DNA of 64,000 nucleotides. Source: Sporocytophaga myxococcoides DSM 11118 (GTDB taxonomy: Bacteria > Bacteroidota > Bacteroidia > Cytophagales > Cytophagaceae). The notes below the pieces were generated by a model. It was given only the letters and a program-made list of their open reading frames with translations. It was not told where the DNA came from and searched no databases. The DNA lies in contig NZ_AUFX01000003.1 of assembly GCF_000426725.1 (NCBI RefSeq), positions 186,001-250,000 on the forward strand. Direction: 5' to 3'. Below are positions 1 to 64,000 of the stretch, one piece after another; the stretch's first letter is position 1, and each line of letters starts with the position of its first letter. Both the position numbers and the translations under genes were made by a program.

Positions 1-1334
1 AGTGCACCAAGACCAAGTTTTTTGTACAAAGCTTGAAGATCTTCCTCACTGAACCCTTCTATTTTACCCAACTCTTTGGTTCTAGCCTCTGCAGTTTCCA
101 ACATCTCTTTTACCAGATCATCTGCATCTACGACTGTTCCTTCTCTTGATTTCATCTTGCCACTTGGCAGATCTACCATTCCGTAAGAAAGATGATACAC
201 CCCATCAGCATAAGTTTTACCAAGCTTCTTCAAGATAAGCTTCAATACATTGAAATGATAATCCTGTTCATTTCCTACTACGTAGACAGATTTCTCAGCA
301 TTGTATTCCTGGAATTTAAGGTCTGCAGTTCCTAAATCCTGAGTTATATAGACAGATGTCCCATCTCCTCTTAACAAGAGCTTCTGGTCCAGTCCATCAG
401 AAGTTAGGTCAACCCATACAGAGCCATCAGGCTTTTTAAAGAATACCTGTTTTGCAAGGCCTTCTTCCACTATGTTTTTCCCTAAAAGGTAGGTATTCGA
501 TTCATAATAAAATTTATCAAAAGTAACACCTATCGTTTTGTATGTTGCATTGAAGCCATCATACACCCAACCATTCATTTTTTCCCATAGAGCAACGACT
601 TCTTTATCTCCTTCTTCCCATTTTAATAAAAGCTCCTGTGCTTGTTTCATTAAAGGAGCCTGCTTCTTTGCCTCTTCTTCTTCTACTCCCAGACCTTTAA
701 GCCCATCTATTTCCTTCTTATATTCTTTGTCAAAAAGCACGTAATACTTGCCTGCAAGGTGATCACCTTTTAATCCAGAAGTTTGAGGAGTTTCTCCATT
801 TCCCCACATCTGATAAGCCAACATGGATTTACAAATGTGAATTCCTCTGTCATTAATAAGGTTAGCTTTTACTACATCATATCCGCTGGCTTTAAGTATT
901 TCAGAGACAGAATAACCAAGGAAATTATTTCTTAAGTGGCCGAGGTGAAGAGGCTTATTTGTATTTGGACTTGAATACTCTACCATTACCCTTTTACCAT
1001 TAGAAGGTAAAACGGCAAAGTCTTCACTTAGAACGCTATTAGAAAAGATTGAAAGCCAGGTTTTATCAGAAATGACAAGATTTAAAAATCCTTTTACAAC
1101 ATTGAAATCAGAAACTTCCTCCAGATTATCCTTTAAAAATTTACCAATTGCCTCGCCTATTTGCTCCGGAGATTTCTTGGTTTTGGAAGTATATGGAAAA
1201 GTTACAAAAGTTAAAGCACCTTCAAATTCTTTCTTGGTCGGTTGCAATTGAATTGATTCTGCCTGATCTTCCAGGCTGAACTGACTTTTCAAAGCTTCTG
1301 ATATTCCTGATTTTATCTTTTTTTCTAAATTCAT
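1..1334 (-). CDS. argS: arginyl-tRNA synthetase (3' part cut by window edge)
   Basis: Class I aminoacyl-tRNA synthetase that charges tRNA-Arg with arginine in the cytosol. About 444 residues are in the window; the C-terminal part, including the anticodon-binding domain, lies beyond position 1. The N-terminal domain is followed by the class I signature PNTNKPLHLGHLRNN (HIGH-type HLGH). The KMSKS-like loop is GKMKSREG, as usual for ArgRS, which often lacks the second lysine. The start is the ATG at 1334, reading MNLEKKIKSGISEAL. It is divergent from the arginine decarboxylase gene across about 140 bases. The identification is secure. Confidence 0.95.
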   Translation of the reverse strand, partial: MNLEKKIKSGISEALKSQFSLEDQAESIQLQPTKKEFEGALTFVTFPYTSKTKKSPEQIGEAIGKFLKDNLEEVSDFNVVKGFLNLVISDKTWLSIFSNSVLSEDFAVLPSNGKRVMVEYSSPNTNKPLHLGHLRNNFLGYSVSEILKASGYDVVKANLINDRGIHICKSMLAYQMWGNGETPQTSGLKGDHLAGKYYVLFDKEYKKEIDGLKGLGVEEEEAKKQAPLMKQAQELLLKWEEGDKEVVALWEKMNGWVYDGFNATYKTIGVTFDKFYYESNTYLLGKNIVEEGLAKQVFFKKPDGSVWVDLTSDGLDQKLLLRGDGTSVYITQDLGTADLKFQEYNAEKSVYVVGNEQDYHFNVLKLILKKLGKTYADGVYHLSYGMVDLPSGKMKSREGTVVDADDLVKEMLETAEARTKELGKIEGFSEEDLQALYKKLGLGA

Positions 1335-1472
1335 TTTAAAGTTATTTTTCAGCCATTGGACGAATTCCGTATTAAGTTTTATTTGTTTGCTTCAATGGCG
1401 TTGCAAAGATTGTAATTTTATAGCAATATTGCACAAATTTTAAACAGCACTATCCGCAATTAAGAACAAATA

Positions 1473-2867
1473 ATGGACAGATACATTGACCTGATTGAAC
1501 AGACATTTTATTTTCCTACAGAAGAGTTTAAAGTAGTTGACAATGATTTGCATTTCAATGAAGTACCTTTAATGGACATAGTAAACAAATATGGTACTCC
1601 TTTAAAATTAACCTTTCTGCCGAAAATCAGCAGTCAGATTCAGAAGGCCAAAAAATTCTTCAATGAAGCAATTGCAAACAATAACTATCAGGGCAATTAT
1701 GTATACTGTTATTGCACCAAATCTTCACACTTCCAGTTTGTTCTTGAAGAAGCTCTGAGAAATGATATCCATATTGAGACCTCAAGTGCTTATGATATTC
1801 CTATTGTAAAGATTCTACATAAAAAAGGCAAAATCAGCAAAGATACTTTTGTAATCTGTAATGGTTATAAAAGACCTGAATACACGCAATATATCAGTGA
1901 TCTGATAAATGAAGGTTTCAAAAACTGTATTCCGATTCTGGATAACCTTGATGAGATCAATGCCTATGATGAACAGGTAACCAATCCATGTTTTGTAGGT
2001 ATGAGATTAGCGGCTGATGAGGAGCCTAAATTTGAATTCTATACAAGCAGATTGGGCATCAGATACAATGATGTATTACCTCTGTATGAATCTAAAATAA
2101 AAGATAATCCGAAGTTTAAGCTTAAGATGCTTCATTTCTTTATCAATACAGGAATGAAGGATACTACATATTACTGGAGTGAATTAAGCAGATTCGTTCA
2201 CAAATACTGTGAATTGAGAAAAGTTTGTCCAGACCTTGATTCCATTGATATCGGTGGTGGCTGGCCAATTAAAACTTCCGTTCACTTTGATTATGACTAT
2301 GGATACATGGCCGATCAGATTGTGAAAACTATCAAAAGAATCTGCACTGAGAATCAGGTGCCGGTTCCGAATATCTTTACTGAATTTGGAAGCTTTACTG
2401 TGGGGGAAAGCGGTGCCGTGCTTTATTCAGTGCTTGGAAGCAAACTTCAGAATGATAAAGAAGAGTGGTATATGATCGACAGTTCATTTATCACTACACT
2501 GCCAGACGTATGGGGTTTGAATCAAAAGTTTATATTACTAGCTGTAAATAACTGGAACAAAGAATACGACAAAGTGAAAATTGGTGGTATTACTTGTGAT
2601 AGTATGGATTATTATAATTCGGAAGCTCACCTGAACATGGTATTCCTACCAAAGCTACAAGAACAGAATAAGCAGATAATAGGATTTTTCCATACAGGTG
2701 CTTATCAGGAATCACTAGGAGGATATGGCGGAATTCAGCATTGCCTTGTGCCTGCGCCAAAACATGTGCTTATTCAGAAAGATGAAAACGGCAATTTTAC
2801 AGATACCTTATTTGCTCCTGAACAAGATAAAAATGTAATGCTGAAGATTCTCGGATACGAGAGTTAA
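1473..2867 (+). CDS. speA: arginine decarboxylase, PLP fold type III
   Basis: 464 residues, the usual length of the short Bacteroidota arginine decarboxylase, which converts arginine to agmatine for polyamine synthesis. The PLP-binding lysine is Lys83 in YCYCTKSSHF, the phosphate-binding glycine loop is DIGGGWPIK, and the second active-site loop is ITCDSMD near the C terminus, all typical of alanine-racemase-fold decarboxylases. No signal peptide is seen. It sits divergently beside argS, a tidy arginine-related pair. Substrate choice between arginine and another basic amino acid cannot be settled by eye; arginine is inferred from overall resemblance to annotated Bacteroidota SpeA proteins. 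Confidence 0.85.
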   Translation: MDRYIDLIEQTFYFPTEEFKVVDNDLHFNEVPLMDIVNKYGTPLKLTFLPKISSQIQKAKKFFNEAIANNNYQGNYVYCYCTKSSHFQFVLEEALRNDIHIETSSAYDIPIVKILHKKGKISKDTFVICNGYKRPEYTQYISDLINEGFKNCIPILDNLDEINAYDEQVTNPCFVGMRLAADEEPKFEFYTSRLGIRYNDVLPLYESKIKDNPKFKLKMLHFFINTGMKDTTYYWSELSRFVHKYCELRKVCPDLDSIDIGGGWPIKTSVHFDYDYGYMADQIVKTIKRICTENQVPVPNIFTEFGSFTVGESGAVLYSVLGSKLQNDKEEWYMIDSSFITTLPDVWGLNQKFILLAVNNWNKEYDKVKIGGITCDSMDYYNSEAHLNMVFLPKLQEQNKQIIGFFHTGAYQESLGGYGGIQHCLVPAPKHVLIQKDENGNFTDTLFAPEQDKNVMLKILGYES

Positions 2868-2930
2868 ACAATCCCTGAAGGAATCTGGTTAGATTAATAA
2901 TTATGGTTAGGCTAAAAAACTTGTTGGATT

Positions 2931-3071
2931 ATGAGAAAAATACCATACTTATTCTTTGTTGCAGTTCTTTTATTATCTGCTTGCAGAAAAGAAGAAACAT
3001 GCGCTACGTATTCAAAAGATACGAAAGTTAAAAAAACGAAGCAATTTACTTCAGATGAAGCTTCTATCTAA
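2931..3071 (+). CDS. 46-residue lipoprotein
   Basis: A very short gene starting at ATG 2931 and ending TAA 3071, reading MRKIPYLFFVAVLLLSACRK and then a lysine-rich tail ending DEASI. The lipobox LLSAC makes it a likely lipoprotein with a mature part of only 29 residues, which contains one further cysteine. It follows the arginine decarboxylase by 63 bases on the same strand and is followed at once by a strong terminator, which supports it as a real last gene of the unit. I recognise no family. Confidence 0.6.
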   Translation: MRKIPYLFFVAVLLLSACRKEETCATYSKDTKVKKTKQFTSDEASI

Positions 3072-3074
3072 AGT

Positions 3075-3110
3075 AAAAGAGCCGTTCCTGCCAGGGACGG
3101 CTCTTTTTTA
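3075..3110 (+). terminator. rho-independent terminator
   Basis: A 13-bp stem (AGAGCCGTTCCTG, 3078-3090, paired with 3092-3104, one wobble pair) is followed by a run of T. A short A run precedes the stem, so it may also act weakly on the converging minus-strand operon. It closes the speA-lipoprotein unit. Confidence 0.85.
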
Positions 3111-3178
3111 TTCTTTTAAATCTTCATCTTAAAGTCTCCTCAACTTCTTCATAAGATTTCTAGTACAGCATTGCTATA

Positions 3179-3979
3179 TCAAGCTCTTTTACTTGATAAG
3201 ACATAATCTGAAGATTGAATTAAGAAGGTTTCAAGTACACCATTAAACTCTTCTGGATGTTCCATCATAGGCACATGACCACATTGATCTATGACGTGTA
3301 ATGTTACATCACCTGGTATCAGTTTTTGAAATCTATGAGCAATATGTATAGGTGTTACTTTATCTTGTTTTCCCCAAATCAGAAGTACAGGTACATTTAT
3401 TTTGTCAAGTACTGACGCAACATTGTTAGTATTAGCAGAGCGGGCCATTTTAATTACTTTAATGGTTTTCCTGACATTATTAACGACCTCGTATACTTCG
3501 TCAACTAACTGAGGGGTAGCTACTCTTTCGTTGTGAAATATATTTCTGACTTTTTCTTCCACATACTGATAAGATCCTCTCTTCGGATATGTAACACCAA
3601 GGCTATTTTCATGTAAACCTGAACTTCCGGCAAGTACAAGTCTTTCTACTTTATCAGGATGGTTAACAGTATATAGTATAGCGAGATGGCCGCCAAGAGA
3701 GTTTCCCACTAATGTTACTTTTTCCAGATTCAAGGATTGAATAAAGCTATCAAGGTAGTCAACTAATCCATCGAGACCTTCTTTTGGTAACGATTTTTCA
3801 TATACTGGCAATTCTGGAATTATGACTCTGTATTTTTGAGAAAAATACTTTATCGTTTCATGCCAGTTGCTCAACCTTCCGAACAAACCGTGAAGTAGCA
3901 AAATCGGCTCTCCTGAGCCTGCTTCAGTGAAATGAAATAAGCTGGGCTTTCCAGATTTATTTTCTTTGAATAGTCTCAT
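3179..3979 (-). CDS. alpha/beta hydrolase in a SAM-riboswitch operon
   Basis: 266 residues with a complete alpha/beta-hydrolase catalytic set: oxyanion region LLHGLFG, nucleophile elbow GNSLGG with Ser94, Asp206 in IWGKQDKVTP and His235 in DQCGHVPMMEH. There is no signal peptide, so it acts in the cytosol. It starts two bases after the degenerate sulfhydrylase-like gene and shares its SAM-I riboswitch. Homoserine O-acetyltransferase (MetX) is also an alpha/beta-fold enzyme, but this protein is shorter than MetX and looks closer to the MhpC/epoxide-hydrolase type. Its role in methionine metabolism is therefore inferred from context only. Confidence 0.8.
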   Translation of the reverse strand: MRLFKENKSGKPSLFHFTEAGSGEPILLLHGLFGRLSNWHETIKYFSQKYRVIIPELPVYEKSLPKEGLDGLVDYLDSFIQSLNLEKVTLVGNSLGGHLAILYTVNHPDKVERLVLAGSSGLHENSLGVTYPKRGSYQYVEEKVRNIFHNERVATPQLVDEVYEVVNNVRKTIKVIKMARSANTNNVASVLDKINVPVLLIWGKQDKVTPIHIAHRFQKLIPGDVTLHVIDQCGHVPMMEHPEEFNGVLETFLIQSSDYVLSSKRA

Positions 3980-3981
3980 AA

Positions 3982-5163
3982 TCAGACTTGATTGGTTAGT
4001 TTTTCTTTTATCAATGCGATGGGCACTCCAAAGCTTAAAAACTTTTGCAATGCTTGTTCGAGTTCTAGTTGTCTTGACAAATACAGTCTATAGTTTACTT
4101 CATTGTTTAGCTGAGTAAATACTTGCTGAAAGTATTCCAGAACTACTTGAAGATTATTAACCTTAATCTCGATTATAAACTCTCTGTTCGTAGTATTCAC
4201 GTCAATAATCAGTCCTTCAGGCTTACCAGCGACAAAGAATCCCTTTAGTAAACCAAAGCTGAATTTATCATCCCATAAATTGAATTTAAGCCTGTTTCCA
4301 AATCCACCTTTAGAAAACCTTTCGGCATTCAGATTAGATATTGAAGACTTAAGTCCAGGATAACTCACTTCCATCACTGTTTCCAGTTGATTAAGCCATT
4401 TTGCAAGTTGAAAAGCAACAGAAGAATATTCTTTATATTTCTTCTCTTCTATATTGAGCTGGTTTTCTATAAGCTCGCCAGTTATGTCAGTTATAAGGAA
4501 TTCAGGAGCAATGTTTTTTTCACGTTGCTCTTTAAGCTCTTCCAGCAACGATTTTTGAATAAGCATTTGAAATAGATCTTTTTTTTGCCAGCTATTCAAG
4601 CCTTGTACCACAAAAGCTCCAATAGCTGTATTGTTAAACGCACTATAATTTTGAACCGAAGTGATAACAAAGTCAGCTCCTATTTCAAGAGGATTGAATA
4701 TCTTTCCCAAACCGCCTGCTGAATTGTCAATGATAACAGGAATCAAAGATTGATGAGCCTGTTCAATAATGTGTGAAAGATCTTCTACAGCCAATGTCAA
4801 ACTGTCGATTGTTTGCAAATAGATCACACCGATATTATTTAATGCGATAATATCTTTAAGATTAGTATCAGAATAATCTTTGGCAAAGAACAATTTGATT
4901 CCATTTCGTTTGAAAGCTTCAATTTCCCATACACCAAGATGGAATGTCAGGATATTTTTTCTTTCTCCGACTATGTTTTTTATGAGTGTATATCGTGCAG
5001 AACGAATTGATTTAAATGCTAAAGCCTCAATACCTGATTCAGAAATAGCAACTTTCTTTTCTATTTTTCTCAAAGTATCCCAGGTTGTATTAAAATGTAA
5101 ACTATCTTCTGCAGCATCATTGAGATGGCTGTGTGTTATTTTATCTATTTGGATGGATTTCAT
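3982..5163 (-). CDS. degenerate O-acetylhomoserine sulfhydrylase-like protein lacking the PLP lysine
   Basis: 393 residues that align along most of the Cys/Met-metabolism PLP family: SGIEAL matches the SGMAAI region, VIIDNS (Asp146) matches the VDNT pyridine-nitrogen site, and IGADFVITSVQNY matches the GADIVVHSATKY site. At that site the Schiff-base lysine is replaced by Asn172. The Tyr-x-Arg phosphate site and the GGTY tyrosine also look lost (LHFNTTWDT and LGVWEI instead). The C-terminal part still resembles the family. It should not be an ordinary PLP enzyme. The reading frame is intact and riboswitch-controlled, so a regulatory, scaffolding or new catalytic role is possible. The family assignment is by eye. 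Confidence 0.75.
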   Translation of the reverse strand: MKSIQIDKITHSHLNDAAEDSLHFNTTWDTLRKIEKKVAISESGIEALAFKSIRSARYTLIKNIVGERKNILTFHLGVWEIEAFKRNGIKLFFAKDYSDTNLKDIIALNNIGVIYLQTIDSLTLAVEDLSHIIEQAHQSLIPVIIDNSAGGLGKIFNPLEIGADFVITSVQNYSAFNNTAIGAFVVQGLNSWQKKDLFQMLIQKSLLEELKEQREKNIAPEFLITDITGELIENQLNIEEKKYKEYSSVAFQLAKWLNQLETVMEVSYPGLKSSISNLNAERFSKGGFGNRLKFNLWDDKFSFGLLKGFFVAGKPEGLIIDVNTTNREFIIEIKVNNLQVVLEYFQQVFTQLNNEVNYRLYLSRQLELEQALQKFLSFGVPIALIKEKLTNQV

Positions 5164-5275
5164 AGCTTTTGTGAATTACAGGATTAAAATTTGGTTGAAA
5201 ATTAGGATTGCAAACCGTTATGGTTTATCAAAACTTATTTGAGGTGATTCTACATCGTTTGTTCATCATCGTAAT

Positions 5276-5372
5276 ATTTATAGTTCCCTTATTGGGCAGG
5301 AATTAGCACCTTGAAATGAAACAGGTTGCTATAGGTTCATTGAGCCTGCTCTCTTCCCTATTCTTTATAAAT
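5276..5372 (-). promoter_or_regulatory. SAM-I (S-box) riboswitch
   Basis: Read on the minus strand, the leader holds the S-box hallmarks in order: P1 arm ATTTATA, AAGA junction, P2 stem ATAGG/CCTAT, loop CAGG able to pair with CCTG just after GCAA, the signature GGTGCTAATTCCTGC, a small P4 hairpin CCC-AATAA-GGG, then the matching P1 arm TATAAAT. It ends 113 bases before the start of the sulfhydrylase-like gene. I see no convincing intrinsic terminator in those 113 bases, so the mode of control is open. S-adenosylmethionine sensing places the operon in methionine/sulfur metabolism. Confidence 0.93.
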
Positions 5373-5651
5373 TAAATGCAGTAACCGCATGTAATTCTAT
5401 ACAAAGGTATTTTGAAATTCCTAAAATACAATAACTCTATAGGAAAAGTAGGGTTTATGTTTGAGGTTTATGAAAAGAATACCACCTGAATAAGTATAAT
5501 ATATTGAAAATTAAAGCTTAGTAAGAAAGAAATGATTGTCCATCATTATGGGCCATAAAGTAAATTATAAGAGCTAATCAGGATAAAAAGTCTAACCACA
5601 TAAGATGCACACAACAACAGATTATTAATCTTAATACAACATAGATCCTAT
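5373..5651. other. intergenic, nothing recognised
   Basis: About 280 AT-rich bases between the riboswitch and the end of the next minus-strand gene. They must contain the riboswitch operon promoter, but no box is clear enough to call. No open frame or repeat stands out. Confidence 0.4.
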
Positions 5652-6278
5652 TTATTCTTGTTGAATCCAGTTATATTCATCATGATCCCAATAGATTATC
5701 CCTCCTCCGCAGGATTCAGAGGCATGAATATAAATACCATCTGCAGGCAGGGTTGTTTTTAATGAATCAGGAACATCTTCTAACATGATCTCTCCTGTTT
5801 CTTCATCAATATTGCTGCACGACTTTGTTCCTTTATTTACCTTTTGAAACACCCCAACCCAATTAAAATCATCAAATTTCTGAGATAGAACTTCCTGACC
5901 TGCACCTAGTAAATAATGTTCTTTCGATGCTCCATGCTTAATCAAAAGACCTACTTTATTAGTTTTCTTATCTTGCAATAAAATAGCCGTATCCCCAATA
6001 TCATCCAAATTAAAATACCCGGTTATCATGTAGGGATTATGATTAGTTGAAATATCATACTGCTCGTCAAGTCCTAAACTACTGATATATGACGTTAAAA
6101 TACTATCATTAAACATTGGAGACTGAACATTAGGAAGGTCTTCTTGAATCCGCTTTTCAACTTTGGGAGTACTATCCTGAATTGCAAGCATATCAGTAAC
6201 AACTGTGATTTCAGTATTCTTTTGTGCACATGAAACCGCAATAATTGCCAAAACAAAAAAGTACAAGTCAGCTTTCAT
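5652..6278 (-). CDS. lipoprotein of unknown function
   Basis: Starting at the ATG at 6278 the protein has 208 residues and opens MKADLYFFVLAIIAVSCAQK, a lipoprotein signal with lipobox AVSC. The open frame extends 37 codons further upstream, but that extension would bury the signal sequence, so the internal start is preferred. The mature protein is acidic, has no transmembrane segment, and contains paired cysteines (SCSN; ESCGGG) late in the chain. It lies divergent to the sigma-factor gene across about 300 bases. I do not recognise a family. Confidence 0.75.
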   Translation of the reverse strand: MKADLYFFVLAIIAVSCAQKNTEITVVTDMLAIQDSTPKVEKRIQEDLPNVQSPMFNDSILTSYISSLGLDEQYDISTNHNPYMITGYFNLDDIGDTAILLQDKKTNKVGLLIKHGASKEHYLLGAGQEVLSQKFDDFNWVGVFQKVNKGTKSCSNIDEETGEIMLEDVPDSLKTTLPADGIYIHASESCGGGIIYWDHDEYNWIQQE

Positions 6279-6574
6279 AACTTCAATAGGTTGATGCAAT
6301 AGTCTAAGATAGAATCTAGACCAAATTAGGTTGAATTCAAGATATGAATATTCTTTCAATAATTCACTTTTAAACAAACATCTGACCATTCCAAATGGCT
6401 TACAAACATCATAGACAAGGATTTTTTTAATTCATTAATCATATTTTTATAGCTGTGAATACTAAGTAATTACTGTTCATTAATATGAAAATAAATGCAA
6501 TTTTAATTTATAAACAGACAAATATTTTTTAACACATGGTTACATATTTTTTCCAATTCCGTATAAGGAAAATT

Positions 6575-7186
6575 ATGACGGATCTTGAGTTAATTGATAA
6601 AATTCGTAATGGCGAAAAGAAACTCTTTGGAATTATTATTCAAAAATATAATCTAAGGCTTTTCCGAATTACAAGGTCAGTTACAAGGCATGACGCAGAC
6701 GTAGATGATATTCTTAAAGAGACTTTTCTTAAAGCATTTTTAAGGCTTTCTCAATTTAAAGGAGATATTGAGTTTTCTGTCTGGCTTACAAGGATTTTGT
6801 TAAATATTATTTCTATCAGGCTTAATAAATCGAGTTGGTTTAGCAAGGATTTCTTCAATGCCTTTAAGAAACGAAGTATTCCTGATTTAGGAGTATCCAA
6901 TATAGGCTTTAAAGAAATACTGGAAAAAGCTGTTGATGGTTTGCCCAGAACCCTGAGATCCGTTTATGTGATGGTTGAAGTTGAAAGTGCTAATATACAA
7001 GATGTTGCTTTATCACTGGAAATACCTGAAGAGGAAGTCAACGACAGATTAATCAGGGCTAAAGCATTTCTGAATGATAACCTATGCATTGACAGTCTGA
7101 ACCTACCAGATTTATTTATCTTTCCGACTGATCGTAGTGAAGTTGTTTATTGTGAAGTAATGGAAATGCTTGATATGATCAGGTAA
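6575..7186 (+). CDS. ECF-type RNA polymerase sigma factor
   Basis: 203 residues from ATG 6575, which has AAGGA a few bases upstream; an upstream in-frame ATG at 6536 adds 13 unlikely residues. Region 2 covers LIDKIRNGEKKLFGIIIQKY to VWLTRILLNIISIRL. Region 4 is GLPRTLRSVYVMVEV followed by IQDVALSLEIPEEEVNDRLIRAKAFL, a normal helix-turn-helix. The core -10-melting region is somewhat atypical (DADVDDILKETFLKAF where DxxQExFl is common). No anti-sigma gene lies next to it, so how it is held inactive is not visible. Regulon unknown. Confidence 0.85.
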   Translation: MTDLELIDKIRNGEKKLFGIIIQKYNLRLFRITRSVTRHDADVDDILKETFLKAFLRLSQFKGDIEFSVWLTRILLNIISIRLNKSSWFSKDFFNAFKKRSIPDLGVSNIGFKEILEKAVDGLPRTLRSVYVMVEVESANIQDVALSLEIPEEEVNDRLIRAKAFLNDNLCIDSLNLPDLFIFPTDRSEVVYCEVMEMLDMIR

Positions 7187-7325
7187 AATTTCTTCATAAA
7201 AATTTTACCAACCTATATATAACTTGAACCCAATATAAAACTATTGATAGTCAATCTTGATCATGGGTGAAATTCAATTATGGTCACAAAGTATCATTGA
7301 TTAAATTTTCTATAATAAACACAAA

Positions 7326-7352
7326 GGGCTTACCCGCATTACCGGATAAGCA
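7326..7352 (-). terminator. possible terminator of the DUF3857 operon
   Basis: A 9-bp stem with one mismatch (GCTTACCCG at 7328 against CGGATAAGC ending 7351) lies about 25 bases beyond the stop of the last gene of the minus-strand block. The following T-rich stretch is interrupted, so the call is tentative. Confidence 0.5.
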
Positions 7353-7376
7353 CTTTAAATTATTTATTAAGATATC

Positions 7377-9347
7377 TTATTCTTTTTCAAGAACCAGGGT
7401 AATCTTATTAAAATCTGCTGCTGCATTGATTACTTTTCTGAATTGCTCAAATATCTCGATTGGATAGTTAAGCTTTTTGTAATACTCTTCCACGTCGATT
7501 GTAACAATTCGTCCTTCCTGTTTGTATGTAGAAGTAAAGCCCATAGAATTTTCATTTCCGTCTTTGAAAACAATGTTCTTATTAAGGTCTTTCAGGTTCG
7601 GAATTTTATATCCCTGTGGAATCTCGAATTTAATCTTTCTTACGTATTCATTCGGATAATCAAGAGAGATCTCTGTATTTCTTTTCTTTTCCTGATACAG
7701 TTCATTCTGTGGCCCAATGATTTCGCCAATCTTCAGAAGGTACTTACCTCCTGCCTTTTCAATCAGTTCATCACTTTTTAAAGTACCTGTAATAAGCATT
7801 GGCTGAATATACGGAGATATGTTTTTGTCTACATTTTTTACTGTAACATTGCTAACATGTCCGTCTTTAGCCTGGCTTTTTAGAATCTCATCAAACAGCT
7901 CTTTACGCTTGTCTTCAGGAATCAAATCATAATATGGCTGAATAAACATTGCTTTATAACCTTTAAAGCTTCTCTCTATTGAGATTGTTGAATTGTCATT
8001 TTCAAGATCAACAGCCAGATTGATAATGAGGTTATCATGATTCAACTTATAATCAACAGAAGGTATCATCTTGATTTCACTAAGTCCTGTTGTAAAATCA
8101 CCAACCGTAAGAGGCTTGATAACCATAGCATAATTGCCCAGGAAATATGAAGGAATCATTGGATAACGGAATTCAAACTGCACAGGAGACATATACTTGT
8201 CAAGCTTATCAAAGTAGATCAGCTGTTCATCAAGGTAATCCCATGATTCAAACTTAGGATCAAATCGTTCGCTTGTCTTATCATTAGAAAGCGCCAATCT
8301 GTGGCTTACTTCGGCTCTTTCGAAGAGTTTAATAAACAACCTCGTCATTCCGAATTTGGAACCGAATTTATTTTTTAATATAAAATCAATCTGAGAACTT
8401 TCACTTCCTCCATTTTGATTTACAATAAAATTACTTTTGATGTGATTTTCTATAAGCTTTATCTTATCCTCTTCCGAAGCAGATTTATCAAGCTTAATTT
8501 TCTTTAAAAGTCCGTCTACCTGTTTGTCAATTTTAGAATCTGTAACATGAGTGTTGGCATATATACTTTTAGCTGCTTCCGCAAATGTTACGATTTTTGT
8601 TTTACCAGTGCTCGTGTTATTTGCGATCTTATATTCAAGACGCATTACATTCGCCCAATAGTCACTGTATTCTTCCTTAGGTAAAGCATTAGTTTTATTC
8701 ACCTTCAGAGATATGTGTCTTTTCTTTTCAATAACAGTGTCTTTAACCTGTGCATTGCCATTGTAAACTTTAGTATCATAGGTTAAAAACTCCGGTACAA
8801 TTAGTTCAAAAGAGTAATTGTAGCTTGGGTTTTGAAATTGAATATATCTTCTTCCAGAGTTAGCGGGATATTTTTTGAGCTTATAAATGTATTCTATTTC
8901 ACTTCCCACTTCCACACCTTCCACAGCGAAAACTTTGAAGGCTCCTTTGTTCTCCAGGTTTTCGACTTCTTTCATGTGACTTTTATCCGTAAGAATAATT
9001 TTCCCGTCTTTACTAATTGACCTGACTTTGATGTCAACAATATCCATCACATTCGCCAATGATATTGAAAGTTTATTGTATTGTTCAATTCCAGACTCAT
9101 TGTTAACAGCTACAATAAGGTGATGAACGGAATAAATGTAAGGCTCATTTTTCTCATTATAGGAGATCTCTTCAGAAGCATGGTTTTTAAAGATAACACA
9201 AGACTCTTTCTGATCATCAGCATTTACCTTAAACCTGGCCCTCTTTTCTTCCCAATCATAACTGTCAGTTTCGGGCTTTTGTGCAAATAGTGTTATTGCA
9301 TTACAAAAAATAGCTAAAAAGATAACTTTTTTAAAAAGCTTATTCAT
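7377..9347 (-). CDS. secreted DUF3857 protein with degenerate transglutaminase-like domain
   Basis: 656 residues starting with a signal peptide (MNKLFKKVIFLAIFCNAITLFAQ). The N-terminal half resembles DUF3857 (YSVHHLIVAVNNESGIEQYN, then VEVGSEIEYIY). The middle has the transglutaminase-like layout, but where the neighbouring paralogue has YGDCKDMAN this one has FGSKFGMTRLF, so the catalytic cysteine is gone. The C-terminal part is a beta-rich domain like DUF3858. It starts nine bases after the paralogue at 9357-11288 and is surely co-transcribed with it. Likely periplasmic or outer-membrane associated. Function is unknown and probably non-enzymatic. Confidence 0.8.
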   Translation of the reverse strand: MNKLFKKVIFLAIFCNAITLFAQKPETDSYDWEEKRARFKVNADDQKESCVIFKNHASEEISYNEKNEPYIYSVHHLIVAVNNESGIEQYNKLSISLANVMDIVDIKVRSISKDGKIILTDKSHMKEVENLENKGAFKVFAVEGVEVGSEIEYIYKLKKYPANSGRRYIQFQNPSYNYSFELIVPEFLTYDTKVYNGNAQVKDTVIEKKRHISLKVNKTNALPKEEYSDYWANVMRLEYKIANNTSTGKTKIVTFAEAAKSIYANTHVTDSKIDKQVDGLLKKIKLDKSASEEDKIKLIENHIKSNFIVNQNGGSESSQIDFILKNKFGSKFGMTRLFIKLFERAEVSHRLALSNDKTSERFDPKFESWDYLDEQLIYFDKLDKYMSPVQFEFRYPMIPSYFLGNYAMVIKPLTVGDFTTGLSEIKMIPSVDYKLNHDNLIINLAVDLENDNSTISIERSFKGYKAMFIQPYYDLIPEDKRKELFDEILKSQAKDGHVSNVTVKNVDKNISPYIQPMLITGTLKSDELIEKAGGKYLLKIGEIIGPQNELYQEKKRNTEISLDYPNEYVRKIKFEIPQGYKIPNLKDLNKNIVFKDGNENSMGFTSTYKQEGRIVTIDVEEYYKKLNYPIEIFEQFRKVINAAADFNKITLVLEKE

Positions 9348-9356
9348 ATTGATGGT

Positions 9357-11288
9357 TTAGTTTTCTACAATGGAGATGTTTTCTTTATAGGCTTTATTCA
9401 ATTCTTTAATCATCTTATTCCACGTAGGGAATTGAGTTGTTTTAAGAATAAGAAAGTCGATGTATATTTTTTTTGTATACACCAGTTTATCTTTCTTTAA
9501 TTCATATTGAATATCAAAACCAAAATCCTTCTCATTAACTTTTTTGTTTTCAGGAATGTATTTTACTTTATACCCTTTCGGAATACTAAAAGTAGTAACT
9601 TCCGTCATTTCATATTTATAATCTTCTTCAAAATCCGTCTTTCTGTTTGAGGATTCGAAGTTGAGAGAGGAAAGGTCTTTATTGAGATTTAAATTAATAA
9701 ACACTTCCTTACCCGATGTTAAAGAATAATCTTCCACGTGAAAATCGAACTTTAAAACAGTTGGCTTTTCTCTTTCGGATGCGTTCTTAACAATAGGGTT
9801 AGTTACTTTGCATTTGTTGTTTCCTTTAGATAAAAAGCTATTGAAATAGTCTACCTTATCTTCCTGATCGAGGTTGCCATACACATGGGCAAATGTAATT
9901 TTAGGATATCCTTCAATATATCTTTTACCTTTTCCTTTCAAGCTGTTTTTTTCAAAATCAACATGAACAGTATCTACAATTTTGTTCTTGCTTCTGTCGA
10001 TTAAAGGTACTTTAAGCACCATACAGCTGTCTTTTCCCATTACTATCAATCCTTCTTTATCCTGAATCATTGAAGTAGGCTGTCCATGCAACTGGTATTT
10101 ACCAGTGGCATCCAGAAAATAGTATTTTCCATCAAGTTTCACTGTAGCAATCATGTGATTGAAGTTACAGCTTGAAGGAACTTCCGAAACAGCGTATGGA
10201 ATATCTCTTGAACCAATGAGTGTCAGATATGCAGGAATGCCGGCAAGTTTGTGCATATAGGAAGTTATGTTTGCCATATCTTTGCAGTCACCATACCTCT
10301 TTCTGTATACCTTTTCCGCATCTCTCGGTATAAAACCTCCATAACCATCTTCAAAAGCAATGTATCTGATGTTGTCCTGCACCCAATAAAAAATTCTTTT
10401 AGATTTCTCCAGGTCTGATTTGGCACCGACAAGTAAAGAATCGACAAGTCCCTTGATCTCTTTTTCCGAATCTTTATTAATGCCCTTTACAAGATTATAA
10501 GTCCACTGATAAAGGTCTTTATAGTTGGAAGAATAATTAATGGTACCGTTTTTAAGATTAAGAGATTTGATGTAAACAATAATCTGAGGTGCATAATACC
10601 TTATATTGGGAGCATTAGCATCATGTTCAAGCCTGGGAACGTTTTTCATTTTCCAGGTTGTAATTATTTTATTACCTTTTTTAATCTCGCTTTTTTCAAG
10701 AGCACTTTCATCTACTCCTATCACCTTATATCCGATCTCAATCTTGTTATTGTAAGTAATAGACAATTCAGAGCTTAAGGACAATGCCTCAGCGCTGAAA
10801 AAGAATGGACCGAAAAGTCTTGGCTCAAGGTAGGACTCTTTATAGAAAAGAGATGATTTTGCTCCCTTTTGAAGGGACGGGTAAATAAATTTTTTAACCC
10901 TTGAATCATTGAAAAAAATACCTCTCTCCTGTACATCCTCATCAATAAAGTCAGTTACTTTTATAGTCTTCAAGCCTCCATCGCCTTTAGGAATCATACA
11001 CTTCGCTTCCACATCACTAACCTTAAGCATACCGGAATAGTATATTTCCTTTTCTGAAAGAATATTTGCATTGTCTTTCAGATAGATCATTTCAGAATAA
11101 TTTTCTGTATTGATGGTCAGGGAATCAGCCTGAATATCCAGAAAGATTGATTTCTTTTTATTCAGGTAAATGGCCAATTCGTCAGGATACTGTTTGGATA
11201 ATGAATTTGCATCCTGAGCAAATATTTTTGCAGGAATACAAATCAACGTCAGATAAACAAGGAAAGTCCTCCTTAACGATTTATTCAT
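9357..11288 (-). CDS. secreted DUF3857/transglutaminase-like protein with intact triad
   Basis: 643 residues from ATG 11288 (MNKSLRRTFLVYLTLICIPAKIFAQ, a signal peptide); an upstream in-frame ATG would overlap the previous gene. After a DUF3857-type N-terminal region comes a transglutaminase-like core with the full Cys-His-Asp set: Cys335 in YGDCKDMAN, His378 in CNFNHMIATV and Asp393 in YFLDATG. This type of domain can act as a thiol protease or acyl transferase; the substrate is not known. It lies between the MORN-repeat gene and the cysteine-less paralogue in one operon, suggesting a shared envelope role. Confidence 0.85.
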   Translation of the reverse strand: MNKSLRRTFLVYLTLICIPAKIFAQDANSLSKQYPDELAIYLNKKKSIFLDIQADSLTINTENYSEMIYLKDNANILSEKEIYYSGMLKVSDVEAKCMIPKGDGGLKTIKVTDFIDEDVQERGIFFNDSRVKKFIYPSLQKGAKSSLFYKESYLEPRLFGPFFFSAEALSLSSELSITYNNKIEIGYKVIGVDESALEKSEIKKGNKIITTWKMKNVPRLEHDANAPNIRYYAPQIIVYIKSLNLKNGTINYSSNYKDLYQWTYNLVKGINKDSEKEIKGLVDSLLVGAKSDLEKSKRIFYWVQDNIRYIAFEDGYGGFIPRDAEKVYRKRYGDCKDMANITSYMHKLAGIPAYLTLIGSRDIPYAVSEVPSSCNFNHMIATVKLDGKYYFLDATGKYQLHGQPTSMIQDKEGLIVMGKDSCMVLKVPLIDRSKNKIVDTVHVDFEKNSLKGKGKRYIEGYPKITFAHVYGNLDQEDKVDYFNSFLSKGNNKCKVTNPIVKNASEREKPTVLKFDFHVEDYSLTSGKEVFINLNLNKDLSSLNFESSNRKTDFEEDYKYEMTEVTTFSIPKGYKVKYIPENKKVNEKDFGFDIQYELKKDKLVYTKKIYIDFLILKTTQFPTWNKMIKELNKAYKENISIVEN

Positions 11289-11295
11289 TTTACTT

Positions 11296-14200
11296 TTAAT
11301 AAGTCCAACCATCCACATATTTTTTTTCTTTCACAAGTTTTCCGTTGATGTCATAGAATCTGGCAACTCCGTTAAGAACGCCCAATATATAATTTTCCGA
11401 AGACTTCATATTTCCGTTAGGATAATAAGTAGTCCTTAGTCCATTTAGCTCATCCGCAAAAAATTCTGCCTTTTCTTTCACTTTGCCGTCTGCATAATAT
11501 TCTGTTCTAGGCCCTTCAGTTTCGCTGCTTTGATAAGTTTTTTCATACCATTTTTTTCCAGAAGAATAATATGCAATGCATTTACCTTCTCTCATACTCT
11601 TATTCAGTGTAAACTCAATGGCTTTGTTTCCATTGTTGTAATACCCAGTAATCTGAGCTGTTTCGTTTGCAACTGGTATCAGTGCCCCACTAGCACCGTT
11701 TTTCATATTGTTGTACGAAACCAGAACATCATTCTCAAAATTTCTTAACAAGATAATGTCTTTTCCATCAGGCGAGTAATAAACGTTTTGCCCATTAAGG
11801 TTATTATCTTTGTAAGTAAATTCATTGTTCTTCGTACCATCTTCATTATACCAAACCCACAAACTGTCTTTGGATCCGTCAACATATTTGCCAGTTGAAC
11901 TTACGGTCTTCCCGTCTGAATAATAATACTTCCAGATACCAGATTTCTTGCCCAGGAAAAAACTACCTTTAAATTCAAGTTTTCCATCTTCAGTGAAACC
12001 TTCGGTCGGTCCATGTTTTAATCCGTCTATATAGTTGTATTTCTCTTTCAGTTTTCCATTAGGATAAAATTTTTGATAATCTCCCTGGAATAGCCCGCCC
12101 TTCATTTTTGCCTTTACGTAAGGTTTATTATTTAGATGTTTCTGTATAAAATCCCCTGTTCCATATTTTAACGCACAGGTAGTATAGGCTTTTCCAGTAG
12201 TATCGAACAATGTTTCTTCAGCGAATACGCCATCTTTCAGAACTGTAATAAGTCTCTTATGTCCACTTGTGGAATAATCTTCATAAATCCCATATTCTTC
12301 TCCATTCAAGTAATAATAAACATCACTTACTTTGCCATTAGGATAATAACGGTACCAGTATCCTTCTTTGCGGTCATTGACATAATATCCTTCAAAAGAC
12401 GTTTTACCGTTTGTATAAAATCCCTGGTAAAACCCGTCAAGTGCTCCATCCTTATAATTAAATTCTGAATCTTTCTTCCCATTTAAATAAAAAGTTTTTC
12501 CAGGTCCATTCTTAACTCCTGCTTTGTAATTCTCCTCTGAAGTGGCAACACCTGTTAATTCATAATATTTCCATAGCCCATCTCTTTCTCCGTCTTTGTA
12601 CGTTCCTTCAGACATTGTATTAACTCCATCCGGATATAATGACTTTAATTTTAGAACACCACCTTTTTCTTTATTTTCAGAAATAAGCTTTCCTGATTTA
12701 TCAAAATATCTGACTCCTTTTAACTTGCCGTCTTTATAGTCAAGAATATAGTGAAGTTTACCATCCGTATCATTTACTTTGTGTTCACCGTTCTGATTTC
12801 CTTTTTCATTATAAGTGCATTCTTCCAGAAGGACACCTGTTTCAGAATATTTTTTCCATGAACCAATGATTTTACCACCTTTAAAATTTGAAACCTCACC
12901 TTGTTTTCCATTGTCATAATAATGATTCCATACTCCTTCTTCCTTATCATCTTTCAAAGCACCCTCTGAAGCAATCTTGCCATTGTTGTGGAAAGTTTTG
13001 AAAGTACCATTATATTTTCCATTTTTATATTCAGCTTCCTTCACCAAGGCACCCAGGTTATTGAAATCTTTACCTTTTCCTTCTTTAAGCCCATTAATGA
13101 AATTAACATCACTTTTGACACTTCCACTGTTGTAAAATGTTTTGGATAAACCATTTAGTTTATCATCTTTAAAATTATTAACAGTTTCAAGTACCTCAGC
13201 ATTGTTATGGTATTTCAATTCCCCTGCTATACTTCCATTGGACATTGTACAGGTATACTTAATTGCCCCGTTGGGATAGTATAATTTGTAAGGTCCCTCA
13301 GACTTTCCTGCATTATAACTACTGACCTCTTTAAGGACTCCATTGTCATAGTAATATTTCCACTCACCTGTTTTATTGCCATTGCTATCAAAATTACCTT
13401 CAGCATTGATGACAGTATTGGGATAATAAAAAATCCACTGACCTGTTCTGATAGTATTTTGAGCATCTTTGTAATTACCCAGTGAATGAATAAATCTGGT
13501 ATCATAATACCATGCACTCAGCGTCTGGTCTTTCCCCTCTATTTTAACAGTTTTCTTTACAATATCTTTTGCTAAATAATTGGATGCCCAGGAAAAAAAC
13601 TCCTGTTTCTTTGCCTGATTTTTCTTCAGCCAGCTTTGAACTTCAGGAATATTTAATCCTGATAGCATTGTATAAACAAAGGGCTCCAGATAGTTTTTCT
13701 TATTAAGTTCAACAAAGAATGGAACATACTGTTGCATCCAAATGGAAGTGTCTGAGGCTTTATATTCCAGCTTTTCAAGGAAAAGCTGAGTTTGTGAAAC
13801 GAATGGATAATTGAGTTTAACTTTGTGCTTGTATTTACTGTTCAATGCGACTTTAGATTCAATGATGGCTTCAAGGTCTCCAAAGCTATAATTGGATTTA
13901 TCTTTATTTTCGGGAAGATTGGTTTCTCCTTTTACAAGTTTCTCAATTTTTGTAATGACATCAAAAGCATTTGATCCTCCTGGCTTGAGCACAAGATACA
14001 TATAGCTGGCAAGCATATATGGTACAAGTTTACCTTGATCAGAAGCAATAGTTGATAATCTGTAATGAGTTAAAGGGTGATAAGGATTGTAATTCACGAT
14101 AATATCTTTATACATCGTCATAGACTTAGGCAAGTTCTTTTTCTCATATGCCAAAGCGCAATTGTATCGGATAAGGAAATCCCATTGATATTTTTTTAAA

Positions 14201-14577
14201 GCATCTTCATCTACCTTTATGGCTTCATCGGTTTTGCCCATTTTATCAAGGGCTACGCCTTTATTTCTAAGGAAATGATTTTCACTTTTTGAGTTGTACG
14301 ACAAACCTTCATCTGCAATCTTAATCCCTTGTACGAATTGGGAATCAGCGATGTACGACAGAGAAAGCTCGGCAAGGGCCCAAACGTAATTGGTGTCATT
14401 CTTATCCACCTCTTTAAGTCTATCGATTGCCTCTTTATACTTACCTTCATCATATAATGAAATTCCCTCGTTAATGATTTCATCAGAATTGATGATGAAT
14501 TTTTTCTCTTGTGCTACAGAATTAAGGCTTTGCCAAAATATAAAGCAAAACAGGATTAAAAAATTTTTATTAAACAT
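11296..14577 (-). CDS. large secreted MORN/YwqK-repeat protein
   Basis: 1093 residues with signal peptide (MFNKNFLILFCFIFWQSLNSVAQ). The first 240 residues look like TPR helices (EGISLYDEGKYKEAIDRL). From about residue 370 to the end it consists of well over twenty tandem MORN-type units of about 22 residues, with cores such as YYPNGKLKEKYNYIDG and YYDNGVLKEVSSYNAG. Such repeats form extended beta meanders and are common in Bacteroidota proteins labelled YwqK-like. The stop lies seven bases before the start of the transglutaminase-like gene. An exported structural or binding protein is the best guess. The antitoxin label often given to the family is not supported here by any toxin gene. Confidence 0.85.
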   Translation of the reverse strand: MFNKNFLILFCFIFWQSLNSVAQEKKFIINSDEIINEGISLYDEGKYKEAIDRLKEVDKNDTNYVWALAELSLSYIADSQFVQGIKIADEGLSYNSKSENHFLRNKGVALDKMGKTDEAIKVDEDALKKYQWDFLIRYNCALAYEKKNLPKSMTMYKDIIVNYNPYHPLTHYRLSTIASDQGKLVPYMLASYMYLVLKPGGSNAFDVITKIEKLVKGETNLPENKDKSNYSFGDLEAIIESKVALNSKYKHKVKLNYPFVSQTQLFLEKLEYKASDTSIWMQQYVPFFVELNKKNYLEPFVYTMLSGLNIPEVQSWLKKNQAKKQEFFSWASNYLAKDIVKKTVKIEGKDQTLSAWYYDTRFIHSLGNYKDAQNTIRTGQWIFYYPNTVINAEGNFDSNGNKTGEWKYYYDNGVLKEVSSYNAGKSEGPYKLYYPNGAIKYTCTMSNGSIAGELKYHNNAEVLETVNNFKDDKLNGLSKTFYNSGSVKSDVNFINGLKEGKGKDFNNLGALVKEAEYKNGKYNGTFKTFHNNGKIASEGALKDDKEEGVWNHYYDNGKQGEVSNFKGGKIIGSWKKYSETGVLLEECTYNEKGNQNGEHKVNDTDGKLHYILDYKDGKLKGVRYFDKSGKLISENKEKGGVLKLKSLYPDGVNTMSEGTYKDGERDGLWKYYELTGVATSEENYKAGVKNGPGKTFYLNGKKDSEFNYKDGALDGFYQGFYTNGKTSFEGYYVNDRKEGYWYRYYPNGKVSDVYYYLNGEEYGIYEDYSTSGHKRLITVLKDGVFAEETLFDTTGKAYTTCALKYGTGDFIQKHLNNKPYVKAKMKGGLFQGDYQKFYPNGKLKEKYNYIDGLKHGPTEGFTEDGKLEFKGSFFLGKKSGIWKYYYSDGKTVSSTGKYVDGSKDSLWVWYNEDGTKNNEFTYKDNNLNGQNVYYSPDGKDIILLRNFENDVLVSYNNMKNGASGALIPVANETAQITGYYNNGNKAIEFTLNKSMREGKCIAYYSSGKKWYEKTYQSSETEGPRTEYYADGKVKEKAEFFADELNGLRTTYYPNGNMKSSENYILGVLNGVARFYDINGKLVKEKKYVDGWTY

Positions 14578-14807
14578 AGATGCCCCTTTATTATTGATAT
14601 TTGATAAAAAATTAAATGCAAATCTAATTTATAATTTTAAGTTTGGACTGAAAATAAGGAAGAATCTAATATAAAAAAACAAATAGCCTTCTTATAATTT
14701 TAAAAACATAAAGTATTGAATATTAAAAAGTTACAAGAAAGATACTTTGTGTTTTTACACCCTTGTAGAATTTAAATAACTGTCCGTATTTCCCCTTACT
14801 ATATCTC

Positions 14808-15158
14808 TCACAAATCTTGATTTGAGGAATTCTGAGAATAGTTATTTCTTGCTTTTTGGATTGATTCCAGCAACTCCTCTGCTTTTTCTTTTGGTAAATT
14901 CAGATTTATCTCCCTTTTATTAATTTGACCATCTTCTTTAATGTATCTGATGATCAGTTTATTTTCAGGAACATATGCGTCATTCACTATTTCCCAAAAG
15001 ACCCAGATTGACCATTTGAAATGCTCCAACTTTACATCAACAATTTTATCATATGGAAAAACAATAACCTTATTATCAGGAATTACAACAAAATCCAATT
15101 CTAGTTGAATACAATTTTCTTTAACCTCAATTGTGTGGCTGTCAGGCTTAAATTTCAT
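14808..15158 (-). CDS. small protein of unknown function
   Basis: 116 residues without signal peptide or transmembrane segment, opening MKFKPDSHTIEVKENCIQLE. The first 100 residues predict mostly beta strands with a final helix (KEKAEELLESIQKA), a pattern like a small PH-like fold, followed by a polar tail. It is 46 bases downstream of the OmpA-like gene on the same strand and may share its transcript. I do not recognise a family, and the fold idea is an inference from the strand pattern. Confidence 0.65.
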   Translation of the reverse strand: MKFKPDSHTIEVKENCIQLELDFVVIPDNKVIVFPYDKIVDVKLEHFKWSIWVFWEIVNDAYVPENKLIIRYIKEDGQINKREINLNLPKEKAEELLESIQKARNNYSQNSSNQDL

Positions 15159-15204
15159 AAGTGAATATGAACTTTAGATTAATAATGAAAAGCAAATTAA
15201 ATGG

Positions 15205-17112
15205 TCACTTTTCACAACCTTCACAATACATATTTTTCAGATACTGATCCTTTAAAAGCTGAAAAGTAATTCCACCATTAGTAGCTGAATTAAAGATCTT
15301 GCAAAACCTTTCTTTATTGATATTGATCGCATTTAGCATAATGGTGCGATATTCCTGTGAGGCTGTTTTTTTACTGTCAACAATTGTAAGATTTAGATAA
15401 TAAAACAATACATCTTCATTAACATCAACTTTCTTTACATATTTTAAAAGAACCTTTTCCGCCCAGTCCAGCTTACTATAACTGGAAAAATATCTGGCAA
15501 GATTTAATGCATCATTTTCATTAGCGACAAGCGTAGAATATTGTGTTTGAATATATTTTACAGACTTGTCTTTTTCTGCATAGTTTTTCAGAGAGATCTG
15601 ATATTCACTCCGAATAATATGGTAATTAATGAGCATTCTTTTAATAAGGGTTTGATCAATTCCCATTTTTTGCAAAGCCATTATCTCACTTCGCAATTCC
15701 TCAGGATCAATACCTCCCTGGCTATAAACCCAGGATCTTATTTTAAGTGCAGTTAAATTATATCTGATATTTTTGTTACCAGGCATTAGTAATTGAAGCT
15801 TTTCAAAAAGTCTGATACTAGTGTAAAGATCTGTCTCATTTTCCTGATAATTAAAAATTGCATATTCAAACAAAAGAGATCCGTATGTATAGGTCTCAGG
15901 TATTTTTATTGATTGCATGTAATCCTGAGGCAGGGACTTCGTCCTCATTTTGGAAAAAATAACTTCCTGAATTGCTTTTGCTTCCTCAATGTTCTTATCA
16001 ACGATAGCTTTCTCAAATGAAGCTTTTAACTTTTCAGGATCATCGCCCATTTTAACTTTTTTCTCAAGATTTATCATCAGGATGGCTTTGCGATGGTCTT
16101 TCAATACAGGCTCCAATTGATCCGCCAGCTGCTTGTCTTCAAGCTTCTGCTTTATTTCTTCTTTACTTAGTGATTTCAAATACGAAAACCTGGAGTCTGA
16201 AATATCCTCGAGGAACTCAACCCAGTTTTCAGAAGCTTGTACATCTTTATTGATCTTTTCCGTCTGATAACCTTGTAAAATCCTGATTATACTTTCAGCC
16301 CTCTTTTCCTGCAGTTCTATATTTATTTTCTCAGGACCTTCTACAGATGAATAAGCTCTGATTTGTATATCCTTAATTTCGTAATCATTAAGTTTTAAAG
16401 AATCTGTAAGTGCTTTTATATCAGAAGGTGCATATTCGAATTTGTTCTTTTCAAAAGGTACTTCAAACTTCATGCTTTTGCTGAATACCTGGTATTTCTC
16501 GGAGGTCAATTCCTTTGCTCCTGCTGTCGCTCTGGAAGGAATGGTGTCCATGAAGAGGCCCATCTCAAGAAGTCCCCACCTATCCCAGGGTACACTGAAA
16601 AAAGTATTGATATGGCATACATATTTATTGCTGATCAGCAGCAGATTAAATTCTAATTCTTTACCTGCCAGTTCATCTGGAATGGTGCCAACTTTTACAA
16701 AAACAAACCCTTTCTCATCTATTAATGCAGTCTTCTTAAAGTTTTTCCAGTATATCGGTTCCATCAAATAACCATCGTAAGCCCAGTGCTTATTGGCTCT
16801 GTTGCCTTTAAGTTTGCATGAGTACAGATCTCTACTCACTATATCAACTGCAATACCATCATATGATTTATTAAAAAGCAATTCAAGCCACCTTGAATCT
16901 GTGAGGATAAAATAGATGTCATTGTCCTGCACTGTAAACCCGAACTCAACATCTGCCGGTTTCTGCATAAGCACCTGCATACAGGATGTACATGCTTTTC
17001 CTTGATCCTGTAGAGGGTTCTTCAAACCGTAAACGTCGTCTGGAACTTTCAGTGATTGTGCCTGACTTACAAGAGAATAAAGGAAAATAAAAAGTGTAGA
17101 TAAATATTTCAT
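15205..17112 (-). CDS. exported protein with a central OmpA-like domain
   Basis: 635 residues with signal peptide (MKYLSTLFIFLYSLVSQAQS). Residues about 210-350 hold an OmpA/MotB-type peptidoglycan-binding domain: the strand KFEVPFEKNKFEY, IRAYSSVEG, then NIELQEKRAESIIRIL matching the NxxLsxxRAxxV motif. The remaining C-terminal part is helical, perhaps TPR-like. CxxC pairs occur near both ends, CTSC around residue 42 and CEGC four residues from the C terminus; neither is followed by His, so they are not haem sites. A cell-wall-linked periplasmic protein is likely; its specific job is unknown. Confidence 0.75.
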   Translation of the reverse strand: MKYLSTLFIFLYSLVSQAQSLKVPDDVYGLKNPLQDQGKACTSCMQVLMQKPADVEFGFTVQDNDIYFILTDSRWLELLFNKSYDGIAVDIVSRDLYSCKLKGNRANKHWAYDGYLMEPIYWKNFKKTALIDEKGFVFVKVGTIPDELAGKELEFNLLLISNKYVCHINTFFSVPWDRWGLLEMGLFMDTIPSRATAGAKELTSEKYQVFSKSMKFEVPFEKNKFEYAPSDIKALTDSLKLNDYEIKDIQIRAYSSVEGPEKINIELQEKRAESIIRILQGYQTEKINKDVQASENWVEFLEDISDSRFSYLKSLSKEEIKQKLEDKQLADQLEPVLKDHRKAILMINLEKKVKMGDDPEKLKASFEKAIVDKNIEEAKAIQEVIFSKMRTKSLPQDYMQSIKIPETYTYGSLLFEYAIFNYQENETDLYTSIRLFEKLQLLMPGNKNIRYNLTALKIRSWVYSQGGIDPEELRSEIMALQKMGIDQTLIKRMLINYHIIRSEYQISLKNYAEKDKSVKYIQTQYSTLVANENDALNLARYFSSYSKLDWAEKVLLKYVKKVDVNEDVLFYYLNLTIVDSKKTASQEYRTIMLNAININKERFCKIFNSATNGGITFQLLKDQYLKNMYCEGCEK

Positions 17113-17289
17113 GATATAATTTAATACTAACGAAATTGTAGCTAGAGAGATACAATAAAATTTCCGTTAATATTTAAAATATATAACTGACACTAAGGAG
17201 AAATATTTCTATAGCACTACAAAAACTTAATTAAAAGTATGCAAAATTACTCCTTTTAAAAATAGTAAAAATACGTATTTCCATAAATT

Positions 17290-17424
17290 CTAGTGCACAA
17301 CTTCAAGAGAATCTTTCAAATGCTTTTTGTCTTTCTCCCAATAACCGTTTTTCCAAAGTCCTCTTAATACTGCGCTTGCAAATATGAATAGAATAAAAAT
17401 AATGGCCAGAATGTATTTTTTCAT
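17290..17424 (-). CDS. 44-residue single-pass membrane protein
   Basis: ATG at 17424, TAG at 17290, reading MKKYILAIIFILFIFASAVL and then a short charged tail ending DSLEVVH. One hydrophobic helix with a positively charged N terminus suggests a small inner-membrane protein or a signal-anchored peptide. It stands alone between the OmpA-like gene and the metalloprotease terminator. No family is recognised, and its length leaves some chance that it is not expressed. Confidence 0.5.
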   Translation of the reverse strand: MKKYILAIIFILFIFASAVLRGLWKNGYWEKDKKHLKDSLEVVH

Positions 17425-17489
17425 GAGAATAAAATTAAAATACTATTGTTCTATAATAACATAAGTTTCCGTCAGGAAAAAACAGGATC

Positions 17490-17532
17490 AGATAAAAATA
17501 AAATAGCTAATCTGTAACTGGATTAGCTATTT
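17490..17532 (-). terminator. terminator of the metalloprotease gene
   Basis: A perfect 12-bp stem (AAATAGCTAATC at 17501-17512 with 17521-17532). Read on the minus strand it is followed by a T-rich tract, placing it about 85 bases after the stop of the gene that ends at 17617. Confidence 0.75.
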
Positions 17533-17616
17533 GAAATGTGGCATAAGTCCGCCCCTACATATGCAACACAAAACTCTGAAAAGTATCCCAATCTAGGTTG
17601 CAAGATTATTTTTTGA

Positions 17617-19812
17617 TTACTTCAATACTTCAAATTTCTTAACCGTCACACCATTTGCATCTTTGACCATCAGGATATAGATACCACTCTGCAAATAATC
17701 TATCGGAATATTTAATAAAGGCTCATTACCTAAGATGTTTCCTGTGTATTTTATCATTGAGTTCATATCAAAAATTAGAATCTCCTTGTCTAAATCGGAC
17801 TCAGGAACATTAAGAGTCATTAGAGATCCAATAGCTGGATTAGGATAAATTGTTATTTGATCTGACATACTGGTAAACATTCCACTTCTAGTCACCGGAG
17901 AAGATTTTGCTATCATTTTAACTTTAAGTGAGTACGTTGCTGATTCCGTTAATCCTCTCCAATAGGCCAGATTGCACCAGGTAGATTCAAAGAATGCATA
18001 ACCGATAGCAGTTGAAGTTTCAACTCTTACAAGGACAATTCCTTCTCCAGGGTTGCTAATATGTCCATCTGTCTGGAATGGATTTTTAGGTAATACAACT
18101 TTCCCGTTATAAGGACCGCTTACCAGAGTAAATTCTGGTATACTATCAAAATATTTAACATAATATGCAGATCCAGAAGGTGGTGCGGACTGGAATATCT
18201 TTATATCAGCATTGGATATAGGCCGACTTACAGAATCACTAATGATAAGAATATTTTTATTCGGCAGATCATTTAAGTAGACTCCAGCATTGCCTGGTAA
18301 ATTGCAATTACCGGAAATAGCGCGATGACCGGCAATTAAATTAAATGCTGCAGCAGAGTATCTGTCTACGTAGGTATATTCTCCATTCATTAATCCTTTA
18401 TGGGGACAAAGGTGTACAGCATCGAAAGATATTTTCGGAAGATATTGAGAACCGCCAATAAATATTCCATTTTCCTTAATATTTAAAACATCACCATTTT
18501 TATCGTGCACATCATATCCATAATTATCAAACACATATCTTGCATGTCCTAGCTCGTGCAGTAAGGGACCTTCAAAATAAAATGGATTCTTATATGTAAC
18601 ATTAACAGTATCTGCGTATAATCCTGTGGTTAATAATGATGATGGAAACCCCCACTGCAAGTCCACAGAAAAATCATTTAAGTTCGGGTTATTTGTAGCC
18701 AAACCCCCATTTAAAGGAAGTGCATTGTCCGGAACTACGACAATGCTATCTATACGAATTCTGTCAAGAACACCTTTGGGCGCTTCAGCAGATTTAATAC
18801 TCTCAAACATTCTGTTCCACCTGGAAACATGAAGTATCTGTGCCCAGTCTTCAAAAGAATTAGACTTATTTCCTCCTTTCAATCCTCTCTGATATTTGTG
18901 AAAATAATTATAAAGAGATTCTTCGACGTATAGGTTAAGCGATATGGCATCGGTATGTATTAACAGATTATTATTGGTCTCAACAACCTCCTTTACTGCA
19001 TTATCAAAGTCAATAATAAAAGTAAGCTCATTCCTGTCAAAAGACCAGAATGTATTATAATCAACATATGCCAGGCCATTAGGCGCAAAGTTCACAACTC
19101 CTGAATCAATCGGCATATCATTCCATAACCAATGATATTTAATGTTCTTTCTTGCTATTGGCGACCAGCTTTTAACATATGCCCTCCACTTAACATACGA
19201 GCCTGCTGCAGGCCAACCATCAACTTTAGGATTAGCACTATTCACAACATAATCAATCTGAGGTAATCTTTTGATGTAACAAACACTAAAATCGGGAGCA
19301 TTTTTATCATTTGCAGGTGTACCAAACAGTTCCCAGCCCCTCAGATGAGGATAAAAATCAGAAGTTGTTCTCTTAAGGGTTAAGCGGATATGACTTGCAG
19401 TTCGAATTGTAAATCCGATAGAATCATAAACATTGGCAACTGCAGGATCCTTGTTCACAATTAGTGAATAAGTTCCGGATTTACTAACAAGATCCGATAA
19501 TGAACTGGCGCTCTCCAAAGTCCACTCAGCCGGAGTAGCAGACAACACTTTACTCGCTTTAAATTGCTGGGGAGTTTTAAAAGTTAGCGTTATTTCCATC
19601 GGATTGTTAGAAGCATTACACCTTGCTAAAGTATTAAAATCCTGATCAAAGACATTGGCCAGGACGCCTCCATCAAATGGAGAATTTGTGGCAGTTATAG
19701 TTCCCGCAGCAAGTCCTGCTGCAATGTCTATCTTTGTAATGCCCTGACCACTTACAAAAGATGAGAAGCAAGTCAGGATAACCAAAAAGCTGAATTTGAA
19801 ATTGTTTTTCAT
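17617..19812 (-). CDS. T9SS-exported zinc metalloprotease-like protein
   Basis: 731 residues with signal peptide (MKNNFKFSFLVILTCFSSFVSGQ). An N-terminal discoidin-like region of about 140 residues (LARCNASNNPMEITLTF; GFTIRTASHIRLTLKR) is followed by a CARDB-like segment (VKEVVETNNNLLIHTD). Next comes a catalytic-looking region with LLHELGHARYVFDNYG, the HExxH zinc motif with a third His. The C terminus is a type IX secretion sorting domain (IYPNPAIGSLMTLNVP to GVTVKKFEVLK), so it is exported across the outer membrane and probably surface-anchored or released. Substrate unknown. It has its own terminator and appears monocistronic. Confidence 0.85.
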   Translation of the reverse strand: MKNNFKFSFLVILTCFSSFVSGQGITKIDIAAGLAAGTITATNSPFDGGVLANVFDQDFNTLARCNASNNPMEITLTFKTPQQFKASKVLSATPAEWTLESASSLSDLVSKSGTYSLIVNKDPAVANVYDSIGFTIRTASHIRLTLKRTTSDFYPHLRGWELFGTPANDKNAPDFSVCYIKRLPQIDYVVNSANPKVDGWPAAGSYVKWRAYVKSWSPIARKNIKYHWLWNDMPIDSGVVNFAPNGLAYVDYNTFWSFDRNELTFIIDFDNAVKEVVETNNNLLIHTDAISLNLYVEESLYNYFHKYQRGLKGGNKSNSFEDWAQILHVSRWNRMFESIKSAEAPKGVLDRIRIDSIVVVPDNALPLNGGLATNNPNLNDFSVDLQWGFPSSLLTTGLYADTVNVTYKNPFYFEGPLLHELGHARYVFDNYGYDVHDKNGDVLNIKENGIFIGGSQYLPKISFDAVHLCPHKGLMNGEYTYVDRYSAAAFNLIAGHRAISGNCNLPGNAGVYLNDLPNKNILIISDSVSRPISNADIKIFQSAPPSGSAYYVKYFDSIPEFTLVSGPYNGKVVLPKNPFQTDGHISNPGEGIVLVRVETSTAIGYAFFESTWCNLAYWRGLTESATYSLKVKMIAKSSPVTRSGMFTSMSDQITIYPNPAIGSLMTLNVPESDLDKEILIFDMNSMIKYTGNILGNEPLLNIPIDYLQSGIYILMVKDANGVTVKKFEVLK

Positions 19813-20308
19813 TGTTTAGATTTTAGATTAACATCATTGAATGTTTAATTAAAGACCTATTGTATAGCATTCCATCGTGGTAGTTTATTACCGAATAAAA
19901 ATTAAAACATTAGCTGTTATGACTTTTTTTATCAACAGATAATCAAAAGATTACAAATATATAATTAAATAGATATGTGCTGGACTAATTATAAATTATT
20001 AGACTATAGAATATTAAATATTCAGTTTTGATCAATTTGACTTGTTAAAATATTAAAGGATAAATAGAGGGTTAAACAAAGGTGAAATAAGAACTTGTTC
20101 GATTTTGTAGAGAATGCAAAGCTGTATAAAAAAACTTTTGGGTTATTCAAAAATTGAATGCAGGTACCTTCATTGGGGATCCACAAGGGAAGTCATTTTA
20201 TTTCAAACAATGATTTGAAGACTCGACAAATAAATATTATCTGGTTATAACGTCGCCAGCCCTAAAAGAAGCAAATGCAGAAAAGCTGGAGATATAATTT
20301 TCCTCAAT
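19813..20308. other. intergenic upstream of the protease, no gene seen
   Basis: About 500 AT-rich bases between the metalloprotease start and the 21-bp repeat array. It should contain the protease promoter, but no box is convincing. No open frame of note and no repeat were found. Confidence 0.4.
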
Positions 20309-20686
20309 GAAAATTTCTTTTTTTCGGTTGACTGAAAATTTCATTTTCTAACTAGGAATTTCTTTTTCTTATATAGGAATTTCAAATTGCAATCTTGTAA
20401 TTTCAATTTACAAGATTGTAATTCTAATTTACAAGACTGTAATTTCAATTTACAAGACTGTAATTTCAATTTACATGACTGTAATTTCAATTTACAAGAT
20501 TGTAATTCCAATTTACAAGACTGTAATTCTAATTTACAAGACTGTAATTTCAATTTACAAGATTGTAATTCCAATTTACAAGATTGTAATTACTTTTTTC
20601 TAGCTAGTAAATTCAATTTCTTAACTAGAACTTGAATTTACTAGCTAGAAATTTTGTTTTACAAGTTAGGAATTTCAACCATCATA
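20309..20686. repeat. array of eighteen 21-bp tandem repeats
   Basis: The stretch divides exactly into 18 units of 21 bases. Ten central units (20393-20602) follow the consensus GATTGTAATTTCAATTTACA plus A with few changes; the four units before and four after are increasingly diverged, ending with gaattt-rich copies. Each core unit is partly palindromic (TTACAA-GA-TTGTAA, and AATT pairs), so both strands stay open and give heptapeptide repeats (NLQDCNF on plus, LQSCKLK on minus). Neither frame has a convincing start or signal, so I treat it as non-coding repeat DNA. Function unknown. Confidence 0.85.
20597..20651. repeat. 20-bp inverted repeat at the array edge
   Basis: Perfect inverted repeat: 20597-20616 pairs with 20632-20651 around a 15-base loop, with CTAGCTAG at both outer ends. 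It is made of the diverged repeat units 11 to 13 of the array. Could fold as a cruciform or hairpin; it has no T tract, so it is not an obvious terminator. Confidence 0.75.
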
Positions 20687-20739
20687 TCTTTCACCGAATT
20701 TTCATGAATCTAATCCAGTTTTTATTTATGTCCTATGTT

Positions 20740-21285
20740 TTATAACTCATTGTCGTGCTTTCGTTTTTCTAATTCTTTCAAAATACTGTCTCTCATTACT
20801 GGAGCTTCTGAAATTGACAATCCGTTGAAAAATGTGTTATTCTTTCCATTTTTGTATGTGACTTTCAATTGTCCCATTCCAATCCAAAAAGGAAATGCTC
20901 TTTGCTTTTCCGTTATTCGTTCTCTCCGAAAGTCAATCCATTTATCCGAGTTGAATTTCTTTTCTACGATTTCAATTGATTTAATATCCGAAATCGCCAA
21001 TTTAGTTGACCTTGTAAAAATTCGGTTTGATTTTACTAATTCTATTGTTTGTTCTTTAATAATGACTCTTTCGAATCCAAATACAAACCACATTGAGTAC
21101 ATAAAAAAAATTGGAAAAAAGATAAAATAGCCAATGAATTCTTTTTGAAATTGAAAGTCAGGATTGACAATTGCAAAAACAGGTAATGATAAAATCAATA
21201 CTCCAAGCACAATTGTAGTCGTTCCTAACACAAAAATTAATTGTCCATATTTTTTAATATGAACCTTATATTCTATATCACTCAT
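20740..21285 (-). CDS. two-helix membrane protein with PH-like tail
   Basis: 181 residues from ATG 21285 (MSDIEYKVHIKKYGQLIFVL); an ATG eight codons upstream (21309) is possible. Two hydrophobic helices (LIFVLGTTTIVLGVLILSLPV and YFIFFPIFFMYSMWFVFGF) are followed by a beta-rich cytosolic tail (IIKEQTIELVKSNRIFTRSTKLAISDIKSIEIVEKKF) of the kind seen in bacterial PH/YcxB-like membrane proteins. It is a lone gene between the repeat array and a long leader. No specific function can be assigned. Confidence 0.7.
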   Translation of the reverse strand: MSDIEYKVHIKKYGQLIFVLGTTTIVLGVLILSLPVFAIVNPDFQFQKEFIGYFIFFPIFFMYSMWFVFGFERVIIKEQTIELVKSNRIFTRSTKLAISDIKSIEIVEKKFNSDKWIDFRRERITEKQRAFPFWIGMGQLKVTYKNGKNNTFFNGLSISEAPVMRDSILKELEKRKHDNEL

Positions 21286-21309
21286 TTCTCTATTTTTTTT
21301 ATGAAGCAC

Positions 21310-21573
21310 TACTTATTTATATATGAGGTGCATAAATTGTTCATTAGTACGGACAAAATTATTAAACAATTAATTAATTTGTAAAATCAAAAAAATAAGA
21401 AAATACCACATTTTGAGCAAAATTGACAGATTTTGATACAATGTAATAATTGTGTGATCCGGTTTGTATTCGAGCACGTTAGATTTCTACCTATTTCTCA
21501 ACAACATGCTACATTCTCTCACAAACTTTGCCTCCGACTAGGGTATAAACTGAATATTTTAAAAATGAAAAAT
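21310..21573. other. intergenic, no gene seen
   Basis: AT-rich spacer between the membrane-protein gene and the terminator of the globin operon. It presumably carries the promoter for the membrane-protein gene. Only short chance open frames are present. Confidence 0.4.
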
Positions 21574-21606
21574 AAAAGCCAATTCCTCACAGAATTGGCT
21601 TTTAAA
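21571..21606 (-). terminator. terminator of the desaturase-globin unit
   Basis: Perfect 12-bp stem (AAAAGCCAATTC, 21574-21585, with 21592-21603), bordered by A on the left and T on the right, so it could act in both directions. It lies 30 bases after the globin stop. Confidence 0.85.
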
Positions 21607-21632
21607 TTCGAAAAAATAATATCCCCTTAATC

Positions 21633-22007
21633 CTACAGAAGACCCATTCTATATTGAAATGTAAGTGCTATCTGCTCCCCTTTAACTTTTGCCATGTCTG
21701 CAACAGGACCTGAAAACTGTTGATCTATATTAGACTTAAATAGTCGAACCCAGGTATCAAAGTGTTTGGAATCAATAGGCAACTGGGTGTGTACAGGAAA
21801 TGGCCGGCCTTTATACTCTGGTATACCTAATAAAAGATAATTCCAGAACTGATACATTTTAGGAAGATGTTTCTCCCAGTTAACCTTTGAAAAGTCATTG
21901 AAAACATAAAACAACAGCTCATCTTTGTTCACCTTTTCGTAAAAGGAATCTACCATAAGTTTTACATCTTCTTCAGATGCAATATCCTTTAATCGGTCTG
22001 TTACCAT
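21633..22007 (-). CDS. group III truncated haemoglobin
   Basis: 124 residues with the group III pattern: DVKLMVDSFYEKVNKDELL, then KHLPKMYQFWNYLLLG, then PFPVHTQLPIDSKHFDTWVRLF. His73 is the likely proximal haem ligand by comparison with Campylobacter Ctb, which is known to be of this group. Cytosolic. The family is linked to oxygen or nitric-oxide chemistry under low oxygen. It begins one base after the desaturase stop and so is co-transcribed with it, next to a microaerobic respiration cluster. Confidence 0.9.
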   Translation of the reverse strand: MVTDRLKDIASEEDVKLMVDSFYEKVNKDELLFYVFNDFSKVNWEKHLPKMYQFWNYLLLGIPEYKGRPFPVHTQLPIDSKHFDTWVRLFKSNIDQQFSGPVADMAKVKGEQIALTFQYRMGLL

Positions 22008-22008
22008 A

Positions 22009-22755
22009 TCACATATAGTTTAAGTCATTATTCAGTTTTAGTTTTATTACCCCAATAAAGTTTAAGAGCTTTATTACTGGATAAGTTGGATCAAACTCGT
22101 GCCATTTAACGCCGAAGTTTGCCCTTCCTCCAAGCTTGTGATGGTTATTATGATAGCTCTCTCCCATCATAAGGAAATCAAATGGAAGCAAATTTTTAGC
22201 AGTGTCGGAAACCTTGAAGTTTACATATCCAAATTTATGTGCAAACCAATTGATAATTGCACCATGTACTGGCCCCATTAAATAGTGGATTGGTAGCAAT
22301 AAATACATCCACCAGGCAGTTGCAAATTCCATATAAACGAGTGTGTAAACCACTCCCCATCCTATTCTCACAGCCCAAGTATCGCCAAGCTTTTCTATAA
22401 ATCCCCAGTATGGTACACCTTTGGTAAATTTTGCTTCAATATTTGCTCTATGGTTTAATACATCATTATAAATATTTTTTGTCTTCCACATCATATCAAA
22501 AAGGTTTCTGGAATAGGAAGGAGAATGTGGATCTTTATCCGTATCAGCATAGGCATGATGCAATCTGTGCATCACACCATAGGCATAGGGACTTAAATAA
22601 GACGATCCCTGAAATATAAACGTCATTACGTAGAATACTTTTTCCCATGTTTTACTCATTGTAAACATTTGATGAGCAGCATATCTGTGGAGAAAGAATG
22701 TCTGGGCAAACAAGGAAAGGTACCAGTGCGCCAGAAAGAAATAAAATATAATCAT
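22009..22755 (-). CDS. acyl-CoA/lipid fatty-acid desaturase
   Basis: 248 residues, an integral membrane di-iron desaturase of the delta-9 type. The three histidine boxes are present: HRYAAH (residues 23-28), HRLHH, and HNNHH near the C terminus. Hydrophobic segments occur at the N terminus and between boxes two and three. It introduces a double bond into acyl chains using oxygen and so affects membrane fluidity. It is rather short compared with the 300-plus residue forms but complete in its motifs. It sits directly upstream of the globin gene, an arrangement that may help supply oxygen or electrons (inference). Confidence 0.9.
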   Translation of the reverse strand: MIIFYFFLAHWYLSLFAQTFFLHRYAAHQMFTMSKTWEKVFYVMTFIFQGSSYLSPYAYGVMHRLHHAYADTDKDPHSPSYSRNLFDMMWKTKNIYNDVLNHRANIEAKFTKGVPYWGFIEKLGDTWAVRIGWGVVYTLVYMEFATAWWMYLLLPIHYLMGPVHGAIINWFAHKFGYVNFKVSDTAKNLLPFDFLMMGESYHNNHHKLGGRANFGVKWHEFDPTYPVIKLLNFIGVIKLKLNNDLNYM

Positions 22756-22796
22756 ATAATTAAGTTTAATAATTCATTTTATAATATAGGGAATGA

Positions 22797-22910
22797 CCTC
22801 ACCCTAAATCCCACTCCTAAAGGAGAGGGACTTTAATGTACCTGTTACTTTTGATATTGCAGTTTCGTAGACTGTTCCCTTCTCCTTCAGGAGAAGGGTT
22901 AGTGATGAGG
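22797..22910. repeat. palindromic intergenic element, copy A
   Basis: Begins CCTCACCCTAAATCCC and ends with GGGTTAGTGATGAGG, imperfect inverted ends of about 35 bases. Each end is itself a small hairpin (CTCCTAAAGGAG-type on the left, CTTCTCC...GGAGAAG on the right). It fills the gap between the hemN stop and the desaturase start. Related copies occur at 39118, 44503, 53406 and 58986. No open frame inside. Confidence 0.8.
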
Positions 22911-22912
22911 TT

Positions 22913-24277
22913 TTATACTACCTTTGAAAACTTCACTTCCTTAGCTGATGTTGCATGCATCCTTGCATCAAGTGCCATACAAATGTTTCTCATAAAAGGC
23001 CTTCCCTTTTCAGTCACCTCAAGAGAATATAATCCAAATCTGATAAGGTCATCCTGCTCCAGCTCTTTCATCCTTCCAATTCCATCATATAATCCAGTTG
23101 ATTGTTCTCCTGGTGAAGACCAGCTTGTATAAAATCTGCACATGATATTGAGTATATGTTGTCTTATAATCATATCCTGATTACTAAGAATATGGCCTTT
23201 AAACACTGGTATTTTACCTTCATTTACTTTAGCAATATAATCTTCCACTACTTTAACATTCTGAGCATACGCTCCCCACAGATCACTGATAGCAGAAACG
23301 CCAAGTCCTATCAATCTTGAAGTATATTGACTGGTATAACCCATGAAGTTTCTATGCAGGGTTTTATTAACTGAAGCTTTATAAAGAGAATCTGACTTCA
23401 GCGCGAAATGATCCATTCCTATTTCTATATAACCAGCCTGCTCCAGAAGGTCTCTTCCTCTTTCATATAAATTTCTTTTTGCTTCATCAGAAGGAAGATC
23501 AGCTTCTGAAAATTTTCTTTGTCCTGGCTTTATCCATGGCACATGCGCATAACTATAAAAAGCAATACGGTCCGGTTTCAGCTGTCTTACTTTTTGAACG
23601 GTGTCTTCTATTCCTGAAATAGTTTGAAAGGGCAAACCATATATAATATCATATCCTATAGAGGTGTAGCCTATAGTCCTGGCAATCTCTGTAACAGTTT
23701 TAACACTATCATAAGTCTGAATACGATGAATAGCATGTTGAACCACCGGATCAAAATCCTGTATCCCAAAACTTACTCTTCTGAAACCAAGATCATAAAG
23801 GGTTTTAAGATGTTGTTCCGTAGTATTATTGGGATGCCCTTCAAATCCGAACTCTGCGTCGGGAGCTGTTGAACATGTTTCAAGAATTCCATCAATAAGC
23901 ATCTTAAGGTTCTCTGGCTTAAAGAATGTCGGAGTACCACCTCCCAAATGGATTTCTTTAATAACCGGAGTTTTTTTCATGAGCTTTAAATACAGGATCC
24001 ACTCTTTTAATACTGTATTGATGTATGGAATCTCCACATCATGATTGACAGTAATCCTTGTATTGCAGCCACAAAATGTGCAAAGACTTTCACAATATGG
24101 AAGATGTATGTACAGACTCACTTCTTCATGATCATTACTAAATGATTTAAAGATTTCCTCCTGCCATTTCTCTTGATTGAACAGATCGTTGTCCCAGTAT
24201 GGCACAGTCGGATAACTGGTATATCTTGGCCCTGGCACATTGTATTTCCTGATAAGATTATTTCTTTCCATGTCCAT
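22913..24277 (-). CDS. hemN: oxygen-independent coproporphyrinogen III oxidase
   Basis: 454 residues, a radical-SAM enzyme converting coproporphyrinogen III to protoporphyrinogen IX for haem synthesis without oxygen. The N-terminal YNVPGPRYTSYPTVP is typical of HemN. The 4Fe-4S motif is Cys62-x3-Cys66-x2-Cys69 (YCESLCTFCGC), followed by GGGTP. It is the last gene of the cbb3 run, three bases after the SafE-type gene, which fits haem supply for a low-oxygen oxidase. The window shows no separate promoter, so it probably follows the ccoS promoter control. Confidence 0.95.
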   Translation of the reverse strand: MDMERNNLIRKYNVPGPRYTSYPTVPYWDNDLFNQEKWQEEIFKSFSNDHEEVSLYIHLPYCESLCTFCGCNTRITVNHDVEIPYINTVLKEWILYLKLMKKTPVIKEIHLGGGTPTFFKPENLKMLIDGILETCSTAPDAEFGFEGHPNNTTEQHLKTLYDLGFRRVSFGIQDFDPVVQHAIHRIQTYDSVKTVTEIARTIGYTSIGYDIIYGLPFQTISGIEDTVQKVRQLKPDRIAFYSYAHVPWIKPGQRKFSEADLPSDEAKRNLYERGRDLLEQAGYIEIGMDHFALKSDSLYKASVNKTLHRNFMGYTSQYTSRLIGLGVSAISDLWGAYAQNVKVVEDYIAKVNEGKIPVFKGHILSNQDMIIRQHILNIMCRFYTSWSSPGEQSTGLYDGIGRMKELEQDDLIRFGLYSLEVTEKGRPFMRNICMALDARMHATSAKEVKFSKVV

Positions 24278-24280
24278 ATT

Positions 24281-24973
24281 CTAGTGACAAGTTTGACTGT
24301 GACAACAACTGCGTACTGCACCTTTGGGCGATATGGTAGTATTTAAACCCCTCATAATAAGCATCGCTCCAACTATACATCCTATCAATGGTATGATCTT
24401 AAAAAAGACAGGTTTTAATTTTTCTCTTAAGACGTTTCCTGTTAACCCTACTGCCAACATCATAGGCATAGTGCCCAATCCAAATAACATCATATAGATT
24501 GCTCCAGATATAGAATCACCTGTGGCTATTGCGCTTAACAAGGTTATATATACAACCCCACAAGGCAATAAGCCATTTAAAACTCCCAATATAAATAATG
24601 AAGTAAAGCTTGAATTCTGAAAGTACTTTTGAAAACCTGCCTTTACTTTTTGATTAATAGAATTAGTTAATTGAGAGAACAGATCAATCTTAATTGGATT
24701 ATAGATAAAAATGATCGTCATAATAATCAGAATTCCTGAACTGACAGAAAGCACTTTCTGCAATCCCACCACTGCAAAACCTTTACCAATAAGCCCTGAT
24801 ACTAATCCAAATAAAGCATAAGTAAGTATCCTTCCGAAGTTGTACAAGAGGTATTTGAACAGCTTATTCCATTTATTAGTTGTCCTCACTGGTAAAGCAA
24901 ATGCCAGTGGCCCACACATACCTAAGCAATGGAGACTGCTTACAAGACCTATTATAAATGCTGCATAAAACAT
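24281..24973 (-). CDS. SafE/TauE-type membrane protein of the cbb3 cluster
   Basis: 230 residues with about six hydrophobic segments. The start MFYAAFIIGLVSSLHCLGMCGPLAFALP carries the HCLGMCGP motif typical of the UreH/SafE-type proteins found beside cbb3 oxidase genes in Bacteroidota. A second motif LLPCGVVY recurs in the middle, and the tail CCHSQTCH is Cys/His rich. The cysteines suggest a metal, likely copper, role in oxidase assembly (inference). It is packed between fixH and hemN. The general family name sulfite exporter need not reflect the substrate. Confidence 0.85.
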   Translation of the reverse strand: MFYAAFIIGLVSSLHCLGMCGPLAFALPVRTTNKWNKLFKYLLYNFGRILTYALFGLVSGLIGKGFAVVGLQKVLSVSSGILIIMTIIFIYNPIKIDLFSQLTNSINQKVKAGFQKYFQNSSFTSLFILGVLNGLLPCGVVYITLLSAIATGDSISGAIYMMLFGLGTMPMMLAVGLTGNVLREKLKPVFFKIIPLIGCIVGAMLIMRGLNTTISPKGAVRSCCHSQTCH

Positions 24974-24977
24974 AATA

Positions 24978-25412
24978 CTAACTGATTATGATTGACTTTT
25001 CATAGTAATACTTTTTCCCTCCTGAACTATAATCCACCTGCACTTTGTAATATCCTTTCTGAAACAATTCTTTCTTGAAGACCTCTACACCATTATTGGA
25101 ATTGATAAGCCTTTTAACATCTTTCTTAGCATCTGAAGGTCTGAAGAATAATACTTCACCAGATATTTTATTCTGTATGAGTTCATCAGGAAATTTTAGG
25201 ATCACATTATTGTCTGATACAATACAGGTGAGAGAATCCTTCAATTGCATCTGATTGCTTTGCTTTTCAATCTGATTCTGAAACTGTAATTCCCTTCCGT
25301 AATAGTCTTCAGTAACAAGATCAAAGTCCTGTCTGAAAGCACTGATAACCAAAAAAGTCATGAAGCCTACAAAGCTCATCGTAAGTATTGTAATTCTATA
25401 TCCCCAGCTCAT
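24978..25412 (-). CDS. ccoH: FixH/CcoH family oxidase accessory protein
   Basis: 144 residues with one N-terminal transmembrane helix (YRITILTMSFVGFMTFLVISAF) followed by RQDFDLVTEDYYGRELQFQNQI, the conserved start of FixH, and a beta-rich periplasmic domain ending YYYEKSIIIS. FixH proteins are needed for cbb3 oxidase assembly or copper delivery. It lies between ccoG and the SafE-type gene, the canonical order. Assignment rests on the conserved D-x-V-x-x-D-Y-Y motif, the context and the topology. Confidence 0.88.
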   Translation of the reverse strand: MSWGYRITILTMSFVGFMTFLVISAFRQDFDLVTEDYYGRELQFQNQIEKQSNQMQLKDSLTCIVSDNNVILKFPDELIQNKISGEVLFFRPSDAKKDVKRLINSNNGVEVFKKELFQKGYYKVQVDYSSGGKKYYYEKSIIIS

Positions 25413-25443
25413 ATTTTTAAAGTTTTGTTGAAGTAAAAAGTTG

Positions 25444-26862
25444 TCAGTTAAGAGGTCCTATGAAACTGGTTGTTAAAGTTTCAAGTTCTTTACCATCAGA
25501 ATAGACTCCTATTTTAATTTTAGTTTTAGCCTTTTTTATGTCAGCTTTATCCAGTACTATAAATGCAGCAGTCTCAGCGGTTCCCTGTGATGGAATTATA
25601 GGCTCTTTACCTACAAGTTTTATTTCTCCGTCATCTGATAATACTTTTATCTTGACTTGAATCTCTTTACTTGTCTTATTGATCATCTTTATATTATAGA
25701 GATTGCTGACTTTATTGTCGGGAAGCTCCTGATAGGAAACTCCTGGAGTTCTCAAAATGCTTGTCTCAATATCAGTCCTCATTAACAATAAAATGAATAT
25801 AAATCCGATCAGAACTAACAAAACTCCGGTATATACTGCAATTCTTGTAGTTACTTTGAATGGTTTACTTTCAGCAATTCCTGCTTCTGAGTCCATTCTG
25901 ATAAGTCCCTCCGCTAAGCCTACGCTGCGCATCATAAAATTACATGCATCAATGCAAGCTGTACAATTAGTGCATTCCATCTGAGTTCCGTTTCTGATAT
26001 CAATACCCATAGGACAGACATTTACGCATTGATTACAGTCAATGCAATCTCCTTTGCCAGCTTCCTTGCGTGATTCCTTTGCCTTTAACTTTCCACGCTT
26101 CTCTCCCTTCACATAATCATAAGCAACAATCAGAGAATTCTTATCCAGCAATACTCCTTGTAGTCTTCCATAAGGACAAATCGTAGTACAAACCTGTTCT
26201 CTTATTCTTGAAAACACCCAGTAGAATGCGAATGAAAATACCAGGTGAGAAGTAAACATTCCCGGATGATTTGTAGGGTTTTCATGCATAATCTTCAAAA
26301 CCTTCTCGACACCTAGTATATAGCTAAGGAATATACTGGCAATCAGGAATGAGATGCTGAAGAAGATCAGATGCTTGGAAAGTTTTTTAAAGAACTTCTC
26401 AGCGCTCAGCGGAGCTTTATCTAAAGCTACTCTTGTTTTGAAGTCTCCTTCTATCCAGTATTCTATTTTCCGGAATACTGATTCCATGAATATAGTCTGA
26501 GGACAAATCCATCCACAAAAGACTCTTCCATATACCATTGTAAATATTCCTATGAAGACAACAAAAGCTATCATGATCAACAGGAATATATGGAAGTCCT
26601 GTGGCCAGAATATCTTTCCGAAAATGATGAACTTCCTTTCAATGATATTCAATAGGAGCAGTGGCTCACCATCAATTTTAATGAAAGTTCCTGCAACCAT
26701 CATTCCTATAAACAATAAGGAAAGTAAATAGCGGTAATTTGTTAGCTTTCCTTTTGAGTTTTTGGGATATAGCCAGATTCTTTTTCCGGACTTGTCAACG
26801 GTAGAGATAGAATCTCTGAAAGACTCATCCTGGTTCACATTTGTTAATTCAGACCTTTCCAT
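25444..26862 (-). CDS. ccoG: cbb3 oxidase accessory ferredoxin
   Basis: 472 residues, a polyferredoxin-type membrane protein (FixG/CcoG/RdxA). Four hydrophobic helices surround the sequence RVFCGWICPQTIFME. Two 4Fe-4S cluster motifs follow (CIDCNQCVNVCP and CTNCTACIDACN), then a last helix and a C-terminal Ig-like domain. CcoG is known to take part in copper reduction for cbb3 maturation. It follows ccoP by about 20 bases in the same operon. Length and motif order match the family. Confidence 0.95.
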   Translation of the reverse strand: MERSELTNVNQDESFRDSISTVDKSGKRIWLYPKNSKGKLTNYRYLLSLLFIGMMVAGTFIKIDGEPLLLLNIIERKFIIFGKIFWPQDFHIFLLIMIAFVVFIGIFTMVYGRVFCGWICPQTIFMESVFRKIEYWIEGDFKTRVALDKAPLSAEKFFKKLSKHLIFFSISFLIASIFLSYILGVEKVLKIMHENPTNHPGMFTSHLVFSFAFYWVFSRIREQVCTTICPYGRLQGVLLDKNSLIVAYDYVKGEKRGKLKAKESRKEAGKGDCIDCNQCVNVCPMGIDIRNGTQMECTNCTACIDACNFMMRSVGLAEGLIRMDSEAGIAESKPFKVTTRIAVYTGVLLVLIGFIFILLLMRTDIETSILRTPGVSYQELPDNKVSNLYNIKMINKTSKEIQVKIKVLSDDGEIKLVGKEPIIPSQGTAETAAFIVLDKADIKKAKTKIKIGVYSDGKELETLTTSFIGPLN

Positions 26863-26885
26863 TTTGGTAATGGTATAATAATTGT

Positions 26886-27740
26886 CTACTCTTTTCCTTC
26901 GTACTTATCTCCCTGAGGAGCTTTGCCATTTGCAGGATTACTTCCCTGAATGCTTATAATATAGCTAGCTACTTCCTGAATTGCTGAAGGACTTAACTGA
27001 GCTTTCCAAGATATCATCCCCTTCTGTGGCACTCCATATTTAATGGTTTTAAATACATTCTTTACTCCTCCTCCATGCAACCAGTAAGGGTCTGTCAGGT
27101 TAGGTCCTACTCCACCTTCTCCTGATGCACCATGACAAGCAGCGCAGTTTTGCACGAACAGGCTTTTGCCTTTTTCAATACCTTTTATATCAGCCAGTTT
27201 AACATTGGTTTCATCAATGCTATTTGCTGCAAGCTTCATATAGGCTTCTTTCTCTTTTTCCGCCACAGCAAGCTCTTCCGTATATTCTTCTATCTGTAAC
27301 TGGCCATTTTCATTGAAATGATAATAATAGATGTAAACAAAGGAGAATACTATTGTTGCATAAAACATGTATTTCCACCATGGAGGAAGATTATTATCAA
27401 GTTCCCTTATGTCGTCGTAAACATGATCAGTAAGAATACTTTCTTCCTGATCTATTGGAACCGTATCTGTAAGTTTCTTTAGAAATCCTGCCATTACAGG
27501 TTCTGCCGATGCCTTAGGCTTCGCATGATCCAGAAATAGTTTTAATATAAATAGTATATACAGCAGAACAAGAGTTATCAATACAAGTATCACAAGTATT
27601 ATGACACTGAACATATCCGCTGATTGAGGAGCTGCTGCTACAGCATCAGCTTTTGAAATGAACGGACTTAAAACTAAAAGCAGGGCAAGTATGGATTTCA
27701 TATTGATAAAATCTTTAAATATTCTCTTCATTGTTTTCAC
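26886..27740 (-). CDS. ccoP: cbb3 cytochrome c oxidase subunit III
   Basis: 284 residues with two hydrophobic segments (a signal-like N terminus plus MFSVIILVILVLITLVLLYILF) and a third, WWKYMFYATIVFSFVYIYYY. It ends in a single c-type haem domain: NCAACHGASGEGGVGPNL, with Met in KGMISW as likely axial ligand. Proteobacterial CcoP carries two CxxCH sites; only one is visible here. The ATG at 27740 overlaps ccoQ by 26 bases; an in-frame ATG at 27701 (MKSILALLLVLSPF) avoids the overlap and leaves a neat signal peptide, so the start is uncertain. It passes electrons to CcoO/CcoN. Confidence 0.93.
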   Translation of the reverse strand: MKTMKRIFKDFINMKSILALLLVLSPFISKADAVAAAPQSADMFSVIILVILVLITLVLLYILFILKLFLDHAKPKASAEPVMAGFLKKLTDTVPIDQEESILTDHVYDDIRELDNNLPPWWKYMFYATIVFSFVYIYYYHFNENGQLQIEEYTEELAVAEKEKEAYMKLAANSIDETNVKLADIKGIEKGKSLFVQNCAACHGASGEGGVGPNLTDPYWLHGGGVKNVFKTIKYGVPQKGMISWKAQLSPSAIQEVASYIISIQGSNPANGKAPQGDKYEGKE

Positions 27741-27921
27741 CTTTTGCTAAGATTGAATCTTCCAGGGGCATTTGTTCCATTTTAGACATAAACTTCTTGT
27801 CCGATCTGAAAACGAGCATCAATACACCAAGGAAGAACAGAAAAAATATGACAAACGAGATGATAGGGTAAATCTCTATATCTGTAATGGATGCCATATG
27901 ATATTTTACAAATTTTAACAT
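27715..27921 (-). CDS. ccoQ: cbb3 oxidase small subunit (CcoQ-like)
   Basis: 68 residues with one membrane helix (IEIYPIISFVIFFLFFLGVLM) followed by the VFRSDKKFMSKMEQMPL tail typical of Bacteroidota CcoQ-like proteins. It begins eight bases after the ccoNO stop and runs into ccoP. An alternative start nine codons later (27894, MASITDIEIYP) is possible. CcoQ stabilises the oxidase complex. Position and topology carry the assignment, as sequence conservation in this family is low. Confidence 0.85.
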   Translation of the reverse strand: MLKFVKYHMASITDIEIYPIISFVIFFLFFLGVLMLVFRSDKKFMSKMEQMPLEDSILAKGENNEENI

Positions 27922-27929
27922 AACGATAA

Positions 27930-30056
27930 TCAGTCTTCGTGAGCTAGTGGTTTTGCTTTTATATCAGTTCCTAATCTTTGCAGATAAGCTATCAGAGCAA
28001 TAATTTCTTTTTCACTCTTTGTTTTTACTCCAGACTCTTTAAGTCTTGCTGAAATTTCATTTGCCTGTTTTCTAAGGTCATCATTTGCCTGAGCCTCATA
28101 ACCACTTGGGTATGGCACTCCCAGTTGTCTCATTGCAGTAATTTTTCCTGCGGTAGTAGTGGTATCCAGGTCCTTTTCAAACAACCATGGATAGGCAGGC
28201 ATGATGGAACCAGGAGACATACTTTCCGGATCAAGCATATGATTATAGTGCCATGAGTCAGGATATTTACCTCCTACTCTGTGAATATCTGGACCGGTTC
28301 TCTTTGAGCCCCAAAGGTGTGGGTGATCATATATAAATTCACCAGCCTTTGAATACTCTCCATACCTCTCAGTCTCAGATCTGAATGGTCTTACCATTTG
28401 TGAGTGACAGTTATTACATCCTTCTTTGATGTAAAGATCTCTTCCATGTAGCTCCAAAGCTGTATAAGGTTTTACACTTGCTATTGTCGGAATATTTGAT
28501 TTTACCAGGAATGTTGGTATCATCTCTACAATTCCACCTATCAGAATTACGACAAGACTAAGTACCATCATCTGAACAGGTCTTCGTTCAATCAGTCTGT
28601 GCCAGTGCTCATTTTCTTCTTTTACATCTTTATGAATCGCTGGAGCTTCAGCTTCTTCATTAGCAAGGAATGAACCTTGTTTAGCCGTCATAAATAAGTT
28701 GTAGCACATCACTACTGTACCTACTATGAACATTGCTCCTCCAAGAGCTCTAAGCATGTACATTGTTTTTATCTGAGTTACAGTTTCAAGGAAGTTAGGA
28801 TATGCTAACAAACCTTCTGCTGTAAATTCTTTCCACATCAAACTTTGTGTAAAACCAGCCCAGTACATTGGAAGTGCATAGAAAATGATTCCTAAAGAGC
28901 CGATCCAGAAATGGAAGTTGGCAAGTCTTTTTGAAAACAGTTCTACTCTGAATAATTTCGGGAACAACCAGTATAACATCCCAAATGTCAGAAATCCGTT
29001 CCAGCCAAGTCCACCAACGTGTACGTGTGCTACAGTCCAGTCTGTAAAGTGGCTAATAGCGTTTACATTTTTCAGAGAAAGCATCGGACCTTCGAAGGTA
29101 GCCATACCATAACAGGTTAATGCCACCACCATAAATTTAAGAACGACATCTTCACGTACTTTGTCCCATGCACCTCTCAAAGTAAGCAATCCATTCAGCA
29201 TACCTCCCCAGGAAGGTGCTATAAGCATTACAGAAAATACAACACCAAGTGATTGCGCCCAATCAGGAAGAGCCGTGTATAACAAGTGGTGAGGGCCTGC
29301 CCAGATATATAGGAAAATCAATGCCCAGAAGTGTATGATTGAAAGTCTGTAAGAATAAACCGGTCTGTTTGCAGCTTTCGGAACAAAGTAATACATAAGT
29401 CCCAGATATGGAGTTGTCAGAAAGAATGCAACTGCATTATGTCCATACCACCATTGAACAAGAGCATCCTGAACACCTGCATACCAGGAATAACTTTTCA
29501 TAAAGGTCACCGGAAGTTCAAATGAGTTCACAATGTGCAATACAGCAACCGTAACGAAGGTTCCAATATAAAACCAGATAGCGACATACAAGTGCTTCTC
29601 TCTTCTTTTAAGGATAGTAGCAAACATATTCCATCCGAAAACTACCCAGATAAGCGTGATTGCGATATCTATAGGCCATTCCAGTTCAGCATACTCTTTG
29701 CTGGTGGTGTAACCCAGCGGCAGAGTAATTACTGCTGAAAGGATGATCAGCTGCCATCCCCAGAAGTTGATTTGGCTAAGCACATCACTAAACATTCTTG
29801 TTTTACAGAGTCTCTGTAAAGAGTAATAAACACCTGTGAAAATTCCATTTCCTACAAAGGCGAAGATTACAGCATTAGTGTGTAATGGCCGGATTCTTCC
29901 GAATGTGGTGAACTCGAGTCCGAAGTTCAAGGCTGGAAATGCGAGTTGAAGCGCTGCCGTGAGTCCGACGAGCATTCCTATGACTCCCCAGATCATTGTT
30001 GCAAAGGCAAAATTCCGGACGATTGCATTGTCGTATGAAAACCGTTCTAAGTGCAT
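27930..30056 (-). CDS. ccoN-ccoO: fused cbb3 cytochrome c oxidase subunits I and II
   Basis: 708 residues joining CcoN and CcoO. The first 480 residues are the haem-copper catalytic subunit with about twelve helices; visible His-bearing motifs include RPLHTNAVIF, WWYGHNAVAF, GPHHLLY and FTDWTVAHVHVGG. The C-terminal part is the mono-haem CcoO with Cys547-x2-Cys550-His551 (CNNCHSQM) and Met in SIMPAYPW. It reduces oxygen to water at high affinity and pumps protons. Fusion of the two subunits is common in Bacteroidota. Its start lies two bases from the ccoS stop. Confidence 0.97.
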   Translation of the reverse strand: MHLERFSYDNAIVRNFAFATMIWGVIGMLVGLTAALQLAFPALNFGLEFTTFGRIRPLHTNAVIFAFVGNGIFTGVYYSLQRLCKTRMFSDVLSQINFWGWQLIILSAVITLPLGYTTSKEYAELEWPIDIAITLIWVVFGWNMFATILKRREKHLYVAIWFYIGTFVTVAVLHIVNSFELPVTFMKSYSWYAGVQDALVQWWYGHNAVAFFLTTPYLGLMYYFVPKAANRPVYSYRLSIIHFWALIFLYIWAGPHHLLYTALPDWAQSLGVVFSVMLIAPSWGGMLNGLLTLRGAWDKVREDVVLKFMVVALTCYGMATFEGPMLSLKNVNAISHFTDWTVAHVHVGGLGWNGFLTFGMLYWLFPKLFRVELFSKRLANFHFWIGSLGIIFYALPMYWAGFTQSLMWKEFTAEGLLAYPNFLETVTQIKTMYMLRALGGAMFIVGTVVMCYNLFMTAKQGSFLANEEAEAPAIHKDVKEENEHWHRLIERRPVQMMVLSLVVILIGGIVEMIPTFLVKSNIPTIASVKPYTALELHGRDLYIKEGCNNCHSQMVRPFRSETERYGEYSKAGEFIYDHPHLWGSKRTGPDIHRVGGKYPDSWHYNHMLDPESMSPGSIMPAYPWLFEKDLDTTTTAGKITAMRQLGVPYPSGYEAQANDDLRKQANEISARLKESGVKTKSEKEIIALIAYLQRLGTDIKAKPLAHED

Positions 30057-30057
30057 A

Positions 30058-30228
30058 TTACTTGTTACTTTTATGTTTTATTTCTGATTTTTTTGAGTCA
30101 AATAACATCCTTACAGATGGAGAATAGTCGTCTTCGTATTGTCCGTCTCTGATAGCCCATATAAAAGCTCCCAAAAACGATCCTGCTACCAGCAGGCTGA
30201 AAATCACAAGTATGATCAGTACACTCAT
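30058..30228 (-). CDS. ccoS: cbb3 oxidase maturation protein CcoS
   Basis: 56 residues from ATG 30228, reading MSVLIILVIFSLLVAGSFLG and then AFIWAIRDGQYEDDYSP, the highly conserved helix plus W-x-x-x-x-GQ-ed motif of CcoS. CcoS is required to insert the redox cofactors into CcoN. It is the first gene of the ccoS-NO-Q-P-G-H-SafE-hemN run, with an FNR-type box 70 bases upstream of its start. It is easy to miss because of its size; a longer open frame in another phase overlaps it and is spurious. Confidence 0.93.
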   Translation of the reverse strand: MSVLIILVIFSLLVAGSFLGAFIWAIRDGQYEDDYSPSVRMLFDSKKSEIKHKSNK

Positions 30229-30297
30229 TGCTTATTGTTTGATACAAATTAATAGGTAAAGCAGTCAGGGAAGAATGAGGTAAAACAACCCGGAAAA

Positions 30298-30309
30298 TGA
30301 TATTTGTCA
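30298..30309 (-). promoter_or_regulatory. FNR-type box upstream of ccoS
   Basis: Minus strand TGACAAATATCA, the same twelve bases as at 33214-33225 upstream of osmC. Its centre is 55 bases upstream of the centre of a weak -7 element TTAATTTG (30245-30252), the same spacing as at osmC. It sits just beyond the ccoI stop at 30313. This suggests low-oxygen activation of the oxidase operon by an Fnr-type regulator such as the one at 35453. Confidence 0.7.
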
Positions 30310-30312
30310 CTT

Positions 30313-32709
30313 TTATCTAAGGCCATATTTTTTCGCCCAAAGACCGCTCATAATGGTCACGAATAATACCACTGATACTGAGCTTATTGGCATCAACAGA
30401 GCTGCTACGAGTGGTTTTAATTGCCCCTGAACTGCAAAATATAATCCTATTGCATTATAGGATAGGGAAATAGCAAGACTACCATAAACTGATTTCACGC
30501 AGGCTTTTGCATATTTCAGAAAGACCGGCAAACGAGAAAAAGCTGAAGCATCCAATATCGCATCACAGGCTGGAGAAAAATTTCCACAGTTTTCAGTAAT
30601 GCTGATTCCACAGTTGCTTTGTTGCAGAGCACCTGCATCATTCAGCCCGTCTCCTATCATCATTACCTTCTCATTTTTACACAGCTCTTTTATGTAATCC
30701 AGTTTACTCTGAGGAGTCTGATTAAAGTGCAGGTTAAACTGTGGAAAGTAATTATTCAGGTAACTTCTCTCCGAATCATTATCCCCACTTAGTAAGTGAA
30801 GCGTATATTTCTTTTTTAATATTCCTGATATCTGTTCAAAACTTTTTCTATAGCTGTTTCTGAATACAAAATAACCTTTGACTTCATTATTGATCTTTAC
30901 ATATACCTTAGAGCCTGAGACCATTCCAGAGTCTTTACTGATTCGAAGGCCAGCAATTTCTGCTGTACCAGCAATGACTTCTATGTTATTAAATTTGCCC
31001 CTTATTCCCTGAGAAGGTATTTCGATGAAGGAATCAGGTTTTAAAGAGGTATCCACTTTAAGATAATTATATATGCTTCTGGAAAGCGGATGGGTTGAAT
31101 TTTTAACAAGGGCTTTTACCATGCTTGATTCTGCATTGGTAAGCTCTCCTTCAAATGATACCTCTGGATTTTCAGTAGTGGTAATAGTTCCTGTTTTGTC
31201 AAACACAATAGAATCATTATGGGCAAGCTTTTCAATAGTTTCTGTGTTTTTCAGAAACAAACCATTTCTTCCCAAAATGTTCATCGCTTTGCCAAAACCA
31301 AATGGAATGGCCAGTGCAAAAATGCATGGACAAAAAATGATCAGCACTGACACTGCAGCATGCAAAGCAATTCCAGAACCCTTTCCTACCCAATATAGAT
31401 AGGACCCCAGACTGATGAGCAATACAGCTATTGTAAAATATTTTCCGATTCTGTTGGTGAATTCAACAAGGCCATTGGATTTATCCGTTGCATTGTCTTT
31501 GTTCCATAACTGGGTCAGATAACTTTCTGAAACCTCCTTGCTTGTGATGATTTTAACAGCAGGGCCATCTTGTCGCCCTCCTGCATATACCTTTTGTCCT
31601 GTTTCTTTTGTGGTCAAACTTGATTCACCAGTAACAAAGCTATAATCAATAACACCGGTCCCCTCAAGAATATAGCCATCAGCTGGTATTATTTCTTTAT
31701 TACGAATCAGAATGGTATCGCCAGCCTTTAATTTATCCAGTGTAACATAGCACTCAGAACCGTTTTCAATCTTGGTAACTGCCAATGGAAAATAAGACTT
31801 ATAATCTCTTTCAAATGATAGAGCCTCATAGGTTTTATTCTGATACCATTTTCCTATCAGCAGAAAAAATACAAGGCCAGAAAGAGAATCCAGATATCCA
31901 GGTCCTTTACCTGTATAGATTTCATAGATACTTTGTGAAAAGGCTGCAATTATTCCCAATGCGATAGGAAGATCAATATTGACTGTTCTTGTCTTAATTG
32001 CATTCCAGGAACTGACAAAATAGTCTGCTGCACAATAGATGAATACAGGAAGAGAAAGGAACAGACTTAAGAAAATGAATAATCCTTTTATATCACCTGA
32101 AAATTTATCTGAAACAGATAGATACTCAGGAAGGCTGAGCATCATTATATTTCCAAAGCAAAAGCCTGCAATACCAATCTTATATAAAAGTGCTTTATCA
32201 ACAGTTTTCCTATTGATCTCTTTTCCGTTAAAATTAATAACAGGTGCATAGCCCAGCGACATCAGCAGTTCAGCGAGTTGCCTTAATGATATCTTGTTAT
32301 TAAACTGAATGTTTATTTCTTTTTTCCGAAAATGGACATTCGATGTTATTATACCGGGATGAACCCTTTGCATATTCTCCAACAGCCATATGCAGGAGCT
32401 GCAATGTATGGATGGGATGTAGAACGTTACACCAAACGTATCTCCTTCATGAAAATCTAATACTTTTGCAATAATGGTTTCTTCATCAAGAAAAGCATAT
32501 TTGGATTTGCCAGCTTCTTCAATTTTATTTCCGGGATTATGAGTATCCAGTGCATAATAATCGCAAAGGAGATTAGCGTCAAGGATTTCATAAACGCTTT
32601 TACAGCCATTGCAGCAGAAGACTTTTGAGTCGATCTTAATATCAGAACCTTCGCATTCATTTCCACAATGATAGCATTTAACTTCATGTTGCTCTATGAT
32701 GCTTTCCAT
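30313..32709 (-). CDS. ccoI: CcoI/FixI copper-transporting P-type ATPase
   Basis: 798 residues. The N terminus has a Cys cluster (CYHCGNEC; CCNGC) and a metal-binding HMA domain with Cys103-x2-Cys106 (HCSSCIW). About eight membrane helices, the CPC ion site in FCPCIFALAIP, the phosphorylation motif DKTGTIT and the HP motif STHPLS are all present, then MIGDGLNDAGAL. This is the group that exports copper to the periplasm for cbb3 oxidase assembly. Its start overlaps the end of the preceding 163-residue membrane-protein gene by 16 bases, so they are translationally linked. Confidence 0.93.
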   Translation of the reverse strand: MESIIEQHEVKCYHCGNECEGSDIKIDSKVFCCNGCKSVYEILDANLLCDYYALDTHNPGNKIEEAGKSKYAFLDEETIIAKVLDFHEGDTFGVTFYIPSIHCSSCIWLLENMQRVHPGIITSNVHFRKKEINIQFNNKISLRQLAELLMSLGYAPVINFNGKEINRKTVDKALLYKIGIAGFCFGNIMMLSLPEYLSVSDKFSGDIKGLFIFLSLFLSLPVFIYCAADYFVSSWNAIKTRTVNIDLPIALGIIAAFSQSIYEIYTGKGPGYLDSLSGLVFFLLIGKWYQNKTYEALSFERDYKSYFPLAVTKIENGSECYVTLDKLKAGDTILIRNKEIIPADGYILEGTGVIDYSFVTGESSLTTKETGQKVYAGGRQDGPAVKIITSKEVSESYLTQLWNKDNATDKSNGLVEFTNRIGKYFTIAVLLISLGSYLYWVGKGSGIALHAAVSVLIIFCPCIFALAIPFGFGKAMNILGRNGLFLKNTETIEKLAHNDSIVFDKTGTITTTENPEVSFEGELTNAESSMVKALVKNSTHPLSRSIYNYLKVDTSLKPDSFIEIPSQGIRGKFNNIEVIAGTAEIAGLRISKDSGMVSGSKVYVKINNEVKGYFVFRNSYRKSFEQISGILKKKYTLHLLSGDNDSERSYLNNYFPQFNLHFNQTPQSKLDYIKELCKNEKVMMIGDGLNDAGALQQSNCGISITENCGNFSPACDAILDASAFSRLPVFLKYAKACVKSVYGSLAISLSYNAIGLYFAVQGQLKPLVAALLMPISSVSVVLFVTIMSGLWAKKYGLR

Positions 32710-33167
32710 AGTCCCTCCTTTTGAATCAATTTCATGCTATTGTTAAAAAATATAATACCAGCAGTGATCAGACTTATCAACTTGATTACTTCAGCAACTA
32801 CATAATACATGTGAGGGGAATTTCCTGAAGGTATACCACCATCTATGATAATCTGTGCTCTCTCATCTAGAGCTGGCAATAGCCAGATGGTCTGGAAGAG
32901 AAGAATCATGCATAATAATCCCAGTAGGTATCTGAATTTAATTGGTGGTCTTGTAATGAAACTTAATGCTATTAGAAGAAAAGAGAATAACAGCTCGATT
33001 TTGTTAAGTGTACCGAAAACCAGTCTTCCGATACCCAGCCCAATACCAAGAGTGACATTAGGAGCCTTAAATTTAAGAGGGGCTTCAAGAAATGAAATGC
33101 CCAGAATCATGCCGGCCCATAAAAATATAAGTAAGAGCATAATTCCCCTGTATCCTTGTTTTTCCAT
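32694..33167 (-). CDS. four-helix membrane protein coupled to ccoI
   Basis: 157 residues from ATG 33167 (MEKQGYRGIMLLLIFLWAGM); an upstream in-frame ATG adds six residues. Four hydrophobic segments, with FLWAGMILGISFLEAPLKF at the N terminus, a pattern resembling DUF4149/TMEM205-like proteins. The family name is tentative. Its stop overlaps the ccoI start, so it probably acts with the copper pump. The FNR-type boxes at 33214-33247 lie about 50 bases upstream and could serve this operon as well as the divergent osmC. Confidence 0.75.
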   Translation of the reverse strand: MEKQGYRGIMLLLIFLWAGMILGISFLEAPLKFKAPNVTLGIGLGIGRLVFGTLNKIELLFSFLLIALSFITRPPIKFRYLLGLLCMILLFQTIWLLPALDERAQIIIDGGIPSGNSPHMYYVVAEVIKLISLITAGIIFFNNSMKLIQKEGLWKAS

Positions 33168-33213
33168 AAATATTATTTTGAACAAAGGAACTCGATTTCA
33201 AAAAGGGAATAAA

Positions 33214-33247
33214 TGACAAATATCAGTTTTTCGAATAATATATGTCA
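33214..33247 (+). promoter_or_regulatory. tandem FNR-type boxes between ccoI operon and osmC
   Basis: First box TGACAAATATCA (33214-33225), second and weaker TAAT-ATAT-GTCA (33236-33247), centres 22 bases apart. The first is identical to the box upstream of ccoS. It lies between divergent transcription units and may control both. Confidence 0.65.
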
Positions 33248-33270
33248 TCACTGTCTGCAGCACAATAACT

Positions 33271-33278
33271 TATATTTG
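33271..33278 (+). promoter_or_regulatory. Bacteroidota -7 box of osmC
   Basis: TATATTTG matches the TAnnTTTG consensus, 20 bases before the ATG. Its centre is 55 bases from the strong FNR-type box and 33 from the weak one. No good -33 TTTG is seen, consistent with an activator-dependent promoter. Confidence 0.6.
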
Positions 33279-33298
33279 AATCATAAATTATTAAAACA

Positions 33299-33724
33299 AT
33301 GGAAGAATACTTCTATGAAATAGATCTGTCCTGGAAATCAGAAAAAGCCGGATTTCTTACCTCACATGGAGTTGATGAGATAAAGGTTTTTTCTCCGATA
33401 GAAACACCCACTGAAAAAAAGAACCAGTGGACACCGGAACAGTTGCTTGGTGCATCTGTGTCTTCTTGTTTTATGACTACATTTCTGGAAATAGCCGAGA
33501 AAAATAACCTTGAAGTAATATCTTATCAAAGTCAATGCTTTGTGAAGCTTGAAAAAAGAGCAGAGAAGTTTACAACAGAAGAAATTCTGATCAGACCTAT
33601 AGTAAAACTTAAAAATAATAGTTCTTTCCTGCTAGCTCAGAGATGTCTGGATGAGGCGGAAACAGCATGTCCTTCAAGAAGAGCATTAAAAATCAATATT
33701 GAGATTCATCCAATATTTGAATAA
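33299..33724 (+). CDS. OsmC family peroxiredoxin-like protein
   Basis: 141 residues, cytosolic, with the two family cysteines: Cys57 in GASVSSCFMT and Cys124 in ETACPSRRAL. OsmC/Ohr proteins reduce organic peroxides through this cysteine pair using thiol donors. The EQLLGASVSSCF segment is the family hallmark; this one is nearer to the OsmC/YhfA-type than to Ohr, by eye. It is divergent from the ccoI operon and has its own -7 box with FNR-type boxes upstream, suggesting redox or oxygen control together with the oxidase genes. Confidence 0.88.
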   Translation: MEEYFYEIDLSWKSEKAGFLTSHGVDEIKVFSPIETPTEKKNQWTPEQLLGASVSSCFMTTFLEIAEKNNLEVISYQSQCFVKLEKRAEKFTTEEILIRPIVKLKNNSSFLLAQRCLDEAETACPSRRALKINIEIHPIFE

Positions 33725-33753
33725 GCCAGGAAAAAAAACAGGAACCTGATTGG

Positions 33754-33969
33754 TCAGGCTCTGTCCTCATAGCCCCATTCCCGCTCATTTAAAGTCTTAC
33801 CGGAATGTTTCCCATATTTCAGTACAGAATATACCATCCATAAAACCAGAAACGGGGATAATGAGAATAGCGATAACATAATCCCCAATTCAACATCCAT
33901 CCTGGATAAAGCGGTAAATACAAAGAGGTACAGAGTTACAAAGATGACTGATAGTTTATAATTTTTCAT
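33754..33969 (-). CDS. 71-residue two-helix membrane protein
   Basis: Two hydrophobic stretches (LSVIFVTLYLFVFTALSRM and LGIMLSLFSLSPFLVLWMVY) followed by VLKYGKHSGKTLNEREWGYEDRA, a charged tail. This layout, with the GKTL..ReWGYEDR ending, recurs in small uncharacterised Bacteroidota membrane proteins. It converges on osmC and lies near the porin gene on the same strand. No function can be given. Confidence 0.7.
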   Translation of the reverse strand: MKNYKLSVIFVTLYLFVFTALSRMDVELGIMLSLFSLSPFLVLWMVYSVLKYGKHSGKTLNEREWGYEDRA

Positions 33970-34068
33970 ACTTGAAAAACCTCTGAACCTATCAAATGTT
34001 AAAGGTTATTCTGGATTCATATTCAGTAATTGTGACTTTATATGAAAGGATTTTTATAAATAGGATTA

Positions 34069-35202
34069 TTAAAACTTAACAGCAACAGAGGAAAGAACCA
34101 ATACACTTTTGTCTGACTGATTATCTTTAGTAAGGAAAACCTTATCCTTAGAATCAAAGACCTTCCCTTCTATTCTCCATAATAAATATTCTGCAAGTTT
34201 AAAATTAAGTCCAAACGAACCTGAAAATGTTTGAAAGCCATTCTGAGTTCCTGTATAAATAATGACACCATTTTTATCATTATAATATTCACATCTGGCA
34301 ACTGCACTTAATTTATCACTGATTGAATAACTTAAAATTAAATTTGGGTTAAACCAGAGATAATTACCTGTCGCTTTTCTTTTCCTCTGAAGGCCGATAT
34401 CAAAAGCTCCTAACAGCGTGAATCTTGCTATATCAGCTCGACAGTAAAAGTTATTGAAGAATCTTGGTGTAGATAAAGAATCTGTGTTTATTACTCCAGT
34501 TATTTGTTCATATGCTCCAACTTCCTTTCCGTAAAAAGTGGAGTAATTCATTAGTAAGTTCTCTGAAGGTTTGAATTGGATCTGTGTTCCTAAAGCTTTG
34601 TTTTTATTGTGATCAGTTATGTTTTGCCATCCGTTTAAAACTAAACAACTAATCAATAACTTATCACTTACATCATATGCTGCCCTGACTCCTGTCTCAT
34701 AGTAAGGTGAATTTTCTGCCATCATAGATCTTGATAAGGTAAGATCTTCTGAAGATATGGCGCTTTCTGCTCCAAGGTGAGAAGTAAAGATACCCGCATC
34801 AATCCATAAGTTCTTTATTGGTTGATAACCACCGTAGGCCTCATAAATAAACCTGAGCATTACAGGCTCATTTGAGTAATTATATTCTACATAAGTACCT
34901 GCCTGAAGTGCAAGTATTCCCCGCATCTTATCATTAATATAATCAACACCTGCAATACCATTATTAAGGTTAAATTCGTTATGCCTGTTGTGAGAATAAA
35001 GAAAACTATTGCCAGTAACCAGTTCACCATCAACACGCGATGGTGGTAAGTTAAAATTATATCCATAATAAATATCCGCAAAACCCCAGAATGATACATC
35101 GGGAGCGTCTTTTACGATCAAGCTATCTGATTCCTGTGCGGGGCAAATAATTGAGTTGTTCATCATAAAAATGAACACCAACAAGAAAATCAACCTATCC
35201 AT
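34069..35202 (-). CDS. outer-membrane porin
   Basis: 377 residues with signal peptide (LIFLLVFIFMMNNSIICPAQ). The chain is an alternation of short amphipathic strands ending in an aromatic-like C terminus (VLVLSSVAVKF), with early FWGFADIYYGYNFNLPP and MLRFIYEAYGGYQPIKNLWIDAGIF, typical of the Bacteroidota outer-membrane beta-barrel porin family. It allows diffusion of small solutes across the outer membrane. It is monocistronic, between the small membrane protein and the divergent Fnr-type regulator. Solute preference is not predictable. Confidence 0.82.
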   Translation of the reverse strand: MDRLIFLLVFIFMMNNSIICPAQESDSLIVKDAPDVSFWGFADIYYGYNFNLPPSRVDGELVTGNSFLYSHNRHNEFNLNNGIAGVDYINDKMRGILALQAGTYVEYNYSNEPVMLRFIYEAYGGYQPIKNLWIDAGIFTSHLGAESAISSEDLTLSRSMMAENSPYYETGVRAAYDVSDKLLISCLVLNGWQNITDHNKNKALGTQIQFKPSENLLMNYSTFYGKEVGAYEQITGVINTDSLSTPRFFNNFYCRADIARFTLLGAFDIGLQRKRKATGNYLWFNPNLILSYSISDKLSAVARCEYYNDKNGVIIYTGTQNGFQTFSGSFGLNFKLAEYLLWRIEGKVFDSKDKVFLTKDNQSDKSVLVLSSVAVKF

Positions 35203-35452
35203 TATGGAACAAAGTAAAGTATTTTAGAATTGTTTTTTAAAACTACCGGGAATAGAATATTGAAATTACATTCCTGATTTAAGAAGCACATTGAAAATAA
35301 TTTTGCAAATATCTGATTTTCAATAAAAATACCTTCAATTACTATTTTAAAGAATCTTATTGGGTAACCATTAGATAATAAATTTAGAAAATAAGGTTTT
35401 TTTTGCTTTTTTGCGGCTTCGGGTAAGTCTATCTGCCTGAAAATTTATAGCA

Positions 35453-36034
35453 ATGTTTGATTTATTATTTGAAAATATAAAACGGAAAATTGAGATTACA
35501 GAAGAAGATAAGGACTTTTGTAAAACGCTCTTTATTCCTAAAAAGCTCAGGAAAAAGCAATACCTGCTGCAGGCTGGAGATATAGCTGAATATGTCGCTT
35601 TTGTTAACAAAGGATTATTAAGGTCCTATTCAGTTGATGATAAAGGAGAAGAACATATCATACAGTTTGCTCCCGAAGACTGGTGGATTACTGACATGAA
35701 CAGTTTCCTTACCTGTGAAGAGGCTATATATAATATAGATGCACTGGAAGATACTGAAATACTTTTACTGGATAAACCATCTCAGGATAAATTATTTGAG
35801 CATATACCAAAGTTCGAACGTTACTTCCGCTTATTGATCCAGGGAAGTTTTATTGCTATGCACAAAAGATTGCTATCCACCATTACCAATACAGCTGAAG
35901 AGAAATATATGCGTATGTTAAAAACCTATCCGGATCTGGTGCAAAGGGTACCACAACATATGATTGCATCTTTTCTTGGAATAAAGCCTGAGACAATCAG
36001 CAGAATAAGGAAAAAGCAGGCTTCTAATTCCTGA
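35453..36034 (+). CDS. Crp/Fnr family transcription regulator
   Basis: 193 residues: a cyclic-nucleotide-binding-type beta barrel (about 30-110), a long dimer helix and a C-terminal helix-turn-helix, RVPQHMIASFLGIKPETISRIRKKQ. The recognition helix carries Glu180 and Ser183-Arg184, the E..SR set by which FNR proteins read TTGAT. It lacks the N-terminal cysteine cluster of E. coli FNR, so it does not sense oxygen through that kind of Fe-S cluster. FNR-type boxes lie just after its stop and upstream of three other units here, so it is the obvious candidate to bind them. Confidence 0.88.
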   Translation: MFDLLFENIKRKIEITEEDKDFCKTLFIPKKLRKKQYLLQAGDIAEYVAFVNKGLLRSYSVDDKGEEHIIQFAPEDWWITDMNSFLTCEEAIYNIDALEDTEILLLDKPSQDKLFEHIPKFERYFRLLIQGSFIAMHKRLLSTITNTAEEKYMRMLKTYPDLVQRVPQHMIASFLGIKPETISRIRKKQASNS

Positions 36035-36041
36035 AATTTTA

Positions 36042-36077
36042 TGACTTGTATCAATGCTTTTTCTTGATGCAGATCAA
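36042..36077 (+). promoter_or_regulatory. tandem FNR boxes upstream of the reductase-like gene
   Basis: TGACTTGTATCA at 36042-36053 and a perfect TTGATGCAGATCAA at 36064-36077; centres are 23 bases apart. They lie 57 and 34 bases upstream of the centre of the -7 box at 36101. The spacing is the same as at the yceI promoter. Confidence 0.8.
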
Positions 36078-36100
36078 TGTCACGAACGACCGATATACCC

Positions 36101-36108
36101 TATCTTTG
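36101..36108 (+). promoter_or_regulatory. -7 box of the reductase-like gene
   Basis: TATCTTTG, exact TAnnTTTG match, 36 bases before the ATG at 36144 and suitably placed after the FNR boxes. Confidence 0.7.
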
Positions 36109-36143
36109 TGTTATAGATTTAAATGATTTAAACACAAGCAGAG

Positions 36144-36794
36144 ATGAAAAAGACCATTGCAATTATCGGAGCCGGAGGAGCAATGGGCTCAGCATTATCC
36201 AAAAGCCTTGCAGCCAGCGGACATCATATTCTGTTAATGGATAAGGATTCTGAAAAATGTCATAAGACGTATGATCATATTTTTGCAGAATTGCCTAATG
36301 CTGATATTGAAATATTGAATTGCATTCATGAAGGTTCATGGGAAGCAGATGTAATCATTCCGGCAGTTGCTTATGAGATACAGCAAGAAGTGGCGGATTA
36401 TATTAAAGATGTAGTTACCGGGAAAATTGTTATTAGCCTTATCAATCCCCTGAATGAAGATAAGAGCAAATTACTGACCTCTTCGCTCTCTAGCGCTGCT
36501 GAAGAGCTACAAGGATATCTTCCTTATTCAAAAGTCGTCAAGGCATTTAATACAATCTTTCCTTCGGATCTCAAGAGTATAACGCATGCAGATTGTTTTA
36601 TAGCCGGAGATGATGAAACAGCTGTTGCTACGGTCTGTTCTCTTGCAAAAGAATCAGGATTTGTACCTCAACTGGCAGGTAACCTGAGTGCCAGCAGAAC
36701 GCTTGAAAGCATGATGCTCATTCTTATTCAGTTGTGTAGAAAGAACAATATTCCTGAATCCGGAAGCTTTAAGGTACTTTTTTCAAAAAGCTAA
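36144..36794 (+). CDS. F420-type NADP oxidoreductase-like protein
   Basis: 216 residues with an N-terminal Rossmann motif IAIIGAGGAMGSALSKSLA, then DVIIPAVAYEIQQEVADY and IVISLINPL, and VKAFNTIFPSDL. This matches the NADP-dependent F420 reductase-like family (NADP_F420H2 domain), whose bacterial members outside F420 users may reduce other substrates. Cytosolic. The promoter has two FNR boxes, suggesting low-oxygen expression. The substrate is unknown; Bacteroidota are not known for F420. Confidence 0.8.
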   Translation: MKKTIAIIGAGGAMGSALSKSLAASGHHILLMDKDSEKCHKTYDHIFAELPNADIEILNCIHEGSWEADVIIPAVAYEIQQEVADYIKDVVTGKIVISLINPLNEDKSKLLTSSLSSAAEELQGYLPYSKVVKAFNTIFPSDLKSITHADCFIAGDDETAVATVCSLAKESGFVPQLAGNLSASRTLESMMLILIQLCRKNNIPESGSFKVLFSKS

Positions 36795-36811
36795 TGGTAT
36801 GATAACCAAAA

Positions 36812-36848
36812 TTGATCTGAATCAACGAATTTTCTTAATCCAGGTCAA
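36812..36848 (+). promoter_or_regulatory. tandem FNR boxes upstream of yceI
   Basis: Perfect TTGATCTGAATCAA at 36812-36825 and a weaker TTAATCCAGGTCAA at 36835-36848, centres 23 bases apart. They are 57 and 34 bases from the centre of the -7 box at 36872. Confidence 0.8.
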
Positions 36849-36871
36849 TGGAAATAAGGAGTCAATTAAAT

Positions 36872-36879
36872 TAACTTTG
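36872..36879 (+). promoter_or_regulatory. -7 box of the yceI operon
   Basis: TAACTTTG, exact match to TAnnTTTG, about 73 bases before the ATG, leaving a moderately long AT-rich leader. Confidence 0.65.
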
Positions 36880-36951
36880 TGTTATTAAATCACTGAAAAA
36901 AAATATTAATTAAATATTAACTATAAAACCAATAAATCTAAATTAAAAACT

Positions 36952-37542
36952 ATGAAACGTAATGGTCTTTTTATCGCAGTAATCTTCGCCTTTTTAGCAA
37001 TGGCATTCACTGCAGGAACAACAGAGTACAAAGTAGATGCAAAACAAAGCAAAGTAGTATGGCTTGGTAAAAAAGTAACAGGTGAGCACACTGGCGGTAT
37101 CAACATTGCAGATGGTAAACTTATCTCTAACGGTAAAACTTTCACAGGTGGTTCTTTCACTATTGACATGAACTCAGTGACTTGTACAGATGTTGCTGAT
37201 GCAGCTTACAATGAGAAGTTTGTTGGACACTTGAAATCAGATGATTTCTTCTCTACTGCAAAATTCCCGAAATCAACTTTTGTAATTACTAAAGTTACAT
37301 CTACTGGTAAAGATCAGTATAACGTTAAAGGAAACCTTACTATCAAAGGTATTACTAAAGAGCTTGAATTTCCTGCTACTATCCAGACTGTAGGAAATCA
37401 GATCAAAGCTAAAGCTAAGATTGTTGTAAACAGAACTCTGTATGATATCAAATATGGTTCTGGTAGCTTCTTCGATAACCTAGGAGATAAAGCGATCAAC
37501 GATGACTTCGAATTGAATGTCGACCTGGTAGCTGCAAAATAA
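36952..37542 (+). CDS. exported YceI family protein
   Basis: 196 residues with a signal peptide (MKRNGLFIAVIFAFLAMAFTAG). The mature part is the YceI lipocalin-like barrel: YKVDAKQSKVVWLGKKVTGEH, GHLKSDDFFSTAKFPKSTFVI, GNLTIKGITKELEFPATI. YceI proteins bind polyisoprenoid-like lipids in a hydrophobic tunnel; this copy acts in the periplasm. It is followed by a terminator, with a dioxygenase gene and a second, cytosolic YceI gene beyond. The tandem FNR-box promoter suggests oxygen control. Confidence 0.92.
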   Translation: MKRNGLFIAVIFAFLAMAFTAGTTEYKVDAKQSKVVWLGKKVTGEHTGGINIADGKLISNGKTFTGGSFTIDMNSVTCTDVADAAYNEKFVGHLKSDDFFSTAKFPKSTFVITKVTSTGKDQYNVKGNLTIKGITKELEFPATIQTVGNQIKAKAKIVVNRTLYDIKYGSGSFFDNLGDKAINDDFELNVDLVAAK

Positions 37543-37550
37543 GCAGAAAC

Positions 37551-37588
37551 AAAAAGAGGGCTGACAATGAATCAGCCCTCTTTTTTTT
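37551..37588 (+). terminator. terminator after the exported yceI gene
   Basis: Stem AGAGGGCTGA / TCAGCCCTCT with loop CAATGAA, followed by eight T. It lies right after the yceI stop, so read-through would be needed for the next two genes to share the promoter. Confidence 0.9.
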
Positions 37589-37610
37589 CCCGAACATAAT
37601 TCCATTTATT

Positions 37611-38486
37611 ATGAACAGGACAGATTTCTTAAAAATACTAGCATTAATGCCTTTCGCGGGAGGAGCTGTGAATCTTAAAGAACTCAATAAACTCACTTCG
37701 GAATTTGAACCCACGGAAACCATGCCTGTTTTATTTCTCGGTCATGGAAGTCCAATGAATGCCTTGCAGCAAAATGAATTTTCCAAGGGATGGCAGGATA
37801 CAGGAAAAAGCCTTCCTACACCTAAGGCGATTCTTTGTATCTCTGCCCACTGGGAAACAAAAGGTACTTTTGTAACGGCAATGACAAAACCTAAAACCAT
37901 TCATGATTTCGGTGGTTTTCCAAGAGAATTACATGAGTTTCAATACCCGGCTCCGGGAAGTCCGGAACTGGCTGAGGAAGTAAAAGGAATTGTAAGAAAA
38001 ACTTCTGTTCAGTTAGATCACAACTGGGGATTGGATCACGGAAGCTGGAGTGTTATCGCCCATCTGTATCCGGGAGCTAATATTCCTGTCATTCAAATGA
38101 GCATGGATTATACAAAGGATCCCTTATGGCATTACGAATTGGCAAAAGAACTTTCGGTTTTAAGACAAAAAGGGATACTAATTATGGGAAGCGGGAACAT
38201 TGTGCACAATCTGCATCGTGCTGACTGGAATACTCAAGGAGGGTTTGATTGGGCCATTGAAGCGAATGAAAAGGTTAAAAAACTGATACTGGAAAACAAT
38301 CACAATTCCCTGGTTAATTATCATCTGCTAGGGAAAGAAGTACAGCTGGCCGTACCGAGTCCTGAACACTATATGCCATTGCTTTATGCGCTTGGCTTAA
38401 AACAGGATAAAGAAACTCCTGTGCTGTTTAATGATAAGACCGAATTGGGATCTATATCAATGACATCTGTTAAACTTTCGAATTAA
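37611..38486 (+). CDS. LigB-type extradiol ring-cleavage dioxygenase (YgiD-like)
   Basis: 291 residues. An N-terminal stretch MNRTDFLKILALMPFAGGAV resembles a lipid- or Tat-like leader without twin arginine. The catalytic domain has the class III extradiol motifs: LFLGHGSPMN (His45), CISAHWET (His80), WGLDHGSWSVIAHLYP and GNIVHNLH. YgiD/DODA enzymes cleave catechol rings such as DOPA. The substrate here is unknown. It sits between two yceI genes, with a terminator before it and 19 bases to the next gene, forming a two-gene unit. Confidence 0.85.
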   Translation: MNRTDFLKILALMPFAGGAVNLKELNKLTSEFEPTETMPVLFLGHGSPMNALQQNEFSKGWQDTGKSLPTPKAILCISAHWETKGTFVTAMTKPKTIHDFGGFPRELHEFQYPAPGSPELAEEVKGIVRKTSVQLDHNWGLDHGSWSVIAHLYPGANIPVIQMSMDYTKDPLWHYELAKELSVLRQKGILIMGSGNIVHNLHRADWNTQGGFDWAIEANEKVKKLILENNHNSLVNYHLLGKEVQLAVPSPEHYMPLLYALGLKQDKETPVLFNDKTELGSISMTSVKLSN

Positions 38487-38505
38487 ACTTTTTAAAAGAT
38501 ATAAT

Positions 38506-39018
38506 ATGGCAAAATGGATTCTAGACCCGGCGCATAGCGAAATAGGGTTTAAGGTAAAACACCTTATGATCAACAATGTAAAAGGACATTTCAGGTCTTT
38601 TAAATCTGAAGTGGAAGCTCCAAGTGATGATTTTAAAGATGCGAAAATTAATTTTTCAGCAGATCTTTCTTCTATTGATACTGGAAATGAGCAAAGAGAC
38701 GGACATTTAAAATCAGCTGAATTCTTTAATGCTGAAAAACACCCTCAGTTAGTTTTCACAGGGAAGAAATTTGACGGAAGTACTTTGGAAGGAGATCTTT
38801 CTATTGCAGGTATTACCAAACCTGTAAAGCTAAATGTAGAATTTGGTGGTGTAGCTAAAGACCCATGGGGTAATACCAAAGCAGGTTTTACAGTAACCGG
38901 AAAAATTAACAGAAAAGACTGGGGAATCAACTGGAATGCTACCCTTGAAACAGGAGGCTTTCTGGTAAGCGATGAGGTTGTTATTACTGCTGAAGTACAA
39001 TATCAGAAACAAGCTTAA
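38506..39018 (+). CDS. cytosolic YceI family protein
   Basis: 170 residues starting directly with the YceI barrel (MAKWILDPAHSEIGFKVKHL) and no signal peptide. Further matches are DGHLKSAEFFNAEKHPQLVF, GDLSIAGITKPVKLNVEFGG and KAGFTVTGKINRKDWGINW. Likely binds a hydrophobic molecule in the cytosol. It follows the dioxygenase by 19 bases and is closed by a strong terminator. The pair of exported and cytosolic YceI copies around a dioxygenase is notable. Confidence 0.92.
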   Translation: MAKWILDPAHSEIGFKVKHLMINNVKGHFRSFKSEVEAPSDDFKDAKINFSADLSSIDTGNEQRDGHLKSAEFFNAEKHPQLVFTGKKFDGSTLEGDLSIAGITKPVKLNVEFGGVAKDPWGNTKAGFTVTGKINRKDWGINWNATLETGGFLVSDEVVITAEVQYQKQA

Positions 39019-39039
39019 TTATTTACTACAATACATTAC

Positions 39040-39093
39040 AAAACAGCCCATTCTATTTCTGCTACCCTTAGCAAAAATAGAATGGGCTGTTTT
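39040..39093 (+). terminator. terminator of the dioxygenase-yceI unit
   Basis: Perfect 19-bp stem: 39040-39058 pairs with 39075-39093, starting AAAACAGCCCATTC, with A run before and T run after, so it is potentially bidirectional. Confidence 0.92.
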
Positions 39094-39230
39094 ACTTTTA
39101 GCATTATAGTAATGCAACTCATCCCTAACCCTTCTCCTGAAGGAGAAGGGAACAGTCGATGAAAATTAATATGCTTTTACATCTGATATAGCTAATAACA
39201 TATACATTAATGTCCCTCTCCTTTAGGATA

Positions 39231-39422
39231 TAGCCGTCAACTTAAGGAAGAAACAATTATAAATTTGAGATTTATCCTCAGCCCACAAGTTCTCTTTGAA
39301 AGAAAAAACAAGCAAGAGTTTGAGCAAGAGCAAGAAACCCTCTCTTTATTTATTAAAAGATCTCTTGCTCTTGCTCAAACTCTTGCTTATCTCTTCATGT
39401 AGTCACTAAGTTGACGGCCATG
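39231..39422. mobile_element. small inverted-repeat element inserted in copy B
   Basis: Ends are GCCGTCAACTTA (39233-39244) and TAAGTTGACGGC (39407-39418), a perfect 12-bp inverted repeat. It is flanked by TCCTTTAGGATA (39219-39230) and TCCTTGGGATA (39423-39433), which look like an imperfect target duplication of the host element. No transposase frame inside, so it would be a non-autonomous element. Its right end recurs with two changes at 44503-44525. Confidence 0.65.
39310..39388. repeat. 26-bp perfect inverted repeat
   Basis: 39310-39335 pairs perfectly with 39363-39388 (arm begins AAGCAAGAGTTTGAGCAAGA), around a 27-base AT-rich loop. The arms are themselves made of CAAGAG/GAGCAA repeats. 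It forms the centre of the inserted element. Confidence 0.85.
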
Positions 39423-39610
39423 TCCTTGGGATAGGGATTTAGGGTGAGGTTTTTAGTGAATATGCTACACAGTGCACCTCTAAGGAAAACTAAATACTTA
39501 ATCCTTATAATTTTACACCTTAGTGCCAATCCCCTCTGAAGTAATTCTAATTCCTTTTTAATTCCCTGTAGAAACCTAAGCTGTATTATTAAAGTTAATT
39601 CTTGCAGAGT

Positions 39611-41815
39611 ATGGAAAAGACAATTATTGTTTCAAACCGTCTTCCTGTAACATTAAGCAGAAAAGACAACAAGGTAGTCTTCACGCCTAGTCCTGGTGGA
39701 CTAGCTACTGGACTTGCCGGTGCCAGCAAAGACATGAACTCAGTATGGATAGGCTGGGCAGGTTTTTCCCTTGAAGGATTCCATGAAAATACCGATGAGA
39801 TTAAATTAAATCTTGAAAAACAAAGGCTTATACCGATTTTCCTGGAAGACCCGGATGTAAATCAGTTTTATGAAGGATTTAGCAATACAACCCTCTGGCC
39901 TTTATTTCATTCTTTTCCTACTTATACTTCTTGCCATGAAGAACAATGGGAAGTTTATAAAAAGGTCAATGAAATATTTTGTGAAGAAGTGCTAAGACAT
40001 GCCGGAGAAGAAGATCTTATATGGATTCATGATTATCACCTCCTGCTATTACCAGGTCTTATAAGAAAAAAACTACCCAAAGCTAAAATTGCCTATTTTC
40101 AACATATTCCCTTCCCTTCATATGAAATTTTCAGAATACTTCCATGGAGAGAACAAATACTAGAAGGGGTTACCGGAGCTGATTTGATTGGTTTTCACAC
40201 TCATGATGATGTAAAACATTTCCTTACTTCCATTCAAAGGATATTGGGCATGGAAAATAAAATGGGTACAGTAAGGGCTGAAGAACGCATATTTAAAGTA
40301 GATGCATTTCCCTTAGGAATAGACTTTTTTAAATACTGGGAAACGTCTAAGCTAAAGTCAACAGAAAGACAGGTAGGCTTACATAGAAAACAATTTCAGG
40401 ATGTTAAAATCATCCTTTCCATTGACAGACTGGATTATACCAAGGGAATACCTGAGCGACTAAAGGCATTTGATGTTTTCCTTGAGAAAAATCCTGAATT
40501 CAGAGAAAAAGTCTCACTGCTGATGATCGTTGTGCCTTCAAGGGAAAAGGTTCAGTTGTATAAGGATCTTAAGATGGAAATAGATGAGATGGTCGGCAAT
40601 ATCACCTCCAAATACCGCACAGTGAATTGGACTCCGGTACTTTATTTTTACAGATCATATCCTCTTCAATCTCTTTCAGCCTTTTATAAGTTAAGTGATG
40701 TAGCACTGATAACACCTCTGAGAGATGGAATGAATCTCGTCTGTAAAGAATATGTAGCAAGCCGTAATGATGAAACAGGTGTATTGATTCTCAGTGAAAT
40801 GGCAGGCGCTGCAAAAGAGCTGTCAGATGCGCTGATCATCAATCCTTATAATATAGAAGAATGTGCCAATGCAATAAAGAATGCACTATGCATGCCATTT
40901 GATGAACAACAAAGAAGAATGTCTGAAATGCAATACCTTCTCAGAAAATATGATGTTTCAAAATGGACATCTATATTTCTGAAATCTGTGGAGGAAATAG
41001 TACAGAAGCAGCAAGAACTGGCGATGAAGAGGCTTACTCCTGAACTTAAACACAAGGTGATCTCAGATTTTAATTCTTCAAAAAACAGAATAGTATTTCT
41101 GGATTATGATGGAACGCTGGTATCCTTTCAGAATAAGCCTGAACACGCTAAGCCAGACGAGAATCTTATTGATATTATGACCAGGCTATGCGCTATTAAG
41201 GACCTCAAAGTCGTGATTATCTCAGGTAGGAACAAGGAAACATTGAATGAATGGTTTGGCCATTTTAATATGGATATCATTGCTGAACATGGTTTGTGGA
41301 TGAGAAGAGATAAGAACTGGAAAATGATGTTTCAGCTGAATGATGAATGGAAAAAAGAATTATCGGCACTTCTCAATCACTTTGTTGAAAAAACACCGGG
41401 AACATTTATCGAAGAGAAAGATCATTCTCTTGTATGGCATTACAGAAAAGCAGATGATGATCTTTCCAATGCAAGGAAAAAGGAGCTGCTGGACTATCTT
41501 CAATATCTGACCACAAACATGGGATTGTCTGTGCTTGAAGGTAATAAAGTAGTAGAAATAAAGAGTGCTTTAATCAATAAAGGAAGAGCAGTTAAAAAAT
41601 ATCTGAAGGCTCCTTTTGATTTTATCCTTGCTGCTGGTGATGACTGGACAGATGAAGATATGTTCAAGGAAATGCCGGAACATGCTTATACTATAAAAAT
41701 CGGTTCTTCCCTATCCGCAGCTAAATATACGCTTCCTCATTATATTCAGGGTGTAAATTCAGGTATTAGGACTATCTTATCTGAAATTACAGAAAAAACT
41801 CAAAAATTGTTTTAA
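39611..41815 (+). CDS. otsA-otsB: bifunctional trehalose-6-phosphate synthase/phosphatase
   Basis: 734 residues from ATG 39611; a TTG three codons upstream is in frame but unlikely. Residues 1 to about 470 are the GT20 synthase, with [18 protein letters not shown] and [14 protein letters not shown]. The C-terminal HAD phosphatase has the motifs [10 protein letters not shown] and [10 protein letters not shown]. The enzyme makes trehalose from UDP-glucose and glucose-6-phosphate, an osmotic and desiccation protectant. Its stop overlaps the start of the response-regulator gene (TAATG), so it is translationally coupled to a two-component system that may control stress responses. Confidence 0.95.
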
Positions 41816-42483
41816 TGAAAATCCTTATCATCGAAGACGAGAAAAAGGTAGGCACTGTGCTTAAAAGAGGTCTGGAAGACAGTAATTATACAGCAGATCT
41901 GGCATTGACAGGCAGAGAAGGTCTGGACCTGGCAGTGTCACACGAATATCAGTTAATTATATTGGATATAAATCTTCCTGATATTAACGGTCTTGAAGTA
42001 TGCACTAAAATAAGAGCTCAGAAATCCACGCCTATTTTGATGCTCACAGCCCTCGGTACCATTGATGATAAAGTAAACGGACTAGACGCCGGTGCTGATG
42101 ACTACCTTCTTAAACCCTTTCAGTTCAGAGAGCTTCTTGCCAGAGTAAGAGCTTTATCCAGAAGGCCACCGGTACATAATGACAAAATATACAGAATAGC
42201 TAATCTTGAACTCGACATTGATACTAAATCTGTCATAAGAGGCGGAAAAAGAATTGAACTCACAGCCAAAGAATACGGATTGCTTGAATATCTGATAAAG
42301 AATAAGGGCAAAGTGTTATCCAGAGCAGATATAGCCGAGAATGTTTGGGATCTCAACTTTGACACGGGCACTAACATTATTGATGTTTATATTAATTATC
42401 TTCGTAAGAAAGTAGACAGGAATTACACACCAAAGTTAATACACACACTCATTGGCCTGGGCTACATTCTTAAAGAAGAATAA
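41815..42483 (+). CDS. OmpR/PhoB-type response regulator
   Basis: 222 residues: receiver domain (KILIIEDEKKVGTVLKRGL, phosphoacceptor Asp in LIILDINLPD, then LMLTALG and the conserved Lys in LLKPF) and a winged-helix output domain (RIELTAKEYGLLEYLIKN, RADIAENVW, VYINYLRKKVD). It overlaps the trehalose gene at its start and is followed at once by its histidine kinase. Binds DNA when phosphorylated; targets unknown, the trehalose gene being an obvious candidate. Confidence 0.93.
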   Translation: MKILIIEDEKKVGTVLKRGLEDSNYTADLALTGREGLDLAVSHEYQLIILDINLPDINGLEVCTKIRAQKSTPILMLTALGTIDDKVNGLDAGADDYLLKPFQFRELLARVRALSRRPPVHNDKIYRIANLELDIDTKSVIRGGKRIELTAKEYGLLEYLIKNKGKVLSRADIAENVWDLNFDTGTNIIDVYINYLRKKVDRNYTPKLIHTLIGLGYILKEE

Positions 42484-42484
42484 T

Positions 42485-43828
42485 ATGAAAATAAGAAACA
42501 AGCTTACATTTCAATTTACAGGAATTGTCTTTTGTATTCTTGTTCTATTCAGCCTCTGTCTCTATTATGCATTTAGTCAATACAGAGAATTTAACTTCAG
42601 AAAGCGACTCAGGGAAAAAGCCTTGAATACCGCTAAAATTCTGATAGAGGTAGAAGAGATAAATTCAGAGCTCTTAAAAAAGCTAAGACGGAATTATCTT
42701 CAGTCACTTCATGAAGAGTATGTGAGAATCTATGACAAGAACGATAATCTTGTATATAAAGATGATACGATAAAATTTAAAATTCCTGATGACAAACTGC
42801 AAAAGATCAGAGACGACAAAAAGTATTCTTTTAAATTAAAAGACCGGCAATTTGTAGGTCTGGATTATAAAGGAACTTATGTCATAACAGCCTCAGCCAT
42901 TGATATAGAAGGTTCTAAAGCTAATAATTTCCTGGCTATAGCATTGGTAGCCGGAAATCTCTTCGGATTGATTGTCATATTTTTTTCGGGAAGATTTTTT
43001 TCATCGAGGGCCCTTTCTCCTATTTCAGAAATTATTCATGAAGTTGATAATATTAAAGAAGGACATACAGGACTAAGATTAACCAAGCGTAAAGGAAAGG
43101 ATGAAATCACACAGCTTGCCAATTCTTTCAATCAGATGTTTGACAGAATTGAAGATACATTTGAGCAGCAGAATAAGTTTATAGCACATGCGTCTCATGA
43201 ATTGCGCACACCGTTGACATCCATTACCAGTGAAATAGAAGTAGCACTGCTTAAAGATCGTTCTACGGAAGATTATAAAGAAACGTTAAGATCAATTCTC
43301 GAGGAATCGCTAAGCCTTACAGAGTTATCCAACAAGCTTCTGGAATTGCTTCAAGCCGATAAACAAAGCTTGATTTCTGAAAAAGTAAATCTCAGATATT
43401 TATTGGACAGACTTGAAGAAGATGTACTAAAAAGAAAATATTCAAAATCCTTTTTAATTGAAAATAATATAAATAAAGACCTTAGTGAAATTGAAATTAC
43501 AGGGAATGAAGACCTGATAAGAGTAGCGTTGATGAATGTTATTGAAAATGGTTTTAAATACTCGGATGAGCCTGTAAAACTAATTGTTGATGAGAAGGAA
43601 GCAGACAATATAAGCTTTACTGTAATAGATGAAGGTTCCGGTATAGATAAAGATGAGCTTACAAAAATTCTCAAACCATTCTATAGAAGTCATAGAAACA
43701 TTTCTGCAAGTGGATTCGGCATAGGTCTTTCCCTTACAAATAAAATTATAAAACTACACGGAGGAACATTGAGAATTAACTCTGTAATCAGCAATGGTAC
43801 TTCTGTAACCCTTACATTTCCAATATAA
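42485..43828 (+). CDS. sensor histidine kinase
   Basis: 447 residues from ATG 42485, one base after the regulator stop; an upstream TTG in frame is not needed. Two transmembrane helices (LTFQFTGIVFCILVLFSLCLYYAF and ANNFLAIALVAGNLFGLIVIFFSG) bracket a periplasmic loop of about 130 residues. Then come a HAMP domain, the H box FIAHASHELRTPLTSI, the N box VIENGFKYS and G boxes DEGSGI and GFGIGLSLT. It phosphorylates the neighbouring regulator in response to an unknown envelope signal. Confidence 0.93.
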   Translation: MKIRNKLTFQFTGIVFCILVLFSLCLYYAFSQYREFNFRKRLREKALNTAKILIEVEEINSELLKKLRRNYLQSLHEEYVRIYDKNDNLVYKDDTIKFKIPDDKLQKIRDDKKYSFKLKDRQFVGLDYKGTYVITASAIDIEGSKANNFLAIALVAGNLFGLIVIFFSGRFFSSRALSPISEIIHEVDNIKEGHTGLRLTKRKGKDEITQLANSFNQMFDRIEDTFEQQNKFIAHASHELRTPLTSITSEIEVALLKDRSTEDYKETLRSILEESLSLTELSNKLLELLQADKQSLISEKVNLRYLLDRLEEDVLKRKYSKSFLIENNINKDLSEIEITGNEDLIRVALMNVIENGFKYSDEPVKLIVDEKEADNISFTVIDEGSGIDKDELTKILKPFYRSHRNISASGFGIGLSLTNKIIKLHGGTLRINSVISNGTSVTLTFPI

Positions 43829-43829
43829 T

Positions 43830-44267
43830 TTATAAGTTGGATAAATCTTTTCCAAGCATCTTATTAATTTGAAACTGCATGAAGTTATCCATAGACGAAT
43901 TCCTTTTAGTGTTCTCGTTGAAGTTTAAAGGCTTGATAATATATCCATCAATATCATAGGTCTCTGCCAGAATCCTGTCTTTGTCATCATTGGAAGTAGT
44001 CATAATAAATATTCTGACTGAATCATAAATTCTGCTTTCTCTCAGCACTTTTAAAAACTCAAACCCATTCATTTTAGGCATGGAGAGATCTAACACAATA
44101 ATATCAGGAATAGAAATTTTATTCTTCCCTTCAAGCAATTCAAGCGCTTCAATTCCATTATAAGCAGTATAGAAAATTATGGGCAGATTAAATTTTAGTA
44201 ACGCTCGTTCAAAACATATTACATCTAATTCATCGTCCTCAATATAAAGAATTGATTTTGCAGCCAT
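43830..44267 (-). CDS. single-domain response regulator
   Basis: 145 residues made of one receiver domain: ILYIEDDELDVICFERALLK, phosphoacceptor Asp in IIVLDLSMPKMNGFEF, IFIMTTS and Lys in YIIKPLNF. No output domain. Such Rcp1-like proteins relay phosphate or regulate partner kinases. It converges on the histidine kinase gene and has no kinase of its own next to it. A role with the adjacent two-component system is possible but not shown. Confidence 0.9.
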   Translation of the reverse strand: MAAKSILYIEDDELDVICFERALLKFNLPIIFYTAYNGIEALELLEGKNKISIPDIIVLDLSMPKMNGFEFLKVLRESRIYDSVRIFIMTTSNDDKDRILAETYDIDGYIIKPLNFNENTKRNSSMDNFMQFQINKMLGKDLSNL

Positions 44268-44502
44268 TACTATATGATTTTATGAAGCCAATAACGGCTT
44301 GATTTCACTACTACTTAATGTATAGAATCAGTTATTAAATTCTCGTTATTCTAAAGACTACATTTAGCATCATTCATTCTGGGAAGAATCTGATAGTTAC
44401 TAAATAATCTTCAATTACAATAGACAATCTACCTGATAGGCAAATTTTATTCTTTTAGAAAGCTCAGATGCTTCAGAAGTGCAGCATTACCAAGTAAAGA
44501 TT

Positions 44503-44549
44503 CACTAAGTTTACAGCCATGTCCTGAAGGAGAAGGCAAAGCGATGAGG
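44503..44549. repeat. element fragment, copy C
   Basis: CACTAAGTTTACAGCCATG followed by TCCTGAAGGAGAAGG and GCGATGAGG. The first part matches the right end of the element inserted at 39231-39422 with two changes; the second part is one end of the palindromic family. The two are joined here as they are at 39404-39433. Confidence 0.6.
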
Positions 44550-44888
44550 TTCGTTTGCAATGATACGATAACTTAATACCTCATCCTATTTAAATCTTTC
44601 AGAAAATCAATACAACACAAAAGAGAATCCTAATCCTAGAGTTATAACATCGAAAAATAGAGACTTGATGTATGTTTGAAATTAGAATTCGATTAAAATT
44701 TCTTAATATAAAAATCGCCTCCATAAGTGCATAGTGACACTCACAAGCCATAAGAAGAGAGCCTAAACACCTTAAAAGGTTCATTCATAGGCATATTAGT
44801 ATTGAAAGACTGCAAAATAAGTTTTACTTAATATATGGGTTCGTAGGAAAATTTTACAATAGCAGGAAAGCTATTTATCAAAGATGAA

Positions 44889-45086
44889 TTAAACACGAAT
44901 CTTCAGGACATGCCCATCAATTTCGTAAATGTTTGTTTGATCATGCTGAACTTGTGAAACCTGACCTATTGGAAAAATGAAAATTACCCTATCTGCAGAG
45001 CGTTGATTAAAATGGCAGAATGACCATTCGATGATTGTATTTAGGAAAAGGTCAATTTCTTGAGATATAAAAATAGGCAAGCCCAT
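44889..45086 (-). pseudogene. doubtful 65-codon frame or gene remnant
   Basis: Reads MGLPIFISQEIDLFLNTIIE, with a protein-like composition ending DGHVLKIRV, but no ribosome-binding site, no neighbours and no family I recognise. It lies in a decayed 1-kb stretch. It could be the tail of a lost gene or a chance frame. Confidence 0.2.
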
Positions 45087-45280
45087 ATCAGACTGTCGAC
45101 GCGCTCATATTTCTATGTTGGAAAAAATGTTATGTGACTTTTTCAAGTACAGATAAACGATTTTTTTATATATCCGTGAGCATTCGATGGTCAACAGCAC
45201 GGGCTTGCCACTTCAAATGTATGAAATTTATAGAATCTGAAAAGGGATTTCAGTAAAAAAAATCAAATAATATTTATTCT

Positions 45281-45631
45281 TCAAACTGATTCCCTTATTG
45301 GAACTTCTTTTAACAAATATTCGTTTCCCCAGTCTTTTAATGCATTCATGATCGGAATCAGAGCTTTTCCCTTAGATGTCAAAAAATATTCAACACGGGG
45401 AGGAATTTCAGGGTAAATCACCCTTTCAATCAAACCATCCTGTTCCAATTCCCTCAATTGAGTTGTAAGCATTTGTTTGCTGATATCCTTTAACATCATA
45501 CTTAGTTTCCCAAATCGATTGATATCGTTAATGATCATATAGACAATCAGCATTTTCCACTTTCCTCCTATTACGCTTAAAGCCGCCGTAACCGGACAAT
45601 TTTCAACATTTTTGAGTTTGAAACTTTCCAT
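45281..45631 (-). CDS. HxlR family transcription regulator
   Basis: 116 residues, a winged-helix DNA-binding protein. The family start is clear: NCPVTAALSVIGGKWKMLIVYMI, then FGKLSMMLKDISKQMLTTQLRELEQDGLIER and PPRVEYFLTSKGKALIPIM. HxlR proteins often sense redox-active or aldehyde stress through a conserved N-terminal cysteine, present here. It is divergent from the NmrA-type gene across about 180 bases and very likely controls it. Confidence 0.92.
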   Translation of the reverse strand: MESFKLKNVENCPVTAALSVIGGKWKMLIVYMIINDINRFGKLSMMLKDISKQMLTTQLRELEQDGLIERVIYPEIPPRVEYFLTSKGKALIPIMNALKDWGNEYLLKEVPIRESV

Positions 45632-45809
45632 AATATACTGATTTACAATATTAGTATGATTTCAATGACTATATCAGTTTTATATAACTACTTACAAAAT
45701 AAAGACTAAAAAGTTAGAATTGCAATGTAATTACAGACAAAGATCCGGAGTCAAGTCAAGAAGTTCTTTACAACTAGTTTACAATCTCAAATTCTAAAAA
45801 ACGACTACT

Positions 45810-46697
45810 ATGAAAAATTATGTAATAACAGGTTCAATTGGACATATCAGCAAACCAATAGCAGAAAATCTTATTAAAGCTGGCAAGAATGTAACTATTA
45901 TCACCAGCGATGTCAATAAGGTAAGCCAGATTGAAGCGCTTGGGGCTAAAGTGCTGACAGGCTCTCTGGAAGATAGTCAATTTGTGAAAGATGCCTTTAA
46001 AAATGCAGAGGTAGTTTATACCATGATTCCTCCATTGATGAAAACCAATGACCTGAGAGGATCTCAACTTAAAATTGCTTCCAATTATGCTGAATCTATT
46101 CGCGCAAATAAAATACCATATGTAGTTACGTTGAGCAGTATCGGTGCACATTTGGGAAAGGGCTGCGGTCCGGTAGATGCTTTGGCAGCCTATGAAAAGA
46201 TGCTGGATCAGATACCAGGCTTAAATGTAAAGCATCTCAGACCATCATACTTTTTCTATAATCTTTTTAATCAAATAGGTTTAATAAAAAATCTGGGGAT
46301 TGCGGGAGGTAATTTTGGAAATAGTGATGCAAAGCTTCCACTTGTACATACTAATGATATTGCCGCGGCTGCAACTGATGAATTGCTGCACCTTAATTTT
46401 AAAAGTAGTTCCTTTAGGTATGTTGTGAGTGATTTCAGAACAACACAAGAGATAGTGCAGGTTCTGGGAAAAGCAATAGGAAAAGATTTTCCATGGGTTG
46501 AATTTACAGACGAACAGCAGAAAGAAGGACTTCTGAATGCCGGACTCTCCGACAGCCATGCGGAAGCATTCACTGAAATGGGTATTGCAATAAGAACAGG
46601 GAAAATGTTCGAAGACCTTTATAAACATCAACCAGCTCTCAGTCCTGCCAAGCTTGAAAACTTTGCCAGTGAATTTACCTTTATCTATAACTCTTAA
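45810..46697 (+). CDS. NmrA-like NAD(P)-binding protein
   Basis: 295 residues of the atypical short-chain dehydrogenase/NmrA group. The Rossmann start is MKNYVITGSIGHISKPIAEN, a variant glycine motif, followed by VTIITSDVNKV, DAFKNAEVVYTMIPP and PYVVTLSSIGAH. No clear catalytic Tyr-x3-Lys is seen, as usual for NmrA-like proteins, which may act as redox sensors or quinone reductases (QorB type). The HxlR regulator is divergent, a common pairing for such enzymes. A strong terminator follows. Confidence 0.85.
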   Translation: MKNYVITGSIGHISKPIAENLIKAGKNVTIITSDVNKVSQIEALGAKVLTGSLEDSQFVKDAFKNAEVVYTMIPPLMKTNDLRGSQLKIASNYAESIRANKIPYVVTLSSIGAHLGKGCGPVDALAAYEKMLDQIPGLNVKHLRPSYFFYNLFNQIGLIKNLGIAGGNFGNSDAKLPLVHTNDIAAAATDELLHLNFKSSSFRYVVSDFRTTQEIVQVLGKAIGKDFPWVEFTDEQQKEGLLNAGLSDSHAEAFTEMGIAIRTGKMFEDLYKHQPALSPAKLENFASEFTFIYNS

Positions 46698-46707
46698 TGA
46701 ACAGTTC

Positions 46708-46747
46708 AACCATCAGGTATTTTATTATGAATACCTGATGGTTTTAA
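46708..46747 (+). terminator. terminator of the NmrA-like gene
   Basis: Perfect 14-bp stem: 46708-46721 (AACCATCAGGTATT) with 46730-46743, loop of 8, then TTTTAAA. It begins 11 bases after the stop. Confidence 0.85.
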
Positions 46748-47212
46748 ATCAAGATCTCTCCCAAAGCTACACCATGGCCAATCCCCAGACAGGTCACAAT
46801 TTTCCTTCAGCTAAAACCTTTACATTTAATGGAATCAATATTCTAAATTCATCTTTCCTATTTTAGGAAACTCAACTGAACAACAATTTACCATTTTAAG
46901 ATTTATCCTGGAGTAGCTACTTGATTTAAATAAAAGGTTTACCCAAGCTCTGTTGATATAGACAGAGTGGGTATGGTGATGGGCCATGGAGCATGTTAAA
47001 GTTAGAAAGATTATAACTTAAAGATTTTTTACTTTGAACTTTAAACTTTGTACTTTTTTACTTACTACTTAAAACTTATTACTTAAAACATTTTACTTCT
47101 TCTTTTCATAAATTAAAAAGCAGAATTTGTAAAGCAAAAGACCCACCTTATAAATTACTCCCCAAGTGATTGATCTGAACTAAATAAATTGGAAGAAAAA
47201 TTTATCTATTCT
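46748..47212. other. intergenic, AT-rich, no gene seen
   Basis: About 460 bases with several decayed direct repeats of ACTT(T)AAA-type words around 47020-47100. These low-complexity words are common between Bacteroidota genes. It should hold the promoter for the T9SS protein, but none is clear. Confidence 0.4.
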
Positions 47213-48649
47213 ATGATCAAAATTAAAAAGTCCATCTACAGCATTATGATGCTGTTTGCTGTAGGAACAGCAGTGGCGCAAGTACCAGCAACAGAATTAG
47301 CATATCCAAGACCCGAGAGAATCGATGATTTTGGATCAGCTGTAGCTGTTTATGACCATTACACGGTTGCATCCTCAGAATTTGAGAATGACAATTATTA
47401 TAACGGTGGAGCAGGAACGTACCACGGTACAATCCGCTTATTCAGTAACAATCAATATGTGAGAACATATACATATGGGAATGGCGCCAGCATTGGTCTG
47501 GGGAAAAAGAATAATGTAGCTATAGGTTCTCAATGTATAGCTGCAGGTGCCCCTTCTTATGTAACAGGTGGTGCAAGCGCTGGTTTGGTAATCATTGCAA
47601 ACAAACTGAATAACGGCGAATACCATACTACCTTAAACTACCATCTTTTGCCTGAGGCAAATGATGTGGTGTCTGGTTTGCAATTTGGTGATGCTGTTGC
47701 CACTGACGGAGACTGGATTGCTGTCGGAGCACCGGGCAGAAATAATTCAGAAGGCGGTGTATGTATGTTTCAGAGAACGGGTTACCTTCAGTGGGTACGC
47801 AGAGGCTGGATTCCTGTAACCGGACTTCAGTATGCAGACTACTTTGGTAAGGTTGTAAAACTTTCAGGTGATCAGTTAATTGTAACAGGAGGATCCAAAG
47901 TTTACATTTATAAACTTACTAATGGTACCTGGACAAGCGTTGCTCAGCTTTCAAATGTTTCTGGTTATGGTTATAGCCAGGTAGACATTACAGCAAGCCA
48001 TGCTGCAGCTTCAACTTTTGGTTCAAATGGCGAATACATTGTTCAGCTATTTAAAAAATCAGGAACAAATACATGGGCCCTTCATCAGACTTTGACTGGA
48101 CCTGCTAGATTTGGTCTGAACGTTGCAATCAGCGGACAGGGGCTGATCATTTCAAATAATGAAAGAGTATATTATTATCAACTGCAAGGAAGTCCGTTTA
48201 ATCTGATTGGTTCAATTTACATTCCTCAAAATAATCTAGCAACGGGCAGAAAAGACAAAGTAACTGTAGGAAATTCGATAGACATCCACAATGAGAGAAT
48301 CATTGTAGCTGCAGTGAATACAAACTACACTTTTAATGATAATGCAGGAGCTGTATTTACAGACTCTTTCTGGAATGGATGGGCTAATTCAAATAATTTA
48401 AGATCTGCAGAAACTGAAATGGAAACTGCATCTGTCTTTTCTGTTTATCCGAATCCTTCAGCAACAAACGTTTCTGTTACTGCTGCAGGAGAAATTGTGA
48501 AAGCTACTGCTACAAGCACTACAGGTGAAGTTATCAATCTTGGATTTGCTGAAAAAATGCTTTTGGTAGATGGACTAAACACAGGTCTATATCAAATAAA
48601 GGTAGAAACCACTAATGGTTCATTCACTACAAAGTTTGTAAAACAATAA
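47213..48649 (+). CDS. T9SS-exported FG-GAP/beta-propeller-like protein
   Basis: 478 residues from ATG 47213 (MIKIKKSIYSIMMLFAVGTAVAQ, a signal peptide); the longer frame starts with TTG and is less likely. The body has five or six repeats of the type DFGSAVAVYDHYTVASSEF and QFGDAVATDGDWIAVGAPGRN, an FG-GAP-like seven-bladed propeller pattern. The C-terminal sorting domain (FSVYPNPSATNVSVTAAGE to SFTTKFVKQ) marks type IX secretion. A surface or secreted binding protein is likely. It has its own terminator and no operon partner. Confidence 0.85.
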   Translation: MIKIKKSIYSIMMLFAVGTAVAQVPATELAYPRPERIDDFGSAVAVYDHYTVASSEFENDNYYNGGAGTYHGTIRLFSNNQYVRTYTYGNGASIGLGKKNNVAIGSQCIAAGAPSYVTGGASAGLVIIANKLNNGEYHTTLNYHLLPEANDVVSGLQFGDAVATDGDWIAVGAPGRNNSEGGVCMFQRTGYLQWVRRGWIPVTGLQYADYFGKVVKLSGDQLIVTGGSKVYIYKLTNGTWTSVAQLSNVSGYGYSQVDITASHAAASTFGSNGEYIVQLFKKSGTNTWALHQTLTGPARFGLNVAISGQGLIISNNERVYYYQLQGSPFNLIGSIYIPQNNLATGRKDKVTVGNSIDIHNERIIVAAVNTNYTFNDNAGAVFTDSFWNGWANSNNLRSAETEMETASVFSVYPNPSATNVSVTAAGEIVKATATSTTGEVINLGFAEKMLLVDGLNTGLYQIKVETTNGSFTTKFVKQ

Positions 48650-48662
48650 TATTATTCATTAT

Positions 48663-48700
48663 ATAAAAAGACATCATGAAAACTCATGACGTCTTTTTAT
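48663..48700 (+). terminator. terminator of the T9SS protein gene
   Basis: 15-bp stem with one mismatch (AAAAAGACATCATGA, 48665-48679, with 48684-48698), followed by T-rich sequence. It starts just after the stop. Confidence 0.88.
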
Positions 48701-48807
48701 TTTTTTCTTACTCTAATCCGTGGCCTACCACCCGACAGGCCACATTTTTCCTTCGGCCACATAAAATTAATTTGACTTTATTTAAATTTGAGTACTCGTA
48801 ATTCCTT

Positions 48808-49692
48808 TTATTTTTTTCCTACAGGCTCCCGTATAAATGTCGCACCCTTTTGCTGATGCTCAAGTCTGACACTTCCTTTAGGTTCTTTCTTCATGCTCGT
48901 ATCTGCCTTGGCTCCTACACTACCTTTGGTTATGGTCACACCACCATCCACTGAATAAAGCGCACCTGTAACATAAGAAGCTTCATCAGAAGCCAGGAAT
49001 AAATATACATTGGCAATTTCTTCCGGTGTTCCTTTTCTTCCTATTGCAGTTGCATTCACAAAGGACTCAACCATTTCTTCAGTCACCCCGCTTTCATCCG
49101 TATTCAACCAGGAAGTATTTATCGGTCCGGGACAAACACAATTAGCTCTTACGCCATATCTCGCTTGTTCAATTGCAACTCCGCGCATGAATGCATGGAT
49201 AAAAGCTTTGGTTCCTCCGTAAGGAGTATTATCCGCTATTCCTATCTTACCCGCTTCAGAACCGGCAGACACAATGTTTCCTTTACTTTTCTGAAGCTCA
49301 GGTAAAGCATATTTGGTCATCATGAATACCGATTCAATATTGTTTTTAACAAGGTATCTGAATGCTTCATTCGAATATTCTGTCAACTCATTGATCTCAG
49401 GAAACACTCCGGCATTGTTAATCAGAATATCAAGCTTCCCAAAAGTATCTACAGCAGTCTGTATACATGCTTTTGCATTTCCTTCTTCTGAAATATCGCC
49501 CTTGAAAACCACTGCTTCTCCACCTTCGTCTTTTATATATTTAACCGTATCACTCACAGGATCTTCGGGAAAGCCGCATACTACAACTTTTGCACCTTCC
49601 TGAGCAAATCGTTTGGCGATAGCCTCTCCAATTCCTGTTCCCGCCCCGGTAACTATAGCCACTTTATCCTCAAGTCTTCTCATATCATTCAT
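48808..49692 (-). CDS. short-chain dehydrogenase/reductase
   Basis: 294 residues. A classical SDR: cofactor motif VAIVTGAGTGIGEAIAKRFA, NNAG in LINNAGVFPE, catalytic Ser in NIVSAGSEAG and the Tyr-x3-Lys in PYGGTKAFIHAF, then CVCPGPINTSW. After the usual ending (YVTGALYSVDGGVTITKG) it has an extra tail of about 35 polar residues. The oxidised substrate is unknown. It is a lone gene between a terminator and the patatin gene. No regulator is adjacent. Confidence 0.9.
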   Translation of the reverse strand: MNDMRRLEDKVAIVTGAGTGIGEAIAKRFAQEGAKVVVCGFPEDPVSDTVKYIKDEGGEAVVFKGDISEEGNAKACIQTAVDTFGKLDILINNAGVFPEINELTEYSNEAFRYLVKNNIESVFMMTKYALPELQKSKGNIVSAGSEAGKIGIADNTPYGGTKAFIHAFMRGVAIEQARYGVRANCVCPGPINTSWLNTDESGVTEEMVESFVNATAIGRKGTPEEIANVYLFLASDEASYVTGALYSVDGGVTITKGSVGAKADTSMKKEPKGSVRLEHQQKGATFIREPVGKK

Positions 49693-49900
49693 TGCTCTTC
49701 TTGCATAAGGAACATTCTATTTACTTTGCCGGTTCAACTTATTACCATACCAAATGGTAGCTATGATTTATAGGTCATTTAAGATTACAATAGAATGTTA
49801 AAAGCTTAATTTTTTTTAACATTTTGCATAGTGGCCTCAGAGAATAGGCCATAGAGGAGTATTATGATTATTAGATTTAATGGTCTTTAAATTTGTTCCC

Positions 49901-52201
49901 TTAACGATTAAAAAACGAGTACCCAATGTTGATGTACAGCAGAAAGTCCTGTTGCTGATTGCTTTTGAAAACGGACATCTCAATGGGGCCAGCGGGGGAA
50001 TTGAAGCCAACCGTAATTCCATAACCCCATAAAAAATGTTCGGGATCAGTATCCGAAAGAGTGAATTGGTTGATGCGCTGGCCCGCCGTGGCCACATTTA
50101 CTCTAGGGATGATATACAGTACTTTGAAGAGTTGCTGTTGCACTCCCAATTGGACGTTGACTACATTGTTCATTAAAAAAGGAGATAATCGGTGGCCAAA
50201 CTCCTTGATACCAACAAAGGGAATGTTCCGTTGGAAATTTTCCCGCATCCCGCCCAATCCATAAAAATGGCTCAAAGTCAAATCGGTGTTATAGGTGAAG
50301 CCGGCAAAACCTGAGGAAGTCAAGGTAGTGGTGCGGCTTAAAGGCAAGTAGTTTTGAATGCTTGCATATACTTGTTGAAAGCTGGACTTAATATCTTGCT
50401 TGCTCAGAGGCAGATCTGGTAGCACAAGACCAATGTCCACCCCTGCTTCATTGGCCATGCGATAGCGGTAGTTGAATACCTGGGAGGCCGATGCATAGAT
50501 TTTCCACCCTCTTGAAGGATAGTTGACTGCGTTCAGTGTGTTCAGTCGAAGCATGAAATAGGCGGCAAAATTGCGGCTCTGCACATAGGTGGCGATATTG
50601 GCGCTGTTGACCAGATTGCGCATATTGGAGTATTCATTTTGTATGCCGATATGAGCACTTGCCTCATTGGCTATTTTCCGTTGAAGTTCCAGGCCTACAG
50701 AATAGGTATTCATCTTACTCAATCGGGAAATACTCAACACATTCCCAATTGCAAGAGTAGTAGGCACATCGTATTGATCAAATGTTCCAAAGAGATTTAG
50801 TTGTGAGAGGCGTTTAAGTCCAAAATATTTTCCATACTGGCTTCTTGCACGAAGGTTGTCCCCAATACTTAAATTGGTATAGAAGCGGGAGTTTTGCAAG
50901 AACAAGTTTTTGGCAGTAAACTTAAAGATGAAAGATGTTTTAAAAAAGGTGTTGTAGTTAAAGTCCAGCTTGGCAGTATAGCGGCTCGATTCTATCACGT
51001 GAATGATCAAACTGTTTTCACTCGGATCTTCGCCAAAATCCATCTCATAATTAATCTTCCTAAAATTCAAGGTACCCATTAACTGGTTAATGGCCTTGTC
51101 CAGTTCTTCACAGGAGATCGGTTTGCCGCATTCTAACCCCAGACTACCGATCACGTAGGAAGAGGAATACGTTTTCAAACCCCGAACTTCGATTTCAGCA
51201 AAAGAAAAGGAAGGTCGTTTAGGAAGTTGAACCGTGCGTTCAAATTCTCCGGGATATAAAGCGTTCAAAGAATCCTTTAAGGCCAAGAGCGCAGTACGCA
51301 CCGAATCCCCCTTTGCTCTCCCAACCTTTATAATTGCCTCCGCTTTGGGAAAGTCTCCTACTGAAAAGCGATTCAGGTCGGGTTCTATCAGGAGGTCTAC
51401 CATTTTTTTCTGTCTTTCCACATCCACGCTTCCCGCAAGCGACATGGCCTGAAACAATACGTTAGCGATGGAGTGCAGTTTGTTTGCCGGTAAGGCAGCC
51501 GAACTTACATTTACTCCAATAATAATGTCAGCCCCCATTTCCTTGGCTTCGATAACAGGGAAGTTGCGAAGTATCCCTCCGTCTATCAAGTATTTTCCTT
51601 CGTACATCACTGGTGTGAAAAAAGTAGGAATGGCCATGCTCGCCCGCAGCGCATTGGCAATATTCCCGCTGTCCAGGACCTCTACTGCCCCCGTTTCAAT
51701 ATTTGTGGCGATGCATTTAAAAGGAATAGGATAGTCAGTGAATTTCGGTCTGTCCGCTACCGGCTGGATCAAGCGGGCAAATTCCAAACCCAACATATGT
51801 CCTTCTAACAAACCATTGGGCATTCTTACCCTTTTCTCTTCAAAACTAAGTTCAAAATTATATTGCCCATACTCCGCCTTGTCTTCAGGCGATAAATAGT
51901 TCAAGGGAATCTGGTTGGAAAGTAAGAGGTCCCATTTTTCTGAAACTGCTATTTTGTGGATGCTGTCTGCCGAATAGCCCATGGCGTACAAAGCACCAAC
52001 AATGCTGCCCATGCTGGTGCCTGTGATGTAGTCCACTTTTAAGCCCACCTCATCCAATACTTCTAAAATGCCGATGTGACCAAGTCCTTTGGCACCACCT
52101 CCGCTTAATACCAATCCTATTTGGGGTCGTGTCTGAGTTTGCGCATGACTTCCAAAGGAAAGGCATAACAAAAGCGACAAAGAGTAATAGAAAAAACGCA
52201 T
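49901..52201 (-). CDS. patatin-like phospholipase with BamA-type barrel
   Basis: 766 residues with signal peptide (MRFFYYSLSLLLCLSFGSHAQ). Residues about 28-230 are the patatin domain: GLVLSGGGAKGLGHIG, nucleophile Ser in GTSMGS and catalytic Asp in LIDGGILRNFP. A POTRA-like segment (FAEIEVRGLKTYSSSYVIG) and a C-terminal Omp85/BamA-like barrel follow, ending IGYSFFNR. This is the PlpD-like type Vd layout, but with the barrel fused in the outer membrane. Sampled lines of the gene are over 50% G+C against about 30% in neighbours, suggesting acquisition from elsewhere. Confidence 0.9.
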   Translation of the reverse strand: MRFFYYSLSLLLCLSFGSHAQTQTRPQIGLVLSGGGAKGLGHIGILEVLDEVGLKVDYITGTSMGSIVGALYAMGYSADSIHKIAVSEKWDLLLSNQIPLNYLSPEDKAEYGQYNFELSFEEKRVRMPNGLLEGHMLGLEFARLIQPVADRPKFTDYPIPFKCIATNIETGAVEVLDSGNIANALRASMAIPTFFTPVMYEGKYLIDGGILRNFPVIEAKEMGADIIIGVNVSSAALPANKLHSIANVLFQAMSLAGSVDVERQKKMVDLLIEPDLNRFSVGDFPKAEAIIKVGRAKGDSVRTALLALKDSLNALYPGEFERTVQLPKRPSFSFAEIEVRGLKTYSSSYVIGSLGLECGKPISCEELDKAINQLMGTLNFRKINYEMDFGEDPSENSLIIHVIESSRYTAKLDFNYNTFFKTSFIFKFTAKNLFLQNSRFYTNLSIGDNLRARSQYGKYFGLKRLSQLNLFGTFDQYDVPTTLAIGNVLSISRLSKMNTYSVGLELQRKIANEASAHIGIQNEYSNMRNLVNSANIATYVQSRNFAAYFMLRLNTLNAVNYPSRGWKIYASASQVFNYRYRMANEAGVDIGLVLPDLPLSKQDIKSSFQQVYASIQNYLPLSRTTTLTSSGFAGFTYNTDLTLSHFYGLGGMRENFQRNIPFVGIKEFGHRLSPFLMNNVVNVQLGVQQQLFKVLYIIPRVNVATAGQRINQFTLSDTDPEHFLWGYGITVGFNSPAGPIEMSVFKSNQQQDFLLYINIGYSFFNR

Positions 52202-52697
52202 AGCAAGGAATCAGAGAAACAGTTAATAATTATGACAAAAAAACGATTGAAAGTCTTTACCAATCAAGCTCTGGCTGAATAACTTATTATTCAATACAGA
52301 CCATATTTCTGATCTCAATTTCAGAGAATAATTTATGGAACTGATAAACAAGAGAATAATTAAGAAAAAAACGTTTGAAGCGTATTTTTTAATTTGCATA
52401 ATAAGAATACTATTAATCAAAGATACCAATAATTTAGGGCTTTTTTAAACGAAAACCTCCTCTCCCTAGCTGGCTTACACAAGGATTTAACAAACTGATT
52501 ATCTGTTCACTAATTCAATCTCTTAATTCCTTTATTATCGAATGTTTGTACGAAAAAAAGAGGAACAATAGAGAAGAAATAAAACAAAATATTATTTCGA
52601 AAAAAGTAAAATTTCTTTGTAAAATATTTTCAACAAGAACATGACACACTCAAATCTGATTGGTATAAGGAATAAAAAATGTAAGTTTCATTATCAC
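52202..52697. other. intergenic, no gene seen
   Basis: About 500 AT-rich bases between the patatin gene and the next minus-strand gene. A 68-codon minus-strand frame (52223-52429) has one hydrophobic stretch but no supporting signal. No terminator or repeat is evident. Confidence 0.4.
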
Positions 52698-53336
52698 CTA
52701 TGTCCAGTCTGATAGTTTAATCTTTAAATGAATCTTGCCACCCATATTAAAACCTTCAATTACATTCCCGTCATTTTCATTGTTGTACAAAAAATAAGGC
52801 CCAATCTCATCCAGCATTTTTATACTCAAAGAAGAATATTCAAAATAGATGATCCATGAAAAAGGGACACTCGCTTTCCCCGGAAAGTCAACAATTTGAA
52901 GCAAAACTCCTTCTTTTATTTCCTTCATGAAAGTTGAGATGACTTTATTATGAAGGCCAGCTATCTCCGGACTGGTCTTAGCCAAATACAATGTGGTATC
53001 TTCATCATATACATCTGAATGCCAATAATCCTCAAGCCTGAAGTATTCCTCATAATCAAGCTCTACTAATTCAATGCTAAAATTATCTTTTTCAATCAGG
53101 AAATATGGCTTCTGCTCCTTCTCTATTATTTCAGGCTCCTTATTTCCAATTGAAAAAAGCCTACCTAAGCCTAACCAAACAAGAATGATAATTAAACCTA
53201 CAAGTATTACCGAAATAAGAATAATTAAGACTACAAGTAATAGAGGAGCAAGTATCAATAGAATAGGCACCTTAATTATTGCAGGCATTGTTGATTCTGG
53301 TTTATAAGAATAAACCTTCTCAAACTCAATTTTCAT
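52698..53336 (-). CDS. membrane-anchored protein of unknown function
   Basis: 212 residues. After about 20 polar residues comes a long hydrophobic stretch (IKVPILLILAPLLLVVLIIL and on to IIILVWLGL), probably a hairpin of two helices, then an acidic cytosolic or periplasmic domain of about 140 residues (YFLIEKDNFSIELVELDYEE). No motif is recognised. It is a single gene with no close partner, flanked by the palindromic element copy D at its upstream side. Confidence 0.7.
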   Translation of the reverse strand: MKIEFEKVYSYKPESTMPAIIKVPILLILAPLLLVVLIILISVILVGLIIILVWLGLGRLFSIGNKEPEIIEKEQKPYFLIEKDNFSIELVELDYEEYFRLEDYWHSDVYDEDTTLYLAKTSPEIAGLHNKVISTFMKEIKEGVLLQIVDFPGKASVPFSWIIYFEYSSLSIKMLDEIGPYFLYNNENDGNVIEGFNMGGKIHLKIKLSDWT

Positions 53337-53405
53337 TATAGAACTATTAATATAAATTTTAGAATCCGATATTTAATAAAAGGACCTTTTCTCTGACTCT
53401 TGTCT

Positions 53406-53508
53406 TGAAGGAGAAGGAAATAATATATAATTTCAAGACTAATATTGTTTTACATATCTATCAAGACCTTACCCTAAATCCCTTTACTGAATGAAAGGGA
53501 TTTTAATG
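53406..53508. repeat. palindromic intergenic element, copy D (degenerate)
   Basis: One end TTGAAGGAGAAGG (53405-53417) and the other CCTTACCCTAAATCCC (53466-53481) followed by GGGATTTTAATGAG. The ends are recognisable but more diverged than at 22797 or 58986. No coding content. Confidence 0.6.
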
Positions 53509-53526
53509 AGTATGATAGTTTCAATA

Positions 53527-54507
53527 TTAATACTGAACAAAACTATACCTATACATCTCACTTGACTCCTGCCCTTCTGGCATATAAGCCATAAAAAATC
53601 CATCTTCAGCAAAGTAAAATTGAAAAGGTGAAAGAGGAATCACATACATTTTAGATTCACCTGTAATAATGTTATAACTGAACAATTCAGAGTCGTTCGA
53701 ATCGGTTTTATAAAAAAACAATTTGTCTTTATAAGGGAATTTTAAAACGCAATAATCATTTCCATTTTTGATAACATTTCCATTTCCTAAAATCATATCA
53801 TTATTTACGAAGTTGATCTTATATAGAAGAGTATCCCCTTTGGAAAAAGAAATTTCTTCAAGATCATATATATAGTATAATGAATCGTTATAAAATAAGA
53901 GTTCATCAAAATTGAATACCTTATTATAGTCCTCAATGAATAACCTCTTTTTATTACTATTTAAAACTAATGTATTGGTTTTTAAATTTGGCAACTCCAG
54001 ATTAGAGATCGCGAAAAATGCGGTGGAGGGAACACCTGCATCATCTGTAATCATAATTTTAACCTTGCCGGTATTATTCCTCCCCAGCTTGGTTTCAGAT
54101 GGTGTATATCCACCTCTAATATTCTCTCTGAGAAAATCTTTTGCATACTTCATCAAATCAATTTGACTATAAACCTTTCCAGAAAAAGGATTATAAACAT
54201 CAATCAAACTTTCTTCTTCATGTAAGTTTGCAGCAATTTTATCTCTGCTGAATGCCAAGAAAAACAAACCGCTTTGTTCCAGCTCAAATACCTTCTTATT
54301 AATACTATTGATACTAATACTGTCTATAGCAGTTACATTCAGATATTTTTCAAAATTGACAGTATCAGAAACTACTACTTTATTACTATTAGCAATAGCC
54401 GCTCTGCCAAAACTGTCCTCTGCTGTCTTTACTTCTTCTTTCTCTTTTTCCTTTACACTGCAACTTGCAATATAAAAGAATATGATAGCGATGATTACTC
54501 TTTTCAT
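53527..54507 (-). CDS. lipoprotein, possible beta-propeller
   Basis: 326 residues with a lipoprotein signal MKRVIIAIIFFYIASCSVKE (lipobox IASC) followed by a charged KEKEKEE linker. The mature domain is beta-rich with repeating strands (LFFLAFSRDKIAANL, YNPFSGKVYSQIDL, LLFYNDSLYYIYDLEE, YCVLKFPYKDKLFFYKT), reminiscent of six-bladed propeller lipoproteins of Bacteroidota. No sugar-binding or catalytic motif is obvious. A lone gene; envelope location likely. Confidence 0.75.
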   Translation of the reverse strand: MKRVIIAIIFFYIASCSVKEKEKEEVKTAEDSFGRAAIANSNKVVVSDTVNFEKYLNVTAIDSISINSINKKVFELEQSGLFFLAFSRDKIAANLHEEESLIDVYNPFSGKVYSQIDLMKYAKDFLRENIRGGYTPSETKLGRNNTGKVKIMITDDAGVPSTAFFAISNLELPNLKTNTLVLNSNKKRLFIEDYNKVFNFDELLFYNDSLYYIYDLEEISFSKGDTLLYKINFVNNDMILGNGNVIKNGNDYCVLKFPYKDKLFFYKTDSNDSELFSYNIITGESKMYVIPLSPFQFYFAEDGFFMAYMPEGQESSEMYRYSFVQY

Positions 54508-54565
54508 TAATATTCAATTAATAGTATTATTTTATTTACCCTCCCTCTCACCGCACCATACACAA

Positions 54566-55264
54566 CTATTTCAAAGTCCCGAATAACCTGTCCCAAACCT
54601 TGGTATAAAACCCGAAGTTGTGTTGCTCATGCTGATGATGATCCACATGGAAGCCTGTATTGGCGAGCCATTGAAAACATACATTGTATTTAACCGCTTT
54701 CGGTACGATTTCTTTACGCAGATGCCCGATAATGCCCATGGCAACATTAAATACCAGGTAAAGCATTACTGCATAGATAGAAAAATCCACAGCAAATAAT
54801 AACATCAGCCAGAGCGATCCGAATCCCATCACTTCTATCGGGTGCAGGACAAACAAAGAAATAGCCGTTGGCGTATCATATGCATGATGAAGATCATGAT
54901 ACCTGTATACGAAACTCATCTTGTGTATTGCCCGGTGAAATACATACATCAACAGATCCATTGCAAAGATCAATACCACAAAATCGATCAATATATTTAA
55001 AAGATCGGATTCCAAATGGAAAACAATAAAGCCGTATTTGAAAAGCAGATACCCTGCAAGCGTTACAAGTGTGTTAAAGAATATAGTAGCAAAGGTCCAG
55101 TAAATTTCTTTTAAGCTGATCAGGCGTTTCATTTCCGTCAGCAAACCATCAAAGGTAAAACCCAATAGCACAGCCATAAGTGCAATAGCTGCATTTTCCA
55201 CTAAGAACAAAAGGAATAAGGAAATAAGATTTAAACTGTATAAATAAGCAAAGAACGCTTGCAT
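54566..55264 (-). CDS. sterol desaturase/fatty acid hydroxylase family protein
   Basis: 232 residues, an integral membrane di-iron enzyme with four or five helices. The histidine clusters are HRAIHKM, YHDLHHAYDTP and HVDHHQHEQHNFG near the C terminus, the spacing typical of the fatty acid hydroxylase superfamily. It would hydroxylate or desaturate a lipid such as a carotenoid or fatty acid; the substrate is unknown. It is monocistronic, beyond the copper-related run. Length is usual for the family. Confidence 0.88.
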   Translation of the reverse strand: MQAFFAYLYSLNLISLFLLFLVENAAIALMAVLLGFTFDGLLTEMKRLISLKEIYWTFATIFFNTLVTLAGYLLFKYGFIVFHLESDLLNILIDFVVLIFAMDLLMYVFHRAIHKMSFVYRYHDLHHAYDTPTAISLFVLHPIEVMGFGSLWLMLLFAVDFSIYAVMLYLVFNVAMGIIGHLRKEIVPKAVKYNVCFQWLANTGFHVDHHQHEQHNFGFYTKVWDRLFGTLK

Positions 55265-55485
55265 GTACTAAATATTTTATAAACAAAATGAAAAGGTAAT
55301 TTCGTCGCAGAAAAGAACTATCTTCTGTCTGCTGATCATCTAAATTACTCATTTTCTATCCTATGTTCAAATTATTCAATTGGCTTTTTAAGGAGCTTAT
55401 GTTACAGAAACATACATGTGTGAATATATTTGCAATCACGTATTATATTGTGCTCCAGGGAAGAGGAATGAAACGCTGCAAGTTC

Positions 55486-55875
55486 TCAATCACACCTATC
55501 CAACTCTATCCTTATTTCCTGTACAGATCGATATGAATGATCTCCCCATTGCCTGTTAATATAATTAACCAGGTTGGTGATCTCTATATCTGATAATTCA
55601 TTGTTTCCAGGCATACTTCCAATGAACTTTTGTCCATTAACAATAATGGTATCATTCATACCATTTCTTACTATACAAGGAAGTTCAGACTTTTTATCAA
55701 TCAAAAAGTCTGAACCTGAAAGAGGTGGGATTAACTTTTTTAATCCCTCTCCTTCTTTACCATGACAATTAGAACATTTCTTTTGATACGTTTTTTCACC
55801 TGTAGTCCCGTCTGCACAGGATGCCAGCAATATAAAAAGAATAACCAGGTATATTAATTGCTTACTTGCCTTCAT
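55486..55875 (-). CDS. mono-haem c-type cytochrome lipoprotein
   Basis: 129 residues with lipoprotein signal (LIYLVILFILLASCADG, lipobox LASC). The haem site is CSNCHGKEGEGLKKLIPPL, with Met in SMPGNN as likely sixth ligand, the usual class I cytochrome c pattern. It overlaps the Sco1 gene by 14 bases, so the two are co-expressed. It probably shuttles electrons in the periplasm, perhaps for copper-centre maturation or to the di-haem protein further upstream in the same run. Confidence 0.88.
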   Translation of the reverse strand: MKASKQLIYLVILFILLASCADGTTGEKTYQKKCSNCHGKEGEGLKKLIPPLSGSDFLIDKKSELPCIVRNGMNDTIIVNGQKFIGSMPGNNELSDIEITNLVNYINRQWGDHSYRSVQEIRIELDRCD

Positions 55876-56500
55876 TGAGAAGAAGTTTTATATCCTCTAT
55901 AAGTTTTGCTGTAGCCTTATCATCCGTTCCATCATAGTAACCTCTTATCCTTCTTTTTTTGTCAATAAGAATGAGTGCTCCACTATGGATAAATCCACCC
56001 GGAGCCTCTTTGTCTTCTTGCGCACTTACCAGATAACTCTTTGCTATTGCATAAACAGAATCTTTCGAACCATATACAAGATGCCATTTAAAAGAATTTA
56101 TATCTAACCTGTTTGCATAATCTTTTAATACAGGAATAGAATCATGTAAAGGATCTATAGTATGAGATAGAAAAGAAACCGTATTGCTATCTTTGTATTG
56201 ATCATATACCTTCAACAGATTACTTTTCATCACAGGACAAATTGTGGGACATGTCGTGAAGAAGAAATCTGCAATGTAAATTTTATCATTGAATGTAGCA
56301 AGACTTACCCAGTTACTGTCCTGATCCCGGAATCTAAAATCAGGGATGGTGTGGTAAATGGTGTCTTCTACTATATTTCCCTTCTCATTCCTTTCAGCCA
56401 ATTCCTTAGGGCCCAGAATAGGAAGTTGTCTCGGTGCCTTATTACAAGCCACCATCACATAGAGACCAATTATGAGTAATAGAATTTTACTTTTAACCAT
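55862..56500 (-). CDS. SCO1/SenC copper chaperone lipoprotein
   Basis: 212 residues with lipoprotein signal (ILLLIIGLYVMVACNKAP, lipobox MVAC). The thioredoxin-like SCO domain has the copper-binding CPTIC pair in FFTTCPTICPVMKSNL, SHTIDPLHDS and the conserved His in FIHSGALILIDK. SCO proteins deliver copper to CuA or act as thiol reductases. It lies four bases downstream of the coiled-coil lipoprotein gene and overlaps the cytochrome gene, in a run that also holds MbnP/MbnH-like genes. Confidence 0.92.
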   Translation of the reverse strand: MVKSKILLLIIGLYVMVACNKAPRQLPILGPKELAERNEKGNIVEDTIYHTIPDFRFRDQDSNWVSLATFNDKIYIADFFFTTCPTICPVMKSNLLKVYDQYKDSNTVSFLSHTIDPLHDSIPVLKDYANRLDINSFKWHLVYGSKDSVYAIAKSYLVSAQEDKEAPGGFIHSGALILIDKKRRIRGYYDGTDDKATAKLIEDIKLLLNEGK

Positions 56501-56504
56501 TTTG

Positions 56505-56939
56505 TTAGTGCTTGTATTTATTAAGTATTATCTGACCCGAATCAAGACTGTTTTCGATCACCTCCTTTACATTTGTTATGACAACTATCTGATCATTGTA
56601 ATATTTCTCTTTGACGCTCTTATCAATGGATTCAGAAGGTTCTTTATAATTCCTCATCCAGCCCATCATGGCTTCATCAGCTTCCTCAAGACGTTTAATC
56701 TGAAGCGATATTTCTTTTTTATTATCCTCATTTATTGTAGAATTGTTTAATTGCTTCAGCTCTTCTTTAAGAGTGACAATTTTATCCATCTTTTCCATTT
56801 CACTGTCATGCAAGGCCATCAACTTCTCTCTTTTTGAAGCTCCACTTTCTGAGCAGGAAGATAAAGTATAAAGACAAACACCAGTTAGAAAGAGCGTTTT
56901 GCAGATGTATTTTTTGAGTCCCGAATAGGTGCACTTCAT
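56505..56939 (-). CDS. coiled-coil lipoprotein of unknown function
   Basis: 144 residues from ATG 56939 (MKCTYSGLKKYICKTLFLTG); an upstream ATG adds seven residues. Lipobox TLSSC. The mature part is helical and charged (EKMDKIVTLKEELKQLNNST; KRLEEADEAMMGWMRNYKE), probably a coiled coil. Proteins of this look, with the MMxWMRNY segment, recur beside cytochrome and copper genes in Bacteroidota. It is upstream of Sco1 by four bases. Role unknown. Confidence 0.75.
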   Translation of the reverse strand: MKCTYSGLKKYICKTLFLTGVCLYTLSSCSESGASKREKLMALHDSEMEKMDKIVTLKEELKQLNNSTINEDNKKEISLQIKRLEEADEAMMGWMRNYKEPSESIDKSVKEKYYNDQIVVITNVKEVIENSLDSGQIILNKYKH

Positions 56940-57110
56940 GAATTCGCTTTCATTCTTCATATAAACTTTATTAATGTTTAGGATTAGTGTTTTAATTCCT
57001 GTCGTTAGAATAATGCCTTGATTAGTTTATAATAAATCTCTTTGCTTTAGTTTTGTCACTTTTCTATAAGCCAGCGAGAACTATAGCATTAATCAAGTTA
57101 ATGTTTTATT

Positions 57111-58151
57111 CTATCGATCTGTCAAAGCCTTTAAAAAGCTTATCAAATCAGCCTTTTCCTGATCTGTAATATTTAAAGGTTGTATGATCGGACTTTTGTT
57201 AGGATGCTTATGACCTCCTTTACTGTAATGATCAATAACCTCCTCCAACGTAGCCATGCTCCCGTCATGCATATAAGGAGCAGTTTTTTCAACGTTACGA
57301 AGAGAGGGAACTTTAAACTTACCTATGTCCGATGGGTTTTGAGTAATCCTTGCCCTGCCTGAATCTGCATATACCGAATATAGCCCGTTATTACGAAAAC
57401 TGTTATCTGTAAATGTAAAACCTGTGTGACAATGAAAGCATTCTCCTTCTTCTCCGAAAAAGAGATTCATTCCGTTGATCTGAGACTGAGTAAGAGCACT
57501 GGGATTTTCATCTGAATATTCGTCATATGCAGAGCTGCCGCCATACAAAGTTCTTTCAAAGCAGGCAATTGCCCTGGTAAGCGCATAAACACTCGGCTCC
57601 TGATTATAGGCTTTTTGAAATAACAAGGGATATCGGGCATGCTTCTTTAATCTCTCTACAACCTTATTGACATCAAAGTCCATTTCATTGTGATTATCAA
57701 TCGGTGCGAGCACTTGTTGCTCGAGTGTGGGATTGCCTCCATCCCAGAACATAGAAGGTTGATAAGCTACATTTAAAAGAGAAGGTGCATTCCTTTCTCC
57801 TATCCTGCCGTCAATCCCGATGCTTTTGGGAAGGTTATCTGCAAATAACTTATCCGGCAGATGACAAGTTCCGCAGGAAATGGTGCTGTCTCTAGATAAA
57901 ATGGGATCGAAAAACAACAATTTACCCAGCTCAATTCTATTCTGCGTCGGAAGATTGTCCAGAGGAATATCAGGATAAAGAAATCCTTTGGGTAACTGCA
58001 AGGTAATAACCGTATTAGCTTTCTCCATTACTTCAGCTTCCTTACCTTTCTTACAGGACACAAGCGATAAGAGCAAGCATGGGATATAGTAAATAAAATA
58101 ATTTCTTACGGCTACAAAATTATAACCGTAAGAAAAAGACAGAGACCTCAT
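57111..58151 (-). CDS. di-haem peroxidase of the MauG/MbnH type
   Basis: 346 residues with a lipoprotein-like signal (YFIYYIPCLLLSLVSCKKG). Two c-type haem sites: CGTCHLPDKLF and CFHCHTGFTF, in the cytochrome c peroxidase/MauG fold, with LLNVAYQPSMFWDG and TAPYMHDGSMATLEEV. Its start overlaps the MbnP-like gene by four bases. In methanotrophs MbnH oxidises a tryptophan of MbnP to kynurenine, creating a copper site; the adjacency supports an MbnH role here rather than plain peroxide removal. A simple cytochrome c peroxidase remains possible. Confidence 0.88.
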   Translation of the reverse strand: MRSLSFSYGYNFVAVRNYFIYYIPCLLLSLVSCKKGKEAEVMEKANTVITLQLPKGFLYPDIPLDNLPTQNRIELGKLLFFDPILSRDSTISCGTCHLPDKLFADNLPKSIGIDGRIGERNAPSLLNVAYQPSMFWDGGNPTLEQQVLAPIDNHNEMDFDVNKVVERLKKHARYPLLFQKAYNQEPSVYALTRAIACFERTLYGGSSAYDEYSDENPSALTQSQINGMNLFFGEEGECFHCHTGFTFTDNSFRNNGLYSVYADSGRARITQNPSDIGKFKVPSLRNVEKTAPYMHDGSMATLEEVIDHYSKGGHKHPNKSPIIQPLNITDQEKADLISFLKALTDR

Positions 58152-58924
58152 TGGATAACACTAAACATTGTTTGAATATTATTTGCCAGTTTAGTTGCCA
58201 AAGGCACTGATCCCATAGTATGAGAGGCATTTTCAGTTTTAATATCTATACCTGTAAAAAAATTATTAAGGTAAGTTTGTACATGAAGTGTTTTCTTATC
58301 GTTTGCATTTACTGCAAAAGATACATTATCTAAATTTACTTCACGATAAAGCATATCCATGCCTATATGATAAAATAATGGATGACTGAACTGACCAAAG
58401 GTTTGTACATCCGTATTGGTGTTGGTAGTATCACAGCTTCCTTCCATCATTAAAAAGATATATCCGGAGCTCCAGCTCCAGTGCATCCCAGGACTTTGAA
58501 TAGCCAATGGATTATTTGTTGGATACACAGTAGGGTCTGCATGATTTGTAACAGAATCTATACCGACAGCAAACTTCAAGCCTTTATAGTCACCCACAGG
58601 GACTTGACCCAGATCATAATCTTCTGTTGCCGGATTTACAAGCAGATATTTTCCTGTAATAGGATACTCGCTTCCATCCTGCTTAACAAGACGAATGTTT
58701 GAAACATAATATCGGAAACTGGACAGCGTATATCTTGCACCTGCTTCTGTAGTAAAGACAGAAGTAAAATCTATCGGCTTATTACCTATTACAGTAGACA
58801 TCTTAAGCGACAGGTTTTGAGTCTGAGTGGCAGGCTGAGGTGTGTCTTCTGTATTCTTGCAGCTTGTAAGCATTATGAATAGTAATGATAGTATGGACAG
58901 AAATAAATGATGTTTTAATAGCAT
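58148..58924 (-). CDS. MbnP family copper-binding lipoprotein
   Basis: 258 residues with lipoprotein signal (LFLSILSLLFIMLTSCKNT, lipobox LTSC). The family features are LSSFRYYVSNIRLV, LLVNPATEDYDLG, FAVGIDSVTNHADPT and the tryptophan-rich GMHWSWSSGYIFLMMEG, the likely site of modification. MbnP binds copper after MbnH oxidises a tryptophan. It heads a run mbnP-mbnH, followed by a coiled-coil lipoprotein, Sco1 and cytochrome c on the same strand. The role in copper handling is by family and context. Confidence 0.85.
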   Translation of the reverse strand: MLLKHHLFLSILSLLFIMLTSCKNTEDTPQPATQTQNLSLKMSTVIGNKPIDFTSVFTTEAGARYTLSSFRYYVSNIRLVKQDGSEYPITGKYLLVNPATEDYDLGQVPVGDYKGLKFAVGIDSVTNHADPTVYPTNNPLAIQSPGMHWSWSSGYIFLMMEGSCDTTNTNTDVQTFGQFSHPLFYHIGMDMLYREVNLDNVSFAVNANDKKTLHVQTYLNNFFTGIDIKTENASHTMGSVPLATKLANNIQTMFSVIQ

Positions 58925-58985
58925 ATTTGTGATGTTTACAATGTTTATTTATAATGTTTATAAAGTAATTTAAAAGCATAAAAGA

Positions 58986-59115
58986 CTTCACCCTAAATCC
59001 CTCACCTGAAGGAGAGGGACTTTAATGTGTATGTTATTAGTCACATTAGTTTTAATTCAAACATTTTTATCGTCGACAGTTCTCTTCTTCTTTAGGAGAA
59101 GGGTTAGGGATGAGA
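58986..59115. repeat. palindromic intergenic element, copy E
   Basis: Left end CTTCACCCTAAATCCCTCAC and right end GGAGAAGGGTTAGGGATGAG, inverted ends with internal hairpins, 130 bases long. It is the best preserved copy together with 22797. It lies between the mbnP start and the Cys-motif protein gene. Confidence 0.8.
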
Positions 59116-59404
59116 TTTAAATTGAGCAATTGGAATAGCAGAGCTCTTTAGTTTTGCTCTTCTATTTTGTGTTAAAGTGTCAGTGAAAACGGCTCTATGA
59201 GATACACCAATCCTGTTCTTCTGTTCTTACAGAAGTTTCCATTACATTCATGCATAACAAGGCACAACGACTGTGCGTTTTTAACATCATTGATATTGCA
59301 ATGACAGAAAGCAATGCAGTTGCATTATTTTTTCCCTGATGAATTCACATCATAGAATAATTTGCAGTAATGATGAATGCTGAAATAAAGGAATGGATTT
59401 CTCC
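59116..59404. other. intergenic next to copy E, nothing recognised
   Basis: With copy E this makes a 480-base gap upstream of mbnP. The copper-run promoter should lie between 58925 and about 58985 or beyond the repeat; no clear box is seen. Confidence 0.35.
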
Positions 59405-59773
59405 TTAGCTGTTCTGCCGGGGAGGATGAAAGAATGAAAAATAAAGCTGTATATGGTTGCCCTTTTGGTACGGAGCAAAATCAAATGAGGAAATCTGAAT
59501 TAAATTGAAATGAACAGAAGAAACGTGTTCAATAAATTGAGTTTCAGAAGAGGTTTTATCAGAACTTAAGCCGTTTGTTTTTTTGCTTTCATTATCAAGT
59601 TGCTTCTTGAGATGACATTTTCCCAGACAACTATTACCTGCTTCATTTCTTTTGACACAAAGGGTTTTAGCAATGACAGCCCTGTTCGCTTCAAAAGAAG
59701 CAACGATCATGAACTTACTGAAGTTGTGCAGTAATATTCCGAAAATGGCCGCTATAAGTAATAAGTTTTTCAA
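59405..59773 (-). CDS. small exported protein with Cys-rich motif
   Basis: 122 residues with an N-terminal hydrophobic helix (MKNLLLIAAIFGILLHNFSK), then CVKRNEAGNSCLGKCHLKKQ, a C-x(10)-C-x3-C-H motif. The latter half is Ser/Phe-rich and ends in HPPRQNS. Small proteins with this C...N..CxGKCHLkKQ motif recur in Bacteroidota next to copper or metal-transport genes. The motif could bind a metal (inference). It is on the same strand upstream of the mbnP run but separated from it by 480 bases. Confidence 0.7.
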   Translation of the reverse strand: MKNLLLIAAIFGILLHNFSKFMIVASFEANRAVIAKTLCVKRNEAGNSCLGKCHLKKQLDNESKKTNGLSSDKTSSETQFIEHVSSVHFNLIQISSFDFAPYQKGNHIQLYFSFFHPPRQNS

Positions 59774-60292
59774 ACCCCTGAAAGATGTGCAAATATATAT
59801 CAGAAATAAACAAGTGCAATTTTATATTTCAGAAATTTAAAACTGATTTTATTCTTTAATTGTATTACTGATTCACAATAAACTAATTACTCTCCTTTCT
59901 TTATACATTGGCGTTGATATCTTTTTATTGCATTGATTCACTGAGCTATATTAACTAGGTCAGGCCTTTTTTAAAACTTTTGACTTTCACTTCTTTTACT
60001 TTCCGTTTTACGCTTTTCGGCCCAATAGTCCTCGTTTGCTTTTCCACAGACTTGGCTAGTTAGAATAAACTTAACGAGGATTCACGAGGATAGCGATTGC
60101 ATCGCTATTCCTTCCCCCCGATAGTCCATTTTACTCCCTCTATAACCTTCCATATTCATCTTTTCCATTTTCACGATTGATTTCTAAAAGCGTACTTGGT
60201 AAAAATTTACTTATTTTTATATGCAGTCCCATTTACTCAACATTTTTCTGAATAACCTTTAACCAATTCCAATAGAAAAAAAGAAGAAAAGA
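59774..60292. other. intergenic, no gene seen
   Basis: About 520 bases between divergent genes. A short palindrome ATAGCGAT-TGC-ATCGCTAT lies near 60090. T-rich and pyrimidine-rich stretches (60000-60130) resemble decayed sequence. No promoter is clear. Confidence 0.35.
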
Positions 60293-60805
60293 ATGTCATT
60301 CAAATTAGTAATCATATTGTCAATTATGGCTCTATTGGCTGGTTGCAGCTCTACAAGATTCAAACCTTGTTGCCGGATCAAGTCAGGATACGGAGGCATG
60401 GAGCGCATAAAAAAAATGGATCTTAGGAATGAGGAAATTGTTAATGTAGCGAAGTTTCAGACAATAAATTATATCATCCTTCTTAACAAAAAGGATGTTA
60501 CCAATGAATTAGAAAGGAAGCTTAGCGACACCATAAACGTTAAGAAATTAATCAATGCAGGTGATACTTTAAACTTAAGAGAACTTTCTGGCGTTACTAA
60601 TTTTGATTTAAGAAAAGCTATTATAAAGCAGATGAATATCGGGAAAGCAATTGTTACAGAAAAGAAAACCGGTCTCAGAGTGGTGCAGATTTGCAGACGA
60701 AAATACAATTACCAGAATGGCCCCAAAGAAGGGCGTGGCGGAATTGAATTTACAGACCTTAAGAATAACAATGTTATTATAAGTCTTTCTTATTGGATTT
60801 CTTAG
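60293..60805 (+). CDS. lipoprotein of unknown function
   Basis: 170 residues with lipoprotein signal MSFKLVIILSIMALLAGCSS (lipobox LAGC). The mature part is basic with two Cys (KPCCRIKSG) just after the signal, then mixed helix and strand (DLRNEEIVNVAKFQTINYII; GLRVVQICRRKYN). I do not recognise a family. It is followed by two further small exported proteins on the same strand (42 and about 10 bases apart), so the three may form an operon. Confidence 0.7.
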   Translation: MSFKLVIILSIMALLAGCSSTRFKPCCRIKSGYGGMERIKKMDLRNEEIVNVAKFQTINYIILLNKKDVTNELERKLSDTINVKKLINAGDTLNLRELSGVTNFDLRKAIIKQMNIGKAIVTEKKTGLRVVQICRRKYNYQNGPKEGRGGIEFTDLKNNNVIISLSYWIS

Positions 60806-60847
60806 AAATGGAATAAACTGAACATCGCATTATGTAACCTTTAATTT

Positions 60848-61426
60848 ATGAGAATATTTTTTTTGATAGTTTTGATTTTTATTTCCGGAGTATGGGGTGC
60901 ACAGGCACAAACAGATAGTTTAAGATTTCCCATAAATGGGAAACTTCCCTCCCGCTTTAACGAAGCAGTTTCAGTACAGACAAAGGTGTTTGATCAACTT
61001 TTTTTCATGGACAGCACGACTACCAGGCATTATCCTGCTTCCTTTATGCTTGATAAGATTGATAATGACAGCAACCATTATTATCTTTTTTTAGCGGAAT
61101 ATTGGATAGCATTTCATTACAGTGAAATAATTCCTGAGTTAATTAAACGAGTGACTCAAAAGAAAGAGGTAGGTCTGACCAACTATGCGGACTTAATCAT
61201 ATGGGATAGAGTTCTTGCAGGGCAAATGAAGTCTTTTGGTCATGGAGGTGTTTCAAGAGATGATCTATTTACAGTTGCCGGAAGAGCAAACCGATTGCTG
61301 ACTATAATAACAGGAGAAGACTTTGGCCATGTATCCATGTACTCTACACCAGGAGAATTAAAAGCGCTTCAGGACAAGTGGATCAAGTGGCTGATCCGGA
61401 TTCAGAGAAAGAATCATTTGGAATAA
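60848..61426 (+). CDS. small secreted protein of unknown function
   Basis: 192 residues with signal peptide (MRIFFLIVLIFISGVWGAQAQ). The mature protein is mostly helical with conserved-looking YWIAFHYSEIIPELIKRV, DLIIWDRVLAG and GEDFGHVSMYSTPGELKALQ, ending in basic KWIKWLIRIQRKNHLE. No family recognised. It sits between two lipoprotein genes on the same strand, suggesting a joint envelope function. Confidence 0.7.
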   Translation: MRIFFLIVLIFISGVWGAQAQTDSLRFPINGKLPSRFNEAVSVQTKVFDQLFFMDSTTTRHYPASFMLDKIDNDSNHYYLFLAEYWIAFHYSEIIPELIKRVTQKKEVGLTNYADLIIWDRVLAGQMKSFGHGGVSRDDLFTVAGRANRLLTIITGEDFGHVSMYSTPGELKALQDKWIKWLIRIQRKNHLE

Positions 61427-61436
61427 ATAATTGAAA

Positions 61437-61901
61437 ATGAAGTTTCAGAGACATATACAATTGATCGCAATCCTTGCTTCTCTTACTAGCTGCAATCCCA
61501 TATTACCTCAATTTGCCCGGAATGAGTTGGCAGAAATGAAAAGCTGTACAGGTTATAAGTTCAGGTTTAAGCTGGAGTCAGTTATAATTCCCTATGTTTT
61601 TGATATAGATTTCGGAATTCCCGAACATGGAGAAAGTTTATGGATTGCTTCCTTCCTGAAGGATAAAAACTTAAATAGAAAAAAGCTTATTCAGTTGATT
61701 GATTCATTAAATGCAAACTGCAATTCAAAACATTCAAAATTTAGAATGCCTACAGATATTGAGAAAGTCAGGTATAAATTAGGAAGTAAAGTGATCACTC
61801 AAGAGCAATTCATTTTACTCAAAGAGGAAGAAGAGGTAAATACAGAGCATGTATTAATTGTGAAAAGTTATTTGGGGGAAACAAGCGGAGCGGAATTCTA
61901 A
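61437..61901 (+). CDS. small lipoprotein of unknown function
   Basis: 154 residues from ATG 61437 (MKFQRHIQLIAILASLTSCN, lipobox LTSC); a TTG two codons upstream is in frame but not needed. The rest (VIIPYVFDIDFGIPEHGESL; RKKLIQLIDSLNANCNSKH) shows no known motif. It starts ten bases after the previous gene, so it is very likely the third gene of the same operon. No terminator was found after it. Confidence 0.7.
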   Translation: MKFQRHIQLIAILASLTSCNPILPQFARNELAEMKSCTGYKFRFKLESVIIPYVFDIDFGIPEHGESLWIASFLKDKNLNRKKLIQLIDSLNANCNSKHSKFRMPTDIEKVRYKLGSKVITQEQFILLKEEEEVNTEHVLIVKSYLGETSGAEF

Positions 61902-62479
61902 TAAGCAACTAATAAAACACAGATGGTTTAGTACCTACATCGTGGCTTATCGGAGGGTATAAAGGAGTCATCATAGATAAATAGTTATAAAAAAACTAAA
62001 ACCTTAACCCAGGACACTTGAATGTTTATTATATCTTTAAAGAAATAAAGGGCTCAACAAATGTACCATAATACTTTTTTAAGATCCTACATTTAAATGA
62101 TTACCATTTCTTTTTGTCCCCGCTCTAAGGGAATTCAAGCATAGTTCAAGCATACATGACAGGTATATGACATCTATGTGAGCCAAATGACATATATATA
62201 TCCCTTATATATGTCCCTTACTTTGCACAAGGTTGTTTTTTGCCCTCCGCTTCTTTTTACTCTTTTTGCATATAGAAAGACAAAATATCTGTTTTTAGCA
62301 GTATTAATATTAATCTCAACATCAACAGACCATTTCCCGTAAAAAGTATAACCTGTCAGAGGAAAGGCCACGGAATAGTTAATAAAATACACTATCATGT
62401 GATTCTTAACCTATTAGACCAATATCACAAGAATATTTTCGTTAGTTTAAATAAGTATAAAATCATAACACTGGTAACA
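61902..62479. other. intergenic, no gene seen
   Basis: About 580 AT-rich bases. Short direct repeats (GACAT/TATATATCCC words) occur around 62150-62215. A 74-codon minus-strand frame overlaps it but has no supporting features. The promoter of the next lipoprotein gene is not evident. Confidence 0.4.
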
Positions 62480-62935
62480 ATGCATAAAAAAATCCTTTCA
62501 TTTTCTGCTGTTTTGGCAGCTCTTACAATCTTATTGTGTTCATGTGCTGATAATAAAAATCCCCTTCCGGCAATTTTCACGAATTCAGCAAGTTTAAACT
62601 TTAAAGGTGTAGAACAAACCAAAATGGTTGCCACTTCAAAAAAAGATAATTCTAATAAATATATCCAAACTGGCACTTCAGGTACTAGCGGAACCTTGTT
62701 CAATATTACGTTTTCTAATAAACCTACCAAGGATACTACTGTCAATCTATCTGAATCAGGGTTGAAAGTGACATTAACTGTTTTCGAAGGCACTACTGTT
62801 TGGAATGCTTCTTCAGGTATCATTAACACAACAGTAAAAGAAGGAGTTACAACCAGTACTTTTAATTCTATTGATTTTGCTAACCTTGGAGGAGAACATG
62901 CGCAAGGCACTGGATCTGTTAGTACTAAAGACTAA
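62480..62935 (+). CDS. Ser/Thr-rich lipoprotein of unknown function
   Basis: 151 residues from ATG 62480 (MHKKILSFSAVLAALTILLC, then SCADNK, lipobox region LLCSC). A longer frame with GTG start at 62399 would bury the signal. The mature part is rich in Ser, Thr and Asn (TGTSGTSGTLFNITFSNKPT; GIINTTVKEGVTTSTFNSI) and beta-like, perhaps a small surface domain. No family recognised. It stands alone. Confidence 0.65.
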   Translation: MHKKILSFSAVLAALTILLCSCADNKNPLPAIFTNSASLNFKGVEQTKMVATSKKDNSNKYIQTGTSGTSGTLFNITFSNKPTKDTTVNLSESGLKVTLTVFEGTTVWNASSGIINTTVKEGVTTSTFNSIDFANLGGEHAQGTGSVSTKD

Positions 62936-62945
62936 AATTGATTTT

Positions 62946-62989
62946 ACTCTACACCTTGACCTGTCGTAGCACAGGCCAAGGTGCAGAGT
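62946..62989. repeat. hairpin after the lipoprotein gene
   Basis: 19-bp imperfect stem (62946-62964 with 62971-62989, two mismatches), starting ACTCTACACCTTGACCTG. No T run follows on either strand, so it is not a standard terminator, but its position right after the stop suggests a transcript-end role. Confidence 0.55.
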
Positions 62990-63037
62990 CATTAATGATA
63001 ATCCTTTCTATCTCCCCTTCCCATAAATCCCAGTTCA

Positions 63038-63556
63038 TTACCATCTTCCAAATGCAGGATAAGTGTGGTTCTTGTATTCATTTATTCTTTTTATAGACCC
63101 AGGTGAAACATCATGAGGAAGATCGTTTAGTTTAAAGAATTTAAATACACTTATTTCTGAACTGGACTTTTTATGAGATAACTCAAATTCCTTGCAAAGA
63201 AAGATTGTAATGCTGTCATTCTTCCCTTCATACATGCTGTTGTATACACCAAATAATTCCAGTTTATAAACTTCAGCATTTAACTCTTCTTTTAATTCTC
63301 TTATGATGGCCTCTTCATAGGTCTCCCCTGTTTTTAATCCACCACCTGGGAAATACCAGCTTGTTTGATAAGTATGTTTAACCAAAAGAACTTCATCGTC
63401 CTTTATCAACATAGCCCTTGCTCCAAATGACTTTGGTTTTACTATCTTCCATAAAAACGAAGCCACCTTATATGTAAAATATTTATATCCTGTTTTCCGC
63501 ATAAATCCTGTTAATCCTGATTCAGAACAAATTTGAAGTATTTGAATTCTCTCCAT
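63038..63556 (-). CDS. NUDIX hydrolase
   Basis: 172 residues. The Nudix box is present and complete: GGLKTGETYEEAIIRELKEE, followed by LNAE, matching Gx5Ex7REUxEExGU. The N-terminal 35 residues are basic and aromatic (KYFTYKVASFLWKIVKPK) and precede the barrel start GARAMLIKDDEVLLVKHTY. Nudix enzymes cleave nucleoside diphosphate linkages; the substrate is not predictable. It is divergent from the AraC-type gene at the right edge. Confidence 0.9.
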   Translation of the reverse strand: MERIQILQICSESGLTGFMRKTGYKYFTYKVASFLWKIVKPKSFGARAMLIKDDEVLLVKHTYQTSWYFPGGGLKTGETYEEAIIRELKEELNAEVYKLELFGVYNSMYEGKNDSITIFLCKEFELSHKKSSSEISVFKFFKLNDLPHDVSPGSIKRINEYKNHTYPAFGRW

Positions 63557-63701
63557 GGCCGGTGGAACACTTTAAACTTGAAGCATAAACTTCAGCATTT
63601 TTTCACTATTTTAGCTTAGTTTTAGCGCAGAACATTGATACTTTGGTTCTCTCACAACCGGCAGCTCTAACACTTAATGGTAACAGACAGTAAATATAAC
63701 C

Positions 63702-64000
63702 ATGGAACATAAAAATGACCAACATATTTCTTTTAGAAAAAAACAAATTGCTGACAAGTTTTTAGCAGAACTTGATAAACATCTGGCTGACTTAAAAAAT
63801 GGGAATGTCGAAACTTCTTATGGCATAAAACAGATTGCAGAATTAATGTTTATAAATCCTAACCATTTAAGCGACACCATAAGAAAAGTTTTAGGCAAAT
63901 CTCCCTGTAGCATTTTTGAGGAAAAACTCGTTGATATATGTAAAAATTTAATTATCAATTCAGACAAGCCAATAGGCGAAATAGCCAGCAAATTCGATTA
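63702..64000 (+). CDS. AraC-type regulator, start only (cut by window edge)
   Basis: About 99 residues before the window ends. From ATG 63702 it reads MEHKNDQHISFRKKQIADKF, then ELDKHLADLKNGNVETSYGI, KQIAELMFINPNHLSDTIRK and VLGKSPCSIFEEKLVDICKN, ending in GEIASKFD. This is the AraC helix-turn-helix pair (IAELMFINPNHLSDTIRKVLGKSP then IGEIASKFDY-type second helix). No N-terminal ligand domain precedes it, so the full protein is probably short. DNA-binding regulator; target unknown. Confidence 0.8.
   Translation, partial: MEHKNDQHISFRKKQIADKFLAELDKHLADLKNGNVETSYGIKQIAELMFINPNHLSDTIRKVLGKSPCSIFEEKLVDICKNLIINSDKPIGEIASKFD

What the first reader, a model, noticed from the sequence alone, without database searches (positions are those of the whole stretch)
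3179..5372. SAM-I riboswitch controls a sulfhydrylase homologue that has lost its PLP lysine
The 97-base leader is a textbook S-box. The first gene behind it aligns with O-acetylhomoserine sulfhydrylase but has Asn172 at the Schiff-base lysine position and also seems to have lost the Tyr-x-Arg phosphate site and the GGTY tyrosine. The frame is intact over 393 codons and is followed after two bases by an alpha/beta hydrolase with a full triad. A dead PLP enzyme kept under methionine control with a possible MetX-like partner suggests a regulatory subunit, a scaffold, or an unknown reaction.
Basis: partly seen in the sequence, partly recalled or inferred. Interest (0 to 1): 0.75.

Follow-up and report, generated by a model that had tools for sequence, protein, structure and literature searches.

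The report
Dead sulfur enzyme under SAM riboswitch
A bacterial gene behind an S-adenosylmethionine-sensing RNA switch makes a protein that looks like a methionine-pathway enzyme but has lost its active site, yet evolution still preserves it, and its tail is an unnamed domain that related bacteria keep as a separate small protein, sometimes behind the same kind of RNA switch.

Summary
A SAM-I riboswitch precedes a 393-aa MetY homologue with Asn172 at the PLP-lysine site; its other cofactor and substrate sites are gone too, bar one Asp. It is not decaying: dN/dS is 0.05-0.06 among three species, in the dead PLP part as in the tail. The tail (residues ~290-393) is not recognisably MetY; it matches an unnamed family of ~150-aa standalone proteins in Cyclobacteriaceae. 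In 14 of 63 such genomes (4 genera) the standalone gene lies directly behind a SAM-I riboswitch. Those aptamers and P0001's share a paired signature (19 of 19) absent from 34 other SAM-I aptamers, so switch and tail look like one inherited unit. One genome has riboswitch, standalone domain, hydrolase: the window's operon without the PLP part. The hydrolase is an extra copy of a widespread hydrolase, not MetX. Lysine-less MetY relatives form one side of a tree and co-occur with the family 2A (sulfur) encapsulin (9 of 11 genomes against 1 of 147). Best reading: a non-catalytic adaptor or regulatory subunit of the sulfur/methionine starvation response; partner unknown, MetY or the encapsulin being the leading ideas.

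The parts
5402..5431 (-). Promoter-like element TTG-N19-TACCTTTG (Bacteroidota-type consensus, recalled) upstream of the aptamer
   Evidence: Pattern TTG-N17-23-TANNTTTG found here and in the leaders of the other three congeneric genomes, not in those of G010/G014; 5 matches in the whole window, both strands
5275..5373 (-). SAM-I (S-box) riboswitch aptamer with the ATAGGG...CCTAT signature of the domain-linked aptamers
   Evidence: RF00162, 67.6 bits; both halves of the signature in 19 of 19 domain-linked aptamers, in 0 of 34 others
3982..5163 (-). P0001: 393-aa lysine-less MetY-derived pseudoenzyme with its own C-terminal domain
   Evidence: ORF; PF01053 69.1 bits; active-site table; dN/dS 0.051-0.063
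4273..5163 (-). Residues 1-297: MetY-derived pseudo-PLP part
   Evidence: PF01053 over residues 30-296; profile comparison with MetY just before the junction, E 1.1e-14
4648..4650 (-). Codon of Asn172 at the Schiff-base lysine position
   Evidence: Alignments; residue number
3985..4296 (-). Residues 290-393: C-terminal domain, homologous to the standalone family
   Evidence: Profile comparison with standalones E 4.6e-15, with the MetY C-terminus E 0.5; AlphaFold2 strand-helix-strand-strand-long helix in both models
3179..3979 (-). P0002: alpha/beta hydrolase, Ser94-Asp206-His235, extra paralogue of a widespread Cytophagales hydrolase
   Evidence: PF00561 106 bits; MGS-MChE2 5jd6 E 1.5e-71; tree
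1473..2867 (+). speA-like arginine decarboxylase, convergent neighbour; a homologue lies directly behind the standalone domain gene in 41 of 63 Cyclobacteriaceae loci (context, not part of the operon)

Best explanation
The gene belongs to the sulfur/methionine starvation response and is held down by SAM. Its product is a pseudoenzyme: a MetY-derived PLP fold that cannot hold PLP as a Schiff base, joined to a small conserved C-terminal domain, and apparently co-transcribed with an alpha/beta hydrolase. When SAM is scarce the SAM-I riboswitch lets the operon be expressed. The protein then acts not as a catalyst but as an adaptor or regulatory subunit. The C-terminal domain is the conserved working module (it exists alone, in four Cyclobacteriaceae genera behind the same riboswitch lineage). 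The dead PLP fold probably serves oligomerisation, most simply with the genome's own MetY (which has no riboswitch), as LCB1 does for LCB2 in serine palmitoyltransferase. Shown by computation: riboswitch match, active-site loss, purifying selection, domain family, riboswitch-domain linkage. Inferred: SAM binding and repression, co-transcription, the non-catalytic adaptor role, every named partner, the hydrolase's contribution.
For: Active-site residues lost in 5 of 5 intact P0001-type proteins. dN/dS 0.051-0.063 for the gene, 0.047-0.065 for residues 1-285, 0.039-0.062 for the tail, 0.033-0.064 for the hydrolase. Standalone family: hhalign probability 96.6, 0 of 200 column shuffles as good, no Pfam family in 18 proteins and no NCBIfam family in 9. 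SAM-I directly upstream of the standalone gene in 14 of 63 Cyclobacteriaceae genomes, 4 genera. Shared aptamer signature 19/19 against 0/34. G868: SAM-I, standalone domain, hydrolase in the window's order. Sulfur-related neighbours of standalone genes: TauE in 14 and Rrf2 in 14 of 63 loci, a SoxC-type sulfite dehydrogenase and a YeiH-family transporter in one, MetY-MetX about 6 kb off in the three g143 loci. No residue of an obvious catalytic kind is invariant in the 12-row alignment of fused and standalone domains.
Against: 49 of 63 standalone genes have no SAM-I riboswitch at the gathering score directly upstream. In G001 the aptamer is degenerate and was not detected at E 0.1; in G003 the gene has a frame break. 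G010 has no hydrolase beside the gene. G888 has the domain-hydrolase pair but no riboswitch. The only standalone gene directly beside a MetY (G008) has no riboswitch. AlphaFold2 gave no reliable model of the PLP part (pLDDT mostly under 50), so heteromer formation is untested. 41 of 63 standalone genes sit before a speA-like gene, which may be inherited order or may point to polyamines instead of methionine. The leader folds no better than shuffles (z -0.13) and no expression platform was recognised.
Confidence: 0.5

Rival explanations
1. Only the C-terminal domain matters; the MetY-like part is a passenger gained by fusion and kept for folding or dimerisation. The unit of function is riboswitch + small domain (+ hydrolase).
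For: The standalone domain occurs without any PLP part behind the same riboswitch lineage, once with a hydrolase behind it as well (G868). The junction near residue 297 is sharp: MetY on one side, standalone family on the other.
Against: The dead PLP part is as constrained as the tail (0.047-0.065 against 0.039-0.062) and keeps Asp146; lysine-less relatives without this tail exist (H group, paralogue L004, L257).
Confidence: 0.22
2. It still catalyses something, with PLP or PMP held without a Schiff base, or with another cofactor.
For: Asp146 (pyridine-nitrogen partner in the family, recalled) is kept in 5 of 5; some PLP-fold enzymes work with His in place of Lys (ColD, recalled), and the H group has His there.
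Against: Both phosphate-binding motifs, the stacking Tyr and the carboxylate Arg are lost as well; the tail that carries the Arg in MetY is replaced.
Confidence: 0.13
3. A partner of the family 2A encapsulin sulfur compartment (cargo, loading factor or persulfide handler).
For: Encapsulin shell gene in 9 of 11 genomes with lysine-less MetY relatives against 1 of 147 others (Fisher p 4e-12, by genus 3e-6). G014: the P0001 orthologue ends about 1.6 kb from the shell gene, which is followed by cysteine desulfurase cargo and serine acetyltransferase genes. G142: relative L257 is the neighbour of the shell gene with a tRNA-Cys between.
Against: G010 and G007 have a lysine-less relative but no shell gene was found; in the window's own genome the shell gene is about 106 kb away. 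The co-occurrence is phylogenetically clustered and the p-values are not corrected for it. Encapsulin-bearing stretches fetched from G000, G013, G016, G018 and G148 show no lysine-less MetY relative nearby. No loading sequence was tested for.
Confidence: 0.12
4. A decaying pseudogene behind a leftover riboswitch.
For: Frame break in G003 and degenerate aptamer in G001.
Against: dN/dS 0.05-0.06 over three species; the same losses at 35-39% identity in the other genus; promoter-like element conserved in four congeners.
Confidence: 0.03

Closest known systems
MetY / O-acetylhomoserine sulfhydrylase (TIGR01326; own genome L002)
   Same: Fold family and sequence up to about residue 297
   Different: No PLP lysine, no phosphate, stacking or carboxylate sites; 92.5 bits against a cut-off of 495.1; different C-terminal domain
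LCB1 (SPTLC1) subunit of serine palmitoyltransferase
   Same: A PLP-fold paralogue without the lysine that forms a heterodimer with the catalytic subunit (PMC3794620, passages only)
   Different: Different PLP subfamily; eukaryotic membrane complex; for P0001 no partner is shown
SAM-I riboswitch-controlled methionine genes
   Same: Same riboswitch family; in the window's genome it also precedes a MetX relative and a MetH-like gene (MetH named by eye)
   Different: Here it precedes a non-enzyme; its aptamer belongs to a distinct signature group
Family 2A encapsulin systems (shell, cysteine desulfurase, serine acetyltransferase)
   Same: Compartment induced by sulfate starvation in Synechococcus (PMC8049743, passages) that co-occurs with the lysine-less MetY relatives
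   Different: The word homoserine does not occur in the main text of either encapsulin paper looked at and no held paper has both encapsulin and sulfhydrylase; physical linkage in only 2 genomes
MGS-MChE2-type alpha/beta hydrolase (5jd6)
   Same: Closest solved relative of P0002 by sequence
   Different: P0002 is a second, diverged copy tied to the P0001 operon; its substrate is unknown

Membership tests
SAM-I riboswitch (RF00162) | Covariance-model score above the curated cut-off | tested here: met
   67.6 against 44.4 bits
SAM-I riboswitch (RF00162) | Binds SAM and represses the downstream gene | not testable with these tools
   No experiment; no expression platform recognised in the folded leader (z -0.13)
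Cys/Met metabolism PLP enzymes (PF01053) | Profile match above gathering score | tested here: met
   69.1 against 27 bits, residues 30-296
Cys/Met metabolism PLP enzymes as working enzymes | Schiff-base lysine | tested here: not met
   Asn172 here, Asn or Ser in 5 of 5 intact P0001-type proteins
Cys/Met metabolism PLP enzymes as working enzymes | Tyr-x-Arg and SG[QMH] phosphate sites, stacking Tyr, carboxylate Arg | tested here: not met
   Lost in 5 of 5; motif roles recalled from the family
MetY (TIGR01326 subfamily) | Score above the curated cut-off | tested here: not met
   92.5 against 495.1 bits; own MetY L002 scores 700.8
MetX homoserine O-acetyltransferase (for P0002) | Best-scoring family is MetX | tested here: not met
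   None of the 25 best NCBIfam families shown, of 47, is MetX; a MetX relative is elsewhere: L104, 355 bits to TIGR01392, itself below that cut-off of 500
Pseudogene | Relaxed selection | tested here: not met
   dN/dS 0.051-0.063 in three pairs; the G003 copy does have a frame break
Standalone SAM-I-linked domain family (unnamed) | Profile similarity over the alpha/beta core and long C-terminal helix | tested here: met
   hhalign probability 96.6, E 6e-10; 0 of 200 shuffles as good
LCB1-like heteromer subunit | Physical complex with an active paralogue | not testable with these tools
   No complex prediction was run; model of the PLP part unreliable
Family 2A encapsulin component | Carried in the encapsulin gene cluster | tested here: inconclusive
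   Close to the shell gene in G014 and G142 only, not in the window's genome

The most novel reading that the evidence does not exclude
A persistent clade of lysine-less MetY pseudoenzymes serves the family 2A encapsulin sulfur compartment and the methionine regulon of Cytophagales. In one branch it was welded to, or turned into, a new SAM-riboswitch-controlled domain that other lineages keep as a free-standing regulator of sulfur acquisition. P0001 would then be a SAM-sensed link between methionine supply and sulfur storage.
Probability: 0.2. Interest if true: 0.82.

Novelty: new variant of a known kind. Interest (0 to 1): 0.62.

Why it matters
Lysine-less PLP-fold proteins with a known role are few; LCB1 is the one I could document here. 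This would be a group of them in bacteria, one branch behind a SAM riboswitch, with an unnamed domain that travels with its own lineage of SAM-I aptamer. It gives a handle (a riboswitch, two genes, culturable Bacteroidota) on how these bacteria couple methionine status to sulfur acquisition or storage, a function lead for an uncatalogued protein family, and perhaps one for sulfur encapsulins.

Tried and rejected
Lysine elsewhere fills the site: rejected for P0001 by sequence (SVQNYSAFNN); in G002 and the broken G003 copy a Lys stands one position earlier, and the H group has Lys one position earlier with His at the site. Not tested structurally.

Hydrolase as MetX: rejected.

C-terminal domain as a plainly recognisable MetY C-terminal domain: not shown. 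The post-junction parts do not match (E 0.5, 132 of 200 shuffles as good). The H group aligns with them in register, but 12 of 100 (fused domain) and 2 of 100 (standalones) shuffles do as well. The part of the standalones before the junction matches P0001 and MetY in register, with 3 of 200 shuffles as good; a few shuffles there gave outlying scores that I did not resolve. Derivation from the MetY C-domain and fusion of an independent domain both stay open.

Fold search of the standalone model in the PDB: no match at E <= 0.001, best 0.06. Structure of the PLP part: unreliable. Covariation of the aptamer was not attempted: alignment A7 mixed strands and was dropped; A11 was only read. Row L028 is a wrong ORF and is ignored. 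The trees carry long-branch warnings. One search failed on a wrong row name and was repeated.

Literature: searches listed nothing that bears on this gene, this domain or an encapsulin-sulfhydrylase link. Papers PMC3794620, PMC8049743 and PMC8346489 were seen as passages; all others only as listings.

Full report
What is there. On the minus strand of the window a promoter-like element (5402-5431) is followed by a SAM-I aptamer (5275-5373, 67.6 bits), a 393-codon gene (P0001, 3982-5163) and, two bases on, an alpha/beta hydrolase gene (P0002, 3179-3979). The promoter-like element is in the leaders of all four congeneric genomes but not in those of G010 or G014. The aptamer reaches the gathering score in front of P0001-type genes in 5 of 6 genomes; in G001 it has drifted and was not found even at E 0.1. 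No expression platform was recognised in the folded leader, which is no more stable than shuffles, so the mode of control is unknown.

The active site. P0001 matches PF01053 over residues 30-296. Against the genome's own MetY and other Cytophagales MetY proteins, the five intact P0001-type proteins have Asn or Ser for the lysine, His-x-Asn/Ile for Tyr-x-Arg, Ser/Thr-Ile/Val/Phe-Arg for the SGQ phosphate loop, no GGTY tyrosine and no carboxylate arginine; the pyridine-nitrogen Asp remains (motif roles recalled). Further relatives also lack the lysine: a paralogue in the same genus (Glu), one in G142 (Asp), and a group in genus g5 with His. In a maximum-likelihood tree of 25 rows all 12 lysine-less rows lie on one side of a branch (100/99) from MetY and two other members of the family, with long-branch warnings. 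In three of the four g5 stretches fetched the gene follows an Lrp-type regulator that lies opposite metE; the fourth contig starts inside the regulator (the names were checked by profile for G007 only).

Selection. Nei-Gojobori dN/dS among three congeneric genomes is 0.051-0.063 for the whole gene, 0.047-0.065 for residues 1-285 and 0.039-0.062 for the tail; the hydrolase gives 0.033-0.064 over four genomes. The dead part is as constrained as the rest. Against this, the G003 copy is split by a frame break; its two pieces, compared apart with G001, give 0.07-0.08, so the break is recent or an assembly error.

The tail is another domain. A profile of the tail matched 27 of 390 order genomes: the six P0001-type genomes, a 155-aa standalone protein opposite MetY in G008, standalone proteins in 17 genomes of family f19, and three weak matches (E 0.005-0.007) that I do not count. 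The f19 records fetched by name are Belliella, Rhodonellum, Aquiflexum, Cecembia, Indibacter, Pararhodonellum and others, which is Cyclobacteriaceae (for two of the genera). A profile of the standalones matched 57 of 245 f19 genomes in 22 of 84 genera; six more f19 genomes bring the number examined to 63. In the class at large 5 of 395 genomes passed the threshold and only the window's own is convincing. Profile comparison of fused and standalone domains gives probability 96.6, E 6e-10. For the part after residue 297 it is E 4.6e-15 with 0 of 200 column shuffles as good, whereas the same part shows no similarity to MetY (E 0.5, 132 of 200 shuffles as good). No Pfam or NCBIfam family covers the standalones (18 proteins against Pfam against NCBIfam; only sub-threshold matches). 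AlphaFold2 gives the standalone a confident helix-strand-strand-helix-strand-strand-long helix core (pLDDT 82; residues 1-27 under 50) and the P0001 tail the matching strand-helix-strand-strand-long helix. Foldseek found no PDB match better than E 0.06.

Riboswitch and domain travel together. Of the 63 f19 genomes with the standalone gene, 14 carry a SAM-I riboswitch directly upstream: g123 1 of 1, g141 3 of 3, g163 9 of 9, g377 1 of 2 (one genome, G412, was judged from the whole-genome list). The other 49 do not, at the gathering score. G420 has a SAM-I aptamer behind, not before, the gene. The aptamers before P0001-type genes (5) and before the standalones (14) all carry a 5' ATAGGG and a complementary CCTAT; of 34 other SAM-I aptamers none has the first, 4 have the second and none both. 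The 34 are the three others of the window's genome, 30 f19 loci that one search returned as its best, and G420, so they are not a random sample; the degenerate G001 leader was not counted on either side. The simplest reading is that riboswitch and domain are one inherited unit older than the split of the two families.

Neighbours. In G868 the order is SAM-I, standalone domain, hydrolase (35% identical to P0002): the window's operon without the PLP part. In G888 the two ORFs stand 17 bases apart without a detected riboswitch. The P0001-operon hydrolases and these two form separate clades, both outside the clade of the widespread copy, so the pairing is either old or was made twice. Beside the G868 operon lie a SoxC-type sulfite dehydrogenase (475.7 against 420 bits) and a YeiH-family transporter (below its cut-off). 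TauE is found in 14 and Rrf2 in 14 of the 63 loci. One and the same TonB receptor (62-76% identical) lies near the standalone gene in 12 loci; its substrate is unknown. In G401 the order is SAM-I, domain, binding-protein-like gene (PBP match below cut-off), TonB receptor. In 41 of 63 loci a speA-like gene follows on the same strand within 500 bases; a homologue of it is P0001's convergent neighbour in the window. This may be inherited order, since argS and an arginase-family gene are near in 32 loci each, and it leaves a polyamine role open.

Regulon and encapsulin. The window's genome has four SAM-I aptamers: before P0001, a MetX relative, a MetH-like gene, and a short ORF with an HPP-family membrane protein; its MetY has none. 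Lysine-less MetY relatives were found in 11 genomes, and the family 2A encapsulin shell in 9 of these 11 against 1 of the 147 other relatives searched (Fisher p 4e-12 by genome, 3e-6 by genus, not corrected for kinship). The two searches drew their genomes separately; I take the first to cover the second but did not list every genome. In G014 the P0001 orthologue lies about 1.6 kb from the shell gene, followed by cysteine desulfurase cargo and serine acetyltransferase genes. In G142 the relative is the neighbour of the shell gene, a tRNA-Cys between them. G010 and G007 lack a found shell gene; in the window's genome the two lie about 106 kb apart; and the encapsulin clusters of G000, G013, G016, G018 and G148 show no such relative nearby. 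Family 2A encapsulins are induced by sulfate starvation in Synechococcus (PMC8049743, passages).

How it most likely works. When SAM is low the riboswitch permits expression; the product is a non-catalytic adaptor or regulatory subunit. The riboswitch match, active-site loss, selection and domain linkage are shown by computation; ligand, direction of control, partner and the hydrolase's job are inferred. MetY is the simplest partner because the folds are related and MetY itself is outside SAM-I control here, as with LCB1 and LCB2 in serine palmitoyltransferase (PMC3794620, passages). The encapsulin is the bolder candidate.

Verdict. Observation confirmed; interpretation partly supported and redirected: the thing to study is the riboswitch-linked domain and the lysine-less clade, not a MetX-MetY pair. 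Nothing that bears on it was listed by the literature searches.

Noticed in passing
L103:5346-6648 (G000:C1, about 4 kb upstream of the window): A SAM-I riboswitch (76.6 bits) precedes a 78-aa ORF and an HPP-family membrane protein; an HPP protein under SAM control suggests a transporter of the methionine regulon.
   Followed up: partly
L287:7943-9154 and L286:7962-9173: A second lysine-less MetY paralogue (Glu at the site in L287) in the same genus, without a detected riboswitch (for L004).
   Followed up: partly
L281, L282, L283, L284: Lysine-less MetY relatives with His at the site in four g5 genomes; in three the fetched stretch shows an Lrp-type regulator upstream and metE opposite.
   Followed up: partly
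L257:1-2218: Lysine-less MetY relative (Asp at the site) next to a family 2A encapsulin shell gene with a tRNA-Cys gene between them.
   Followed up: partly
L215, L216, L217 (genus g143): MetY and MetX homologues lie about 6 kb from the standalone domain gene.
   Followed up: no
L299 (G904:C2): A third hydrolase copy follows a redoxin-like gene and precedes an ATP-grasp gene and a flavin-dependent monooxygenase-like ORF (named by eye), about 2.8 kb behind a SAM-I aptamer (C2:53425).
   Followed up: no
L229:8217-8333: In G420 a SAM-I aptamer lies between the standalone domain gene and a large TonB-type receptor gene.
   Followed up: no
G904 genome: Seven SAM-I riboswitches in one genome, more than in any of the other 19 genomes.
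   Followed up: no
L015:2679-3000 and L016:1498-2680: Degenerate SAM-I aptamer in G001 and a frame break in the G003 copy of P0001: signs that the system is not kept in every congener.
   Followed up: partly
window 2931-3071: A short putative lipoprotein-like ORF (MRKIPYLFFVAVLLLSACRK..., read by eye) between speA and a terminator-like hairpin, converging on the P0002 gene.
   Followed up: no
window 11296-14577: A 1093-aa protein full of repeated YxxNGK/YxDGxxxG-like motifs (MORN-like by eye).
   Followed up: no
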